From Lunularia cruciata (taxonomy: Eukaryota; Streptophyta; Marchantiopsida; Lunulariales; Lunulariaceae): 64,000 nucleotides of DNA. How positions within the stretch are numbered: the first letter of the stretch is position 1; every line of letters begins with the position of its first letter. The notes below the pieces were generated by a model that was not told where the DNA came from, did not search any database, and was given only the letters and a program-made list of their open reading frames with translations. This document shows positions 1-64,000 of this stretch, piece after piece. The position numbers and the translations under genes were made by a program. The DNA is taken from the NCBI GenBank assembly GCA_948567375.1, contig OX419761.1, forward strand, positions 34,572,243-34,636,242. Direction: 5' to 3'.

Positions 1-12
1 TGGGAGAGAAGT

Positions 13-693
13 TTGAGCAGATTTTTTTGGTGGGTTTTGCAGGTCCTTCAATGTATAAAGTTTGTGAGTTCAAGGGACATGGTCTCTTGTATAGGTTTGG
101 TAAGAGGTAGGCAGTTTCAATTGACTGCAGATATAGTTAGAGATGCACTTGCCATGCCAAGAGGGAGAACACTAAGACGGAAGACAGTTCCTTACACAAC
201 TATTTCAGACTGGTTTCCACAAAGGGACAGGGTTGCAAAAAGATATCTTGCAAGGCAATGTGTATATCTTGCATTCCAAGCTTTCTTCCAATTGATGGGT
301 GCACTTGTTGCACCCACTATTAGGCCCAAGATTGTACATGGGCATTTGGTACTCAACACCAAGACCAAGTTGAGGAGATTTAGTATGGAGGATTATGATT
401 GGGGAGAGTTAGCTTTTAGAGCTATCATTGCAGAGGTGGGGAGTTTGCAAAGCCAATTGAGGAGTCCTAAAGGGCATAAGTTTAGAGTCACCTTCCTTGG
501 ACAGATACTCATGCATCTCTTTGTGGAGAGAGGTTTCATTCTAGAGGAGGACGTGATGTAGCTGAGTGATGGAGAGGAGGAGATTATACACAAGGAAGAG
601 CATGATGATGATCATGAGGATGCAGATAGCTCGGATGAGGACGAGACTATTGATGATGGGGAGGATGAGGGAGAGGATGAGGATGGTGAGTGA
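13..693 (+). pseudogene. Repeat family A, copy 1, N-terminal part of an unrecognised ORF with acidic tail
   Basis: The open frame from 13 encodes about 180 residues with no family I recognise. It stops at a TAG (559-561), but the same frame continues to a TGA near 693 with an almost purely Asp/Glu tail. The TAG is therefore probably a lesion or a read-through stop rather than the true end. A weak match (the segments around RGRQFQLTADIVRDALAMPRG here and RGREFVLNIEIIQEAFCLPRG at 37573-37761 on the minus strand) shows that this is a repeated family. The second copy carries the same parts in the same order. The left end lies outside the window. The product could be a gag-like or transposon accessory protein. 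No function is claimed. Confidence 0.5.
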
Positions 694-1007
694 TTGATTG
701 ATTGATTAGGTTTGAGTTTTGTTATATATATATTTTTTTTTTCATATATTTGTATGTTGGAAAACATACAAATTTCTTTTGTATATACCATTACCGGATT
801 TAATAAATGAGTTCATTTAAGAAGCTTGAATTAATGAACTTGTGAACTTGTATATTTTTAAATTCAAATATAAATTTGTACTTGATGGATAACTAAATGT
901 ACCACTTGTGAATAGGTGTTCAACAGATTCGTGTTGAGACATAGCCCTTACCCTTTGTTGAGATAGCTCCTTTTCACTCTTCTTCCCCTTCACCACTTTC
1001 TCCTTCT

Positions 1008-1206
1008 ATGGAGAGGGTTGGTGACCCCATGCATTTCAGAGTACCTTCACCTCCTTCTTGTTCAGTTGACATCACTCGCATTTTAGATGATTGCATTCAA
1101 GTGGTTGAGTGTAGAGAGAGAAATCTCCTTGAGCGTGAGAGTAGACTAGAGAGTGTAGAGGAGAGAGAGAGATTAGTACTTGAGTGTGAGAGTAGACTAG
1201 AGAGTG

Positions 1207-1264
<58 letters not shown>

Positions 1265-1942
1265 GTGCTTGAGCGTGAGAGTAGATTGGAGAGTGTAGAG
1301 GAGAAAGAAAGATTAGTGCTAGAGTGAGAGAGACTCCTTTGTGAGCAAGAGGATTTACTTGCTGCAAAGGAGGAGAGGCATCTGACCTTGCTTACTTTTG
1401 AGATGGAGAGAGAGCAGAGATTAGGTGACTTGGACATGGAGATACTAGGTGCCACTGCCATGGCGGAGGGTTACAAGCTCCAGTTACGAAATCAGGCACA
1501 AGAGTTAGCATATGCTATAGAGAGGTGTGAGAGTGCACATGTTCAGCTAGAGGAGAGCAAGAGTAGTCTAGCTCAGATGAGAGCTTATGAAGAGGAGAGT
1601 GAGAGTAGTCTAGCTCATTTGAGGGCTTGTGTGGCTTATCTTGGACCCAGACTACGTACTATTGCTCACAAGACCCATACTTGTCATGAGATCCAGACCC
1701 AGACTGATGCCACCCATGTGATACCTCATAGTGTGGAGACTCAAGGCACTCAGATTGAGTTTAGAGAGAGGATTAGTCTATCAGGAGAGTATATTCCACG
1801 TATCCTCTTCCCCGACTTCCTACGGAAGAAGATTATTATTGTAAATGTTACTTATATGTATTCATTATGGATTTGTGGTGCTATCAATTTCCATGCATGG
1901 GAGAGCAAGACGACTAGGCATGGTTGGTGCCCTCACACATGA
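1008..1942 (+). pseudogene. Repeat family A, copy 1, coiled-coil segment
   Basis: Frames here encode Glu/Arg-rich heptad-like sequence (repeats of the type ESRLESVEERERL), interrupted by a GA microsatellite and by stop codons near 1263 and 1326. A later open segment (1388-1942) continues with ELAYAIERCESAHVQLEESKSS-like coil and then a hydrophobic patch around 1800-1860. The counterpart on the minus strand is at 36481-36729 and 36162-36374. A long coiled coil downstream of the N-terminal ORF suggests one ancestral protein, broken by indels. No catalytic motif is visible. Confidence 0.45.
1211..1261. repeat. (GA)n microsatellite inside the coiled-coil ORF
   Basis: About 25 uninterrupted GA/AG dinucleotides. 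They encode alternating Glu-Arg in one frame and Leu-Ser on the other strand. The array extends the GAGAGAGA already present in the Glu/Arg coiled-coil codons, so it probably grew from the coding repeat by slippage. Confidence 0.9.
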
Positions 1943-2042
1943 TCCGGGCTTGTAGAGTGGGTAGCCTATCTTGGTGTTAGCCATTTCATCCAGTTTTGTT
2001 TGCTACGCTTTGAGGTTATCTTGTAGATAGATCTTACTCCGG

Positions 2043-2516
2043 ATGGAGTGGAGTGGTTGCTACGAAGCATGTGGCAGTGGTCTGAACTCCCAAAGGGAGT
2101 TCATACTGGGTCTTGCCTCATGGCCTATTTGTGTTCTAGAGATATCCAGCGAGATTTTGAGTTTAGAGGACTTAAGAGTTAGATCATATGAGCATCTTAC
2201 TTCATTAGGTTTACCTCTTTGTGATCTTTTGATCATAGATAGTCATGCACTCTCTTATTATAGGAACCATCCACATGGTGCTACCCACCCTACCCACTTC
2301 AGTCCTTATAGGGTACATAGAGCATCATACACTTGGTCATTTGACTCTTTGATGAGTTCTTTGGACAGATTTGTCCATGACGATAGGCCTGCTATTAGTT
2401 GGGCAGGAAAGGAGTGGACATCAAGTAGATTGAGTTCTTATAGTTGTGACCCATATCCTCTTCTTGCTAGCGATATCAGGCATCAAGACTTGGATGAGAG
2501 CAAGTGGCCCATATAG
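2043..2516 (+). pseudogene. Repeat family A, copy 1, C-terminal segment
   Basis: The open segment encodes a block (LTSLGLPLCDLLIIDSHALS, then a HPHGATHP motif) that aligns with 28733-29122 on the minus strand (FTSLGLSLRDVLIVDTYALP, then HHHGAIHP). The shared Leu/Asp-rich core and the His-rich turn between two distant copies show that this was once a translated domain. Stops and frame changes upstream (around 1942-2040) separate it from the coiled-coil part. I do not recognise the domain. It is not a transposase or reverse transcriptase by any motif I can see. Confidence 0.45.
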
Positions 2517-2869
2517 TGGTCATTGGGTCCATTTAGGATTCAACATCATGTATACCGTCGTAGACTTGAGGATGCAGTAGTAGCACTTAGACACCATAAT
2601 GCATCTCCCTCTTCTTCTTCACCTCCTCAACCTCCATAGTCATAGGTTTAGGTTCTATTGGCTCCTCATTTATATACATATTATGTTCATTTCTCCCCAT
2701 GTATACATTTATGTTTTAGTTTACACTTGTGAACTCTCATATTGTTGTCTAACTCTTGTATTTTCATGTGCTATATACTCAATTGTGCCTTGTGTATCAA
2801 ATGTGTTATCACCTTGCAAATATGTGCACCATTTCCATCAAGAGTCACCACCCTAAACCCATCACGAGT

Positions 2870-3340
2870 GGCCCTCAGCGCCAATGCGCATCATTGAGCA
2901 TCTATGAGCGTCTACAAGCATCTACGAGCGTCTTTGAGCCATGACTTGCATCAATGAGCGCTGACAAGCGCCTACCAAATGTACGAGTACCTCCGAGTGT
3001 CTACGAGTGCCTCTTAGTGGCCACAAGCGTCAGCTAGCGCCTACCGGAATTACCTACAAGTGCCTACTAGAGCCCACTAGCTTCGACGAGTGCCTACGAG
3101 CACCGACGAGCACTAACTGGCCTTTATTCAAGGAAGTGTTGCATTGAGCTGCAACTAGCGGCAGCAAGAAAGACTTTTGGATGGCTATGAGCGCCAACTT
3201 GTGGCATCTTGGGCTTACTGTGCTACTAGCAGCTGCAAGAAAGACTTTATGGGCGGCTATGAGTGCCAACTCGTGCGCTTACTATGTGTGGCCAAGGAAA
3301 AACATGAGAGGAACTGAGTGGTAATGAGCGGCATCAAAAA
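2870..3340. repeat. Degenerate short tandem repeat (GAGCGTCTACGA-like, about 11-13 bp)
   Basis: Variants of 'gagcgtctacaagcatctacgagtgcc' recur about 25 times with irregular 9-14 bp spacing. From about 3160 to 3370 the array merges into longer repeats ('ggcggctatgagtgccaact', 'aacatgagaggaactgagtggt', the latter present twice). No ORF or LTR boundary is apparent, so it looks like a decayed minisatellite. Confidence 0.6.
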
Positions 3341-3452
3341 CATGAGAGGAACTGAGTGGTAACAAGATGCATTAGGTAGATACTAGAAGCATTTATCAAG
3401 TTTCCATAACTCATCTTTATTATAATCATAATAAAGGTTACATGGTGGTATA

Positions 3453-4688
3453 CTATTCACTATCAGTAGAGTATGATGGATGTTGAACCTGAGTGGGCAC
3501 TTTAAAATAGTTACTTATTTCCTTGAGAGTTTTCCCTACTTGTATAAGACTCATTTTGATTTCATGAGTGCGCTTTGATTCTAAACTCTTCTCCTTAAAT
3601 TTGTGTTTGTCTGCCCTAGCTTTCCTTTTATCTAAACTCAATTTTTTCTCAATTTCAATTTTCATCTTCTCTGTCTCTAATCTAACACGCTCTGCTTCCA
3701 TTCTCATCATTCTTTCTCTCTCTCTTCCTCATGTTGGTGGCTTCTAGTTCAACTAGTTGTAACCTCTCTCTGGACCTATAGTATCTGCCTTCAACATGGT
3801 AATTTTTGCTAAATCATGAGATAATGACATACTAGGTGACAACTTGGGTACCTTACTTGCAAATATTCCACCTTTCCTCCTCTTTGTGTCACGTTCCCCT
3901 TCTTGGTTGGCAAAAGCACAATCGGAACTATCTCTTGTAGAAACTAAAGGCGGTGGTGTAATGAAAGGCGAGTCCTCAATTGGTGGAACAAATAGAGACT
4001 CATCCTCAAGTGATAGGATTCCATTGTCCATGCCACTTGGTAAACTTTCCACCCCTTGGATGTTTGTGACCAACTTGGGGCCCGAGTCAAGGAGCACCAC
4101 CTCTGGAGGAGATAAGAATTTGGGGCACTCATGTGCACCTTCATGGACCTCCTCCTCGCCAGCCTCACAAATCTCACTTGAATTAGGATTACAATCTCCT
4201 AAACTTACCATTGCCGGTGGACTTATGTTCACTTTGGTCCCAAACATGGCTTCCATTCTTGCAAATTGCGGGCACATTCCATTCAATTTATCTTCTATAG
4301 TTCTCCACCCTTTGCCATATTCCTTCTCGATGAGACCTTCTCCCGTAGACTTGTTCTTAAGCTCCCGAGTTTCTTTGTATTGTTTCATGTACCGCAACCA
4401 TTTCTTGTAAAGTCTGTCACCTGTCATAGAAGTAGGAAATCCTTGACCCTCCCTAATCAAAAAGGTTGCCATGAAACTAAATGCGGTCGATTTTTGAATG
4501 GTCGTTTTGCAATTCCCACCATGAATCTGTGCAAAATGTTGGAGGTCCTCCAAATAATCCAGTATTTGGCTATAATGGTGTGTTGCCATGCAAAATTGTT
4601 CATCCTCCTTGGTTTTTCTCGGCATGGAAGAAGCCATCCTCAAAAAGTCTCCAAATTTCCCTAATGGTTGTTGAGGTTGTGAATCCAA
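3453..4688 (-). pseudogene. Repeat family B, copy 1: possible Myb/SANT-like protein with C-terminal coiled coil
   Basis: A 311-codon frame (4688 to 3753) followed within 45 bp by an 85-codon Lys/Glu/Arg coil (3710-3453) in another frame. The two are joined by a GA-rich stretch where an indel is likely. The mid-region segment LYKKWLRYMKQYKETRELK resembles the basic helical part of plant Myb/SANT-like ORFs that accompany PIF/Harbinger transposons. A KRRK basic stretch follows near the C-terminus. No DDE transposase lies next to it. A clearly homologous copy is at 42110-42830 (shared TIEDKL, then a PP-x-x-V-x-LG motif), with its C-terminal coil at 39268-39660. The DNA-binding role is inference from weak resemblance. 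Confidence 0.45.
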
Positions 4689-4699
4689 AGATGACTCTA

Positions 4700-5340
4700 T
4701 AGGTCCCGGTTCAGCGTCAATAAGTGAGTCTCCTATACTAAAACAAGGAACTTGATCTCCAAAAAATTTGTTGCACTCCTAGCGTAAGAATCGTCAGAAT
4801 CATCACCCTCTAATCAATTTCTTGGTTGCCACACGGCAGTGCTGATCATTTCCCACACCAATGTGAAACTACAAAACCGCCATTATTTGCCTAACAACTC
4901 GTACATTTGCTCTAGAGGGTGGTGAATTTGAGTTTAGAAATTTGAATTGTTGGGCAGGGCCATTTTGGATCTTGAATACAAAAGCCAAATCATCAATCAT
5001 ATGTGACTCAACTGACCACATGGCCACTCTCTTGAGGAAACACTTCACTCTATCTGACAATCATTTATTTAGTACCTGCATTCCCAAACATCCATAACAT
5101 ATGATTTGATTTTTATAAATGAATGCAATTTGCAAAATATATCCCTTAACTGAAGTTATAGAGTGTTCAATTATTACAATCTTGTATTGTTATAGAGTTC
5201 ACTAAAAATTATTACAAAGTTTGTTATTTATCTCGTAGACATCCGTCAAGCCAATTTCTAAAACCCCCTAATATGTGAGATCCATACTAGCTAATAATCA
5301 AATGATAGAGGCAAATCCTATCTCTATGCCTCTTAACTAG
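4700..5340. other. Spacer without recognisable gene
   Basis: A 63-codon minus-strand frame (4869-5060) is present, but it matches nothing I know and has no second copy in the window. The rest is AT-rich with stops in all frames. It may be the upstream end of the family B repeat. Confidence 0.5.
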
Positions 5341-6090
5341 GGTGGAAGCACATCAAAATCATAGATGTGGAGTTGAATCACTATGACAAAATGTTGTATC
5401 AGAGTGCTCTTGGTTCTCTAATGTTTGTCATAGTCTGTACAAAACCAGATATATGTTATGCAATGGGAGCACTAGCTAGATATACTAGCAACCCTACACA
5501 AGCACATTCGAATGTATAAAGAGAGTATTCAAGTACTTAAAGGGTACTCAAGATGCATTCTTGGAGCAAAAGCAAGGGAACATACTACTCTTGAAGCATA
5601 TACAGATGCTAGTTGGGGAGATGACATAGATAACAATAGATCAACTAGTGGATATGTAATCATGCTTAGTGGTGGAGCAATCAAGTGGTGTGGTAAACAA
5701 AAAACATCTATTAGATCAACTAGTGGATATGTATTCATGCTTAGTGGTGGATCAATCAACTGGTGTGGTAACCAACAAACATCTATTGCATTGTCTACTA
5801 TTGAGGCAGAATTTATGGTTGCCTCAAATGCTACTCAAGAAGTCATATGGAACAGGAGACTTCTTAAGGAGCTGGATTTTGAGCAAGAAAGTCCTACTGC
5901 ATTGTATTGTGACAATATAGGAAGTTTAGCACTCAACAAAAATTCTATAAATCAGCCAAAGACTAAGCACATTGAGATTATAAAAAGATTTGTAGAGGAG
6001 AAAGAAAAGGAGAATGTTGTGCACTTAGTTTACTATCCTAAGCAAGAGATGACAAAAATACAAAGGCACTACCTAAAGATAAACACATAA
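5341..6090 (+). pseudogene. Ty1/copia reverse transcriptase end and RNase H, decayed
   Basis: Frames carry the copia connection and RNase H signatures: LGSLMF then CTKPDICYA (5400-5460), a frame break near 5510, then EAYTDASWGDD, RSTSGYV, WCGKQKTSI, ALSTIEAEF and ALYCDN (5590-5920). These are the conserved blocks of plant copia pol C-termini, which would copy element RNA and remove the RNA strand. The 25-residue block starting RSTSGYV is present twice in tandem (5638-5712 and 5713-5787), a 75-bp in-frame duplication not usual in the family. The reading frame ends at 6090, just before an LTR-like sequence. The upstream pol is missing, so this is a 3' fragment. Confidence 0.85.
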
Positions 6091-6138
6091 AATGTGTTGT
6101 AAAAATGGGAATTGTCCTAATCTCTCATTAAATGTGAG

Positions 6139-6528
6139 TGTTAGTTTTAGTTAATCTCTACTTTATTGACTTTGCTAGTTTTTAGGATTTTGCTAGATTC
6201 CTCTTGAGCTCTACTAAAAATCTGCTTAGGGTAAAGTGGGGTGCAACCCTAATTAGGTTTGTGCAAAGCAACCTCCTAGGGTTTGCTTATGTGCATATAA
6301 GAGTATTTTTTGCACTAGTTTAAGTTACTTCTTCTACAAGGGTGATTCCTTGCACCAGCACCTAGCATTTATTTAAATCTTGAGCTGCTTTACATCACCT
6401 CGTTCTATGTTGTTTTTGAGTTGGGTGTTAGTAATGCTACGTGAGTGAAATTTTTTGTTGCCTATGAACTCTCGTACAAGGAGAGAGGTCTAGTATTGCA
6501 ATGTGTTAGTGATGTATGATACATCGGA
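6139..6528 (+). repeat. Probable 3' LTR of the copia relic
   Basis: It begins TGTTAGTTTTAG about 50 bp after the copia pol stop, as an LTR would. It contains a TATA-like stretch ('gcatataagag', about 6295). The right limit is inferred from where an inverted partial copy begins. Confidence 0.5.
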
Positions 6529-6660
6529 GTGATGCAACCCTAATTAGGGTTGTGCCCCACTTTACCCTAAGCATATATTTAGCAGAGCTCTAGAGGAATC
6601 TAACAAAACCTTAAAAACTAGAGAAGTCACTAAACTAGAGATTAACCAAAACTAACATGT
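6529..6660 (-). repeat. Inverted partial copy of the copia LTR
   Basis: Reverse-complementing about 6533-6657 gives a sequence closely matching 6139-6265. Both include 'gcttagggtaaagtgggg' and 'caaccctaattagg'. The two arms are about 125 bp each, separated by about 265 bp. Several mismatches show that the copies are old. Confidence 0.7.
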
Positions 6661-8099
6661 GTAAAAGTGGATCCACAGCTTTACAATATCACGACTCTCA
6701 TCTTGGCAAAACATTTAGAAGTGATTCCTACAGTTAAGAGATATAAAAAAATTTTGGTTCTCATTACATCAGAATTTCATTTTAGAAACACAAGAAAAGT
6801 CTAAGAGTTCTTTGAACAATTAGCACTTTGTAAGTGAGAGCTTGAGTTGAGAGCTTCAAACACTCCATTGAAATTTTTACCGAACCAATTAATTCTTGTG
6901 TAGCAACATGTTGGCCCTTTTAGCGTGTTCTAGCTTGTACAACTTCGTCTACAAACTAACTTGTTCAGATCGAGCTGAACATGTACGAGCTGATATTCAT
7001 GCTATCCAATTTGTTACAGATAGACGAAAAGTACAACTGATGTATCCATTATCCCAAATTGAAGTTGATTATCAAATAGAGTATGTTTTCGATAAATTAA
7101 GATTATGTTTAGAAGGTAAAAGATCATAAATTACACTTTCACATTGTGGTACTTGAGTTACGAACTTTCATGTGTAGAGGTTTGGTTGTAATATTTTCTA
7201 GCAATTGTAATACAGTGTTATGCTCATGGATGAATCCATGTGCATTGCTTTTGTCATACCCATATACAAACATCAGCACCATAAGTGAATATGAAGTGAA
7301 TAATCACTTTTAAAATTATGTAAAGCAGATACCATTTTCCAAGAGGTACTCGAATCCGAAGAAGACAAGGAATAAGAGCATTTTTCTTTTTCTTATGTTC
7401 TGTTGCCGGTAATTTTTCGAATATTCCCAGATGCAGGCACTCATTTCTTTTCATCAAAACGAAAAGGTAGAACTTCCTTCTCGAGTGGTTTGATTTCTGC
7501 CTTCGAGTTTTGTGATCCCTTAACAAACCCAAACATGGAAGTAAAACGTGATAAATCATAAATTTAAGTCAGCTATATGGCAGTATAACCCACCCAAGAC
7601 CTCATTACCACAACATATACGCGCATGAGATAGATGAAGCAGAAACGTGGTTGTCAAGATGGTAGCTACTCAGCGACAATCAAAGGGCAAAGTGCTCAAG
7701 TAACGGGCTAAACAAAAAGCAAATTCATTATCAGATTTTCAATGAATAGTTACAAAGTTAGACGACGATTTTATGTACATTAGAGTCCAATCCATAGCTG
7801 CTATCGTGAACCACATCTTAAATATGTATGGGCATCAATGTCCCGAGTCGTAGTCAAAATGTGCTCCAAGCCATGTGCTGGACTTACAGAAATCGTAGTT
7901 GGCCGGGAGAAACCTTACTAATCTTCCTTGCCTTTAAAAGACTATTGTCCCTTTCTATAGTAGAGTAGGTCTTTCTAATAATAATAATAATAATAATGTA
8001 ATCCCCATCCCCGAATTACCTCAGGGACGGACGGGATGGAAATAAAAATTATGCATATATCTTCATGGGTTCTTTCTGCCCCTGCATGATGTAAGAGGT

Positions 8100-8350
8100 T
8101 TACTCTAGTAAGTCCATGAAACTGCATGAGGGGCGGGGATGGGAATAGGGACTATGCATATTTTCGCGAGTTCATTTTGCCCCGCGCATCGTGCACGGGG
8201 CTTAGTAAAACCCCTATTGGATCTTGTTAAAAGGTTATTAGGACAGAACTTGTGCAGACATTTGCCGTCCCCCTCCCTGCCTGTAGTCCCTATGTGCACG
8301 GGACTTATCCTAATAAGTCCCTGCTTGATCTTGTTAAAAGATTACTAGGA
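8100..8350. repeat. Two diverged copies of a short dispersed repeat
   Basis: 'gatcttgttaaaaggttatt' (about 8220) and 'gatcttgttaaaagattact' (about 8328) end two units that both begin with a 'gtgcacggg(g)ctta' block. A related 'gtgcatgattcacggggcat' occurs at about 47937-47957. The family is unknown. Confidence 0.4.
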
Positions 8351-11300
8351 GAGAAAAAGGTGATCACGTGTTCTTCGTGAAGGATCGGAAAAATCCATCA
8401 AGGAAGAGACAAAAGAGGTAAAATGGGGCTAGGTTCCAGTAGTATCAGATAAGAAATCTACCTTAATGCACCTAAAATATCCTAGTTATGTAAGTCATAA
8501 AGTCTACAAACTATTGCAGGATCCAAAGAGGTAGCGTGGAGTGTATTTACTCTCCCATGGATTGCACCAACCAATGTTCTCTGTAGAACAATGGACGAGT
8601 CTTCTCTGAAGTATGATGCAAACTATAAGAACGCAAGTGGTGCCTCTTGTTAACTAGTATGATAAGTTCTTGTGCATTCCTTGACATATGTGGCGGAATG
8701 CCATGTCTGTCTCCATATAATGCTAGAGGAATAAAGAAATGACCTTGTTGCATCCTTCTATATGTAGAACATTGGGTGATGTACTCCTACTGAAAGAACT
8801 TGTGAAGACATGTGTTGTCCCTCTCTGGAGTCTCTATGCATAGCCCTTATCTCCATATGTAATTTTGCTTGTCATCCTTGTCCGTTGTCTCCACTCCAAA
8901 GTAGTTCATCCTACATCCCCGGATGACTATACAATTACTGTAGATACCTACCATACTGTAGTAGATAATAATCATCTTTAAAGTTATCTCCTTCCCGAAA
9001 TATTTCCATCTGTCATCTGTACAATTACTATACATATCTTCCATACTATAAAGATGACAATCATCTTTTAAAAGTAAATAAATAAAGATCTAGTGGGGTG
9101 AGGAACCAGTAAGCATCGAATATTTGCCAGGTTTCCTGATTTTATGAACAAAATTTTGGAGATTAGGATTCTATGAACATTTTTGGAGATTTGGAGTATA
9201 TGTCCAATTGTTTTAGACACAGTACTACTACTTGTGCGCTAGATCTGTGTGTGTAAGGCATCCAATTCACGAGACCGAGAGAGGGGCATACCACTCGACC
9301 AGAAAGAAAGGGAGCGTTGGGCATACCACTTTTCCTGGAGGGCGGATCCTACAGGGTAACGAATCAACGCGTCCAAGCCGGAATATACTCAAAGGACGGG
9401 TCCACCAGTCAACGCTACGCGTTGTTGTGAATACACATCGCTTTCGAGGATACTAACTAGTGAAGAGCAAGAAAGCGGAATAGTTAACGTTGAAGGAAGA
9501 CCATCCTCCGCACCTGTCCTCGCGACCCGAGACGATGTCATCGAGAGTGAAATCGATGCTGTGATCACTTCTGTAAGGTCAAAAAGGTGGCACTCTATAT
9601 TATCAGCTCAGATGGTCATGCCTTGACACCTTATCACACAAGATTAGCCCAAGGGCGTGGGTAAAGTCATAGACGTATATACCCTCGAGCTGCTGCGGTG
9701 GGAACGACGAAGGGCCCAAGGGTGTATTTCCCTCCACCCATTGGTGAAGAGCATCAAAGACCCGAAGAGAATTCTTGGTCTGATGTTCTTACGCACCACT
9801 GGGCACCCGGCCGATGATTCACGCCTGCTAAGCAAGATTGGTCCTCCATTATTGTACACTGAATTGCAATCCTCTAAAAGCGACGAGATGAGACAGGCCG
9901 ACGCATGTCAACACTGAGTTCAAAGTTCTATGATTCATGCAGAGAAAGACTTAAACAATACCCTTACCATATCTAGCTCTTCGACTTAATGTTCAACGGG
10001 AAATTGGGGCCCCATATTACGGATTGGCGGGGCACGCCAACCCGTAACGTGACCATTTACTGAACGAGAACATTCCCTGAACAAATAGGAGGTTTTTCTA
10101 GATGCTTGCAATCCTATGTGCTAACCGTTTTCGACAAATACATGTCCTAAATGAAGAAACCCATTTCCTGAACAGCCAGGACCTTTTCTTCTAGATGCTA
10201 GCAATAACACACTGGATGGTTAAAAAATGCTCACAATAATGGACATGGTGGTCTTACAGAACAAAAAAAGAAACTCACTTCCTGTGTAAATAGAGGAATA
10301 TTCTTTATAATTGATTTTATATGTGCCATTTTGGCAACTTTTGAACGGAGCCCTCAATGGGAATGATGGCTTCAAGGGCAAAAGGTTTATAATTTATAAT
10401 TAGTAATATTATAATGATGATAAAGATGATCGTTGAAACTCTAATTTTAGATTCTATCATAACCAAGGTACTTTCATTCACTCTAAATCTCTCTTTATCC
10501 ACATTAGCACATCACTTCGGGAGGCTCCGCGAGAGCGTGGAGACGGGAGAGGAGCGGGAGAGATGTGGGAGGAAAGGTCCTTATGTGAGGAGTGTTCTCT
10601 AGAATATAGCACTCGAGTGAGCAATCTAATCTATCCATTTTTTAATTTCAATTTCATTGGTATTTAGATTGAAAGTTATAGAAAATTGAATATAAAGTTA
10701 TGAAGACTTTTTGTTCTTTTAGGGTTTAGAATGATCCGTACAAATTGAGAGTGATGGGTTTTTTATTTTTTATTTTTTGATTTTTATGATTAAATTTTAT
10801 GTGAATTTAATTTAAAAAATTTATAAATAGAATTTATAAATTATAAATTTTATAAATTTTAAAGTATTGAGAAATTATATTTTCGTAAAATTTCTGGTTT
10901 TGCAAATATGGAGATATATAGAAAAATATATCATGTATTACTTTAGTTATATTTGTATTAACCATAGCTACATCTTCCCATGTAAAACCGCTAGAGGGAT
11001 TTGGAACTCGAATATCTTAGGTGCATTAACGAAGATTTCTCATAGAGACTCTACCGGGGCCTAGCCCCATTTTACCTTTATCGTCTCCCTTGTTCGGTTT
11101 GATGACAAATCCAATCCTTTGTGTTCTCTATGCGGTCTCCTTGTTTCAAGTACTTTCATTCCAACCTAAACTCCTCGATTCCTCTCATTCCAACTTGGAA
11201 ACTTCCATTCTATTGATCCTAACTATAATCTGTAACTCTAGGAAACCTCTTTGACTCGAACCAAATCCAGAGTACCTTCGTTCTAACCTTAATTTCTCGA

Positions 11301-12198
11301 TTAATTACTCTAATTTTGACATGAAGTCGTTGATTCCGTTGATTCTAACCCAAGACTCGAACAATTTCCTTGATTTCAGCAAAAGTTCACGATTCGTTTT
11401 CATCAATCCCAACTCATATGGGAAAATCATTGTCTGCCAGCAGAAAATCACGCTTGCTATCACACATATTGTCAACAAAAACTCACGCTTGGTGAGACAT
11501 GTTGACTCAACACTCTGAACCCAACTCGAGTCCCCTAATAAGAGCATTGTTTGCGAATTAAATATCACGCTCGCTATCTATGACGAAGGTGTGACATCTT
11601 GGACACATGACACCGAAGGATATTATTAGATCTTAAGTTGAAACGGAAAGGCGTAAATATAACTTTCATGATTTTGTATGCGATTGGGTGTAGATTTTCT
11701 TTGTGTGAGGTGCATGAAAGGACTTCTGCACCTGAACATAGACCGGCACTAGTACTCAGTTTCCAATCATCTAAAGAATGTATCCCATTCGTCCGGTACA
11801 TGACTACGTGCGTTCTATGTTGCAATTTTGATTCTTCGTCATGAAGGAGTTTCTCTAGTACAGCACGTTATGATGATATATGATATCTCTCCCGAAAAAA
11901 ATTATTAAGTCACCTCGATGGCTCCTCGACCAGTTTTGCGATTGCACTCACATCATCCTTCTCTCTTTCTTGGTTCCCGGTGTTCCCCTTTTCAAAGGTG
12001 ATCCACAACTTTTGCTCACATGTTCTCCCCCTGCGAAGCAAGTGACTGGGAGCACCCGACTCCTTAAGGCGAAACATATACGAATATCGTACTCCCGTCA
12101 TCACCGTCATACAAATGGTTTCTTATGAGATTCTTTGATCGAAATCAAGAGATTTGAATAGGGCGTATCAAGAAAAGCTATTTCACCTCTTGTAGTAT

Positions 12199-12227
12199 TT
12201 TTACTACTAATAAAATTAGTAGTAAAA
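12199..12227. other. Perfect 13-bp inverted repeat (hairpin)
   Basis: Arms TTTTACTACTAAT and ATTAGTAGTAAAA are separated by AAA. It lies in AT-rich DNA with no gene beside it. Confidence 0.7.
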
Positions 12228-12984
12228 TTAATTAGGGTAGATTTGAAATTTATTATAGGATGAAAGGTGGAAGATATTTGAGATTGTTTAGGGGGTCTCG
12301 TTGCCGTAAATTATCAAAGGAAGATCCAAAAGCGGACTCGTGGAATTCTAGGGTAGATTCTCGTGATTCCATTACTATTGATCATGTTCACTTAGTTATT
12401 AATGGTTGTCGGAGGTGGCTTGTGTGTCATGGTGATCTGTTATCTGGACAATGATGGCATGGCCAAAAGAGGGAGGAGTTTAGATTCAAAATGAGTTTTC
12501 TGCCTAGGGAATTCTCATTCTCATACAGAATGAGAGAACTCTAGGGAACAAGGAGCACTCTTTCACATTTCACATTTACAATTTTGAGTTTTGAGTAAGA
12601 CCAATTTCTCTCGTGGTGTACAGACCTCCCGGTGGACAGCCTTTTGTTGTGTCAAGAGAACTAGTTGTTTAGTAGCATCAAGAGGATTACAATTAGATAA
12701 ATGAATGCGATGTGACATGAAATGATTTGGAGTGACATGAAAACATTTGGCGTGGGCTGTCTCCTTATCTCATATCGATTAGTGTAGCACGAGGAATGGA
12801 AGAAAGAGCTAGTGATGTGAAGAGGGTGGAATTTTCACATTAGAATGAGTAGTTTGTACATAAAAGAGATACTTAATTACATATGGGATCTCTAGATTCA
12901 ACATGGAGGTGGTAAAGAGATCCGATTACAAGAGTAAACTCTCAACTAAACTAAATCAAATGAGAAAGATGTTGAGTCATGGGT

Positions 12985-13265
12985 TTGATGGAAGAGAGTG
13001 TTGCATGAGGAAGAGAAAGTGAGGCACATTGCACATTGCACATTGCCTATTGCATATTGCTTTGTGCAATTCCAAGTTGAAAGAGAGTGCAGAGTGAGGC
13101 TAAGATTAGGATCTATTGCACATTGCCTCCGTACAATTCCAAGTTGGAAGAGAATGTGGGGTGAGTGTGAGATCAAAGACCTCATGTAATTACATGCTTG
13201 AAGAGAGTGTGGAGTGAGGCACAATGCCTTGTGCAACTCCAAACCTTCGAAGAGAGTGTGTAGTG
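12985..13265. repeat. Local tandem repeat, left part (target of the methyltransferase retrotransposon)
   Basis: Units of roughly 50-90 bp each begin near 'ggaagagagtg(t)ggagtgaggc' and end near 'gtgcaattccaagtt'. Four to five diverged units are visible. The series resumes on the other side of the element at 24324, so the element split the array. Confidence 0.75.
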
Positions 13266-13269
13266 AGGC

Positions 13270-13718
13270 TGTCACGCCATTTGTAGTTCCGCATCTAGAT
13301 GCTCGGACACTGGAGTTCCAGTGATGGTAGTTAGAGTTATTCTAGCTGTTTCTCAGGGACTACTTTCCGACGGTTAGATTTCATGTTCGGGGTACTGACT
13401 TCACGGTGGGGCCCACCGTCACTTTGCACCGTTTGCACCGTCGAGTGTGCTGTCAGCGGGACCGTTAGGGTTTCAGGGCTAGCTCGAGTCCAGGGGGTAT
13501 AGTTTCGAAGTGAGCTCCAGAGAGCTCACTTCTCTGATGTTGAGCCTTCGAGTTCCTGGCTATGGTGGACAGAGGCCGGCGAGCGTCACCTGGATTCTTT
13601 ATGCTTGAGTGGGTGTGGCTTGACTATAATCAGTGCCCAGTTGTTGGCAGTTTATAGAGTGACAGATCAAGTACTGATCTGAGTTGAGTTGAGTTGAGAA
13701 TGTTAAGCAATCTGATTA
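13270..13718 (+). repeat. Left terminal repeat, X part only
   Basis: Same length as the X parts at 22651, 23208 and 23765 (449 bp up to 'ctgatta') and nearly identical to them. It lacks the 107-bp Y part that follows X in the right-hand units. Internal sequence starts directly at 'catcagag'. Confidence 0.9.
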
Positions 13719-14117
13719 CATCAGAGAAGTGAAGTCAGGGGGAAATCGGGTGCAGGAACGTTGAATGTTGGTGGTATCTCCAAGCTCGGTGGATCGTGGT
13801 AGCTCGATTCAGGTTCTGTGTTTCCCTAGTGTGCAGAAGCTCGTGTAGTTGATGCAAATTTGGCAGTTAGGCGGACGGTGTGCGGAAGCGCTGGCCAAAT
13901 TTTGAGCAAAGAAGGAGCAATTTTCGAGCAGTGTTGTGATTTTGAGCTCAGGAGGTGAAGGCAGGACCAATTTGCTGCGAGTTGGGCTCAGAAAGTGAAA
14001 TTGAAGGTGGAGTTGGAAAGCTCTTCTCATGAAATTGTGATTTGGAAAAACCCGTTTTGTCAATTTGGCTCGAGTGGAAAGTTAGCGGGGGATTTGGCGG
14101 ACATCCATCTTTAGGGT

Positions 14118-14148
14118 TTACGTCAGATTTTACGTCAGATTTACGTCA
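14118..14148 (+). promoter_or_regulatory. Three TTACGTCA (TGACGTAA) motifs
   Basis: At 14118-14125, 14130-14137 and 14141-14148, spaced 12 and 11 bp. TGACG is the core bound by TGA-type bZIP factors in plants. Regular spacing of about one helical turn favours a real site cluster, but it lies downstream of the terminal repeat and its function is inferred. Confidence 0.4.
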
Positions 14149-14464
14149 GATTTTGGGCCAGAATTGGAGGAGTTTCGCTGTTTGGCCAGATTTGGAGAAC
14201 TTTTGCTAGTTTGGAGGACTTTCGCAGATTTGGAGAAGTTTCGCCAATTTTGGAGGAGGTTCGAAGTGGCAACAAGAAAGGCCTCATTTGGCTGAATTTT
14301 GGCATTTCGAGGCTTCGAGGCTTCGAGGCATAGGGCTGTGGGCTATGAGAGGCTACGAAGGCCTAGAAGGGCCAGCAAGCTAGCTTGCTGGCGTGAGGCT
14401 AGCTAGTTTAGTGTAGATCTTGGTCATTGGTTGGCAAAATCTGCCTTTCTTGCTAGATTGTGCG

Positions 14465-14525
14465 CAACAGGGTTTGACCCCTAGATCTCTTGTTCCTAGA
14501 CTGGTGCCCTAGCCAACTGGTCCAC
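14465..14525 (-). other. tRNA-like segment (A-box and B-box motifs) in the leader
   Basis: On the minus strand there is an A-box-like ACCAGTTGGCTAGGGCA, about 30 bp, then a B-box-like GGGGTCAAACCC. This resembles the body of a eukaryotic tRNA. The acceptor stem does not pair convincingly, so it is not called as a functional tRNA gene. It may be a tRNA-derived SINE head or a chance match. Confidence 0.35.
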
Positions 14526-15028
14526 CCTCACTTGTTGTCATAGTGACTGTGCCACTGTTATCTATACACATGTAGCTTTGGCTAGGAGAGGCAGTTTGAT
14601 CCCATTCTTGGTGATCCTGGTAGCTTAGGACTTAGATACGAACTACTCTTATGTCAAATGCCAAATGGTGGCAGAGTCAGTCCCGTGTTGTGTTATGAGG
14701 TGGAGGGTTTTTGTTTAGATTTCTTGTGATTGGATCCCCTCCATTCTCTGCTTCCTGTTTGTGCACCACGTTTGTGTGAGGTGCCTTGACTTTTGAGCGT
14801 TGGTGCTCTGGTGTGCTCTCGGTGGTGAGGCTGGAGTGATGACCAGTCAGACTACCTTTGTTTCTCTCCGGTGAGGCAGGAAGTGATGACATGCAGACCG
14901 TGAGAGTGCGTGTTATGATGGCAGGTTACAGGTTGCCCTTCCCCTAGTGTAGTTATCTCGGTTAGAGTTACATTAGTGGGTGATGTCTAGTTGGTGTTGG
15001 CACTTGGTGGGGCACTTGCAGTTGCGAC

Positions 15029-17452
15029 TTGCGGTTGCAGTTGGTGGTTCGGGTTTACTGTTGCAGTTACGTGGTCACGACGGAGTTCTTTGGAGATTCC
15101 AGAGGAGTTAGCCCTGCAGTACGCAGTGGGTTTACTCGGAGTGGTGCTCGGTATCAGCCTGTATCTCAGGTCCCAGTGAGGGAGGAGATTGACTCTGAGT
15201 TGGAGTTCGACACAGGAGCTGATTCAGTTGAGAGTGCACTTGGTGTGTCCGCACCGTTGTTGTGGGACATGGATGAGATTTATGGGGCCTCCAAAGGCCC
15301 TAGGCGTTACTCTGGTACAGTGGGTACCATTGAGTTGGATGACTTCATCCAGGAGTTCGATAGTTGGTGTGATCTGCAGTAGATGCGGAACCCGACTTTG
15401 TTCACACCCTTCATGGCATGGAAGGGGTTGTTTCAGCACTTGGAGGGTCCACCGATGGACGACTACCATGAGTTCAGGAGAGCTCATTTGGAGGAGATTG
15501 AGTTATGGAGACAGTATTGGTCTCCACACTATGTCTCCATCACTTCAGGTTCGGTAGCCAGGAGTAGGTCGGCTGTACCTACGAGTTCTAGCTCGAGTAG
15601 TGTTGGTGGAGCTAGTGGAGGTGCACTAGCTGGAGATAGTGCTACTACGAGTGGAGGTACCGCTGCAGGAGGTGGTGTGGTACCGGGGTTTAACCCCATG
15701 GTTGAGTTCTTCCTATGTTTGAGGCAGAACTACCAGGGAGTGCGGACTGACAAGCTGAGGAGCTTGCAGGAGTTCCAGCGGAAGGCTGGAGAGAGCCTAC
15801 GCGAGGCATACACTCGCATGAGGTGGCTGATCAGTTTCACTCAGGGAGTTACTGAGGCCCAGGCAGTCCAGTTTTGGTATGGGATACTGGACAGGGAGTT
15901 GCGACGTAGAGTTCGTGATGCTACGTTGTTGCAGGCTACTTCACCCACTTTGGCAGTAGTCTTTGGTTTGGCTGAGCGTATTGAGCTCAACATGGTGGAG
16001 GAGAGAGAGGTGACATCTGGATTTGGTAGAGAGACCTCATCCACGGTTGTGACTTCTTCTAGAGTGCAGCAGAGTGCACCACGCCCAGTTGGTTTTCGAG
16101 GACAGGGTGGACAGCCCAGATCCTATGGAGCGAGTGGAGGGCCTAGTGGAGTTAGACCCTTACCCTCATTTTCGGGTCAACAGCAGCCAGTGAGTGGTGG
16201 TGTTGCTTGTTGGACTTGTGGTGGACCTTACCATAGGAGAGAGTGTACTCAGGGCAGCGGACCTGATACCTCTGGTGCATCACAGCCAGCACAGAGGCAG
16301 TGTGAGCACTGCCATAGATTTGGTCATACTAGTGACCGGTGTTTTGACCTACACCCGGAGTTACGGAGTGGTAGGGCTGCTATGGCAGGTAGTAGAGGAG
16401 CTCCAGTTCATGGAGGACGAGGTGGTAGAGGTGGTGGTAGAGGATCTACACCTAGTAGGGGTGCAGTACCTGCCCTTACTTCTAACACAACTATGGCTAC
16501 TCGGATTGAGCAGTTGGAGCAGAGATTGGCTAGTATGGCTATTGCTCATAGGAGATCAGATTCGGGTGCTGAGGCTTCCACCTCATATGCTAGTGATAGA
16601 GATGCTTTGGACTTCATGTGCGGAGCAGCACAGGTGGATGCATCTGCAGCAGTGACTAGGAGTGCAGTACGTGCTCCAGAGCCTAGAGGAGCATCAGTGG
16701 AGTTGGACCCACAGAGAGGAGAGGTTGGGAGACAGGTCAGACTTCCCCAATCTTTCACGCTATCTGAGGCATTGCAGATGACATCCATGGTTCCTAGACG
16801 TCCCAGTGCAGGTGTGGTAGGTGGTGATGGAGTACTTGATGGAGTACCTGCTAGTCAGCCACCTGCTACTACACAGACTGAGTCTAGCATGATGTTGGGG
16901 GCGGCTCAGCTGATTATGCGGCATCCTTTATTTTCAACCAGTGACATGTTTACATTGGGAGTGGACCCAGCCCCAGTGTTCCGGTTGGCTGCTACGTTGT
17001 GTGAGAGTAGGGATGGTGCAGTTCCTACTACTAAAGCAGAGGTGGTTGGTAGTGGAGCTGACTTGGTTGAGGAGCATGGGATCCGTTCAGCGACCAGTGG
17101 TTTATGGCAGGCAGCAGCGGCTAGACTGGAGGAGTTGCCAGCTAGACCGGCCTTTGAGAGAGCGCGGTTTACACCTGGTGTTGTCCTATTGGATAACCAG
17201 AGGGGGATCTTTCGTTTGGTGGGACCTTCAAGGAAGGTCTATACACCACAGAGAGTCTTGTTAGACTCTGGTGCGCAGCCCCTTATGTTGGGGAAGGCTG
17301 CAGTTGTTGGTCTGGAGTTACGGAAGACCGATGTGGAGAGGTGTCTATTTCAGATCCAGACATCTCTAGGTCTGGTTCGACACAGTACATCACACGTGGG
17401 GAGCTTGTTGTCCAGGTTCAGCCTGGTCATCCGACTGATAGCTCGATGGTGA
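15029..17452 (+). CDS. gag: Gag and N-terminal half of the aspartic protease
   Basis: One frame from an ATG at 15029 (an earlier start is possible) to 17452, interrupted only by TAG at 15380-15382. Sequence on both sides of that TAG reads as continuous Gag (DDFIQEFDSWCDLQ, stop, MRNPTLFTPFMAWKG). Capsid-like helices follow a Ser/Gly-rich linker (15560-15690) and include an FYGILDRELRRRV-like block. Two zinc knuckles bind nucleic acid: CX2CX4HX3C at 16208-16246 and CX2CX4HX4C at 16301-16342. Downstream come an Arg/Gly-rich stretch and, at 17264-17272, the protease triplet Asp-Ser-Gly (LLDSGAQPLMLG). The protease core then breaks: its second half continues in the -1 frame of the next entry. Role: virus-like particle shell, RNA packaging and polyprotein cleavage. 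Confidence 0.85.
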
Positions 17453-19260
17453 GAGCTCAGGCTATTGCGACGATAGCTGAGTCCTATGATGTGCTAGTTG
17501 GGGGAGCAGTGTTATACCCTATGGGTTTCAGTATTGACTATTGGGAGGAGACAGCCTCTTATAGACCTGGTTGGCAGTCTGGTGAGGGACGGGTATGTCG
17601 CCTACCAATACGCTTTAGTAGTGGCAGTCTTGGCTCACTACAGTTCGGGACCATGGCAGCATCAGTTTTGGCTTTCAGCGGTGCAGTTACTTGGCCTGGT
17701 GACTTGTTGGAGGGGAACGCCCATGCAGAGGATACTCCAGTACCAGAGGAGATCACTCGGCTATGGAGTACGAGTGGGATTGTTCCATCCACCTTGGATG
17801 TTCCATTGTGGAGTTCAGAGGAGGCATTGCAGCAGCATGCAGATCAGTTGGTGCAGCAGGCTTGGAGTGGAGCCTTCGTACCATCAGGGGATGAGTGTGA
17901 GGATGAGCCTCCAGAGGCGATTGCTTTGACACCTCTGGATACCACACTCATTGCTTGGCAGTATCCAGTAGAGGGGATATGTCTATTAGAGTTGTTTGGT
18001 GGGATCAGCACCGGACTAGCTGCGGTGTTACAGGCGGGTATCCGAGTACAGAGGTACTTGTATGTAGAGAGAGATGAGACTGCTAGGCGAGTCTCTCTAC
18101 ATCATGTGGCACACTTGGCCTATCGGTATCCGGAGTTATTACCGATGTCAGCAGTCAGAGGTTACCAGAAGGCCTTACCAGGAGACATTTCCTTATTGGG
18201 GGCGCATGACCTAGAGAGACATGGGCCCATTCACTTGGTGATTTCTGGATGGCCATGTCAGGGACATACACGTGCGGGCCGCGGTTTGGGTCTTCAGGAT
18301 CCTCGTTCTGGTGTGTTTTGGGAGATGTTACGGATACTACGACATCTCCAGGTTCATCAGTTTGTTTCTCCAGCTTACCTTTTGGAGAACGTTCCATTGA
18401 TGGGTGATTCTCGCACTAGAGTGGTGGCGAGTACACATCAGGTCCATTCTTGGATGGGACCTGCTGTATTGTTAGATGCAGCCAGAGTGGGATCACGGGC
18501 TCATCGTCTTCGTCTTTGGTGGACGAACCTTTTACCCAGAGAGGTTCTACAGCGTAGTTATGATGGGATTCAGCGACTAGACCACATTCTTGTTGATGAT
18601 ATCTTGGATGCTGGACGTCAGTCTCAGACAGTGGTAGTGGCTGATAGGTCACCCATGGCAGTGGTGAACCTAGTTGGACAGCCTAGAGCTGCATTTCCCA
18701 CACTCATGAGTTTCCCAGGCTCTCATGCTTTTCGAGAGGGAGGACCTGGACTTGTTTGGGACTCACAGTTACAGCAGTTGGTGGAGCCCAATGCTGATGA
18801 GAGAGAGCGGGCGATGGGTTTTCGCACCGGTATTACCGCTGTTCCAGCAGTGTCAAAGGCATCCAGGCGTCAGGTGTTAGGTCAGGCTATGGACCTGAAC
18901 TGTTTGACCTGGATTGTGAGCCTTGGTTTGGCAGAGCAGCGTAGGATGCGCTTGATAGGCATCACCACTCGGACACTTGTGAGCCCTGTGCCTATCGAGA
19001 CGATTCAGGCACATGCTGGGGGCGATGGACCGAGTGGACATGGTATTCTTGGGACACATCCAGTAGCTACTAGGGAGAGTGGTCTACTTGGAGTCCATCC
19101 AGGTGAGCGTGGGCTACTTGGATTACACCCTTGGTCCACATGGGATGCAGCCAGAGGACGTATGGAGCTTGCAGCCAGAGTGGAGGGAGTTTTTCACACA
19201 GAGGTTGGGACCTCTAGTGGTCGGGAGCATGACACCATTGCTCCCAAGGGCCCAGTGTAG
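17341..19260 (+). CDS. Protease C-terminal half fused to a C5 cytosine DNA methyltransferase
   Basis: The first about 110 codons finish the retropepsin fold (AESYDVLVGGAVLYPMG). From about residue 214 the frame carries C5-methyltransferase motifs in canonical order. Motif I is LLELFGGISTG (215-225). A GW-Pro-Cys-Gln loop with candidate catalytic Cys306 is followed by GHTRAGRGLGLQDPRSG. Motif VI is LENV with Glu349. Motif VIII is SRAHRLR with Arg389 and Arg391. A target-recognition-like stretch ends in ERERAMGF, then motif X (RQVLGQAMDLN). Such enzymes transfer methyl from S-adenosylmethionine to cytosine C5. The order is not permuted, unlike plant DRM enzymes, and the Pro-Cys-Gln form is closer to DNMT1/CMT or bacterial types than DNMT3. 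The frame ends at TAG 19258-19260, but coding sense continues in frame beyond it. No other stop is inside the domain. Confidence 0.88.
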   Translation: MSISDPDISRSGSTQYITRGELVVQVQPGHPTDSSMVRAQAIATIAESYDVLVGGAVLYPMGFSIDYWEETASYRPGWQSGEGRVCRLPIRFSSGSLGSLQFGTMAASVLAFSGAVTWPGDLLEGNAHAEDTPVPEEITRLWSTSGIVPSTLDVPLWSSEEALQQHADQLVQQAWSGAFVPSGDECEDEPPEAIALTPLDTTLIAWQYPVEGICLLELFGGISTGLAAVLQAGIRVQRYLYVERDETARRVSLHHVAHLAYRYPELLPMSAVRGYQKALPGDISLLGAHDLERHGPIHLVISGWPCQGHTRAGRGLGLQDPRSGVFWEMLRILRHLQVHQFVSPAYLLENVPLMGDSRTRVVASTHQVHSWMGPAVLLDAARVGSRAHRLRLWWTNLLPREVLQRSYDGIQRLDHILVDDILDAGRQSQTVVVADRSPMAVVNLVGQPRAAFPTLMSFPGSHAFREGGPGLVWDSQLQQLVEPNADERERAMGFRTGITAVPAVSKASRRQVLGQAMDLNCLTWIVSLGLAEQRRMRLIGITTRTLVSPVPIETIQAHAGGDGPSGHGILGTHPVATRESGLLGVHPGERGLLGLHPWSTWDAARGRMELAARVEGVFHTEVGTSSGREHDTIAPKGPV

Positions 19261-19266
19261 CAGCCA
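19258..19266 (+). promoter_or_regulatory. UAG-CAG-CCA: possible stop-codon read-through site
   Basis: The TAG is followed directly by CAGCCA, which fits the UAG-CARYYA read-through consensus known from tobacco mosaic virus and relatives. The same frame continues into RT. The alternative is a CAG-to-TAG mutation. Confidence 0.45.
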
Positions 19267-21024
19267 GTCAGTACGTCTTCCACTCCTACTACAGTTACAG
19301 AGGATACTTGGGAGCCAGATCTTGGACCCAAGCTTACTGGAGAGGAAAGACGGAGGGTTTGGAGGTTCTTGAGGAGTCACACGAGTTGTTTTGCCTTCAG
19401 TATGAAGGATTTGGGTGCTCTGAAGGGACCTGGTATACGGATTGAGCTGACTAGCGACACACCTGTTTTCCGACGTCCTTATCGATATAGTGAGATGGAG
19501 AGGACATTGATTCAGAGCCGGAGTAGTGACCTTTTTGAGGCTGGTTTGGTGGAGATTTCACATGGAGAGTATGCATCAACGACAGTGATGCCAGCCAAGA
19601 AGGATATGCATGGCAACTATACAGATAGGCGGATGTGTGGAGATTACCATCCTATCAACCGACAGACCAGGGCTGATCAGTATGCCATGCCTACACCGGA
19701 GGAGATTTTTGATGCGATTGGGCATGCAAAGGTCTTCAGTACTTTGGATCTTCGAGCGGGATATAATCAGTTGCCAATCAGGGAGGAGGATAAGTCCAAG
19801 ACAGCATTTTGGGCTATTGATCCTCACGGCAAGGATGTGTTATATCAGTGGAGGTTCTTACCATTTGGGTTGAAGAATGCTCCTGCTGAGTTCCAGAGGG
19901 TCATGGATAGGATCCTAGCTGGACTGGATTTTGCTCGGTGCTATATTGATGACATTTTGGTGTATAGCACTACTGTGGAGGAGCATGAGCGACAGTTGTT
20001 GGAGGTGTTTGAGAGGTTGAGATCTCATGGACTCAAATTACATCTTGGGAAGTGTAGGTTCTTCCATGAGCAGGTTGAGTATTTGGGTCACACTATCTAC
20101 CCCGGAGGACTTGGTGTTCAGCAGACCAAGGTGGAGGCTATTGCACGTATTCCTTGGCCTACGGATGTGAGCAGAGTGCGAGCATTCCTTGGGTTGGCGA
20201 ACTTCTATCGCCGCTATGTTAGAGGATTTAGTGCCATTGCCAAGGCCTTGACGAAGCTGACCAAGCTTACACAAGAGTGGTGTTGGGGAGATGAGCAGGA
20301 GAGAGCTTTTGTAGAGCTCAAGGAGAGGTTGACATCTGCTCCTATTTTGAGGAGACCGATCAGGGGACGACCATTTCAGGTTCACACTGATTGGAGTATG
20401 TTGGGGCTTGGAGCGGTGCTCACCCAACATGATGATGAGGAGAAGGAGTTTGTGGTGGCCTATGCTAGTCGCTCCAACAATTCAGCGGAGGCGAAGTATA
20501 GTTCATATGAGGGAGAGTGCTTGGCAGCAGTTTGGGCAGTAGCACATTTCCGATGTTACCTATTTGGTAACCCCTTCACTCTCATCACTGATCATCAGCC
20601 GCTGAAGTGGTTGATGGAGTCCGACAAGCTTTCAGGGAAGCTTGCACGATGGGCTCTGATTTTACAGGAGTATGATTTCACGGTTGTTCACAGACCTAGA
20701 GTGGTGAACCGTGATGCAGATGGGTTGAGTAGAAACCCATGTCCCAGCCAGCAGGATCAGACCGGAGCACGTTGGCATGGTGAGACAGATGAGGAGATGG
20801 TGCCAGGTTGGCATGCATCAGCCTTTCTGTGTATATTTGCAGAGACATTGGTGGTATCTCTCTCAGCGCATATAGGAGGAGTTATTGAGGTCACAGATCC
20901 AGAGAGTGAAGATATTGGTACAGTTCAGCGAGACATTCATGATGATGTCTTAGTGATGGACTATCTTCGCACTGGTGTTGTGGGTGGCACAGTTGGGGCC
21001 AAGGAGAGAGACCGTGTTCTTTAG
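19261..21024 (+). CDS. pol: Ty3/gypsy reverse transcriptase and RNase H
   Basis: In frame with the methyltransferase across the TAG at 19258; the first internal Met is at 19369, but the domain clearly starts before it (FLRSHTSCFAFSMKDL). RT motifs present: YRYSEMER, KKDMHGNYTDRRMCGDY, FSTLDLRAGYNQ, FLPFGLKNAPAEFQRVMD and the catalytic YIDD at 19942-19953, then FLGLANFYRRYV. RNase H follows with HTDWS, YEGECLAAVWA, LITDHQPL and HRPRVVNRDADGLSR, so the catalytic Asp/Glu residues are present. The frame ends in TAG at 21022-21024 with coding sense continuing directly into integrase. The product copies element RNA into DNA inside the particle. No frameshift is seen within this segment. Confidence 0.92.
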   Translation, partial: QPVSTSSTPTTVTEDTWEPDLGPKLTGEERRRVWRFLRSHTSCFAFSMKDLGALKGPGIRIELTSDTPVFRRPYRYSEMERTLIQSRSSDLFEAGLVEISHGEYASTTVMPAKKDMHGNYTDRRMCGDYHPINRQTRADQYAMPTPEEIFDAIGHAKVFSTLDLRAGYNQLPIREEDKSKTAFWAIDPHGKDVLYQWRFLPFGLKNAPAEFQRVMDRILAGLDFARCYIDDILVYSTTVEEHERQLLEVFERLRSHGLKLHLGKCRFFHEQVEYLGHTIYPGGLGVQQTKVEAIARIPWPTDVSRVRAFLGLANFYRRYVRGFSAIAKALTKLTKLTQEWCWGDEQERAFVELKERLTSAPILRRPIRGRPFQVHTDWSMLGLGAVLTQHDDEEKEFVVAYASRSNNSAEAKYSSYEGECLAAVWAVAHFRCYLFGNPFTLITDHQPLKWLMESDKLSGKLARWALILQEYDFTVVHRPRVVNRDADGLSRNPCPSQQDQTGARWHGETDEEMVPGWHASAFLCIFAETLVVSLSAHIGGVIEVTDPESEDIGTVQRDIHDDVLVMDYLRTGVVGGTVGAKERDRVL

Positions 21025-22374
21025 CGAGCCAGACGGTTCAGATTGGAGGGTAGACACCTTTTGCGTGTATGGGAGGATGGTAGAGTGCGAGTAGTACCAC
21101 TTCCATCACAAAGACCACAGTTGGTCCGTCATGCTCATGAGGAGCTAGGACATTTTGGAGTAAAGCGTACATATAGCTTACTCCAGAGTCATTATTGGTG
21201 GCGCGGTATGCAGACCGAGGTACAGCAGTTTGTTGCCAGATGTGTGGTTTGTGACCGAGTTAGAGCATCATTCAATGCTCCTACGCCACAGTTACACCCA
21301 TTACCTATCATGGGATTGGGTTACCGTTGGAGTTTGGACTTCGCCGGACCTTTACCGCTGACTGTGAGACATCATCGGTATGTTTTGGTGATGGTGGAGC
21401 ACTTCTCCAAGTGGATTGAGTTGGTGGCACTTCCTGACAAGTCTAGTGAAGGGACAGCTTACTCGTTCCTGGATCGAGTTCTTAGTCATTTTGGTGCACC
21501 AGCTGAGGTTTTGACTGATCAGGGTACAGAGTTCTTGGGAGAGTTTCAGGTCTTGTGTGACAAGGCTTTGATTGATCATCGTACTACATCCCGAGATCAC
21601 CCTGAGGCAGATGGCTTAGCAGAGAGAGTGGTTCAGACGGTGAAGAGAGGATTGCAAAAGTATGGTTTGCAGAGAGGCCACTTGGGAGATTGGGATCTCC
21701 AGTTACCTTGGTTGGCCATGGGCTATCGGTTCAGCCGGCAAGCCTCCTTAGCATCCTTCTCTCCATACTTTCTACTCTATGGACGAGATCCAGATTTACC
21801 TGCAGCCATTCGTCGAGATGCTACTGTAGTTTTGGACTTGGATGACCCTGATGTATGGATGAGCGCATGTTCTCAGCGGGCAGAGATCTTTCAGAGAGTG
21901 ATGCCGATGGCCTTCGAGAACTTGGCGATTGCTCAGCATAGAGATACTTTACGCTATGCTACCATTCGAGGAGGAGGTTATAGACCCTCGATCCGTCGAT
22001 TTCATCCAGGCGACTATGTATATCTACAGCAGACAGCACCGACGACACTTGATGTTTCTACAGGCCGCACTATCTTGAGAGTGCGCGAGGTTTTGCCATC
22101 TGGAGTCCTTGTGTTAGAAGGACGTGATGGTGTTGTTTGGAAGGATCATGTGCGCAATTGTGCGCCATGCCACCTTCCAAACATTGATGGTACTATGGAC
22201 CCAAGCTTGGCACTTGTACGTGCAGGCTTGAGGTGTATGTTATGTGGCTCTTCTGGTGGAGCTGCTACTATGTTAGTGTGTGATAGCTGTTCGAGAGGAT
22301 GGCATATGGCATGTATGACTCCTCCCCTCACGGTGGTTCCTCAGGGACAGTGGTTATGTCCTAGATGTACTTGA
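21025..22374 (+). CDS. int: Integrase with C-terminal PHD finger
   Basis: Same frame as RT/RNase H. An HHCC zinc domain (His at 21130 and 21151, Cys at 21241 and 21250) precedes a DDE core: Asp at 21337 (SLDFAGPL), Asp at 21517 (VLTDQGTEF), Glu at 21622 (HPEADGLAERV), the last two about 35 residues apart. The C-terminal region (FHPGDYVYLQQ) is the usual Ty3-type GPF/SH3-like part. Instead of a chromodomain, the protein ends with a C4HC3 PHD finger at 22234-22371: CMLC, then MLVCDSC, GWHMAC and WLCPRC. PHD fingers typically bind the histone H3 tail, so it may direct insertion to particular chromatin; that role is inference. Catalytic and zinc residues look intact. Confidence 0.9.
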   Translation, partial: RARRFRLEGRHLLRVWEDGRVRVVPLPSQRPQLVRHAHEELGHFGVKRTYSLLQSHYWWRGMQTEVQQFVARCVVCDRVRASFNAPTPQLHPLPIMGLGYRWSLDFAGPLPLTVRHHRYVLVMVEHFSKWIELVALPDKSSEGTAYSFLDRVLSHFGAPAEVLTDQGTEFLGEFQVLCDKALIDHRTTSRDHPEADGLAERVVQTVKRGLQKYGLQRGHLGDWDLQLPWLAMGYRFSRQASLASFSPYFLLYGRDPDLPAAIRRDATVVLDLDDPDVWMSACSQRAEIFQRVMPMAFENLAIAQHRDTLRYATIRGGGYRPSIRRFHPGDYVYLQQTAPTTLDVSTGRTILRVREVLPSGVLVLEGRDGVVWKDHVRNCAPCHLPNIDGTMDPSLALVRAGLRCMLCGSSGGAATMLVCDSCSRGWHMACMTPPLTVVPQGQWLCPRCT

Positions 22375-22530
22375 CCTATAGCTAGTTCATTCTTTATATG
22401 GTATAGATTGCAGACAGGCGACTAACGATGGGGCTCCATAGCACCCGGCCTCCTGATCTTTGCCCATTAGAGGGTATACCATATACTTAGAGTAGATGGC
22501 TATCTGGAGTTAGAGGGACCTAACCGCCAG

Positions 22531-22543
22531 CTAGGGGGGCGAT
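22531..22543 (+). promoter_or_regulatory. Candidate polypurine tract
   Basis: 'ctaggggggcgat' lies directly before the first Y repeat, where plus-strand DNA synthesis would be primed if Y starts the terminal repeat. It contains six consecutive G but is interrupted by C. Confidence 0.4.
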
Positions 22544-22648
22544 TGTGGCACTTTAGAGTCTATGTATGACTTATGTGTGAGTTGTGCTTTTATAGTGTAT
22601 GATGTTGACAGCGATGTATGTTGTGTAGCGATGTATATACGCACGACA
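22544..22648 (+). repeat. Isolated Y part preceding the right terminal array
   Basis: Near-identical to the Y parts that end each of the three following units. It contains a TATA-like 'cttttatagtg'. Its right end GACA is followed by AC and then the TGTC start of the first full unit. Confidence 0.85.
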
Positions 22649-22650
22649 AC

Positions 22651-24319
22651 TGTCACGCCATTTGTAGTTCCGCATCTAGATGCTCGGACACTGGAGTTCC
22701 AGTGATGGTAGTTAGAGTTATTCTAGCTGTTTCTCAGGGACTACTTTCCGACGGTTAGATTTCATGTTCGGGGTACTGACTTCCCGGTGGGGCCCACCGT
22801 CACTTTGCACCGTTTGCACCGTCGAGTGTGCCGTCAGCGGGACCGTTAGGGTTTCAGGGCTAGCTCGAGTCCAGGGGGTATAGTTTCGAAGTGAGCTCCA
22901 GAGAGCTCACTTCTCTGATGTTGAGCCTTCGAGTTCCTGGCTATGGTGGACAGAGGCCGGCGAGCGTCACCTGGATTCTCTATGCTTGAGTGGGTGTGGC
23001 TTGACTGTAATCAGTGCCCAGTTGTTGGCAGTTTATAGAGTGACAGATCAAGTACTGATCTGAGTTGAGTTGAGTTGAGAATGTTAAGCAATCTGATTAT
23101 TGTGGCACTTTAGAGTCTATGTATGACTTATGTGTGAGTTGTGCTTTTATAGTGTATGATGTTGACAGCGATGTATGTTGTGTAGCGATGTATATACGCA
23201 CGACAACTGTCACGCCATTTGTAGTTCCGCATCTAGATGCTCGGACACTAGAGTTCCAGTGATGGTAGTTAGAGTTATTCTAGTTGTTTCTCAGGGACTA
23301 CTTTCCGACGGTTAGATTTCATGTTCGGGGTACTGACTTCACGGTGGGGCCCACCGTCACTTTGCACCGTTTGCACCGTCGAGTGTGCCGTCAGCGGGAC
23401 CGTTAGGGTTTCAGGGCTAGCTCGAGTCCAGGGGGTATAGTTTCGAAGTGAGCTCCAGAGAGCTCACTTCTCTGATGTTGAGCCTTCGAGTTCCTGGCTA
23501 TGGTGGACAGAGGCCGGCGAGCGTCACCTGGATTCTCTATGCTTGAGTGGGTGTGGCTTGACTGTAATCAGTGCCCAGTTGTTGGCAGTTTATAGAGTGA
23601 CAGATCAAGTACTGATCTGAGTTGAGTTGAGTTGAGAATGTTAAGCAATCTGATTATTGTGGCACTTTAGAGTCTATGTATGACTTATGTGTGAGTTGTG
23701 CTTTTATAGTGTATGATGTTGACAGCGATGTATGTTGTGTAGCGATGTATATACGCACGACAACTGTCACGCCATTTGTAGTTCCGCATCTAGATGCTCG
23801 GACACTAGAGTTCCAGTGATGGTAGTTAGAGTTATTCTAGCTGTTTCTCAGGGACTACTTTCCGACGGTTAGATTTCATGTTCGGGGTACTGACTTCCCG
23901 GTGGGGCCCACCGTCACTTTGCACCGTTTGCACCGTCGAGTGTGCCGTCAGCGGGACCGTTAGGGTTTCAGGGCTAGCTCGAGTCCAGGGGGTATAGTTT
24001 CGAAGTGAGCTCCAGAGAGCTCACTTCTCTGATGTTGAGCCTTCGAGTTCCTGGCTATGGTGGACAGAGGCCGGCGAGCGTCACCTGGATTCTCTATGCT
24101 TGAGTGGGTGTGGCTTGACTGTAATCAGTGCCCAGTTGTTGGCAGTTTATAGAGTGACAGATCAAGTACTGATCTGAGTTGAGTTGAGTTGAGAATGTTA
24201 AGCAATCTGATTATTGTGGCACTTTAGAGTCTATGTATGACTTATGTGTGAGTTGTGCTTTTATAGTGTATGATGTTGACAGCGATGTATGTTGTGTAGC
24301 GATGTATATACGCACGACA
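22651..24319 (+). repeat. Three tandem 555-bp terminal-repeat units (X+Y)
   Basis: Units at 22651-23205, 23208-23762 and 23765-24319, each starting TGTC and ending GACA, separated by AC, with an exact period of 557 bp. They differ by only a few substitutions (for example 'cactggag/cactagag', 'ttcccgg/ttcacgg'). The junction GACA-AC-TGTC is a small palindrome like a joined LTR-LTR end. Confidence 0.92.
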
Positions 24320-24323
24320 AGGC

Positions 24324-24500
24324 AGAGATTGGGAGGCACTTTGCCTTGTGCAACTCCAAGCTTGGAAGAGAGTGTTGCATGAGTTTGCATGAGTCATGAG
24401 TCAATCAGAGACAAGATCCTCCTCCCCATCCCGTGGACACATTCCCAGTTACAACTCCAAGCTTGAAGAGAGTATTATTGTGAAGCAGATTCAAGATTGT
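24324..24500. repeat. Local tandem repeat, right part
   Basis: Continues the interrupted array with 'gtgcaactccaagcttggaagagagtg' type units, matching 13200-13265. Confidence 0.7.
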
Positions 24501-24689
24501 GAGGTGAAGCCAAGAGAATGAATCAAGATTCAAGATACAAGTTAGAAAATCAAGTAATACTCTCCAAATTTAGTGGTTCATATTTGAGTCTAATCCACAC
24601 GTGCTTTCCTCCAATTGATCTCCTCCAGGTCCATGGGTCCATGTCCTTATGAATTCTATAAAAGGTTTGTCCTTAGCAAGAGTCTTGCA

Positions 24690-25060
24690 TAGTTTGTATC
24701 CATGTTTGATAGGAATAAGAGTTCATGTGGGTTTGATATGAATAAGAGTTCATGTAGGTGGTTAGTAGAGTGAGGTCAAAGCAAGGTTGAGAAAAAAAAG
24801 AGGTCATAGGAATAAATGTGTGTTAGTGGGTCGATATGAGTTGCCCTGGAATAGAGGTCAAGGAAAGAATAAAGGTCAAGAGGTCAAGGTCATGTGGGTT
24901 TGATAGGAATAAGAGTTTGTGTAAGTGGTTAGAAGAGGGAGGTTGCGGAAAAAACAGAGTTCATAGGAATAAATGTGTGTTAGTGGGTCAATAGGAGTCA
25001 CCTTGGAGTAGAGGTCAAGGAGAGAACAGAGGTCAAGGAGTAGACATTGAGGAAAGATTA
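24690..25060. repeat. Two tandem copies of a roughly 190-bp unit
   Basis: 'gtttgataggaataagagtt' and 'aaatgtgtgttagtgggtc' each recur about 190 bp apart, separated by variable AAAGGTCAAGG-type short repeats that continue to about 25150. There is no coding sense. Confidence 0.6.
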
Positions 25061-25149
25061 GAATAGCGGTCAAGGTCAAAGGAAAAAAAGGAAATGTAGA
25101 GCTCAAAGGAAAGAATAGAGTTCAAGGAACATCAAAGGTCAAAAACAAA

Positions 25150-26050
25150 ACAATCAGAGGTCAATTTTACACAAAACAATTGGAAAAACACTTTCTAGTA
25201 GTAATTAAGGTGTATCTTTCATCTTTGCAGATGTTGCAAATGCATATATACAAAAGTACACAAAAAAGGAGAGGAGTGTTGTGGAGTACATACAGTATTT
25301 TTTAGAGGGTGGTGTTATAGAGTCCATTTTACTCAATATGCCCCATATGAGAGCAAGGTAGAAGAAGTTGACAAATGAGATTAAAAAAAAGAGGTTATGT
25401 GGGCCCATTTATCAATATGGCAAAGTGAGGTTGAATTTGACATTAACATTGGAGATGGATTTAGAGATTTTGATGATATGGATGAAGATGACCATGGTGA
25501 TCATATTGGACAATGTTTGGTATGGTTAAGATGGTGGGACTTTGCCCATACCCCTCCCTATTTGGTAGATTAAACCATTGCAGATTACCCTAGCAAATTT
25601 GCTACTATGCTTTTCTAAAATCTATATCCAATTCCTTTTACAAATTTGATGAGGATGGATGCAAATTCATTTTATACATTGCTTGCTCTAGTTAAAGATC
25701 ATGAGGTGTTCAAGGAGAAAATTGAGGAAGGAAGTAGACCCCTATGTGGATCCAGCTTGTTATCACCTTGGACAAATTTGGTCATAGTGAGAATGGGGCT
25801 AGCTAGAGGCACCAACTTGTAGGGTATTAGTGTTGGGTCCACTACACAATTCACTAATAGAGTAATAAATGTTGTTTAGCAAATCTAGGAAAAGAGGTTG
25901 TATGGCCTATTATGGAGGAAACAGAAAAGATCTCACAAGTATTTGGACCTTGTGTTGGATTGGTCAATAGAGCCCTTTCCCCATTGTCTCAGCAACCAAA
26001 AATTGATGGGGAAACTTAATTTAGTAGGAAATGATCTTACTCCATGAATG
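25150..26050. other. Spacer; no recognisable gene
   Basis: Only short frames with many stops. A translated stretch around 25740-26000 looks like eroded transposon coding sequence, but I cannot assign it. Confidence 0.4.
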
Positions 26051-26053
26051 GAC

Positions 26054-26743
26054 TGTAACACCCATTTGTGCATGTGTGTGGTATTGTGATATTTAGCTTG
26101 GTATTACAAGTACTTGAGAGATATTATTTATATAGAGATAAAGGATGGTTCTACATTAGTCATGATTAGCTAAAGTTAGTCATAGTTGAGATAGAGGGGA
26201 CCTTACTTTAGAGGAAGTGGTAAAGATGAGCACCATTATTTTGGATTCTAGTGTGTTGACTTGGTATCATTCCTAAATGTTTGGCTTTGAGGAAAGGGTT
26301 GAGAACTCTTGGACTCGCAAGCCTTTTTGTTTTGGATTCTTTTATAGTCCAAGGATAGCCCATGTGAAGGAATCCTTGACTTAGTGGTTGGGTCAAGATA
26401 AGATCACATGCTAGTGGAATATGCCCATGTGAATGGATATTCCTTTCTACTTTTTGAATTTACTTGAATTTTAGTCTAGTAACTTGAGTTACTACGGTAA
26501 TTAGTAGCATTGGTGCGTAACTATCTCACAAGTATATAAACAAGGGGTGAGGAAGTACTCATCATCCTTTCATTTGCAACTATCTCTCTCATTTGAGTTA
26601 TCTAGTGAGCAATGTCTTGAGTCTTGGATTGTTATCCTTGGAGGAGTATGGTGGAGTTGGGGTTCCTTGCCTTCTTAGTCCATGGTGCGCTACCATAATA
26701 GCCATCAGAGGTTCATCTTGAGTGAGAGACAGGCCGGCTCACA
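26054..26743 (+). repeat. LTR-like dispersed repeat, copy 1 (solo-LTR candidate)
   Basis: Starts TGTAACACCC and ends GGCTCACA, giving TG...CA ends. A similar sequence of about the same length is at 35452-36135. It has a TATA-like 'gtatataaacaagggg' about 26530 and typical downstream leader sequence. No internal region is between the two copies. No clear target duplication. Confidence 0.6.
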
Positions 26744-26749
26744 AGACAA

Positions 26750-28730
26750 GTAATCTATGATGACATGAGGAGAATAATATACTTATCTGGTGGTAAGTAT
26801 CCATTTGGTGTTGTAAAGTTTAGCTTGGATCTTGTCCTTGGTGTGCATTAGATCATTAGATTGATAAGACTCAAGCATGCTCCATAGTTCCTTCACAAGT
26901 TCATAATTTTAGAATTTTATCTCACATTTGGATCAAATATGCAAGAATGCCTAGCTCTTGCTATGACATGACTTGTCTAAAAAAGTCAACCTTATGGAGC
27001 AATTTGAGTACATGAGGAGTCAATGAGTCCTTTGGTCCATATTAGTTTCTTCTTGATGATTCTACCTATGTGCCCATGAGTTATTTGGTACTTTCTTTCA
27101 TAGTGCAACATTGTTGAGATCAAATAGACTTCAAAAATTGTGTAGCTCACACTTGTGTGCTTGATGAGCACCGCATAGGGATTTTGAAAGATAGATTGCA
27201 TTCATTGCATGAATTGCGAATTTAACTAAAGAGTAATAAAAATAGAAATAGAAATTTGTTGAGGTAGATTAGTGTATAGATTATTTTTCATAACTTCTTG
27301 ATAAATAAATAGAAGAGACTTGTGGGAGGATGACAAATAATTCACAAAGAATTCAAATCCAAACAGTCCCACTATACCTCAAGATCTGTTGGACAGAATA
27401 AAATTTGAATAGAGTGAATCCTATATCACATGTTATGAGTGGTTGCCTTTCTTATAATAGACTTGTTGGGTTTTTGAACCCGTGAGCCTTCATATTGATA
27501 ACTTCTCAAGAGTATTATAGACTTTGACATAATGGACTATACAATTTTTGTTTGAATTTGTGAATTTTTCAATTCAATTTTTTTGAGTTTTGTGAATCTA
27601 TCATTGGTCATGGAGTTCCTATGTTTATGAATGATATTGTTTTGTTCTTGGTTGTATGGAGTTCTTGGTTCTTGGTCATATGTATGAAGTATGGTGTTCT
27701 TATGATATGGTTCTAAGATTCTAATCGGAATGTTGTAGCATGGTTCAAATGATATGATATGAATGTTCTAAATTATACTATGATACTATTTTATGGTTAT
27801 GTGAATGATACTATGATCTTGGTTTGTGGTTATGATTAGGTTCTTTTTTTACATGATACAATCATTGTTTGCAGTTATCCAACCAGTGCACAAGACAAGG
27901 CACTCCCCTAGTTACCACACATTCCACTTGTTCAACTATTACTAGTCCTACTCATCCAACTAGTGCACAAGACAATAACTCAACTATTTCTAGTGTTTCT
28001 AGTGCAAACAAACAATGAGCATGATAAAAAAAGCACACAAAAATCAGCTTGTCACCAAAATTTGACTTCCAATCCCTTGGTGCAACCACAAAAACCAGTT
28101 TTGCAAATCATTACAAACCTCAAATGGCCCCACACAAACCAAAACCACAATTTTGTGCAAACTACCTCCCAACACCACATAAACAGTTTGTGTGGTATTG
28201 AGGCGGTTTGTCTAGCATGCGGATGGTAGGTTGTGTGGTCTTGAGAGGTCAGTTTGCATGGCATACAAGTCTAGTATATGATGCCACTTTCTTTGGGTAT
28301 GTTTAAGTCTCATTCCATAAATATTGAATAGACAACTCCTTGTTGTAGACATTCAAGTTATGATAGAATAGAAATGTTTGAGAAAATATCAGAACTGATG
28401 CATGAGAAAAGATCAGCTAAGTAGTGAATGAAATTTCATTATTTAATTGGTGAAAAACTATGAGAAACAAAGTGAAACTCACCAACAAAACTCATCAAGA
28501 ACAATACCAAATAGATTGTATGCAAGTGTATAATACCAAGGAGTATCCTACATGGTATATACTTCCTAGGCAGCCCACTCTAGGGCATCATGACATCTGG
28601 AATACAAAGTATGTACTATAAAGAAACAACTATAGTACCATATCAATCTCTAGGATGCATCTTTGGCTCATGAAAGGTTCATCCAAGCAACTCATAAGGA
28701 TCAAAACTACAGTCTCTAAAATGGTTAGAG
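26750..28730. other. AT-rich spacer with no recognisable gene
   Basis: Stops in all frames. A patch at 27950-28260 contains 'ttgcaaatc'/'tttgcatgg' style words also seen at 37960-38060 and 38660-38720. Frames 27963-28229 and 28052-28264 overlap on opposite strands and look like chance. Confidence 0.5.
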
Positions 28731-28732
28731 GC

Positions 28733-29300
28733 CTACTCTTCCTCTAGAAACCTAATAGAAGTATGTGTAGAGACTCTAAATCTATCTAGAGGAGCTACAA
28801 GTCTATCTACTAAAGATGTGCATGAAGCACTAGGTGTATCAATTGGGGAAGATCTAGGAGGATGTATAGCTCCATGATGGTGGTTTCTAGTATAAGGAAG
28901 AGCATACGTATCTACAATAAGAACATCTCTAAGAGATAATCCTAAAGATGTAAATGTGCTATAAGGCCTAACCATGAACCTTCTATACTCATCAATATAT
29001 CCATCTATATTTGAAAGGCAAGTCATGGGCCGCAAACCTATATGTACTCCTTTTGGGATCAAACCTTGATCCCACAAAGGTTGCAAGATGACCTCCACCT
29101 CCTTCTTGGACCAATAGTCCAAGGGATCACCTCAAAATATGTGATACAATACTCCATAAAATCCTTGAGTCCGAGATGTGTGATATACCATGAAGTACTA
29201 CTTGCATTATAATAGCGCCATCCTCTAATACTAGTCTTCACAAACCACATCAAGAATGAAGGTAACATCAGACTAGTAGAATATCTAAAGTCAAAGTAAT
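28733..29300 (-). pseudogene. Repeat family A, copy 2, C-terminal part
   Basis: Two minus-strand frames (29319-29059 and 29122-28733) overlap and together match the C-terminal region of copy 1 at about 1800-2516: the Leu/Asp-rich core and HHHGAIHP motif, preceded by a KGVH-x-G motif shared with copy 1. A frameshift lies near 29110. The chromovirus at 29301-34945 separates this from the rest of the copy at 35047-37761, so it is a nested insertion. Confidence 0.55.
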
Positions 29301-29726
29301 TGTAAAAGACCGAAACCAAGGAGAGAAATAGGAGAATGGAAACTCACATTGGGACACTTGAATGAGGGAAAACTCCAAATGCCTAGCATGAGCTTTGGCT
29401 TTGGTATTTATAGGTAGCATACAAGGTCCTTGAGAAGCTTCTCAAGAAGCTTCCTCAAGCCGCTTTCTTAGAGTGCAAGCCAAGTTAACTAGGAAGCTTC
29501 TCAAGAAGCTTCCTTCTAGAAGCCGCCTACTTGGCGTGCAAGCTAAGCTAGTTGGAAGCTTCTAGAAGCTTCCTTCTAGAAGCTACTTACTTAAGGTGCA
29601 AGCTAAGCTAACCTGGAAGCTTCCCAAGAAGCTTCCTAGATACTTCCGGAATATTCTAGGCTACTATGTCTTATGTGCTACTTTTTAAGCCCGACTAACT
29701 TCATCGCTAAACTCCATATTGTTCCA
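29301..29726 (-). repeat. 3' LTR of the chromovirus
   Basis: Same length as the 5' LTR, with the same GAAGCTTC arrays and TATAAATA box. The inner end reads 'attgttcca' instead of 'attgttaca'. Confidence 0.9.
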
Positions 29727-29769
29727 TATTTCCCCGCCACTAGTTGGTGACGTCCTCGTTGCCAGTGAA

Positions 29770-29935
29770 GCTTCAAATTCCTAGATGGCCGTCTGTGCAT
29801 TCTGGAGGTGAGAAAGAGGCTCCCAGGTGGCATCATGAAGGGGATACCCTTTCCAAAGGACCTTGTACTCCGTATGTTGGCGACGGCCTCGTTGGATATG
29901 GCAATGCGCAAGGATACGATCAACTTCGTACTCCT
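29770..29935 (-). pseudogene. Chromodomain at the integrase C-terminus
   Basis: In one minus-strand frame the sequence reads EVDRILAHCHIQRG, then EYKVLWKGYPLHDATWEPLSHL, the typical chromodomain of plant chromoviruses that binds methylated histone H3. A TAG follows within the last helix. The frame differs from that of the integrase core upstream, so it is no longer translated as one protein. Confidence 0.8.
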
Positions 29936-29975
29936 CATGATCATTGATAGGGATAGGAAGAGGGGGAGGTTGGAC

Positions 29976-31050
29976 TCAAGAGGAAAAGGAAGAGAGGTTA
30001 GGAACAAAGGGTTTCAACTTGGAAACATGAAAGATAGGATGGATATGCATGTGACAAGGTAAGGCAAGTCGATAAGCAACAGGAGAGACAAATTGGGTGA
30101 TATCAAAGGGTCCTATCCAGTTAGGGGCAAGTTTACGAACTTGGGTATCAAGTAGGAGAGGGAGGTTACTGGAGGATAGCATGACTTTATCACCAACTTC
30201 AAAGGTGAGATCACGACGATGATGGTCCGCATATTGTTTTTGGCAATTCTGAGCAACAAGGAGGTGAGACTTGGCTTGTTGGAGCGATTGGGATATAGTG
30301 GTCAAGAATGTGGAAGTATGAGGAACCTGAGAGGGAGGGGGAGCAAGAAGAGAATCTAGAACAAGTGGATCTTGGCCAAAATTGAGAAAGAAGGGAGAAA
30401 ATCCGGTGCTTGCCTGTTTGGAATTGTTGTAGGAAAATTCTGCAATTGCAAGACATTCATCCCAATTGGTATGGTGGACATTGACAAAGGCCCGCAACAT
30501 ATCCTCTAATGTACGATTTGCACATTTGGTTTGTCCATCAATTTGAGGATGATAGGCCGTGTACAAAGCAAGCTTGGTGTTGAGTATCTGGAAGAGTGCT
30601 TGCCAAAACTTCCCAGTAAATCGAGGATCACAGTCAGAGATGAGTACACGGGGCATCCCATGATGCTTGAAAACATTGTTGAAGTAGATTTGCGCTAAGG
30701 TTGGAGCATCCACGGTATCATAGGTTGGTGCCAAGTGGATTTTCTTACTGAGCTTATCCACAAACACCACGATTGTGGTGTGTCCTTGTTTTTTCTTTGG
30801 CAAGGATGTGATTAGATCCAAGCTCACATGCTCCTAGCGAGCGGATGGAATGGCGAGTGGTTGAAGGAGTCCACTCAGCTTCTGGTTACTGGCCTTGTTA
30901 CATTGGCAGCTCTCACACGATCTGAAAAATTCTCAAACATCTCGTGTCATGTTGGGCCACCACCATTGACGTTGGAGGGTACCCAAGGTCTTGTCTACAT
31001 TGATGTGACCAGCGATGGGTAAATCATGGGCTTCTTGAAGGTGCACAAGT
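29976..31050 (-). pseudogene. int: Chromovirus integrase, inactivated
   Basis: The zinc-binding HHCC region (30830-31040, with WWWPNM and CESC) contains a TGA and is cut from the core frame (30827-29976). The core has VVFVDKLSKKIH and ISDCDPRFTG, but the expected QTE motif reads DGQTKCANRTLEDM, so the third catalytic acid (Glu) is Lys. The C-terminal GPFDI and YRLALP blocks are intact. It would not catalyse strand transfer. Confidence 0.85.
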
Positions 31051-31991
31051 CAAAGATCACCTTTGGCTAGAACATAGATCTGATCCGCATGGAATAGAAG
31101 GCCTTCCTTGAAGGAGAAGGTGTTGTTCTCCTTATCACCTGTTGTTAGACAACCATGTACCATTTGGAAGAAGGGATCTTGTTGTAGAGCTAACCAAAAC
31201 TTGTTATGGATCTTGGGGTCAATTGACACCGTCGTAATTGCTGCTGCAATGAGAGGAAGGGACTTCAAATCAGGTCGTTGTGATAGAGCATCAGGGATGA
31301 CATGGAACCGACCGGGTTTGTACTCAAGTTTGATGTCGAACAATTGAAGTTGCTCTTCCCATCGATGAAGTCGACTCTTCATGTGCTCCAGGTGTAAGGT
31401 CTGCAACAATGGCTTGTGATCAGTTTGCATGATCACTTGTTTCCCCAAGAGATAATGCCTCCATACCTTGGTGGCATATACCATTGCAAGTTGTTCCCAA
31501 TCTCGAGTAGAGAGATGTCTTTCAGCTGTATTTAGTTGGCAAGACACAAAGGCAATGGGATGTAGTCCATCTGGAAATTCTTGTTGCAACACAGCTCCAA
31601 TTGCAAAGTTAGAAGCATCAAAATCAACCACACAAGGTAGTTGAGGATCATATGGTTGAAGAATGGGTCTTGAAGACACCATATGTTTCAACTTTTGGAA
31701 TGCTTCTTCATGTTTGGTGTTCCACTGGAAGCTCAAGTTCCTTCCCAAGAGGTCAGTCAATGGTGCATCCACATGAGCATAATAGTGGATGAACCGCCGG
31801 TAAAAATTGGCCAATCCATTGAATGCCCGTACTTTTGTAGCATCCTTTGGGGTAGGCCAATCAATAATGGCCTTGATCTTCTCTTCCTCCATCTTGATCC
31901 CCTCTGATGAGATCTTATGACCCAAGAAGGTAACCTTTGCCAAAAAGCACACTTTGACTTCTTGCAATAAAATTTCCATTATCGTAGTCAT
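31050..31991 (-). pseudogene. pol: Chromovirus RT connection and RNase H
   Basis: A single open frame: VTFLGHKIS, FNGLANFYRRFIHYYA, VVDFDASNFAIGAVL, HLSTRDWEQLAMV, MQTDHKPLLQ and FHVIPDALSQRPD. These are RNase H and tether signatures. It is separated by a frame change at about 31990 from the RT fingers and palm. Confidence 0.85.
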
Positions 31992-32755
31992 CTTAGGACT
32001 TCTCGCACATGATTCACGTGTTCTGCCTCTATCTTGCTAAAGATTAAGATATCATCCAAGAACACCACCACTGACCGATCCAATAGTCCATCCAACACCT
32101 GATGCATCTGATCTATGAAGACTACTGGAGCATTAGTGAGTCCAAAAGGTAGAACTCTCCACTCAAAATGTCCATACCTTGTGCGAAAGGCAGTCTTTTG
32201 CACGTCCTCTCCTTCAATAGGAATTTGCCAATAGCCGCTACAAAGATCTAGCTTGGAAAAGTAGCATGCTCCACTTAATTGATCAAGCAGGTCATTGATC
32301 CGAGGCAAGGGATATGCATTCTTCACGGTTTGCTTATTGAGCCCACGGTAATCAATACAGAAACAAAGTCCTCCATCCTTCTTTGGAACAAATAGTACCA
32401 GTGCTCCCCACGGAGAGGTACTATGTCATATGAAATCCTTCTCCAATAACTCTATAAGTGTTTTTCGCAACTCCTCCAACTCCTTTGGTGAGAGCCGATA
32501 GATTGGTCTACTCACTGGAGTACTCTCTGGCAATAACTTGATCTTGAAGGGCATACCTCGATCAGAGGGTAATCCCTTTGGCAGATCATCCAGAAACACA
32601 TCTACAAACTCTTGAACTATCCGATCAACCGTTACTTGATGCGGCACATGGCCCTCCTTAGATTGTTCTTGTGCCACCGGCTTGATCCACACCACGAATA
32701 CAAACTTATCTTCCTCCAAAGCTTGCTCTATGGCTGCTTCATTAACAAACTTCAC
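31988..32755 (-). pseudogene. pol: Chromovirus reverse transcriptase, broken
   Basis: Frames 32755-32426 and 32326-31988 carry RT blocks: [13 protein letters not shown], then after a TGA in LLEKDFI-stop-HSTSPWG, [42 protein letters not shown] and the catalytic [11 protein letters not shown]. At the TGA position the related element at 44.8 kb has a sense CAA codon, showing that the stop is a lesion. Confidence 0.85.
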
Positions 32756-32929
32756 TTCTAGGGACTCATCTCTCTTCCAAGCTTGCTCTATGGTTGCCTT
32801 CTTGGCAAACTTCCCATCTTGGGACTCATCTCCCTTCCAGATTTGCTCTATGGCTACCTTCTCAACAAACTTCCAATCTTGGGATTGACTATTCTTAGGT
32901 GTCTTACTCAGAGGTGCCAGACAACCTAA

Positions 32930-33322
32930 TCAGAAATTTCTACCTTGGTGTTGTACTTGAATTTGACGTCGGGTCCAATCGAATTGAACCTTATGACGTT
33001 CAAGCCAAGGTAGACCCAAAATGATATCATAGTGTAGAGGTGCCACTACAAACCTCATACACTCTAAATACTCCTCCCCAATCTTGAAGGTAATAGGATG
33101 CGAGGTGCGGAATGCAGAACCTTTTCTACCATCCGCCATCATCAAACTACTTCCAATCACTGGCTTGATAGGAATACCCAATTCCGTTGCTACTTGCATA
33201 GATATGCAATTCTCTGAACTTCCAAAATCAACCAAAATCTTACAATCCCGATTAGATATCGTACCTTGCAAGTGAAGCAAACTTGCATAGGTCAAGCCTT
33301 CAATCCCATTGGAACTAATCAA
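32930..33322 (-). pseudogene. Chromovirus aspartic protease
   Basis: The retropepsin region reads ILVDFGSSENCIS then IILGLPWLERH. The catalytic Asp is kept, but the following residue, normally Ser or Thr in D-S/T-G, is Phe, which probably abolishes activity. Confidence 0.75.
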
Positions 33323-33329
33323 GCTCCCA

Positions 33330-34505
33330 GTAGGCGGCTCAAAATCTCCTATTGGGATTCTTCATTTCCCTGATCATTCTATTCCACAAACTCCATCTGG
33401 GCAACTTGTCGAGGTCTCCCATTCCTAAGTGGACATTCAGCAACACGATGTCCAACTTGGTGACAATAAAAGCAACCTCCATTTTGTCGTAATCTTTCTC
33501 TATCTTCTATGCCTAGTGTTCTTCGTTAGATAGCATCAATCTCCATTGGTACCGGTTCTTCCACTTGTGATATTGGTAGGTTTTGTGTAGGTCGAGGTCA
33601 AGACCAAGTTGTCGCAACTAAGGAATCAAAATGCTCAGCCAATTGCATGGCTTCTTCTATGTTCTGTGGCTCTCGCATGGTCGCCTCCAATCTGGTTCGT
33701 GACTTCAATCCTTGCATAAATCGATCCAAAACTTCATCTTCTTGGATATCTGGAATTTGCATGATGATATTCTAAAATTGTGTGATGTAGCTTCTCACCA
33801 AGCCAATCTGCCTCAACTCTACCAATTTATCTCGTGTAGCTCGGGTGGCATTTATAGTCTGAACTTGACCAAGTATTGCATCCTTGAATTCTGCCCATGT
33901 CAAAATCAATATAACAATTTGTCGTTTAGCTCTTTCTACTCAGAATCGCCACCAAAGTTTTGCCACGCCATCCAATTGGCTAGAAGCCAAGAGAATTTGT
34001 TTCTGCTCGTCTTGAAGATTGGTGGCTTCAAAGTAACATTCACAGTCAAACACAAAATTCTCCACTGTGTCTGGAAGAATCTTGCCTTCAAACACCTTGG
34101 GTTTGAGAAATTGAATGCGATCTTCTCCATCTCAAACTGGCGCTCTATTTATCTATTCTCGTCGTTGCTGGTCTTGTTCATCCAACAATCGAGTAAGATG
34201 CTCGATTTGTTGTTGCATTGCAAGGATAACATCCGGTATTGCCGCCATTGCTACTACTCTATTCCCCTACCCTCAATTTATCTAGTTGATTAACACATAG
34301 ATACAACACGTCCACCGTTCTCCATAAGTTACAATTGGAAGTATCAAGGGTTCCTCCGACACGGTGATCATATGTAGAAAATCCTGCCCAAAGCGTGAGG
34401 TGATGAATTGTGTGAAATGATGCTTTGGTAATATCTGGACATGAAAGTCCCAATGGTTTGGCGGAAGTGGATTTGGTGGTCCATAAATTCTATCCATCCC
34501 ATTCC
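33330..34505 (-). pseudogene. gag: Chromovirus Gag, heavily interrupted
   Basis: A zinc knuckle (CFYCHQVGHRVAEC, CX2CX4HX4C) is visible near 33430-33480. Upstream capsid-like fragments are separated by stops and frameshifts up to the primer site. Matching fragments occur at 45120-45770 in the deleted relative. Confidence 0.7.
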
Positions 34506-34506
34506 T

Positions 34507-34518
34507 GCTCTGATACCA
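34507..34518 (-). promoter_or_regulatory. Primer-binding site, initiator tRNA-Met type
   Basis: The minus strand reads TGGTATCAGAGC one base after the LTR, the common plant initiator-Met primer site for minus-strand DNA synthesis. Confidence 0.95.
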
Positions 34519-34519
34519 A

Positions 34520-34945
34520 TGTAAAAGACCAAAACCGAGGAGAGAAATAGGAGAATGGAAACTCACATTGGGACACTTGAATGTGGGAAAACTCCAAATG
34601 CCTAGCATGAGCTTTGGCTTTGGTATTTATAGGTAGCATACAAGGTCCTTGAGAAGCTTCTCAAGAAGCTTCCTCAAGCCGCTTTCTTAGAGTGCAAGCC
34701 AAGTTAACTAGGAAGCTTCTCAAGAAGCTTCCTTCTAGAAGCCGCCTACTTGGCGTGCAAGCTAAGCTAGTTGGAAGCTTCTAGAAGCTTCCTTCTAGAA
34801 GCTACTTACTTAAGGTGCAAGCTAAGCTAACCTGGAAGCTTCCCAAGAAGCTTCCTAGATACTTCCGGAATATTCTAGGCTACTTTGTCTTATGTGCTAC
34901 TTCGTAAGCCCAACTAACTTCGTCGCTAAACTCCATATTGTTACA
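34520..34945 (-). repeat. 5' LTR of the chromovirus
   Basis: Contains, in transcription order on the minus strand: the U3 start TGTAACAATATGG, an array of GAAGCTTC palindromes, a TATAAATA box (34624-34631) and a short R/U5 ending TTTTACA. Confidence 0.92.
34650..34875 (-). promoter_or_regulatory. Heat-shock-element array in the LTR promoter
   Basis: At least eight GAAnnTTC (GAAGCTTC) modules lie just upstream of the TATA box. Two stretches fit the full alternating nGAAn/nTTCn consensus: GAAGCTTCTAGAAGCTTC (34774-34791) and TTCCGGAATATTC (34863-34875). Binding by heat-shock factors and heat-induced transcription are inferred. Confidence 0.65.
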
Positions 34946-35289
34946 ATAATAATGCACTTCCAATGCTAGAATCCTCCTCCTTGAATCTTTGTGATAAAGT
35001 ACACACATGATAAATACTCTAGATATGCTCATCCTCTATCTAAGCTCTATGAGCCTCCATATCTCATCATGCAAAAGTTGCTTCCTCTCTTGAGGCCATA
35101 AAGCTTCATAGTATGTACCTCTAAAGCACAAAGGGGTGGATCATCACTAATGTGAGGTCTCCATGACACAATGTCCTTCCCAATATATAAATAAGGCTCC
35201 TCTCTTGGTGCACTTATGAGAATCAACAAATTTTGACTTCCACAAGTGTTTTTCCCAACTCTATTATGTACATGCTCTATTTGAGTACC

Positions 35290-36240
35290 CATATCTATAT
35301 GAGGAAACTACCCATGGATGTGTACATGCTTGGTCTACATTGAGTATATTGAGTATACATTGATGCCATGCCATCATGTACATGCTCTATTTGAGTACCC
35401 ATATTATGTGAGGAAATTGCCCATGAAAGTGAACATGCTTTGTTTGAGTATTGTAACACCATTTGTGCATGTATGTGCTGTTGTGATATTTAGTTTGGTA
35501 TTATAAGTACTTGAGAGATATTATTTATATAGAGATAAGGGATGGTTTTACATTAGTCATGATTAGCTAAAATTATTCATAGCTAAGATAAAGAGGACCT
35601 TACTTTAGAGGAAGTGAAAAAGATGAACATTACTATTTTGGATTCTAGTGCATTGACTTGGTATTATTCCTAGGTGTTTGACTTTGAGGAAAGAGGTGAA
35701 AAATCTTTGACCTACAAGCCCTTGTTTTTAATTCTTCTATAGTCCAAAGAAAGCCCATGTGAAGGAATCCTTGAGTTAGTGGTCAGTCAAGATAAGACCA
35801 CATGCTTAGGAGAATGTTCTCATGAGTATGGATATTCCTTTAGACTTTTGATTTTCTTTGACTTTTAGCTTAATAACTTGAGTACTCCAGTAATTAGTAA
35901 CTTTGGTGCGTAACTATTTCACAAGTATATAAACTAGAGGTGAGGAGGTACTCATCATCCTTTCATTTGCAACTATCTCTTTCATTGAGTTCTCTAGTGA
36001 GCAATGGTTTGAGTCTTGGAATGTTAACCTTGGAGTAGTATGATGGAGTTGGGGTTCTTTGCTTTCTTAGTCCATGGTGCCCTACCATAATAACCATCAG
36101 AATTTCATCATGAGTGAGAGACATGCCGGCTCATAGCACACACTTTAGTGTGAGGAAACTGTCATGTTGCCATGCCATCAAGTACATGCTCTATTTGAGC
36201 ACTATCTGTTTTAGTACCCACATCAATGTGAGGAAATTGC
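35290..36240. repeat. Roughly 100-bp imperfect repeats around 'catgctctatttgagtaccc'
   Basis: The phrase 'tacatgctctatttgag(t/c)ac' with a following 'gtgaggaaa(t/c)tgcc' occurs at about 35270, 35380 and 36185. The LTR-like copy at 35452-36135 is inserted among these units. Confidence 0.6.
35452..36135 (+). repeat. LTR-like dispersed repeat, copy 2
   Basis: Matches 26054-26743 along its length (same start TGTAACACC, the 'gagagatattatttatatagagataa' region, end 'gccggctca'). It has more deletions than copy 1. No flanking duplication is clear. Confidence 0.6.
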
Positions 36241-37355
36241 CAAGGTAATAAAATTTTCTCTGCCTCTAGCCACTCTATTGCCTCCCTATAAGCATCTTCA
36301 TATGCAAGCTTGAGAGAATCTAATAAATTCCTCACCTCATGTAGAACCCTCAAGGTATTCTCCAATTGCTCCATAGAAATAACAAACTCTCTCTTATAAA
36401 ATAACTCCTAAAGTCTGTATCCCACAACCATCAATTCTTTCTCTCTCATAAGTGTATCCAACTCATGGATCCTCTCAACTCTATTGCCAATAAGGTAGTC
36501 CAGCTTGGAAAATATATGTGTGCGCTCTCTCTTTGCTCTCCTTCTCTCTAAATACACTAACTAAGTGTGATAATCTCCCATGAATAGAACTCTCCTCTAT
36601 ATATAAGTGTATTTCATGCTCAACTAGTCTTGTCTCTCTTTCCAAGAGAATATGCTCATCTAGCCTCACTTTCTCCTTCCTCTCTCCTAGTCTACTCTCC
36701 CAAGTGCTCATCCTAAACTCATACTCCACTAGTCTTTTCTCTTGAAGACAAATTTGCTCTTCTCTCTCAACTAGATTCCTCTAGAGGTGTATACATACGA
36801 GTCTTTCTAGGTAGATTAAGGAGCTCAACTTCCATGGGAACATGAGTGAGAATGGGTGAGTTAGCATGGGGAGTGCTCTCATGGGCCTCAAATGCAGAAG
36901 TCACCACATGAAGAGAATCTGGAGGGGCGTGGTCTCATGGGAAGAATGACGACCTGTACACTAAAATCTACACATGATCATGATCAAGCCTATGAACATA
37001 GTTCAAATCAAGTTGATCAAGTTCTTCCAAGTTCATATCAAAATCATATCCATGAAATATTCATTCATTCTATTATGCTCCATCATAAAATACAAACATA
37101 AATAAATAAATATTATGATAGATATATATTGCTCCATATTCAAGTCACTCTCACTCGCCCTCATAATCATCATGGTCATCAGGTGCCTCCTCTCTTTTGT
37201 CCTCACACTCAAATGCCATAAGCCTCCTTTGTCTCTTGTGGACCATATAAAAGCTCTTCCTCTCCCACCATACCTCTCTCCATGAACAAGTGTGTAAGGA
37301 CCTGCACTACATGAGTCACACAAAAGCATCTTGTCCTTGGGTGGTTAAGCTACCT

Positions 37356-37447
37356 ACAAACTACAACTAGCTCTGCACAATCATAAATACAAGATAGATG
37401 GAGCAAACTACAACTAGCTCTGCACAATCATAAATACAAGATAGAGT
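37356..37447. repeat. Tandem duplication of about 47 bp
   Basis: 'caaactacaactagctctgc' plus the following 'acaatcataaatacaagata' occurs twice back to back. Confidence 0.85.
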
Positions 37448-37769
37448 GCTCCATCTGCTCTTCATTCTAAAAATGACATTCCAATGTACTACTCTTGGAT
37501 GCCTAAAGGGTATGCGAATAAAACATAGCATATGAAAGAAAGGCCTAAATGCAAGGTATGCACAATGTTGTGTTAAATATCTCTTGGCAGTGTGGTCTCT
37601 AAGAGCAAATCAATCATCAACCAAACTCTAAGGGATGGTCCTTCTCCTTGGAGTCCTCCCCTAGGCAAACAAAAAGCCTCTTGTATTATCTCAATATTGA
37701 GAACAAACTCTCGACCTCTAATATTCCCATTGTGAGTATCCTTGTTCCATGTCCTATACACAAAGCAAC

Positions 37770-39240
37770 TTGCACATCATAACACAAGAAAGTCTAAACT
37801 TTCTTACTTAACTTGCTTAATTTTTGTATGTTCTCACCCATGTGCTTACAGTTTATTGCATGAGATGGTCAACCAAAAGATCCTAGAGATATTTCAGGAG
37901 AAAAGTTTATCGACAGAAAAAGTTTTACAGAAGTACATGTTCCATGGTCCACAATTGTTCACTTGGCCATGCAAACCATACTGCTGCACAAACCGCTTGC
38001 CAGGTGGTTTGCATGGCCAAAGGTTTGCATGGCAGTGTGATTTGCATAGGCGCACGGTTGGATGTTTGTGCAAGCAAGAAGCAAGAAATTTTACTACAAT
38101 TTTGATAATTTCTATACGTAATGACATGGGGCCAGAGATACACCATCTCAAAGGAGATTTTCAATTTCATAGCATCCAAATCTGTCTTGTGTATTCTCTC
38201 TATTGCTTCCCTAAGTTGTGTTCTATCCATCCAACACCATTTCACATAAGGCATGTAATCAAGGTTAAATTCAAGGTATTGAATTTAACCAACTAGGATC
38301 CTTTATTTGTTTCTCCTCTACTGTGCACTTCATCCTCAACCACTACTTTCTTGTATCCCTACATTGTTTGTTCCATTTTTGGTTTTTCTCTCTTTGGTTT
38401 TCTTAGGTTTTTCTCCTGTTTGCAGGTTTTCTTCTCACACTTCCTCTTACAATTTCATAGGTTTTCTTCTACTTGCATATTTACTATTTACTTGCAATTG
38501 TCACTTCCTTCTACTCTCACTCACAAACAACTCTCCCACTCATGTTTGAATGTTTAGGTCGAGTGCTTGAACAGAGTTTCAAAAAAATAAAAATTAATTG
38601 AGTTTCAAACCCTTTCAACCCTAACGTATGGGTCAATATCTATCTCTTTCCTACCTTTCAAATGTGCAAACCACCCAATCTTTGAAATGCACAAACCTCT
38701 AGATATCCATTGATCAACATGCAAACCTTGAGAAAAAGTGATAGAGTGTTTCTTCTCTTATTAATTGCTGGATGAGTCTTGGGAAGGTGAAGTTCTTTTC
38801 AGGAATGGAATGTTGGGATTTTTTTGGTGAGGAGTGTGAAGAGTCACTCTCAAATCTAATGGGTGAGTCAAGAGTTGCACTCAAATAGATTCTTGCTCAA
38901 ACAGACTCACAAAGTGTCTTGCATTCTTAATCAATTGACCAAGTAGTACATTATAAACCAAGTAATAAATTATACAATAAACCAAGTAATAAATTATACT
39001 AGAAACCAAGTAATAATTATAATTTAAACTATAAAATTGGATACAAAACATTCTCTTAACCAATCAAATTAACAATGCAACCATTGGATGAACCAAAAGG
39101 GAATATAATCCATTACCAAACAAATCAACAAATTAGATGCACTGAGGAGAAGATTGATCAAAATATTATATATTAAAGTGGATGCACTCAAATTATATAG
39201 TATGTAGGTACTACAATTGTGAAAACATTTCACTTGGTTC
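37770..39240. other. Spacer; no recognisable gene
   Basis: Short frames such as 37742-38296 lack any family motif. 38300-38540 is a pyrimidine-rich stretch giving chance Leu/Phe-rich frames. 38945-39025 has three copies of 'accaagtaataaattata' in tandem. Confidence 0.5.
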
Positions 39241-39267
39241 CAAAACTCATACATTACTCATCACTCA

Positions 39268-39800
39268 TTACTCACTATCCTCTATATTGGATGAGCTTCC
39301 ACTATTGTCTACATGAGAGGGAATCTCATCCATGCTTGGAACCATGCTCATGAGGCTCATGATGCTCCTAATTTCTTTTGAGATTTTCCTTACTTTTGCT
39401 AACTCTATATTTGCCTTTTGAAACCTTTTGGACTTAGCACTCTTGTCTTTGATTCTCAACTTCTCCATCTTAATTCAAAATATTTTTCTCTATTTCACTT
39501 TGTATTCTCAACTTCTTCATCTTGGTAAGTCTTTGAGATTCAATTTTTGCTAGCGTGCATCTCTCCCTAGCTTTGACAATCTTTGTTCTCAATTTTGTAA
39601 CATATGAAAGATTATGTGCAAATGCAGCCACTATAGATGAGGCAAGAGTCTTCACTCAAGAGATCTTTCTTCTCTTCCTAGATTCACTCTCTTGCCCAAC
39701 TCCATCATTCTCTCCATTGAGCTCCCTTCTCTTTCTTGATCTCCTAAAGAGGCTCGTTGTTGTACTTTGCTTTTCTCTCTTTGGGAACACACATGGTGCC
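39268..39800 (-). pseudogene. Repeat family B, copy 2, C-terminal coil
   Basis: Frames 39655-39470 and 39468-39268 encode Lys/Arg/Glu coil. The stretch LSYVTKLRTKIVKARERC aligns with LAKITMLKADTIGPERGY of copy 1, placing it just before the coil. The N-terminal part of what may be the same copy is at 42110-42830, about 2.4 kb away. Confidence 0.45.
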
Positions 39801-39809
39801 TAGGTTTGG

Positions 39810-42100
39810 AGCTTATGGGTCAGAGGTTGTGCATTGGCTTGTCACTACTAATCTAAGCGCATGTGGTACCCAACTAGTAGAACCTTCCACTTTTGTTTTT
39901 GAGATTCCTTCTATTGGGTAGGGAAGTAATATGCAACCTAACCTGTCATCATAACACGCACTCCTGGTCTGTTAATCATCACTTTCAACATTACCAAGGA
40001 GAAAAAAACAACACACCTAGAAGGAAGGAACCTAAGTGCAATGCCTTAATACCAATCCAAGCCAACTAGGCATACAAACAGGTATGCAAACATAGAGGAT
40101 CCGATCACAAGAATTTGACAATAACTCTTTGTACTTTTTGTTGGAAAAGAGCTTTAGAGTCTTCTTGCTCTATCATCAAGCTAATTCCAACCTGTACTCC
40201 AAGCCTCCTCCACATATCTTTTTTGATAGGGAAAAGTCTATGCAGCTCATATGGACATAATTCTTTTTATGACTTGGATTTGAGTGTTCTAGGTTTCTAT
40301 GGAAAGCCTATGAGATTATCTTTCTGATGACATGAAATGAGCCTCAATCTGATCACTATAGCTCCCTTGACAAGCACTTAAACTTGGCTAGTTTTTTGTA
40401 GCTTTCACCCTAATTTTAAAATCCCTAATTTTATGGTTTGCTATTGATTCTTGGCAAATTTTTCCAGAATTCTAGATCAGATGTACACACAATTCTCATA
40501 ATTACTTTATCAACCAAAAATCTAAAATCATGGTCATAAAGATGGGAGAATTGACACTCAATCATAATTGAAGACAAATATGCTCTATTGAGCTTATGAC
40601 AGTTTTTTAAGTAGAACTTGTTGCATCAGATCTCATTCTCCATGAATCCAAAGCTAACCAAATTTCCCATAGTAGTTATTTGTGCCCTTGGTTAATCTTT
40701 GTAAATTTTGATGGTCTAATCCAACTCGAATCTCTAGATATGTATCAATTCCTAAGCTATGCTAACTTGTGAGCTCTACAGACCCATGTATACTTGATCC
40801 AAGACCCTTAATTTTCTTTTTGAGAAATTCATATAAAATCTTTGCAAAACTGTGAAAAACCTAATCACCAACAACAGTGGAAATTTTCATAAGGTGACTC
40901 CAACCACAACTTGGGGAGTGACAAAAAATCCAAAACTGATCATCAACTCTTCTCCAAATCCTTACATCTCAAATGCTTCAACTTTAATCAATCAGATCTG
41001 ATTTGAGATTGACCCAAAACTAAAATTTCTTGTGCTCAGCACTATAAGAACTCTGTCTTATCTCCAATTCCACTGACAGATTATAAAAATTTCTCATGAA
41101 GCTCTCTAAATGGCCTACTTTGTCCTCTTAGGTATGAATTCTACCACACTTGATTCAATCTATAATATCCTCTCAGAATCTACTCAAATTGTCTATTTTT
41201 GTCTTCAGATTGTAACCTATTAGCCCTTCTCTCCAACCGTGGTCTTCACTCCTCAAATGCCCTCTCTAAACTCCCTCAATGCTCAAAAAACTCCAGACTT
41301 CATCTCATGAGACCCAATCTCTTGCAAATTTTTCATTTTGTCTTTCACTTTTTGACAAATGGACGCACAACTCCACCTTGAAGCTTATGAGAAAAACTTA
41401 AGGCATTCTCTAACTATAGGAGCACATAGATTGTCAAATTCTAGACTTGCTCATAAGTAAGCACCAAAAGGACAATAAAATCCGGGTTTCCCATCACCAA
41501 CTCCATGAATACCACTTCAAAATGTGCCACCATCCAGTCCCATAAGCTGTCACCGTGTAAAATCTGAAGCCTGATGAGAAAGGGATTTGGGAGTGGTAGA
41601 TTTAGAGCATGGAACATCTCATGCTCAGATGCTACCTCCGATGCTCTACCACTCACGCTTTGCTACAACTCTCACTCCCAATGTCCTCCTCCCTCTTGAG
41701 ACTCCTCAACTAAAAAAACCCCCATCTCTCCACTCTCTCTCACCTATATACATCAAAGCCCTTGAGCAAGATAAGATCGTAACCCATATGCCAATTGCAT
41801 ATATGTACATAGATTGCTTACATGGCAACATCTCATCAGTGGGATCTATCATACAACCTATTCCACTAATGTGGAGATAACTATGATAATTTACTTTTTT
41901 ATGGGCTATGTAAACCATAACATGACATCATGGGTTCACACATGGTAGAGATTCCTACTCTGGATCTAGATGTGATGGCAACCCCATCACTTCTAGTTTC
42001 TCTCTTCCTCGTGTCTTTGTTCTTGTTCTCTCTTCCTCTAGTTCAATACTACTCTCTTCATGCATGTGATCAATTTTTCTCTCCTCTTGCAAGTGCTCAA
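39810..42100. other. Unassigned sequence between the two parts of family B copy 2
   Basis: No frame with recognisable domains. In copy 1 the flanking parts are contiguous, so these about 2.3 kb may be a later insertion, but I could not define its ends or a target duplication. Confidence 0.35.
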
Positions 42101-42109
42101 CTCTATGTT

Positions 42110-42830
42110 TCAAGAGGATGGTACATAAGGAGCAAACTCTAATTCTTGTGTGTTGGGTTCAAGAAAAATAGGAAAAATAGTAGAATGAAAACCTTCAACA
42201 AACCTTCTTGATGCATGTGTGGCATGGGCATCATGATAGTGCATTGGATGCACTTGGGATTCACATGGGACTTTGGAAGAAGATTCTTCTTTCAATATAA
42301 TCTTTGCAAAATCATTCTCTAGTCCTAGAGTTACAAGAGTAGGTGGGATAATATTTTCTTTGCTACCTAACAACCTATTCATTATTGCATAGTGTGGATA
42401 GATATTTTGAAGCTTGTCCTCAATAGTTTTCAATCCTTGTCTTTGCTCCATCAAGCCTTCTCTTATGCATTTGTCTTTCCTATTCTGAGCTGATTTGTAT
42501 GATCCCTTGTAATAGGTCCACTTCTTTGTTAATCTCTTTCCATTCATTGATTAGGAAAATCTATGACAAAATTTACAAGGTATGTGGCCATGTAGTTGAA
42601 GGCCATGCTCTTCTACACATGCTTCTTACATATGCTTCCATGGATCTACTTAAAATGGTCCAGGTCTTCAAGATAATCAATAAGTTGACCATAATGGTGT
42701 GATAGCATTCTAAATCTATCATCATGGAACCTTGAAAGAGGAGCCCTAGATTGTAATAATGATGGCCCTGTGGGATTGTTAGCTTGGAAGGTCCTAAAGA
42801 TAACATCATATTAAGAAGATCTTGGAATTT
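42110..42830 (-). pseudogene. Repeat family B, copy 2, N-terminal part
   Basis: Frame 42547-42110 matches copy 1 (GLKTIEDKLQNIYPHYAIM against GWRTIEDKLNGMCPQFARM, then IIPPTLVTLG against ISPPAMVSLG). The preceding part (42720-42560) matches the copy 1 region around HHYSQILDYLEDLQHF in another frame. Stops and frame changes are frequent. The deleted chromovirus relative begins about 75 bp upstream of its start. Confidence 0.5.
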
Positions 42831-42905
42831 TCATGGTGAAACAACAAGAGTAGTAGCTCTAGTTGAATCTAAAGTGCTTATATATTCTTCAAAAGCTACA
42901 AGGGC

Positions 42906-45900
42906 TATAAAAGACCGAGACCAAGGAGAGAAATAGGAGAATGGAAACTCACATTGGGACACTTGAATGTGGGAAAACTCCAAATGCCTAGCATGAGCTT
43001 TGGCTTTGGTATTTATAGGTACCATACAAGGCCCTTGAGAAGCTTCTCAAGAAGCTTCCTTCTAGAAGCTGCCTACTTGGCATGCAAGCTAAGCTAGTTG
43101 GAAGCTTCTAGAAGCTACTTAATTGAGGTGCAAGCTAAGCTTCCCAAGAAGCTTCTAAGATACTTCCAGAATATCTTAGGCTAATTTGTCTTATGTGTTA
43201 CTTTGTAAGCCCGACTAACTTTGTTGCTAAACTCCATATTGTTACATATTCTCTCGCTGCTAGTTGGTGACGTCCTTGTTGCTAGTGAAGCTTTGAATTC
43301 ATGGATGGTTGTCTGTGCATTCTAGAGGTGAGAAAGAGATTCCCATGTGGCATCATGAAGGGGATACCCTTTCCAAAGGACCTTGTACTCCGTATGTTGG
43401 CGACGGCTTCATCTGGAAGAGTGCTTGCCAAAAATTCCCAGTAAATCAAGGATCACGGTCGGAGATGAGTACATGTGGTATCCCATGATGCTTGAAGACA
43501 TTGTCAAAGTAGATTTGCGCTAAGGTGAGAGCATCCATGGTATCACAGGTTGGTGCCAAGTGGATTTTCTTACTAAGCTTATCCACAAACACCACAATTG
43601 CGGTGTGTCCTTGTTTTGTCTTTGGCAAAACAAGATGTCTGTGATGAGATCCAAGCTCACATGCTCCTAGTGAGTGGTTGAAGGAGTCCACTCGGCTTTT
43701 GGTTGCTGGCCTTGTTACATTGGCAAACTCTTAAACATCTCATGTCATGTTGGGCCACCACCATTGACGTTTGAGGGTACTCAAGGTCTTGTTTCCCCAA
43801 GAGGTAATGCCTCCATACCTTGGTGGCGTATACCATTGTAAGTTGTTCTTGATCTCAAGCAGAGTATTTTTGTTCAACCGTATTGAGTTGGCGAGACACA
43901 AAGGCAATGGGATGGAGTCCATTTGGGAATTCTTGTTGCAACACGGCTCCAATTGCAAAGTTAGAAGCATCAAAATCAACCACACAGGGTAGTTGAGGAT
44001 CACATGGTTGAAGAATGGGTCTTGAAAACACTATATGCTTTAACTTTTGGAATGCTTCTTCATGCTTGGTGGTTCACTAGAAGCTCAAGTTCTTTCCCAA
44101 GAGGTCAGTCAATGGTGCATCCACATGAGCATAATAATGGATGAACCATCGGTAAAAACTAGCCAATCCATTGAATGCCCATACTTTTGTAGCATCCTTC
44201 AGGGTAGGCCAATCAGTAATGGCCTTGATTTTCTCTTCTTCCATCTTGATCCCCTTTGATGAGATCTTATGACCCAAGAATGAATCCTTCTGCCAAAAGG
44301 CACACTTTGACTTCTTGCAGTAAAATTTCCATTGTCGTAGTCATCTTAGGACTTCTCGCACATGATTCACATGTTCTATCTCTATCTTACTATAAATTAA
44401 GATATCATCCAAGAACACCACCACAAACTGATCCAATAGTCCATCCAACACCCAATGCATCTGATCCATGAAGACTATTGGAGCATTAGTGAGTCCAAAA
44501 GGTAGAACTCTCCACTCAAAATGCCCATACCTTGTACGAAAGGTAGTCTTTTGCACATCCTCTCTATCAATAGGAATTTATTAATAGCCATTGCAAAGAT
44601 CCAACTTGGAAAAGTAGCGTGCTCCACTTAGTTGATCAAGCAAGTCATCAATCCGAGGCAAGGGATATGCATTCTTCACGGTTTGCTTATTGAGCCCACA
44701 ATAATCGATACAAAAACAAAGTCTTCCATCATTCTTTAGAACAAATAGTATCGGTGCTCCCCAAGGAGAGGTACTATGTTGTATGAAGTCCTTCTCCAAC
44801 AACTCTGTAAGTGTTGTTTGCAACTCCTCCAACTCCTTTGGTGAAAGCCGATAGATCGATCTACTCATTGGAGTTCTCCCTGGCAATAACTTGATCTTGA
44901 AGGGCATACCTCAATTGGAGGGTAATCCCTTCGGCAGATCATCCGGAAACACGTTTGCAAACTCTTGAACTATCCTATCAACCATTGCTTGATGAGGCTC
45001 TTGGCCCTCCTCCGATTGTTCTTGTGCAATCGGCTTAATCCACACCGCAAATACAGACTTATCTTCCTCCAAAGCTTGCTCTATGGCTGCTTTACTAACC
45101 AACTGCCAATTTATCTCGTGCGGCTTGAGTGGCATTTATAGTTTGAAATTGACCCAAGTATTGCATCCTTGAATTTTGTCCATGTCAAGATTGGTGCAAC
45201 AATCTATCGTTCAGCTTGCTCCACTTGGAATTGCCACCAAAGTTTTGCCACACCATCAATTGGTTTGAAGCCAAGAGAATCTGTTTTTGTTCATCTTGAA
45301 GATTGGTGGCTTTGAAGTAACATTCACAATTAAACACAAAATTCTCCACTGTGCCCGGAAGATTCTTGCCTTCAAACACATTGGGTTTTGGAAATCAAAT
45401 ATGATCTTCTCCATCTCAGACTGGCGCTCTCTCTATATGTTCTCGTTGTTGTTGGTCTCATTCATCCAACAATCGAGTAAGGTGCTCAATTTGTTGCTAC
45501 ATCACAAGGATAACGTCTGGTATTGCTGCCATAGCTACTACTCCCAATTTATCTAATTGATCAACACATAGATACAACACATCCACCTTTCTCGATAAGT
45601 GACAACCGGAAGTATCAAGGGTTCCTCAGACATGGTGATCATATGTAGAAAATCTTGCCCAAAGCGTGAATTGATGTGTGAAGTTGTGCTTGGGTAATAT
45701 CTGGACATGAAAATCCCAATGGTTTGGTGGAAGTGGATTTGATGGATAATAAATTCCATCCATCCCATTCCTGCTCTGATACCAATGTAAAGACCGAGAT
45801 TGAGGAGAGAAATAGGAGAATGGAAACTCACATTGGGACACTTGAATGTGGGAAAACTCCAAATGCCTAGCATGAGCTTTGGCTTTGGTATTTATAGGTA

Positions 45901-46197
45901 GCATACAAGGCACTTAAGAAGCTTCTCAAGAAGCTTCCTCAAGCCACTTTCTTAGAGTGCAAGCCAAGTTAACTAGGAAGCTTCTCAAGAAGCTTCCTTC
46001 TAAGAAGCCACCTACTTGGCGTGCAAGCTAAGCTAGTTGGAAGCTTCTAGAAGCTACTTACTTGAGGTGCAAGCTAAGCTAGCCAATAAGCTTCCCAAGA
46101 AGCTTCCTAGATACTTCCAAAATATTCTAGGTTAATTTGTCTTATGTGCTACTTCGTAAGCCCGACTAACTTTGTCGCTAAATTCCGTATTGTTACA
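42906..46197 (-). mobile_element. Internally deleted relative of the chromovirus, minus strand
   Basis: LTRs at 42906-43246 (341 bp) and 45786-46197 (412 bp) are clearly related to those at 29301/34520. The primer site is at 45773-45784. Flanks AGGGC (42901-42905) and AGTGC (46198-46202) are a 5-bp duplication with one mismatch. Fragments in minus-strand order: Gag 45770-45120, pre-RT and RT 45135-44341, connection 44277-44077, a short RNase H/integrase remnant 44003-43740, integrase core 43691-43446. The protease, much of RNase H and most of integrase are gone. Stops and frameshifts throughout, so it is non-autonomous. Confidence 0.88.
44341..45135 (-). pseudogene. pol: Reverse transcriptase fragments of the deleted chromovirus relative
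   Basis: Frames 45135-44911, 44907-44581 and 44556-44341 keep [55 protein letters not shown] and the catalytic [11 protein letters not shown]. They are separated by single stops, for example after CNGY at about 44580. Confidence 0.8.
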
Positions 46198-46203
46198 AGT
46201 GCT

Positions 46204-47300
46204 CTAGATTGAGAAAAAGAGTTGGAGAGGAGAAAGAGGTGACAAGAGGTGGCTTTTAGAGAGTACTTCAACACAAGTTGCAAGACAAGGAATATGAGAA
46301 TCAACAACAATGCTAATCACTTTGGTGCTAACTAGTTCGCTACAATCACCGAGAGGTTGTTGCATATAACTTTTTGACAATTCTAATGGTAAAGGGTCAA
46401 GAGATTGAAGCTTTTATGAAAATCTATTCTTGGATAACACTTCTTCTCCTAGAGGGTCAAGAGATTCAAGAGAGTGAGAGTCTAGGATTGTAAGAAAATT
46501 TCCACTACAAGAGGCTACATGTTCCATCATATCCATTGCACCTACCAAGGCCCGATGCCCAAAATTGTAAATCCGGCCACCCAAAATTAACTTCTTATAC
46601 TCTTGGCGCCCCATGCACTATATTCAATGGGTGAGTTATTTCTAACAAATTTATAATACTCTACTTTCACTCATTTTCAGCCCATCCTATCACTTGTCTC
46701 TTCACCTCTCTCTCTCTCGCTCATTCCATCTCTCTCATTTCAATTCAGCTTGCACCGGTCTAGCAGATAGCATTTCCTTGCACACCTATTTACCTCCTAT
46801 TCTCTAACATTTCTTGACTAGAAACCCCTGAGTTCTCCTTTTGATACACAGATTCTGATTTTGAAAATTCCCTCTCTCAAATCTATGCTCTCCTTTTGAT
46901 TAGGATCACTATGATTTTGAAAATTCACAAGCCACACAAACTCTTTAGCTTGTTTTCATTCTCATCTTTAGTTTCTAGAGATTTTGGTTATGGAAATTAT
47001 GGCCAAGGAGGAAGATTGTAATTTTGAAAATTCCCTTTGAGCAGCACGGAGGACTGGTCAAGCAGCTTAGCTTGTTTTGAAGAGGCCACATAAACCCTTA
47101 GGTTGTTTTGGCATCTGCCAAGTGGCATCCCTCCTTGACATGGTACATATGTAATTGAGATTAGTCCTTTCATGTTGGCATGCTAATATGGGCCCGGAAC
47201 TTAAAAAATCAGGCAAAGGAATCTACCAAATAAAAAAGAGGAGAAGAGAAAAAGAAACCTTCAAATAGAGCCATGACTTTATTGAAAGATGTTTTTGTTA
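46204..47300. other. Spacer; no recognisable gene
   Basis: A 66-codon minus-strand frame at 46414-46614 has no recognisable motif. 46700-47050 contains repeated 'gattttgaaaattcc' phrases (about 46858, 46912 and 47022). Confidence 0.45.
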
Positions 47301-47732
47301 GGGGAATTTTCACAAATAGGCACACTTAAAATTTTATTTGCAAAAATGGGCGGATTGCGATTGAAAGTATCCACCAAGTTCGTTGTAACCTTGGAAGATG
47401 GGCAGCAAACATCAAACCTATCCGCTTTGTTGAACTCCACTTAAAAGGGAAGTGGCTGCATGGTGCATATCTGGCTAAGCCGGATGCACAATTCGTCCAT
47501 TATGTCTAGCGTTTCAGAAGCATCAAATACATTTAGAGACATTGAGATTCTGAGTTCTATAGGAGAGACGGAAATAGTACAGTGCAATGAAATGTGGAGT
47601 AGATGGTGTTCAGCAAAATCAACCATGCTTGCAAATAAAACTCAAGAATCAGCCTATTTTTGCAAATAAAATCTAGAATCCACCCATTTTCGCAAATAAA
47701 ATTTTATGATGATCCATTTATGAAAATTTTCC
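47301..47732. mobile_element. Short non-autonomous element with about 55-bp terminal inverted repeats
   Basis: The left end GGGGAATTTTCACAAAT and the reverse complement of the right end GGAAAATTTTCATAAAT pair, continuing through 'aaaattttatttgc(a/g)aaaatggg(c/t)ggatt'. Subterminal 'tttgcaaataaaa' repeats follow inside the right end. Possible 9-bp flanking duplications match at only about 6 of 9 positions. Length and repeat size suit a small Mutator-like MITE. The central 280 bp is not repeat-like and could be captured host DNA. Confidence 0.6.
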
Positions 47733-47739
47733 TTTCCTT

Positions 47740-50700
47740 TATCTTATCTTTAATTTTTACAGGACCTCTTGCAAAAATTTGCGAGACCCTTTGCTACTCC
47801 CGTAAACATCCCGAAACAACTATTCTTGATACGCCATAATGCTTGTGATAGAAGTCATGGATTCCTGGAACCCGTCTCATCGACCAATGAGCAAGCATGC
47901 AGCTCCTTTCTCGTACTGGCACTAGAGTAAGTCCCGTGCATGATTCACGGGGCATCCCCATCTTGTCATTCTGTCCCCAGAAGCAGTTTCGCCTCTCGTC
48001 CCGAGCGCTTCGGGGATAAAGATTACACTAGAATATTTTATGTTTTTAGGGACTACCCTACTACAGTATTTTCTCTTTGTTAAACAAACAGGAACACACG
48101 TGGTCTTGTACTCTACTTCATCGGGTATCCAATGCTCCTAGACGGATAATGCCTCTCAAGAGAGTGACAAACTAATACATCAGACATGCAACACAACTAC
48201 AGCATCAAGATTCTAATCAAACACGTCCTGTTATCTGGTTACGATGGAATAGAGTAATTTGGAAGACAGAGTGACACACAAAAAGGGTTTACTACTACTG
48301 TAGCACACCGTACAGCATCGAAAGCATAACTTCTTCGTATCGATAAACTGCTTAAGCCCCAAAGCTTGCAAGTAATTTTTAGTGAGAAAAAGGCGAGCGC
48401 GTAGAGAACACGAAGGATGGGAGGAAGTTCTCATGAAGCCCTACTACAATAAGGAGACAAAAAAGATAAAAAGGAAGGGAAATCCACTGGTATCGGTAGG
48501 AGAGATCTGCACTATTGCACGTAATGGATCCGAGCTATGCAAAACTATTTTGAGTCACCTACCCAGATTTACATGATCACGGTTAGTTATCGGACCGGAT
48601 GCCTTCTCACTTAAGTTTTAATGAGTTGGATGTCCATGTTATGTACTCGCTATTATGTCTTATACATCTTAAGAATTAAACTAGATGTCAAAATATATTT
48701 CATGTGATTTAAAGTTTGTTTAAATCATACAAGTTTCACTACGTGATATTTTAAAAATTCATTCTCATTTCTCTTTCTGGTCTTGACATGTCATATATAG
48801 GTACTCTTCATAGACATCTAAAATATGTATTTTAATAAATATTAGTCTGATGCAATGAAAAAAAACTATTGAGAGATTTTAATCAAAGAGAATTATAATT
48901 CATATTAATTTTATGGTATGATGAATTTTTTTATTTTAACATTACTAAAGAGGATATTAAATTAAATTTAAAAAAATTGGGTTGTTTCTGTATCTATAAA
49001 GCAAGAACAATTCCCTTCTACACTACTTTTATTTTGAAGCTTTGAAAGATTCTTATTATATTTAGAATACATAAGATAAATGAGCTTTCGTTTGGTTTGA
49101 TAGATTTCAATGTTATAGTTTACATTTATCCTTGGATTGAACCTTATACTATATCTGCTTCTCGGGAATGTAGTTAACTAACTTTCTAGTGTACCGGATA
49201 AAAAATCATAAGACCTTAATATTTAGGTTCCTTCTTTTCATCCTCGAAATCATTAATTCTAATAGACTAAAGAGAACTTATAGATATATATATCTCACTT
49301 TAGTGAGCCCTTTTTTATTTAAGATTACTACTAAGTTGGGCTAAATCTTTTGTAATGTTCAATCCATCTCAAGATGAGCATTATTGTTTTCATTATTGTT
49401 TATGTTACACTATCACTTATTGGATTTTTCTCATCCATGTCATCTTTTTGAAAATATATAGGTAAACTCATCATACATTAATTTCACATGATCACTTTTA
49501 AATATTCGATGAAATCCATGGTAGTCCTTTATTAATTCCTGGAATTAATTCCATGAGAGACTATATACACCTCATCTATGTATAGGTAGACTTTGCTTTC
49601 TGGTTAAGGTCTAATTTTAATCGAAATTAAAACCAATATCTATGATATGTTATTTATATATTCTATCATATTATAGTTTATTACATCGATGGTTTGAAGT
49701 CGAATCTATGACTGACTTCTGCGTTCCTATAAACCCATTGACCGTTATAGTACAGACTTGTACTCATGCAATGCTTGGGCTAGTTTGGGTAATTTTAAGC
49801 AATTATCAAAACGTGTATCTTAAAAATAAAAATAAAAAATACTTTAAATTTACTGGAAAATATCATTCAGACATATGTTGCGATCAAAGGTACTGTATAA
49901 AAATGTGATGAAGTTAAGTAATGAAGTAATGAAGCTACGTTCTGAAGTTATTAAAAAAAAAAACCGATGTTGTATTGTTTTATATATATGTATTATATTC
50001 GTAGTTATGCATTCTGAAGTTATTTAAAAAAAACCGATGTTATATTCATAATAAAGTATAACACTAAATAGATCAATGAGATTTTTACTAGGGAGATATG
50101 TCTTAATTCTCTTTATTATTAATTTAATGTCATTTTCCATTAATATATTTAACATACAATCAAATACTTTTGCATAATCTTGTATTTTCAAGAATTTGAT
50201 ATAACTATATTATAAAATTGTACATATTTTAGCCATTATGAATTTTCAATTATATTAGGCAAAATTATTTGATGCTTTCCATCTAAAAAATTGGAAGAAC
50301 TATGCAGAATAATTACCTGAACTATTACAAACTATAAAGTCTATCAAGATAGTGGAAGATCAATTATATGCTCTGTTATAATGCGATTAATTATTATTGT
50401 ACACTTCGATTTGAGAATATTAAGAGTTTAAAAATAAATTGTATATCTTTTATATAGACTATGAGTAACTATCTAAATAACTGAAATAAAAAATAATAAA
50501 ATTACTAAATAGGACAAATTTTAAGTTCATGTCACGAGATTGAGTATTTCATTTTCTCAAAATACATTGATAAATTAAGACATCAATTTTGATTGCATAT
50601 AATATGCATTATTATGCTAATATTTCACATATTATTTTGGTTTCCAAAAATCTAAAATTTTATATATCCGTTTTGAATCAAAGGTAATTTACCTTTAAGC

Positions 50701-53150
50701 TCATACTTGATTCTCAAACTTTTACTTTAATTTATGGTTGTTTAATGAATTTTTATCATTTATGCTATAATTATTTAGAAGACAAAAGAGATTCAAATAA
50801 AACTTCCATATATGATATCCAAAAGCTTAGACCTCTTATATTTAGTTCTAAATTTTTATTTAGATATGTGATAACTAGTGAGTTTTAGTGCTAAATCTCC
50901 AAATTTTATCTTATATTGATTTTGGTTAACTTTTTGTGACGTGGAGACTTCCTTGGTGAAAATTTTATTTTGAAGAGCATAGTGTAATGTAAATCTACAT
51001 ACTTAAATAAATAAATCAAGCAAAATTTATATCTGGATTCATAATTTGTATGGTCAATTACCCTCATTAGTAAGACTAGAAAGACGAATATACTAATTGA
51101 GTAATGAAAATTAAGGGCTAATGTGTTTCTTTTTCTACAGCGTTGTTTTAAAGGATTTTATTGAAATAAATTTTATTTTTTTACAATATGATTTAAAAAT
51201 AAATTATATATTTTAATTCTCGGTGAATTTAATCATGTCTACTGTATTTGTTATACAAACTAAAATTTTATTATTTAAATATAATCCTTAAAATGATAAT
51301 GATGTGATATGATTTTATGGTAATTTTATGAAATTAAGCGTTAATATCTCCAATGAGACGAACCCATTCAAGGGGACCGGGGCCAACTTGCAGGCATCCC
51401 ACTTCTCAACGCAAACATTTATATCAAAGTAATGAAAATCGAAAGATATCAATACTCAAAGTATGATTAGGCCATGAAACTATCGCTAACGAGTATTAAT
51501 GCAAGTTGGCTTTGGCTCGAGACACGGCAATCCACTAGGATGGTTGTCATGCGATACATCGGACATCTACGCCATGAATTACTGAGCAATAAATTTTTTC
51601 AGATCGAGTACTGAGATCCATAATGGACCATTATGTTCGTCGTTGCAGTCTGCAATTCATAAATGTTTACGTCTATCTACTCTACTCTACTCCTCTTTGC
51701 GTAGACCGATCTCCCCTTTCAATGCTAGATTGAGACGATATCAACGAGAGAACTCGTGAAGATTCTGATCCCCTAGGCGCACACCCGGTCTCAGAGCTGT
51801 AAAGACAGTAACTGCACCACTGCATTCTCCTTCACGTGATGCGTTTGTGACCTGAACTCCATCCACCTTGTCTCTCTAGTTTGTTAGTCGTGAGTACATA
51901 TACGCATACTTTTTGCTGCAGATTTTAGGATCCGACATGTACCACTATCAGCTCATGCACTGCAAGTAGCTGAATCGAGCACAACTACGGCCACATTTTC
52001 AAGCATGCTCTTTTGTGTTTCAACTTTCTCCTCGGGCATGCTATTCCTTTTCTGTTGAATCTTGGTGCTTCTCGTCGGCAAAACGGCTTGTCTACTCTTG
52101 ATTTGATTTACAAACTCAGAAAGTGCTCTTGACTGGAGAACAATTCCAACCTAGCCTTTTGATGGCTACAATTAGGCACCGTTTGTGCGAGCCTGAAATC
52201 TGAGATAGCATATGATAGTATATGCGGAATATCGATCCAACCGTATTGAGCATACTTCCGGTTGTCTCTAGTCTCCCGTAGCAAAACTTCTACAGTCTTG
52301 CTAGAGTTTTACTCCAGCTGAAGTTCTGGAATTAAGAGGACCATAAGCTGCACGTTACAGTTCACGCACTGCGTTTACGACGCAAGACAGTTCAAACTTA
52401 CAGAAAATTGCCAAACGCACACAGATGCACTTTCCATGAACGGGTCAGGAGAGTGAGCGTGAACTTCACTCTAACCTCCGGTCGAGAAGGTCTTAGAGCG
52501 TGTATATGATCAAAGGGCCCGATCATATGATCATATACAGCAAAACGATGATGCCAAACGGGATCTTCCACCGAAATCCGCAGGCGCTAGTTAGCCCAGA
52601 TGAGGGTAATATTGGATCACTCAACTAATGCCCAAAACCAAAGAATCGATTCCTGAAGCGCCAATTCATGAGACAAGATCTGGAGGTAAAAATCGAGCCC
52701 AAGTCTACGAACAGGGAGATCATCGACTACAATAGATGAACTTCGTCTGTGGGTTCTGGCATGACAATATTATCCCATTAGTATGAAAGTGAAGATGGAT
52801 TGTTCTCCACGGTACTGTCATCGATGTGCGCCTGTCAAATCATCACAAGTGGTCCCCGATAGTTTGACAAGTGTCTTAGTCTGTGCCTCTGGTCCACCCT
52901 CTGTGAGAAGAACCCCCATACGCTTTTGTCCTATTAAGGTTCTTGACAGTGCCGTAATTTCTCGCCTCATAAACTCTGGTGCTCGCATAGGCATCTCGAA
53001 GTGGGAGTCTTTGGAATTCACGTCCACAATGTTCGCGGAGCTCAAGGAATCGGCTGCGATGTAATGTCAACAAATGAGAAGAATAAAGTCCTGTAATACG
53101 AGGAGTTAAAGTGCCGTCCACGACGTAAGGCTTGTAGATTGGTTGTTCGG
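47740..53150. other. Largely AT-rich spacer, no recognisable gene
   Basis: 48600-51350 is strongly AT-rich with stops in all frames. From 51350 composition becomes more balanced towards the NHL gene, so 52700-53215 may hold its promoter and 5' UTR. The opposing frames at 52783-53064 and 52876-53217 match nothing I know. Confidence 0.5.
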
Positions 53151-53215
53151 TGGCCCGATCGAGATTACTGCACAAGAGGTTTTGACATCCTTTGTAAGCT
53201 CGCGCAACAGCAGTC

Positions 53216-56104
53216 ATGGGATTGTTTCAGTGGCTTTCTGTGTTTCTTCTATGTGCTGCTAGTTTCGATCTAGGCAGCTGTGCGAGAGTGCGGCATTTGG
53301 AGTACATGGCTGAAAACTCCGACTCTGAACCCGTGGTGATGTCTCGACGCGACGGTGGGTCTGATCATCCCCGGAGCGTGAACTGTGAAATTCATAGTGG
53401 GAAAAATTCTCCAGACGTTGTAGCAATGCGGACGGTGTGACTCTCGTGTGTGGATTGTAGACTGGGTCCTGTTTGTTTCTCTCTTGAAGGGAGTGGATTT
53501 GTGGACGAAAGCTGTGGGTAGAGAGGTTTCATGCATGTAAATCAGTTTCATCCCTGGTGCGAGTTGTTACGGACCTCATTGCTTGGATTGGAGGACCATC
53601 TGATCTTTGCCGATCATCTTCCATCGAATGATGGGTTATTTCTGCTTGTGTTGTGTGGGTCTCACTCGGGTAACGTCGAGCATTTGGTGAATCTGTAGTC
53701 GTCGGTCTGTATTCTGTTGACGCGAGGTGATTCTTGCTACTTTTTCTCGTCACTTATTCGGTGGGATTCAAAGTAGAGGTCTCTTTCTCGAGATAAGTAG
53801 CTCCACGGGATAATTCAGAATGTCGGTCTGTAGTAGCCTTTTTTTGCCGAGGATACTACCCTGATGGTCAGACTGACAACTTGACCTTATTTTCAGTCAC
53901 ATGTTGAAATCATGCATCCCTTTTAGCCGTAATAGAAATTAGGGTTTTAAGTAGAAAAAATTACTGTGAACTCTACAGGACCCAGGGAGTGCTCCAAACA
54001 CTTACTTCTTCCCTGCAACAATCCCCGGATAGTGAGACATTAGGATACGGACTTGTGCAGTGTCGGTTCTGTCCTGGACAACAGCATATTTAGATTGGAG
54101 AGCTTTGCTTTCTGATGGGCTGTCTATGTTCGTTTCGACAGACATCATCTACGAGGAAGGATTTATCGTGGAAACTGTCCTCGATGAAAACAAGATCAAT
54201 TCCTCGATCTACAGCACTCTCCCAGTACCAGGGGGGGACTACATCTATGCACTTGACATGACCGCCAGTCAAGTCCTTAAAATTAAGATACCTGTTGATC
54301 CAGGTAAGTGTTGAAGTGGTGGTGAACTTTGATTGCTCTTGTTTGCTAGAGGATCGGCATCCCCCTTCCTTTCTGCAGGTACAACTATGCCAATTCTGAC
54401 TTTCAAAGGTTTTTCCTGCAGGCACCGTGATCGGTCAAATTGCAGGTTCGTATGACGGTGAGGCAGGACACAGGGACGGTCTAGGCAAGGATTCTCTCTT
54501 CAATCATCCAAGGGATTTCACAGTCGACGATGTTGGGAACATCTACGTGGCTGACGTAAGGGCCCGTGTTATAAGGAAGATAGATACTGACGGTTTGTCT
54601 TCCTACCGGCTCTGCCTTATTTATGTTTTTCCCGTAAAGCAAGATTTCAAGGAAAATCGCACAAGGATACTGTTAAATACATGGCCACGGGTGTTGAACT
54701 TGTATTCTAAAGGTCATCTCATGAAAGGGGCTTCCAATTGTCCTTGAAATCAACGAAGTTGGCTTTCGTGAATGGCAGGCATGGTATCTACTATAGTCGG
54801 AGAGTCGAACGTGACTGGGAATTCCGACGGTGAGGGCAAGTATGCGCATTTTTCTTCTGACTTCTCTGTGACCTACATACCAAGCATGTGCTCTCTCATC
54901 GTGGCCGATAGGGGAAATAGACGTCTTCGCCAAATTCGGTTAAAAAAGCAAGCTGTTTGCCATCCAGGTCATACGGCAAGGTACATACCTTCAGTGGTGT
55001 GATGGTGTTAATGTTCAAGTTTGATTGTGTTGAGGTGGTGGATCGTGCAGTAGAGTAAGGAGCAGGACTAGAATTTTAAGTACAACATTCCTCAGCTGAG
55101 GGACAGTAATTTTTTTGTTGCCGACCTTGAGTGATCAGGGGTTTCAAAGCAATATGGCTACGGCATTGCGCAAAAAAATATAAATCCATGCTCCTACTTT
55201 ATACGCTTCTGGAGGTACTGAGTGGCTGCAATCATGAGCCTTTATTACGACCTAAGCATTGTTGTTTCTTGCTGTGTCCAGTGGTTTCGCCGTTGACCTT
55301 CAGGGGTTGCTCCTCGTGGTTGCTTCAACTGTTGTGATGACGGTAATAGGTGTTTTAACATTCAAACATGTTAAGTTGAGTGAAAGGCTGGCTGGGCTCC
55401 ATGTGGTAAGTTATGCTTGTCTCGCTTCTACTACTACTCAAAATCACGTATCTGTGAAATGCACGATGATCTCCATTCATATTTAATTTCATTGCCTCCT
55501 GCACACCCAGTTATTGGAAGTATATCTTAGCAATAAATGATATATCGCTTCACCAAAGTTTTTAGTGTTTTGAACTGAGTGGGGTTTGAGCATTGTTCTC
55601 CGTAACCTTGCTAATAGAAGTTTATACCGCGGAAGCCTAATTGCAAGTTCCACCTGTAAGAAACGTCCCGTCTTCGTAATTATGCAGATGAACAGGTTGA
55701 TGTTGAGAAACACCAGCCCCTTGCGGACACCTTTGCAGCAAAGCCATCGTGGACATCCTTGCTTGATGGGAAATGGCACTTCGCCAGTTTTACAAACCTC
55801 GAGTGTGCCGGCTGAATTCTTTCATCCTAGGCAACCTGATCTTATTGACTTCAACAGCAATTCATCTGAAGAAGGCCGACTTTTTAATTCGGCGAATCGG
55901 CCAAATCATGCGGCAGATCGACCTCATCATGCAGCGTTCATTCTGGATGGCAATAATTCCTGTATTGGACCTGGCGATGAAGCAGCATACGCCATAACTG
56001 GCTCTGGATTAGCATACACCCAGAGTGCTCCGGGATCTCTAGACTTTAATAGAGAAGACGAGGAAGAGAACGAAATCAGGAAGCTGTTGGAGACCACACG
56101 TTAA
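53216..56104 (+). CDS. NHL-repeat membrane protein, multi-exon host gene
   Basis: The start is a Met with a hydrophobic signal peptide (FQWLSVFLLCAASFDLGSC). Exons by splice signals and conserved protein: exon 1 from 53216 (end not settled), 54142-54303, 54422-54592, 54779-54980, 55282-55405, and a last exon from 55688 or 55696. The middle exons read as NHL beta-propeller blades: EEGFIVETVLDENK and ALDMTASQVLKIKIP; NHPRDFTVDDVGNIYVADVRARVIRKID; STIVGESNVTGNSDGEG and LIVADRGNRRLRQI. Exon 5 gives a membrane span (LLLVVASTVVMTVIGVLTF), followed by a cytosolic tail ending EENEIRKLLETTR. This resembles plant NHL-domain proteins with one C-terminal span, of unknown biochemical role. No frame damage is seen in the blades. 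Confidence 0.78.
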
Positions 56105-56119
56105 CTAAGATAGTTTAGG

Positions 56120-56955
56120 AATCGCAATACTCGTACTCTCTTTTAGTGTAAATTATTGCATCGTAGAAGTGCGGTTAGGGTTAGCTGACAACCCATCGCA
56201 GGGGGTGTAGCCAGTGCCGGTCCTACAATTTTGTACAGTGTCTCAAGACAATTTTGTAGATATCTGTTTCTGTTTCGAACTTCAGCGGCTAACATCTTCA
56301 TGCTTTCTAGTGTGCATAGTTGAGAACTTGCTCCACTGTACCTGATAGAAGCATACAGACTTTACGATTTTCAAACTGGCTCTGGACGCTCAAATGGACA
56401 AGAGTTTCTTGGATATGATTGTTCTACACCTTGCCGGAGCCGTATGTCACCCGCTACATTTTAATGAAAACCATTGCCGATCTGATCTTCTCCTTTCCAG
56501 AAAGAGAAAGGAGAATGAAAGGAGTATGAACATTCGACAAGGGTATGAAAGTAACTTCAAACCAATCCACGTAGCGGATTCCGCACCGCTCGAAAACAGC
56601 AGAATGCAGTGAACGTACACAGTGGGTGATAATTTGTTGCCAAAATTCATCCTCCATATCGATTCCCGCATTCCATTCAAACACTAGAGAATCCATAGTG
56701 TATATAAAGAGACAATACTTCTATCTTAATTTTTTTGATATTCTTATTTTACCATGCGACGGGAGAAGAACATCGTGGTTCGATATCGTAGAGAGGAGCG
56801 AAACACCGAAACGAAAAGTAGAGAATGGACTGAAATCAAAACATTTACATGTAGATGTAACAATGGGTTAAAAGATATTATCATAAAATAGATAAAGATA
56901 TTGTAAGTGTAAAAAAAATTAAAAATGTTCAGTATAATACTAATTACAATATTTA
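56120..56955. other. 3' flank of the NHL gene; no gene seen
   Basis: Probably 3' UTR for the first few hundred bases, then AT-rich spacer up to the MULE. Confidence 0.5.
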
Positions 56956-56963
56956 TTTATTTA

Positions 56964-59585
56964 GGGAGTCGCTATTCACCACTCACCTTTCGCTATTCAC
57001 CACTCACCCCCTAGTTTAAAGAACCCCTACGTATTTTTTTCGCGTTCCTATTGGCTGCATGGAAAATGAATGGAAAACGACATCGAAAATGAAGACTGAA
57101 ATAAGGCGAGATTTAATGAAGTCACACCTGGCGAGAGCTTTTTAAAACCAACTTCGGCGTCTAAAACACTACTTACATCACCATGGATCGTTATCAAGAA
57201 CTTACCACCACAACTTACACTAGTCTTGAGGTCGTCCGCGCTGCTCTAAATTCAATCTTTGCCAACGAAGGCTACATCGTGACTGTTTTGCACACCAGGC
57301 GCGTCGGGAACAAGAGAAATGGTGACGTCAAAGCTGTTGCTTTGCAGTGTTCGTGCGCAACAAAAGCGGCAGCAAACTCCGAATATAATCAACGCAAGCG
57401 CGTTTGTGCCCGCCGTGGGACCGGTTGCATGTTCAATTGTCTAGTACGGCGTGTTGTTCAACCAGATGGAGATGGAGAAGCTCACTGGGCAGTCGAGGTT
57501 GACGTCCACGACCACAATCACGAACCCTTTACCGATCCGGCTGTCCATCCGCAAGGCCGCGCGCTGACAGAAGAGCAACGCCAAGAGGTAATCCAAGCGG
57601 CTAGTGATCGACAAAAACCTGTGCGAATAGTGGCCGCCCTGCGCCGTCATGGGATTACAATAACCCCCCGAGATGTTTACAATGTCAAGCAAGCAGAGCG
57701 CCTGCGCATTCTGGCTGGTTGTTCTCCGCTCGTTGCTCTACTTGATGGCCTAGAAGACTGACCTAATGCCTCTTACTTTGCCCAATTTGACGATCAACGA
57801 CAGTTGTCACATTTACTGATCATTTCCCCTTCTGCCAAAGAAATCTGCTGCAGTTTCAGCGCTGGAAAGGTATGGTTGATTGACTCAACCTACAAGACCA
57901 ATCGTTTTGGTTTGCCTTTAATGCACGTTGTTGGAGTCACGGCTACACATCAAACATTTACCTTTGCATACTGTTTCATGGCTACGGAACGCGTAGAAGA
58001 TTACCTTTGGGCATTGCGGCACATACAACAGGTTTTTGCTGCCTTTTTGTTGGTACCAAAGACGTTCGTCACTGATCATGAATTGGCTTTAAGAACGCGT
58101 TGTTGATATTGTTTGCTGATGACGGTACCGTCAAGTTCCTTTTGTGTCAGTGGCACATCAGCAAGAACATCTTCGCTCGACAGCGAAAGACCTTTGCAAG
58201 CTTCGCAGCATTCAAAGTTCTTGAAGAGCACTGGAACAATTTGGTGCGATCAAAGTCTGCTGTCGCCTACGATCAACAGCTTAATAAGATGCAAGAATTT
58301 TTCCCCCACCATGTGATGGTTTATCTTGAAGAGACTTGGCTGCTATATAAGGACCGATTTGTAGCCGTGTTTATACGCGACACGCTACATTTTGGTCATA
58401 CGACAACTTTGCGCGTTGAGAGCACACATGCAACAGTTAAGTCTTGGATAACATTGTCCACGGGAGATCTATTGACAGTGGAAACTGCATGCCAGCTTGC
58501 TTGCGGCAATCAACTTGCAAGTATTAGACTGCAAACGGGACGAGAGCGGGCTTCCACAAGTCTAGGGTATGGATCGGTCTTTTCCGCTGTTACCGGTAAG
58601 ATCTCTGTTGCAGCTTTGAAGATAGCGTTCAAAGAGTACAAACTTCGGCTTGGTACATCTTTGGAAAACAATGGGAATAATGATCTGGAATGCCACGGTA
58701 TGTTCACTTCGAACATGGAGATGCCGTGCAGGCACAAGTTTCGACAAGCAGCGGCAGCAACCCCCACCAGACCGCCAAGGGTACTCAGTCTCGAGGATTT
58801 TGATTTGCACTGGTGGCTGGTGCAGCCTCCTCGGCAAGAAGTAGTGTTTGTTGCACCAACATCGATCAAGGAGAGGATGAAGCGCATCCAGGAAGATTTT
58901 GATTTTGAAGAAGGAACCTCGTACCGGAAGCGAGTCATCCTCGACCATCTTAATGTGTTGCCGGCAGCGGAACTTTTGAATCCTTCTGTTCAACACAGCC
59001 GCGGCTGCCCTGTTGGTTCTCGAGGACACCAATCGCAGAGCTCTACGCAACGGAATCCATCACAGTTTGAGATCGTAGAGAATTCTTTGCAGCCTGCACG
59101 TACGTCGATGCACTAAATGCGGGGAAGTGGGACATAACAGAAGAAGTTGTCGTCTACCTCGAGCAGATACAGTAGTGACGGCATCTGCAAGTCTAGCGGT
59201 GACTGCACTAGCAAATAACGCAGGGGGATATCTCGATGCTCTTGGTGCCGAGGACGAGTGGGAGCATTCTGGATACCCACCGGACGTAAATGAGCAGTTT
59301 CTCGAGATGGTAGAGCTTGCTGAAGATCAATCTTCTCGTCTACAATAATTCATAATAAAAAAAGAAATTTTAATGTCAATAAGGTTACTTTTCGGCGTTT
59401 ACATGCTGCTTTCCAACGTTTTATATGTGTAGAATTTCGCCTTCTTATTTCAGTCTTCATTTTCAATGGCGTTTTCCATTCATTTTCCATGCAGCCAATA
59501 GGAACGCGACAAAAATGCACAGGGGTTCTTTAAACTAGGGGGTGAGTGGTGAATAGCAAAAGGTGAGTGGTGAATAGCGGCTCCC
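56964..59585 (+). mobile_element. Mutator-like (MULE) DNA transposon, almost intact
   Basis: Terminal inverted repeats of about 150 bp: the left end GGGAGTCGCTATTCACC pairs with the reverse complement of the right end GGGAGCCGCTATTCACC, and similarity runs on through 'ccaataggaacgcg' and 'aatggaaaacg'. Each end has a tandem doubling of 'gctattcaccactcacc'. The 8-bp flanks TTTATTTA are identical (56956-56963 and 59586-59593). One transposase gene fills the inside. The element is richer in GC than the surrounding AT-rich DNA. A single stop and two frameshifts are the only damage. Confidence 0.92.
57183..59348 (+). pseudogene. MULE transposase with N-terminal zinc domain and C-terminal CCHC knuckle
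   Basis: Start ATG 57183. The N-terminal part has a Cys/Cys...His-x-His pattern (LQCSCATK, CMFNCLVRR, VDVHDHNHEP) like the FAR1/WRKY-GCM1 zinc fold that binds transposon ends. A TGA at 57759-57761 interrupts, but the same frame runs on. The DDE core follows: first Asp in WLIDSTYKTNRFGLPLMHVVG, second in FVTDHELAL (about 58070), then a frameshift at about 58094, CQWHISKNIF, and the Glu in TTLRVESTHATVKSW (about 58410). Near 59105 another frameshift leads into CTKCGEVGHNRRSC, a zinc knuckle, and an acidic C-terminus ending at 59348. It would excise and reinsert the element. The lesions make this copy probably inactive. KTN and CQWH features remind me of fungal or oomycete MULEs. Confidence 0.85.
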
Positions 59586-59599
59586 TTTATTTATTACAT

Positions 59600-60395
59600 A
59601 TATATAAGAATAATATTTTCAATTTATCTTAAATTGTAATTAAAATATATTTATAAAACTTAAAAGATTAAAAAAACTCAAAAAATTCAAAATGTAATTC
59701 AAAATACAAGAGAACTTAAACTTTGGCAAGAAATCAATAAACAATTGGTAGTTTATAAATTTTCTACTTGTTAAAATTTTGATTTGAATTTTTTTGAAAA
59801 ATCACAGAAATTAACATGATGGTTGAGTCTAATATGTTAACAACAAATGCATTCAACAAAGACATGATGATTATCTCTAATTTTGATAACAAGTGCACTC
59901 AACAAAGATATGGAGTTCATCTACAACCTTGTTCATAGTACATAACATGCAAAATCTTATAGAGTGCTCTGAAATTATTATCATCCTTCTTCTACTTCTA
60001 ATCTATAAAAGTTAATTTTATATTAAATAATAATATATCTAAAATGAAGTGAAAATCTTAGCCATAAGATAATTTTATTGATAATACACCAACATAAAAT
60101 TTATAAATTGTTAATACATCATTTTGACATCTAGTTCTTGTCATAAGTAAAGTAAAGATTGCTCCTTGATCTTTTCTCACAGTGCAATAGATACCAATCT
60201 CGTTAAAAAAATATTCCACCTTGTGGCCATGCAATTAGATTTGATATCAACCAATAGATAGAGTGACAAAAAAAACTTGGTAGACAAATCTCTCATACTC
60301 TATGGACCTCACCTTAGCAATATATGTGAGAGCTAAGAACAAAGCTTGAGCCTCAAGAGGTAAAAACATTATTTCAACAAACAACAATTATTAGG
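59600..60395. other. AT-rich spacer
   Basis: Stops in all frames; nothing recognised. Confidence 0.6.
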
Positions 60396-60399
60396 GTGT

Positions 60400-60930
60400 T
60401 TGAGTTATCACCCCAAGTTTCTCACACATAAATAAATTTTGAATTTTCTCCACCTTTTGCTACCATGTCTTTTTAGGATATGGATATCAAATCTGAGCAC
60501 CATAGAGAACAACCGGTTGTACAAGAGATCTAAATAACACTTTCTTCAACTCCCATGTGGTAAGATGAGTTAGTGTAGAGAGAATCATGAATGAATACAA
60601 AGCTCTAAACCCTACACTGATTTGATTCTTCACACAAGTAGAACAACTATAATCATGAAAAAACTCAAAGCCCAAGTACTTCTAAGAAGAAAACTACTCC
60701 AAACATTGTCCATAAAAAAAAAGGTGTGACATCTTTAAAACCTACCACAATTTGTCAAGGTTCAACTCCATCTTTGTTTGATTGCAAAACCAAAGAAGAG
60801 AATCCAACAACTTTGGTAAACTCTCTGAATTGATGAAGAGGAGCACTACATCATCTGCAAAAGGAAGTGCATGTATCATCAAAGAGCCAACTTGTACACC
60901 AATAGTTCCAATTTCCATGAGTACTCTCTC
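60400..60930 (-). pseudogene. LINE (non-LTR) reverse transcriptase fragment
   Basis: A minus-strand frame with a few stops reads HALPFADDVVLL (the catalytic FADD box), FCNQTKMELNLDK, KYLGFEFF, then LKKVLFRSLVQPVVLYGAQI, the order of motifs found in the palm and thumb of plant LINE RTs. The stops (after LDKLW, and two within about 20 codons downstream) and missing flanks show that it is a relic. Confidence 0.8.
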
Positions 60931-61094
60931 TAGGTCATCTAGAAGATTCCAAACCGAGTTGTGGATAGATAGTAGCCTTGAATCACACCCAGTGTACTAA
61001 GGACATCTTGAGAGTTCAAAGATGAAAGTCTCAAAATCACTTCCTCATAGAGTCTAGATATAACACCAATTATATCTACTGAAATGCAAACTTC

Positions 61095-61360
61095 AAGGAA
61101 AACTTATAAAGATTTTTGGGTTGCAAGCGATATGAATAATGCAAACCACACCACAAGTAGACCAATTATAGTCTAACTCCAATTCCAATTTAATGAAACT
61201 TATAAGGATTCTTGGGAGGCAAGCAGTATGAATAATGCAAACCGCACCACAACTAGACCAACTATGGTCCAACTCCAATTGATAATCAACTCCAATATTA
61301 TAAAACTTATAAGGACGCAAGCAATTTGAATAATGCCAACCGCCCCGCACCTTTAAAATC
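61095..61360. repeat. Three tandem copies of a 100-bp unit
   Basis: 'gaaacttataaggattcttg' and 'gaataatgcaaacc(g/a)caccaca' recur at about 61098/61128, 61195/61228 and, shortened, 61305/61330. Confidence 0.75.
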
Positions 61361-61399
61361 CTTTGGATAATAAACATATTGTATTTTTACTTACTATAT

Positions 61400-62730
61400 A
61401 ATAAGATCTTTGAAATTCAATATTATTATTGATCTAGATTTTGGATCTGGATCTACATTTAGATTTTGGATATATGTATCACATTCCACCGATAGAAGAT
61501 AAAATTTATCTCTACTCGAGTAAACACACAATTTTAATCTTTGATTACCGAACTGCCATTCACGTTTTCTCCCTTGTTGTTTCCAGATTACTTGTAAATT
61601 GAAGAAAACGGAGTTGCACAACAATCCGATCATCCTAGATCAACACATGGACATGTTGCAAGAAGGGATCCATTCTTCCGATATATGCTGCAGTTCCAAT
61701 ATAGCCTGACAGTAATCTAATAGGGGAACGGAATCCCTACTCATGAACTCGAGTTTGTGTACTCACCTGACCTAAAATCATCTTTCCCCTTTAAACCTAT
61801 TAAAATTCTCCCTTATCACCTACTCATGCATTCAGCGGTCACAACTTCCCGGTAATCCTGTCCCGACAGATCCAGTAACTACTTGTATCCATTTATTCTC
61901 CCATGAATCGCTCCACAGTCCTCAGAAATTTTTAGATTTGACGGATATATTTCACTATCCTTCAGGGAAACCTTTAAAAGCTAGTAGGATGTAGCCCTAC
62001 TGCATTAAGAGGGCTTTAGCGCACGCGCTACAACTGCATAAAAGTGACTACAATAGTGAAAAGCATTGCACTTGATGAACTTGTTTGTTTCCGATCACAT
62101 CGTCCTTTGCATCAATAGACAGTTCGGTTTACACTGTATATTTACATATAAGCTTCAGTACTGAATGATCTACTCGTACGACGTGTAGTAAGGTGTTCAA
62201 TGCTGCAAACTACAAAAGCTTGACTTTCGCGTTTCAGGCTGAATTCAACGTTTTCTTCGATGACTATGTCTTTTGCCGATGGATTCACATACCTTAACCT
62301 CCTCCCTAACTTGATATCTCGTGACAAAATCACATCTTCTGAAATTAACTAGGTTTAAAGACCTGTGATCCATCATATATGCCGATACTTGAGTATCTAA
62401 ATTAGAATCTAAAATTTAGGTAGAGCCAAGCCTGTGTAGTTACTTCCATTATGTTAAATCTAGCATGAGACGATAGGTGTTTCCTCGAACCGACAGTTAC
62501 TTGCTGCGTTTGCCGCCTTTATCACAGTGCTACGGGTCCTTCAGATACCTCGGTCAGACCACCGTTAACTGCAAAGTGAATTACTCCTGTAAAGGAACAC
62601 ACTCAACCGGTTCAATTCCCAGAAACAAACACTTCTTGAAAGCTTAGTAAGGTACTCTCCCGTACTCCACTCGCTGCATCTACAATGATGGTTCTCTAAT
62701 TCGTGAGGTCTATATTCGTGCAAGTTCTGT
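61400..62730. other. Spacer; probable 3' UTR and flank of the bestrophin-like gene
   Basis: No recognisable domain in short frames. The part next to 62730 is expected to be the 3' UTR of the minus-strand gene. Confidence 0.5.
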
Positions 62731-64000
62731 TCATTTTCCAGGAACTGAACCGTTCGACCCCACCACTCTTCCAGGTGCGATCGGTACTCCTCTCAACCTC
62801 TTTTCTTTCTCTCGTAGGTACTCGGCGGTGACCACCTGTAGTTCCACGAACTCTTGAACGTTCTGATGTGCAACTGCACACATTTTGTCTAGTGAAAGCA
62901 CAGGGAAAGGCTCTTCAATAAGCACTCCAACCTGGAAACCGGGAATATCGTCTGTTAGGATAGAAGGCAGCTATTGCATATGCTCTTCAATAGCTTATTG
63001 CAAGGAAAGATCTTACAACTAGAAGTGGCAACTGTGAGGTCCTTACCTCCTCGATACAGAATAATGTACATGCGCTGAAGAAAGTTGCAAAAATAACCAT
63101 CCACTTGCAGTCATCCCATAAAACTACCGGAAGAGTCAAGTGCCAAAGCACCAGAGCCCTAGACGTGAGTCTTGTATACGAAAGAGGAATGGGAGTGCGG
63201 ATAATTCTCTCACATACACTTACACTCTCGTTGAACTGAGTGATGTTTGCATCCTGGAAGCGACCAATATATAATCAACAAGATCAGTGACAAACATGCA
63301 TATCCAAAAGCTTAACCCAATGAGAGTAGCAGTTGAGCTACTTTGTCGCATCTTGGGAGGATGTAGAAGTACTAAGGGCCAAGGTGACTGGCAACTGAAC
63401 CAATAATAAACCATGAATTATATAACAGTTCCAATCTCCTCAGAAGTAAATTTGAGAGCACAAGATGTAATAGCTTTACCATGAGACCCTTTTGACTATC
63501 GTCGAGGTGTACGAGTGCCATACTCTGGGTCATGAGTTGAATCAGACAATTCGGTCGATGATCCGAGCTCAGGACAAGAGCTAAATCTTCTTCATCAAGC
63601 AGTAGCTTTAGATCTTCTTCAATATCCGACCCATCGAGCAAATGGCACTGCAAAACGAGAAACGACAACCCTCCCCGTCGACACCTCCGACATCACAATT
63701 TCGTCTTCGAGTATATTAATTAGGGCTATCTAATACAGCTCAGGAAATTCAACGAAAGTTGAGAAAAATGCTGTCACAACCAGACCTTGAAAAAAAGCTT
63801 ACCTTGAGCGCAACTGGAAAGGACATTATGTAATGAAGCAGATCCGATCTCCGATAAGAATCTTGCGGATGTTGAATCCATGACATCGTCTGTCTGGCAA
63901 AATCCTTGGTGCAGGCAAACACTTTAGTCCATGTTTTTCTTCCTTCATCGTACCGAGAATAGGAAGCCTCCGTTCGGAAAACAAGGAGAAGGGCCAGAGC
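62731..64000 (-). CDS. Bestrophin-like chloride channel, 3' half (5' end outside the window)
   Basis: Four exons on the minus strand with GT/AG borders and consistent phase: 64000(open)-63803, 63647-63480, 63253-63047, 62931-62731. The protein reads LALLLVFRTEASYSRYDEGR, DFARQTMSW, then a soluble helix region (RPNCLIQLMTQSM), then CERIIRTPIPLSYTRLTSRAL, WHLTLPVVLWDDCKW, LFCIEEVGVLIEEPFPVLSL and DKMC. These are hallmarks of plant bestrophin-like (VCCN1-type) proteins, thylakoid voltage-dependent chloride channels that tune proton motive force. The IEEPF box is in the expected place. The C-terminus after DKMC is about 50 residues and ends at TGA 62731-62733. The transit peptide and first membrane helices lie beyond the window. 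Introns are short (115-226 bp). No lesion is seen. Confidence 0.88.

What the first reader, a model, noticed from the sequence alone, without database searches (positions are those of the whole stretch)
17983..18930. A retrotransposon that encodes its own cytosine-5 DNA methyltransferase
Between protease and RT, in the pol frame, lies a domain with motifs I, IV (Pro-Cys-Gln), VI (Glu-Asn-Val), VIII (Arg-x-Arg) and X in canonical order and with its catalytic residues. Eukaryotic Ty3/gypsy elements normally go directly from protease to RT. From memory, methyltransferase capture by retrotransposons was reported for dinoflagellates and the charophyte Klebsormidium. A copy in DNA that looks like a land plant, with this fusion position, may be a new lineage or a new capture. 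It might methylate element DNA to shield it, to mimic host marks, or to silence competitors.
Basis: partly seen in the sequence, partly recalled or inferred. Interest (0 to 1): 0.95.

Follow-up and report, generated by a model that had tools for sequence, protein, structure and literature searches.

The report
Bryophyte retrotransposon carrying a DNA methyltransferase
A jumping gene that is very common in what looks like a liverwort genome carries its own intact-looking DNA-methylating enzyme, a known oddity of a green-alga relative that is found here in liverworts and mosses too, with the enzyme placed before a conserved stop signal that probably has to be read through.

The parts
13266..13269 (.). 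4-bp target site duplication AGGC, left
   Evidence: matches 24320-24323
13270..13718 (+). A1: 5' repeat (449 bp, starts TGTCACG), lacks the B part
14984..17449 (+). Gag frame, interrupted in this copy by TAG 15380-15382; first half of protease (DSGAQP) near its 3' end
17197..19257 (+). open frame with the end of protease, the DNMT domain and its C-terminal tail
17971..18969 (+). DNMT3-type C5-cytosine methyltransferase domain (motif I 17992, PCQ 18253, ENV 18385, AHRLR 18499)
19258..19266 (+). conserved stop TAG followed by CAGCCA (fits the UAG-CARYYA readthrough motif)
   Evidence: motif definition from PMC5382211 passages
19261..21021 (+). reverse transcriptase and RNase H, same frame as DNMT, after the stop
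21022..21024 (+). TAG seen in this copy only (0 of 19 other alignable copies)
21025..22371 (+). integrase (H2C2 and rve core) with C-terminal PHD finger at 22234-22368
22530..22543 (+). G-rich polypurine-tract-like stretch just before B1
   Evidence: sequence; a similar stretch in L048 near 6940; by eye
22544..22648 (+). B1 (105 bp, with TATA-like motif near its 3' end)
22651..24214 (+). A2-B-A-B-A: this copy has three A repeats on its 3' side, period 557 bp
24215..24319 (+). terminal B repeat, ends CGACA
24320..24323 (.). 4-bp target site duplication AGGC, right

Best explanation
This is a high-copy, recently active Ty3/gypsy-type retroelement of a bryophyte, probably a liverwort, with DIRS-like split repeats and a captured DNMT3 catalytic domain that has been kept under selection. 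It makes two products from one frame: abundant Gag-protease-DNMT ending at UAG, and a minority product in which ribosomes read through UAG-CAR-YYA to add RT-RNase H-integrase-PHD. The protease should free the DNMT inside the particle, where it most likely methylates the new element DNA de novo before or at integration, so that the copy carries host-like 5mC. Shown here: the domain, its predicted fold and catalytic residues, its spread, the conserved stop and its context, split repeats, 4-bp duplications, and excess C-to-T change at CG and CHG. Inferred: readthrough, cleavage, packaging, enzymatic activity and the benefit to the element.
For: Domain and fold. Copies: 121 scored, 71 with no stop in the domain. 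In 47 distinct copies PCQ is intact in 46 (one PC*), ENV in 46 (one ENI), AHRLR in 43. N/S over expectation falls from 0.73 in singletons to 0.38 in variants shared by 2-3 copies, 0.33 by 4 or more and 0.18 by 8 or more; Fisher p 0.028 for 4 or more and 0.005 for 2 or more, each against singletons. In the Marchantia proteins P0006 and P0019, DNMT is 70 and 66% identical to the window's, RT 70 and 77%, gag pieces 39 and 43%. Stop: 21 of 21 copies, 637 of 649 sites. The relative L048 has the same order and TAG-CAA-TCA. Protein similarity begins soon after the stop, upstream of the first ATG, which is codon 48 here and 117 in L048. CARYYA follows 1 of 207 other TAGs read in that frame. Some retrotransposon DNMT3 domains methylated CG de novo in yeast (PMC5890265 section 10).
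Against: No activity, transcript or protein data. In the same yeast assay the KnitGypsy-Dnmt3 domain gave no methylation; the authors call that inconclusive because human DNMT3B failed too. 50 of 121 copies have stops in the domain, and 6 of the 12 stop variants among 47 copies are shared by 2-3 copies, so a working DNMT may not be needed in cis by every copy. RNA folding after the stop shows nothing special here (z 0.65) but is strong in L048 (z -3.96). P0174 and P0176 run from DNMT into RT without a stop, and three type B proteins run from RT to PHD in one, so readthrough is not essential to all such elements. The readthrough context is known in DNA from two lineages only. Copies were chosen by protein similarity, which biases N/S. 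C-to-T change is as high at CHG as at CG, so no CG-specific self-methylation mark is visible.
Confidence: 0.62

Rival explanations
1. The DNMT is a folded but non-essential passenger: it binds nucleic acid (RNA, or cDNA as a chaperone) and its methylation activity is unimportant or lost.
For: 50 of the 121 scored copies carry stops in the domain and persist; KnitGypsy-Dnmt3 showed no activity in yeast; some algal or metagenomic type B members have GWEC or GWDC instead of GWPC, and P0016 lacks the Cys.
Against: Cys, ENV and the VIII arginines are invariant or nearly so across the family; shared variants are depleted of non-synonymous changes.
Confidence: 0.15
2. The enzyme acts on the host or on competitors: it methylates chromosomal DNA around new insertions, guided by the integrase PHD finger, rather than the element's own cDNA.
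For: A PHD finger with E 7.7e-11 sits behind the integrase and resembles PHD fingers of CHD4, PHF21A, UHRF1 and others (that these read histone tails is recalled).
Against: DNMT and PHD lie on opposite sides of the conserved stop, so most DNMT would be made without PHD; the host already has genes that look like DRM and CMT.
Confidence: 0.12
3. The conserved TAG is not read through: it was fixed in a defective master, and RT-IN is supplied in trans or from another mRNA.
For: Many copies are damaged; no RNA data exist; P0174 and P0176 lack the stop.
Against: Predicted proteins of Calypogeia, Sphagnum and three unnamed sources end 88-90 aa past a common point after the DNMT, and 15 ORFs P0159-P0173 end 69-166 aa after the DNMT match, although a protein's end may be a contig end; L048 has a different but also CARYYA-fitting context; no ATG lies before conserved sequence of ORF2.
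Confidence: 0.1
4. The bryophyte elements captured a DNMT independently of the Klebsormidium element.
For: No protein named as Klebsormidium was among those listed (120 of 153 shown) or 62.
Confidence: 0.2

Closest known systems
KnitGypsy-Dnmt3 of Klebsormidium nitens (de Mendoza et al. 2018, PMC5890265)
   Same: Dnmt3-type domain in a Gypsy Pol ORF; repeats described as like those of a DIRS element; catalytic residues kept; purifying selection (sections 9-11 and passages).
   Different: Host here is a land plant with many copies; the main text has 0 hits for Marchantia, Sphagnum, liverwort, moss and PHD and its one 'stop codon' concerns damaged copies. Target duplications were not looked for in it. 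Its figures and supplements were not seen and its sequences were not compared.
SymbioDIRS-Dnmt3 of Symbiodinium
   Same: DNMT3 domain in a retrotransposon Pol ORF of the DIRS class; shown to methylate CG in yeast.
   Different: Tyrosine recombinase there, rve integrase with 4-bp duplications here.
Retroelements with an in-frame stop (MuLV gag-pol, SIRE1, Tca2)
   Same: gag/pol or pol/env frames divided by an in-frame stop that must be passed (PMC2194720 passage).
   Different: Here protease and a methyltransferase lie before the stop and RT-IN after it.
Animal DNMT3A/B catalytic domain
   Same: Best structural and profile match, canonical motif order.
   Different: 20-27% identity, PCQ instead of PCN, longer stretch modelled (338 against about 270-290 residues); no PWWP or ADD domain among the Pfam matches of the five frames.

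Membership tests
DNMT3-type C5-cytosine methyltransferase | motifs I, IV, VI, VIII, X in canonical order with catalytic Cys, Glu and Arg | tested here: met
DNMT3-type C5-cytosine methyltransferase | closer to DNMT3 than to DRM, DNMT1/CMT, DNMT2 or bacterial enzymes | tested here: inconclusive
   For: profile DNMT3A 1.1e-23, DRM-type 4onj 5.3e-9, M.HhaI about 1e-6, DNMT2 2e-4; the 50 Foldseek rows listed are all DNMT3. Missing: no tree with host DNMT genes was made, and no DNMT1/CMT chain was named in either list.
DRM (plant rearranged methyltransferase) | rearranged motif order | tested here: not met
   canonical order here; host exons L087 and L090, taken as DRM by their motifs, show the other order
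Ty3/gypsy LTR retrotransposon | RT-RNase H-integrase order with rve integrase | tested here: met
Ty3/gypsy LTR retrotransposon | complete identical LTRs at both ends | tested here: not met
   the window copy and 16 of 16 other copies with a 5' end begin at repeat position 107-108, with no B part upstream; the remaining 4 of 20 had no 5' end in the stretch
Ty3/gypsy LTR retrotransposon | TG..CA ends and 4-6 bp target duplication | tested here: met
   11 of 13 copies with both flanks examined have an exact 4-bp duplication; L012 has 3 of 4 bases, L011 does not match
DIRS order | split direct repeats A1-internal-B1-A2-B2 | tested here: met
DIRS order | tyrosine recombinase | tested here: not met
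   no such Pfam match in the five frames scanned; an rve integrase instead
KnitGypsy-Dnmt3 lineage | same clade as the K. nitens sequences | not tested
   no protein named K. nitens was listed
Type I (UAG-CARYYA) readthrough site | UAG followed by CARYYA | tested here: met
   TAG CAGCCA in 20 of 21 copies, L019 has CAGCCT; TAG CAATCA in L048; motif from PMC5382211 passages
Type I (UAG-CARYYA) readthrough site | measured readthrough | not testable with these tools
   needs a translation assay

The most novel reading that the evidence does not exclude
The methyltransferase is a particle component made at Gag level: a conserved leaky UAG separates Gag-PR-DNMT from RT-IN across land-plant elements, so each particle is loaded with de novo DNMT that methylates cDNA before an integrase inserts a split-repeat element. 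The same DNMT family also sits between RNase H and integrase in a second green clade, so one captured enzyme has occupied two places in pol.
Probability: 0.4. Interest if true: 0.85.

Novelty: new variant of a known kind. Interest (0 to 1): 0.72.

Why it matters
Cytosine methylation is how plants silence such elements, so a very successful element that may make its own de novo methyltransferase in bulk is a paradox that can be tested. A review states that transposons encoding DNA methylases are absent from land plants 'such as tracheophytes' (PMC6338049 passage), and a Marchantia methylome paper counts five host methyltransferases and has no 'DNMT3' in its main text (PMC5784723 passages). Bryophyte methylome work may therefore have an unrecognised source of DNMT3. 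The placement before a readthrough-type stop gives a concrete, cheap experiment on why elements keep this enzyme.

Tried and rejected
Rejected: that TAG 19258 is ordinary decay like the other stops; it is in 21 of 21 copies, whereas the stops at 15380 and 21022 are in 2 of 19 and 1 of 20 alignable copies, window included; genome-wide 637 of 649 sites (of the 12 others, 2 are visible in the cut list and read TAA). Rejected: a close bacterial or phage source; the viral-contig scan gave 19 weak relatives (best 45% over 71 residues, others down to 24%), and of 23 genome-contig loci only L048 is close (44% over most of the query); the others reach 22-25% over long or up to 44% over short stretches. 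L048 is taken as a eukaryotic contaminant of a cyanobacterial bin because of its genes. Rejected: ordinary LTR element whose 5' LTR is truncated in this copy alone.

Led nowhere: no primer-binding site identified by eye; RNA structure after the stop not shared; Pfam on ten other open frames of the window found only another Gypsy element. Host species not determined; 'liverwort' is inferred from the nearest named relatives. Tails after the DNMT vary: besides the five at 88-90 aa, others end 13-192 aa past the same point, Marchantia P0007, P0008 and P0012 at 86-88, and some gene models or type B proteins run on into RT, RNase H or IN (P0006, P0014, P0056; also P0019, P0065 and Sphagnum P0111); whether those models splice over the stop was not checked. 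RT tree (19 rows): B is one group, but the outgroup from the window falls among the A rows on a long branch, so the root is unsure; integrase tree (21 rows): A is one group, one B row (P0040) falls outside. Type B includes rows in which only integrase after the DNMT is seen. The DNMT tree used 61 rows: window, L048 and those of the 184 proteins with a match of about 290 aa or more and a neighbouring domain. No DRM chain is among the VIA rows shown; bacterial-type enzymes there rank below nearly all DNMT3 rows.

Full report

Copies. In the 566-Mb host genome 121 domain matches were scored out of 13573 first-look candidates; all 121 are full length and 97-100% identical, 71 without a stop inside; the tool calls such counts lower bounds. 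Exact matches to the 25 fixed bases around the stop number 649. In 15 of 21 elements both A1 and A2 could be compared; their distance has a median of 0.0136 and is 0.009 for the window copy. The family is therefore young and abundant. A search with the Calypogeia protein P0057 also found two heavily decayed copies of a second, older subfamily, 45-51% identical to it, on C11 and C1, and further fragments at C11:23864044-23865645. Changes among 47 DNMT copies are mostly C-to-T, at rates 0.027 in CG, 0.031 in CHG and 0.011 in CHH, with transversions near 0.002. That is the expected footprint of host methylation at CG and CHG, and it can explain the many private TAG stops.

Selection. Site by site, the ratio of non-synonymous to synonymous variants over expectation is 0.73 for variants in one copy, 0.38 in 2-3 copies, 0.33 in 4 or more and 0.18 in 8 or more; Fisher p is 0.028 for 4 or more and 0.005 for 2 or more, each against singletons. 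Variants that seem to have been transmitted by transposition are thus depleted of protein changes. The 47 copies were chosen by protein similarity to the window copy, which should lower N in singletons most, so the trend is if anything understated. This is moderate evidence, not a formal dN/dS; without C-to-T changes the shared classes are too small to tell.

The stop after the DNMT. In 21 of 21 copies (the window and 20 drawn from the 120 other scored places) the frame that holds the DNMT has the same TAG (window 19258), and RT-RNase H-IN-PHD follows in the same frame. A TGA at codon 1037 of that second frame is among the first three stops in 8 of the 21 copies. Genome-wide, 637 of 649 sites with exact flanks have TAG. 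By contrast the window's stops at 15380 and 21022 are found in 2 of 19 and 1 of 20 alignable copies, itself included. The six bases after the TAG are CAGCCA in 20 of 21 copies. A relative from a metagenome bin, L048, with 62% identical RT-RNase H, has the same order and TAG-CAATCA. Both fit UAG-CARYYA, the type I readthrough motif of tobamo-, beny- and pomoviruses (PMC5382211 passages). CARYYA follows 1 of 207 other TAGs read in this frame of the copies (indels put some of these out of the true frame), and CAR-YYA codon pairs make up 0.15-0.38% of pairs in these genes. Similar protein sequence starts within about 20 codons of the stop, before the first ATG (codon 48 here, 117 in L048), so a separate start is unlikely. 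Five homologous predicted proteins (Calypogeia P0001, Sphagnum P0053, unnamed P0004, P0005, P0010) end 88-90 residues after a common point; others end elsewhere or, as gene models, run on. Fifteen metagenomic Gag-PR-DNMT ORFs end 69-166 residues after the DNMT match. These are protein ends; their DNA was not seen. Against: P0174 and P0176 run from DNMT into RT without a stop. The likely meaning is that DNMT is made with Gag and protease in bulk, while RT and integrase are made at a few per cent.

Repeats and integration. A 557-bp unit has parts B (105 bp) and A (about 450 bp). The window copy and all 16 other copies whose 5' end was found start at A; the 3' side has B-A-B in each of the 16 other 3' ends read, and three A repeats in the window copy. 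This is the split direct repeat A1-internal-B1-A2-B2 of DIRS-type elements (layout as worded in a PMC8547959 passage). Yet the ends are TG..CA and 11 of 13 copies with both flanks examined have exact 4-bp duplications, as an rve integrase, which the element encodes, would make. The legend of figure 4 in PMC5890265 says of the Klebsormidium element that its repeats are like those of a DIRS element while its domains are of Gypsy type. The B-A junction CACGACA-NC-TGTCACG is also present in L048, whose contig ends overlap by 127 bases. One way to get this layout is that integrase opens a circular or multimeric cDNA at the B-A junction; that is inference.

Relatives. The domain is found in Marchantia, Riccia, Calypogeia, several Sphagnum species, a Closterium (partial) and many unnamed or metagenomic records. 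Two layouts exist: A, between protease and RT (37 rows), and B, between RNase H and integrase (24 rows; ten or more B proteins have a PHD finger after the integrase, and the RT tree adds a Monoraphidium protein). The DNMT tree separates them on one branch with 100/100 support. RT and integrase trees show the same split with the reservations given under Tried and rejected. The simplest account is one DNMT lineage carried by one element lineage, with the domain moved once within pol; the root, and so the direction, is not known.

Literature. PMC5890265 (sections 9, 10, 11 read; other parts by passage) describes the charophyte and dinoflagellate cases; its main text has no Marchantia, Sphagnum, liverwort, moss or PHD. 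PMC12344493 (passages) says that some DNMT3s sit in retrotransposons, as reported in streptophytes and dinoflagellates. Searches listed no title or abstract that describes a bryophyte element of this kind; the listed papers were mostly not opened, and subscription papers, preprints and supplements were not searched. PMC6338049 (passage) says that DNA-methylase transposons are absent from land plants such as tracheophytes.

How it most likely works. Host methylation silences old copies. A new transcript yields Gag-PR-DNMT and, by readthrough, RT-IN-PHD. The protease frees DNMT in the particle. DNMT methylates the cDNA, as de Mendoza et al. proposed for DIRS elements, and integrase inserts it, possibly guided by the PHD finger towards histone tails. 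Why the element gains from methylated cDNA is open: avoiding recognition as foreign DNA, protection from editing or degradation, or slower and less harmful spread are the published suggestions. The bulk production predicted by the stop favours a role on the cDNA or in the particle over a role of a few nuclear molecules.

Noticed in passing
window 29979-33361 (-): Remains of a second Ty3/gypsy element: RNase H, integrase and Tf2-1-like SH3 matches in separate frames, RT similarity at 31937-32578; no DNMT similarity there.
   Followed up: partly
window 43792-44886 (-): Fragment of another Ty3/gypsy RT, 33% identical to the element's RT.
   Followed up: no
window 22544-24319: Three tandem 557-bp repeat units at the 3' side, where the 16 other 3' ends read show one; possibly from a multimeric or circular cDNA.
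   Followed up: partly
L048 1-9285: A 9.3-kb contig in a cyanobacterial genome bin looks like an element of this family with ends overlapping by 127 bases, so the bin is probably contaminated.
   Followed up: yes
G000 C11:48964782-48966194 and C1:64965349-64966818: Two old, stop-riddled copies of a second DNMT-element subfamily shared with Calypogeia fissa.
   Followed up: no
type B proteins such as P0034, P0041, P0045: Algal or metagenomic members have Glu or Asp in place of the Pro of the catalytic PC motif while keeping the Cys.
   Followed up: no
window 24791-25037: Two diverged 90-bp direct repeats (88%) 157 bp apart, just downstream of the element.
   Followed up: no
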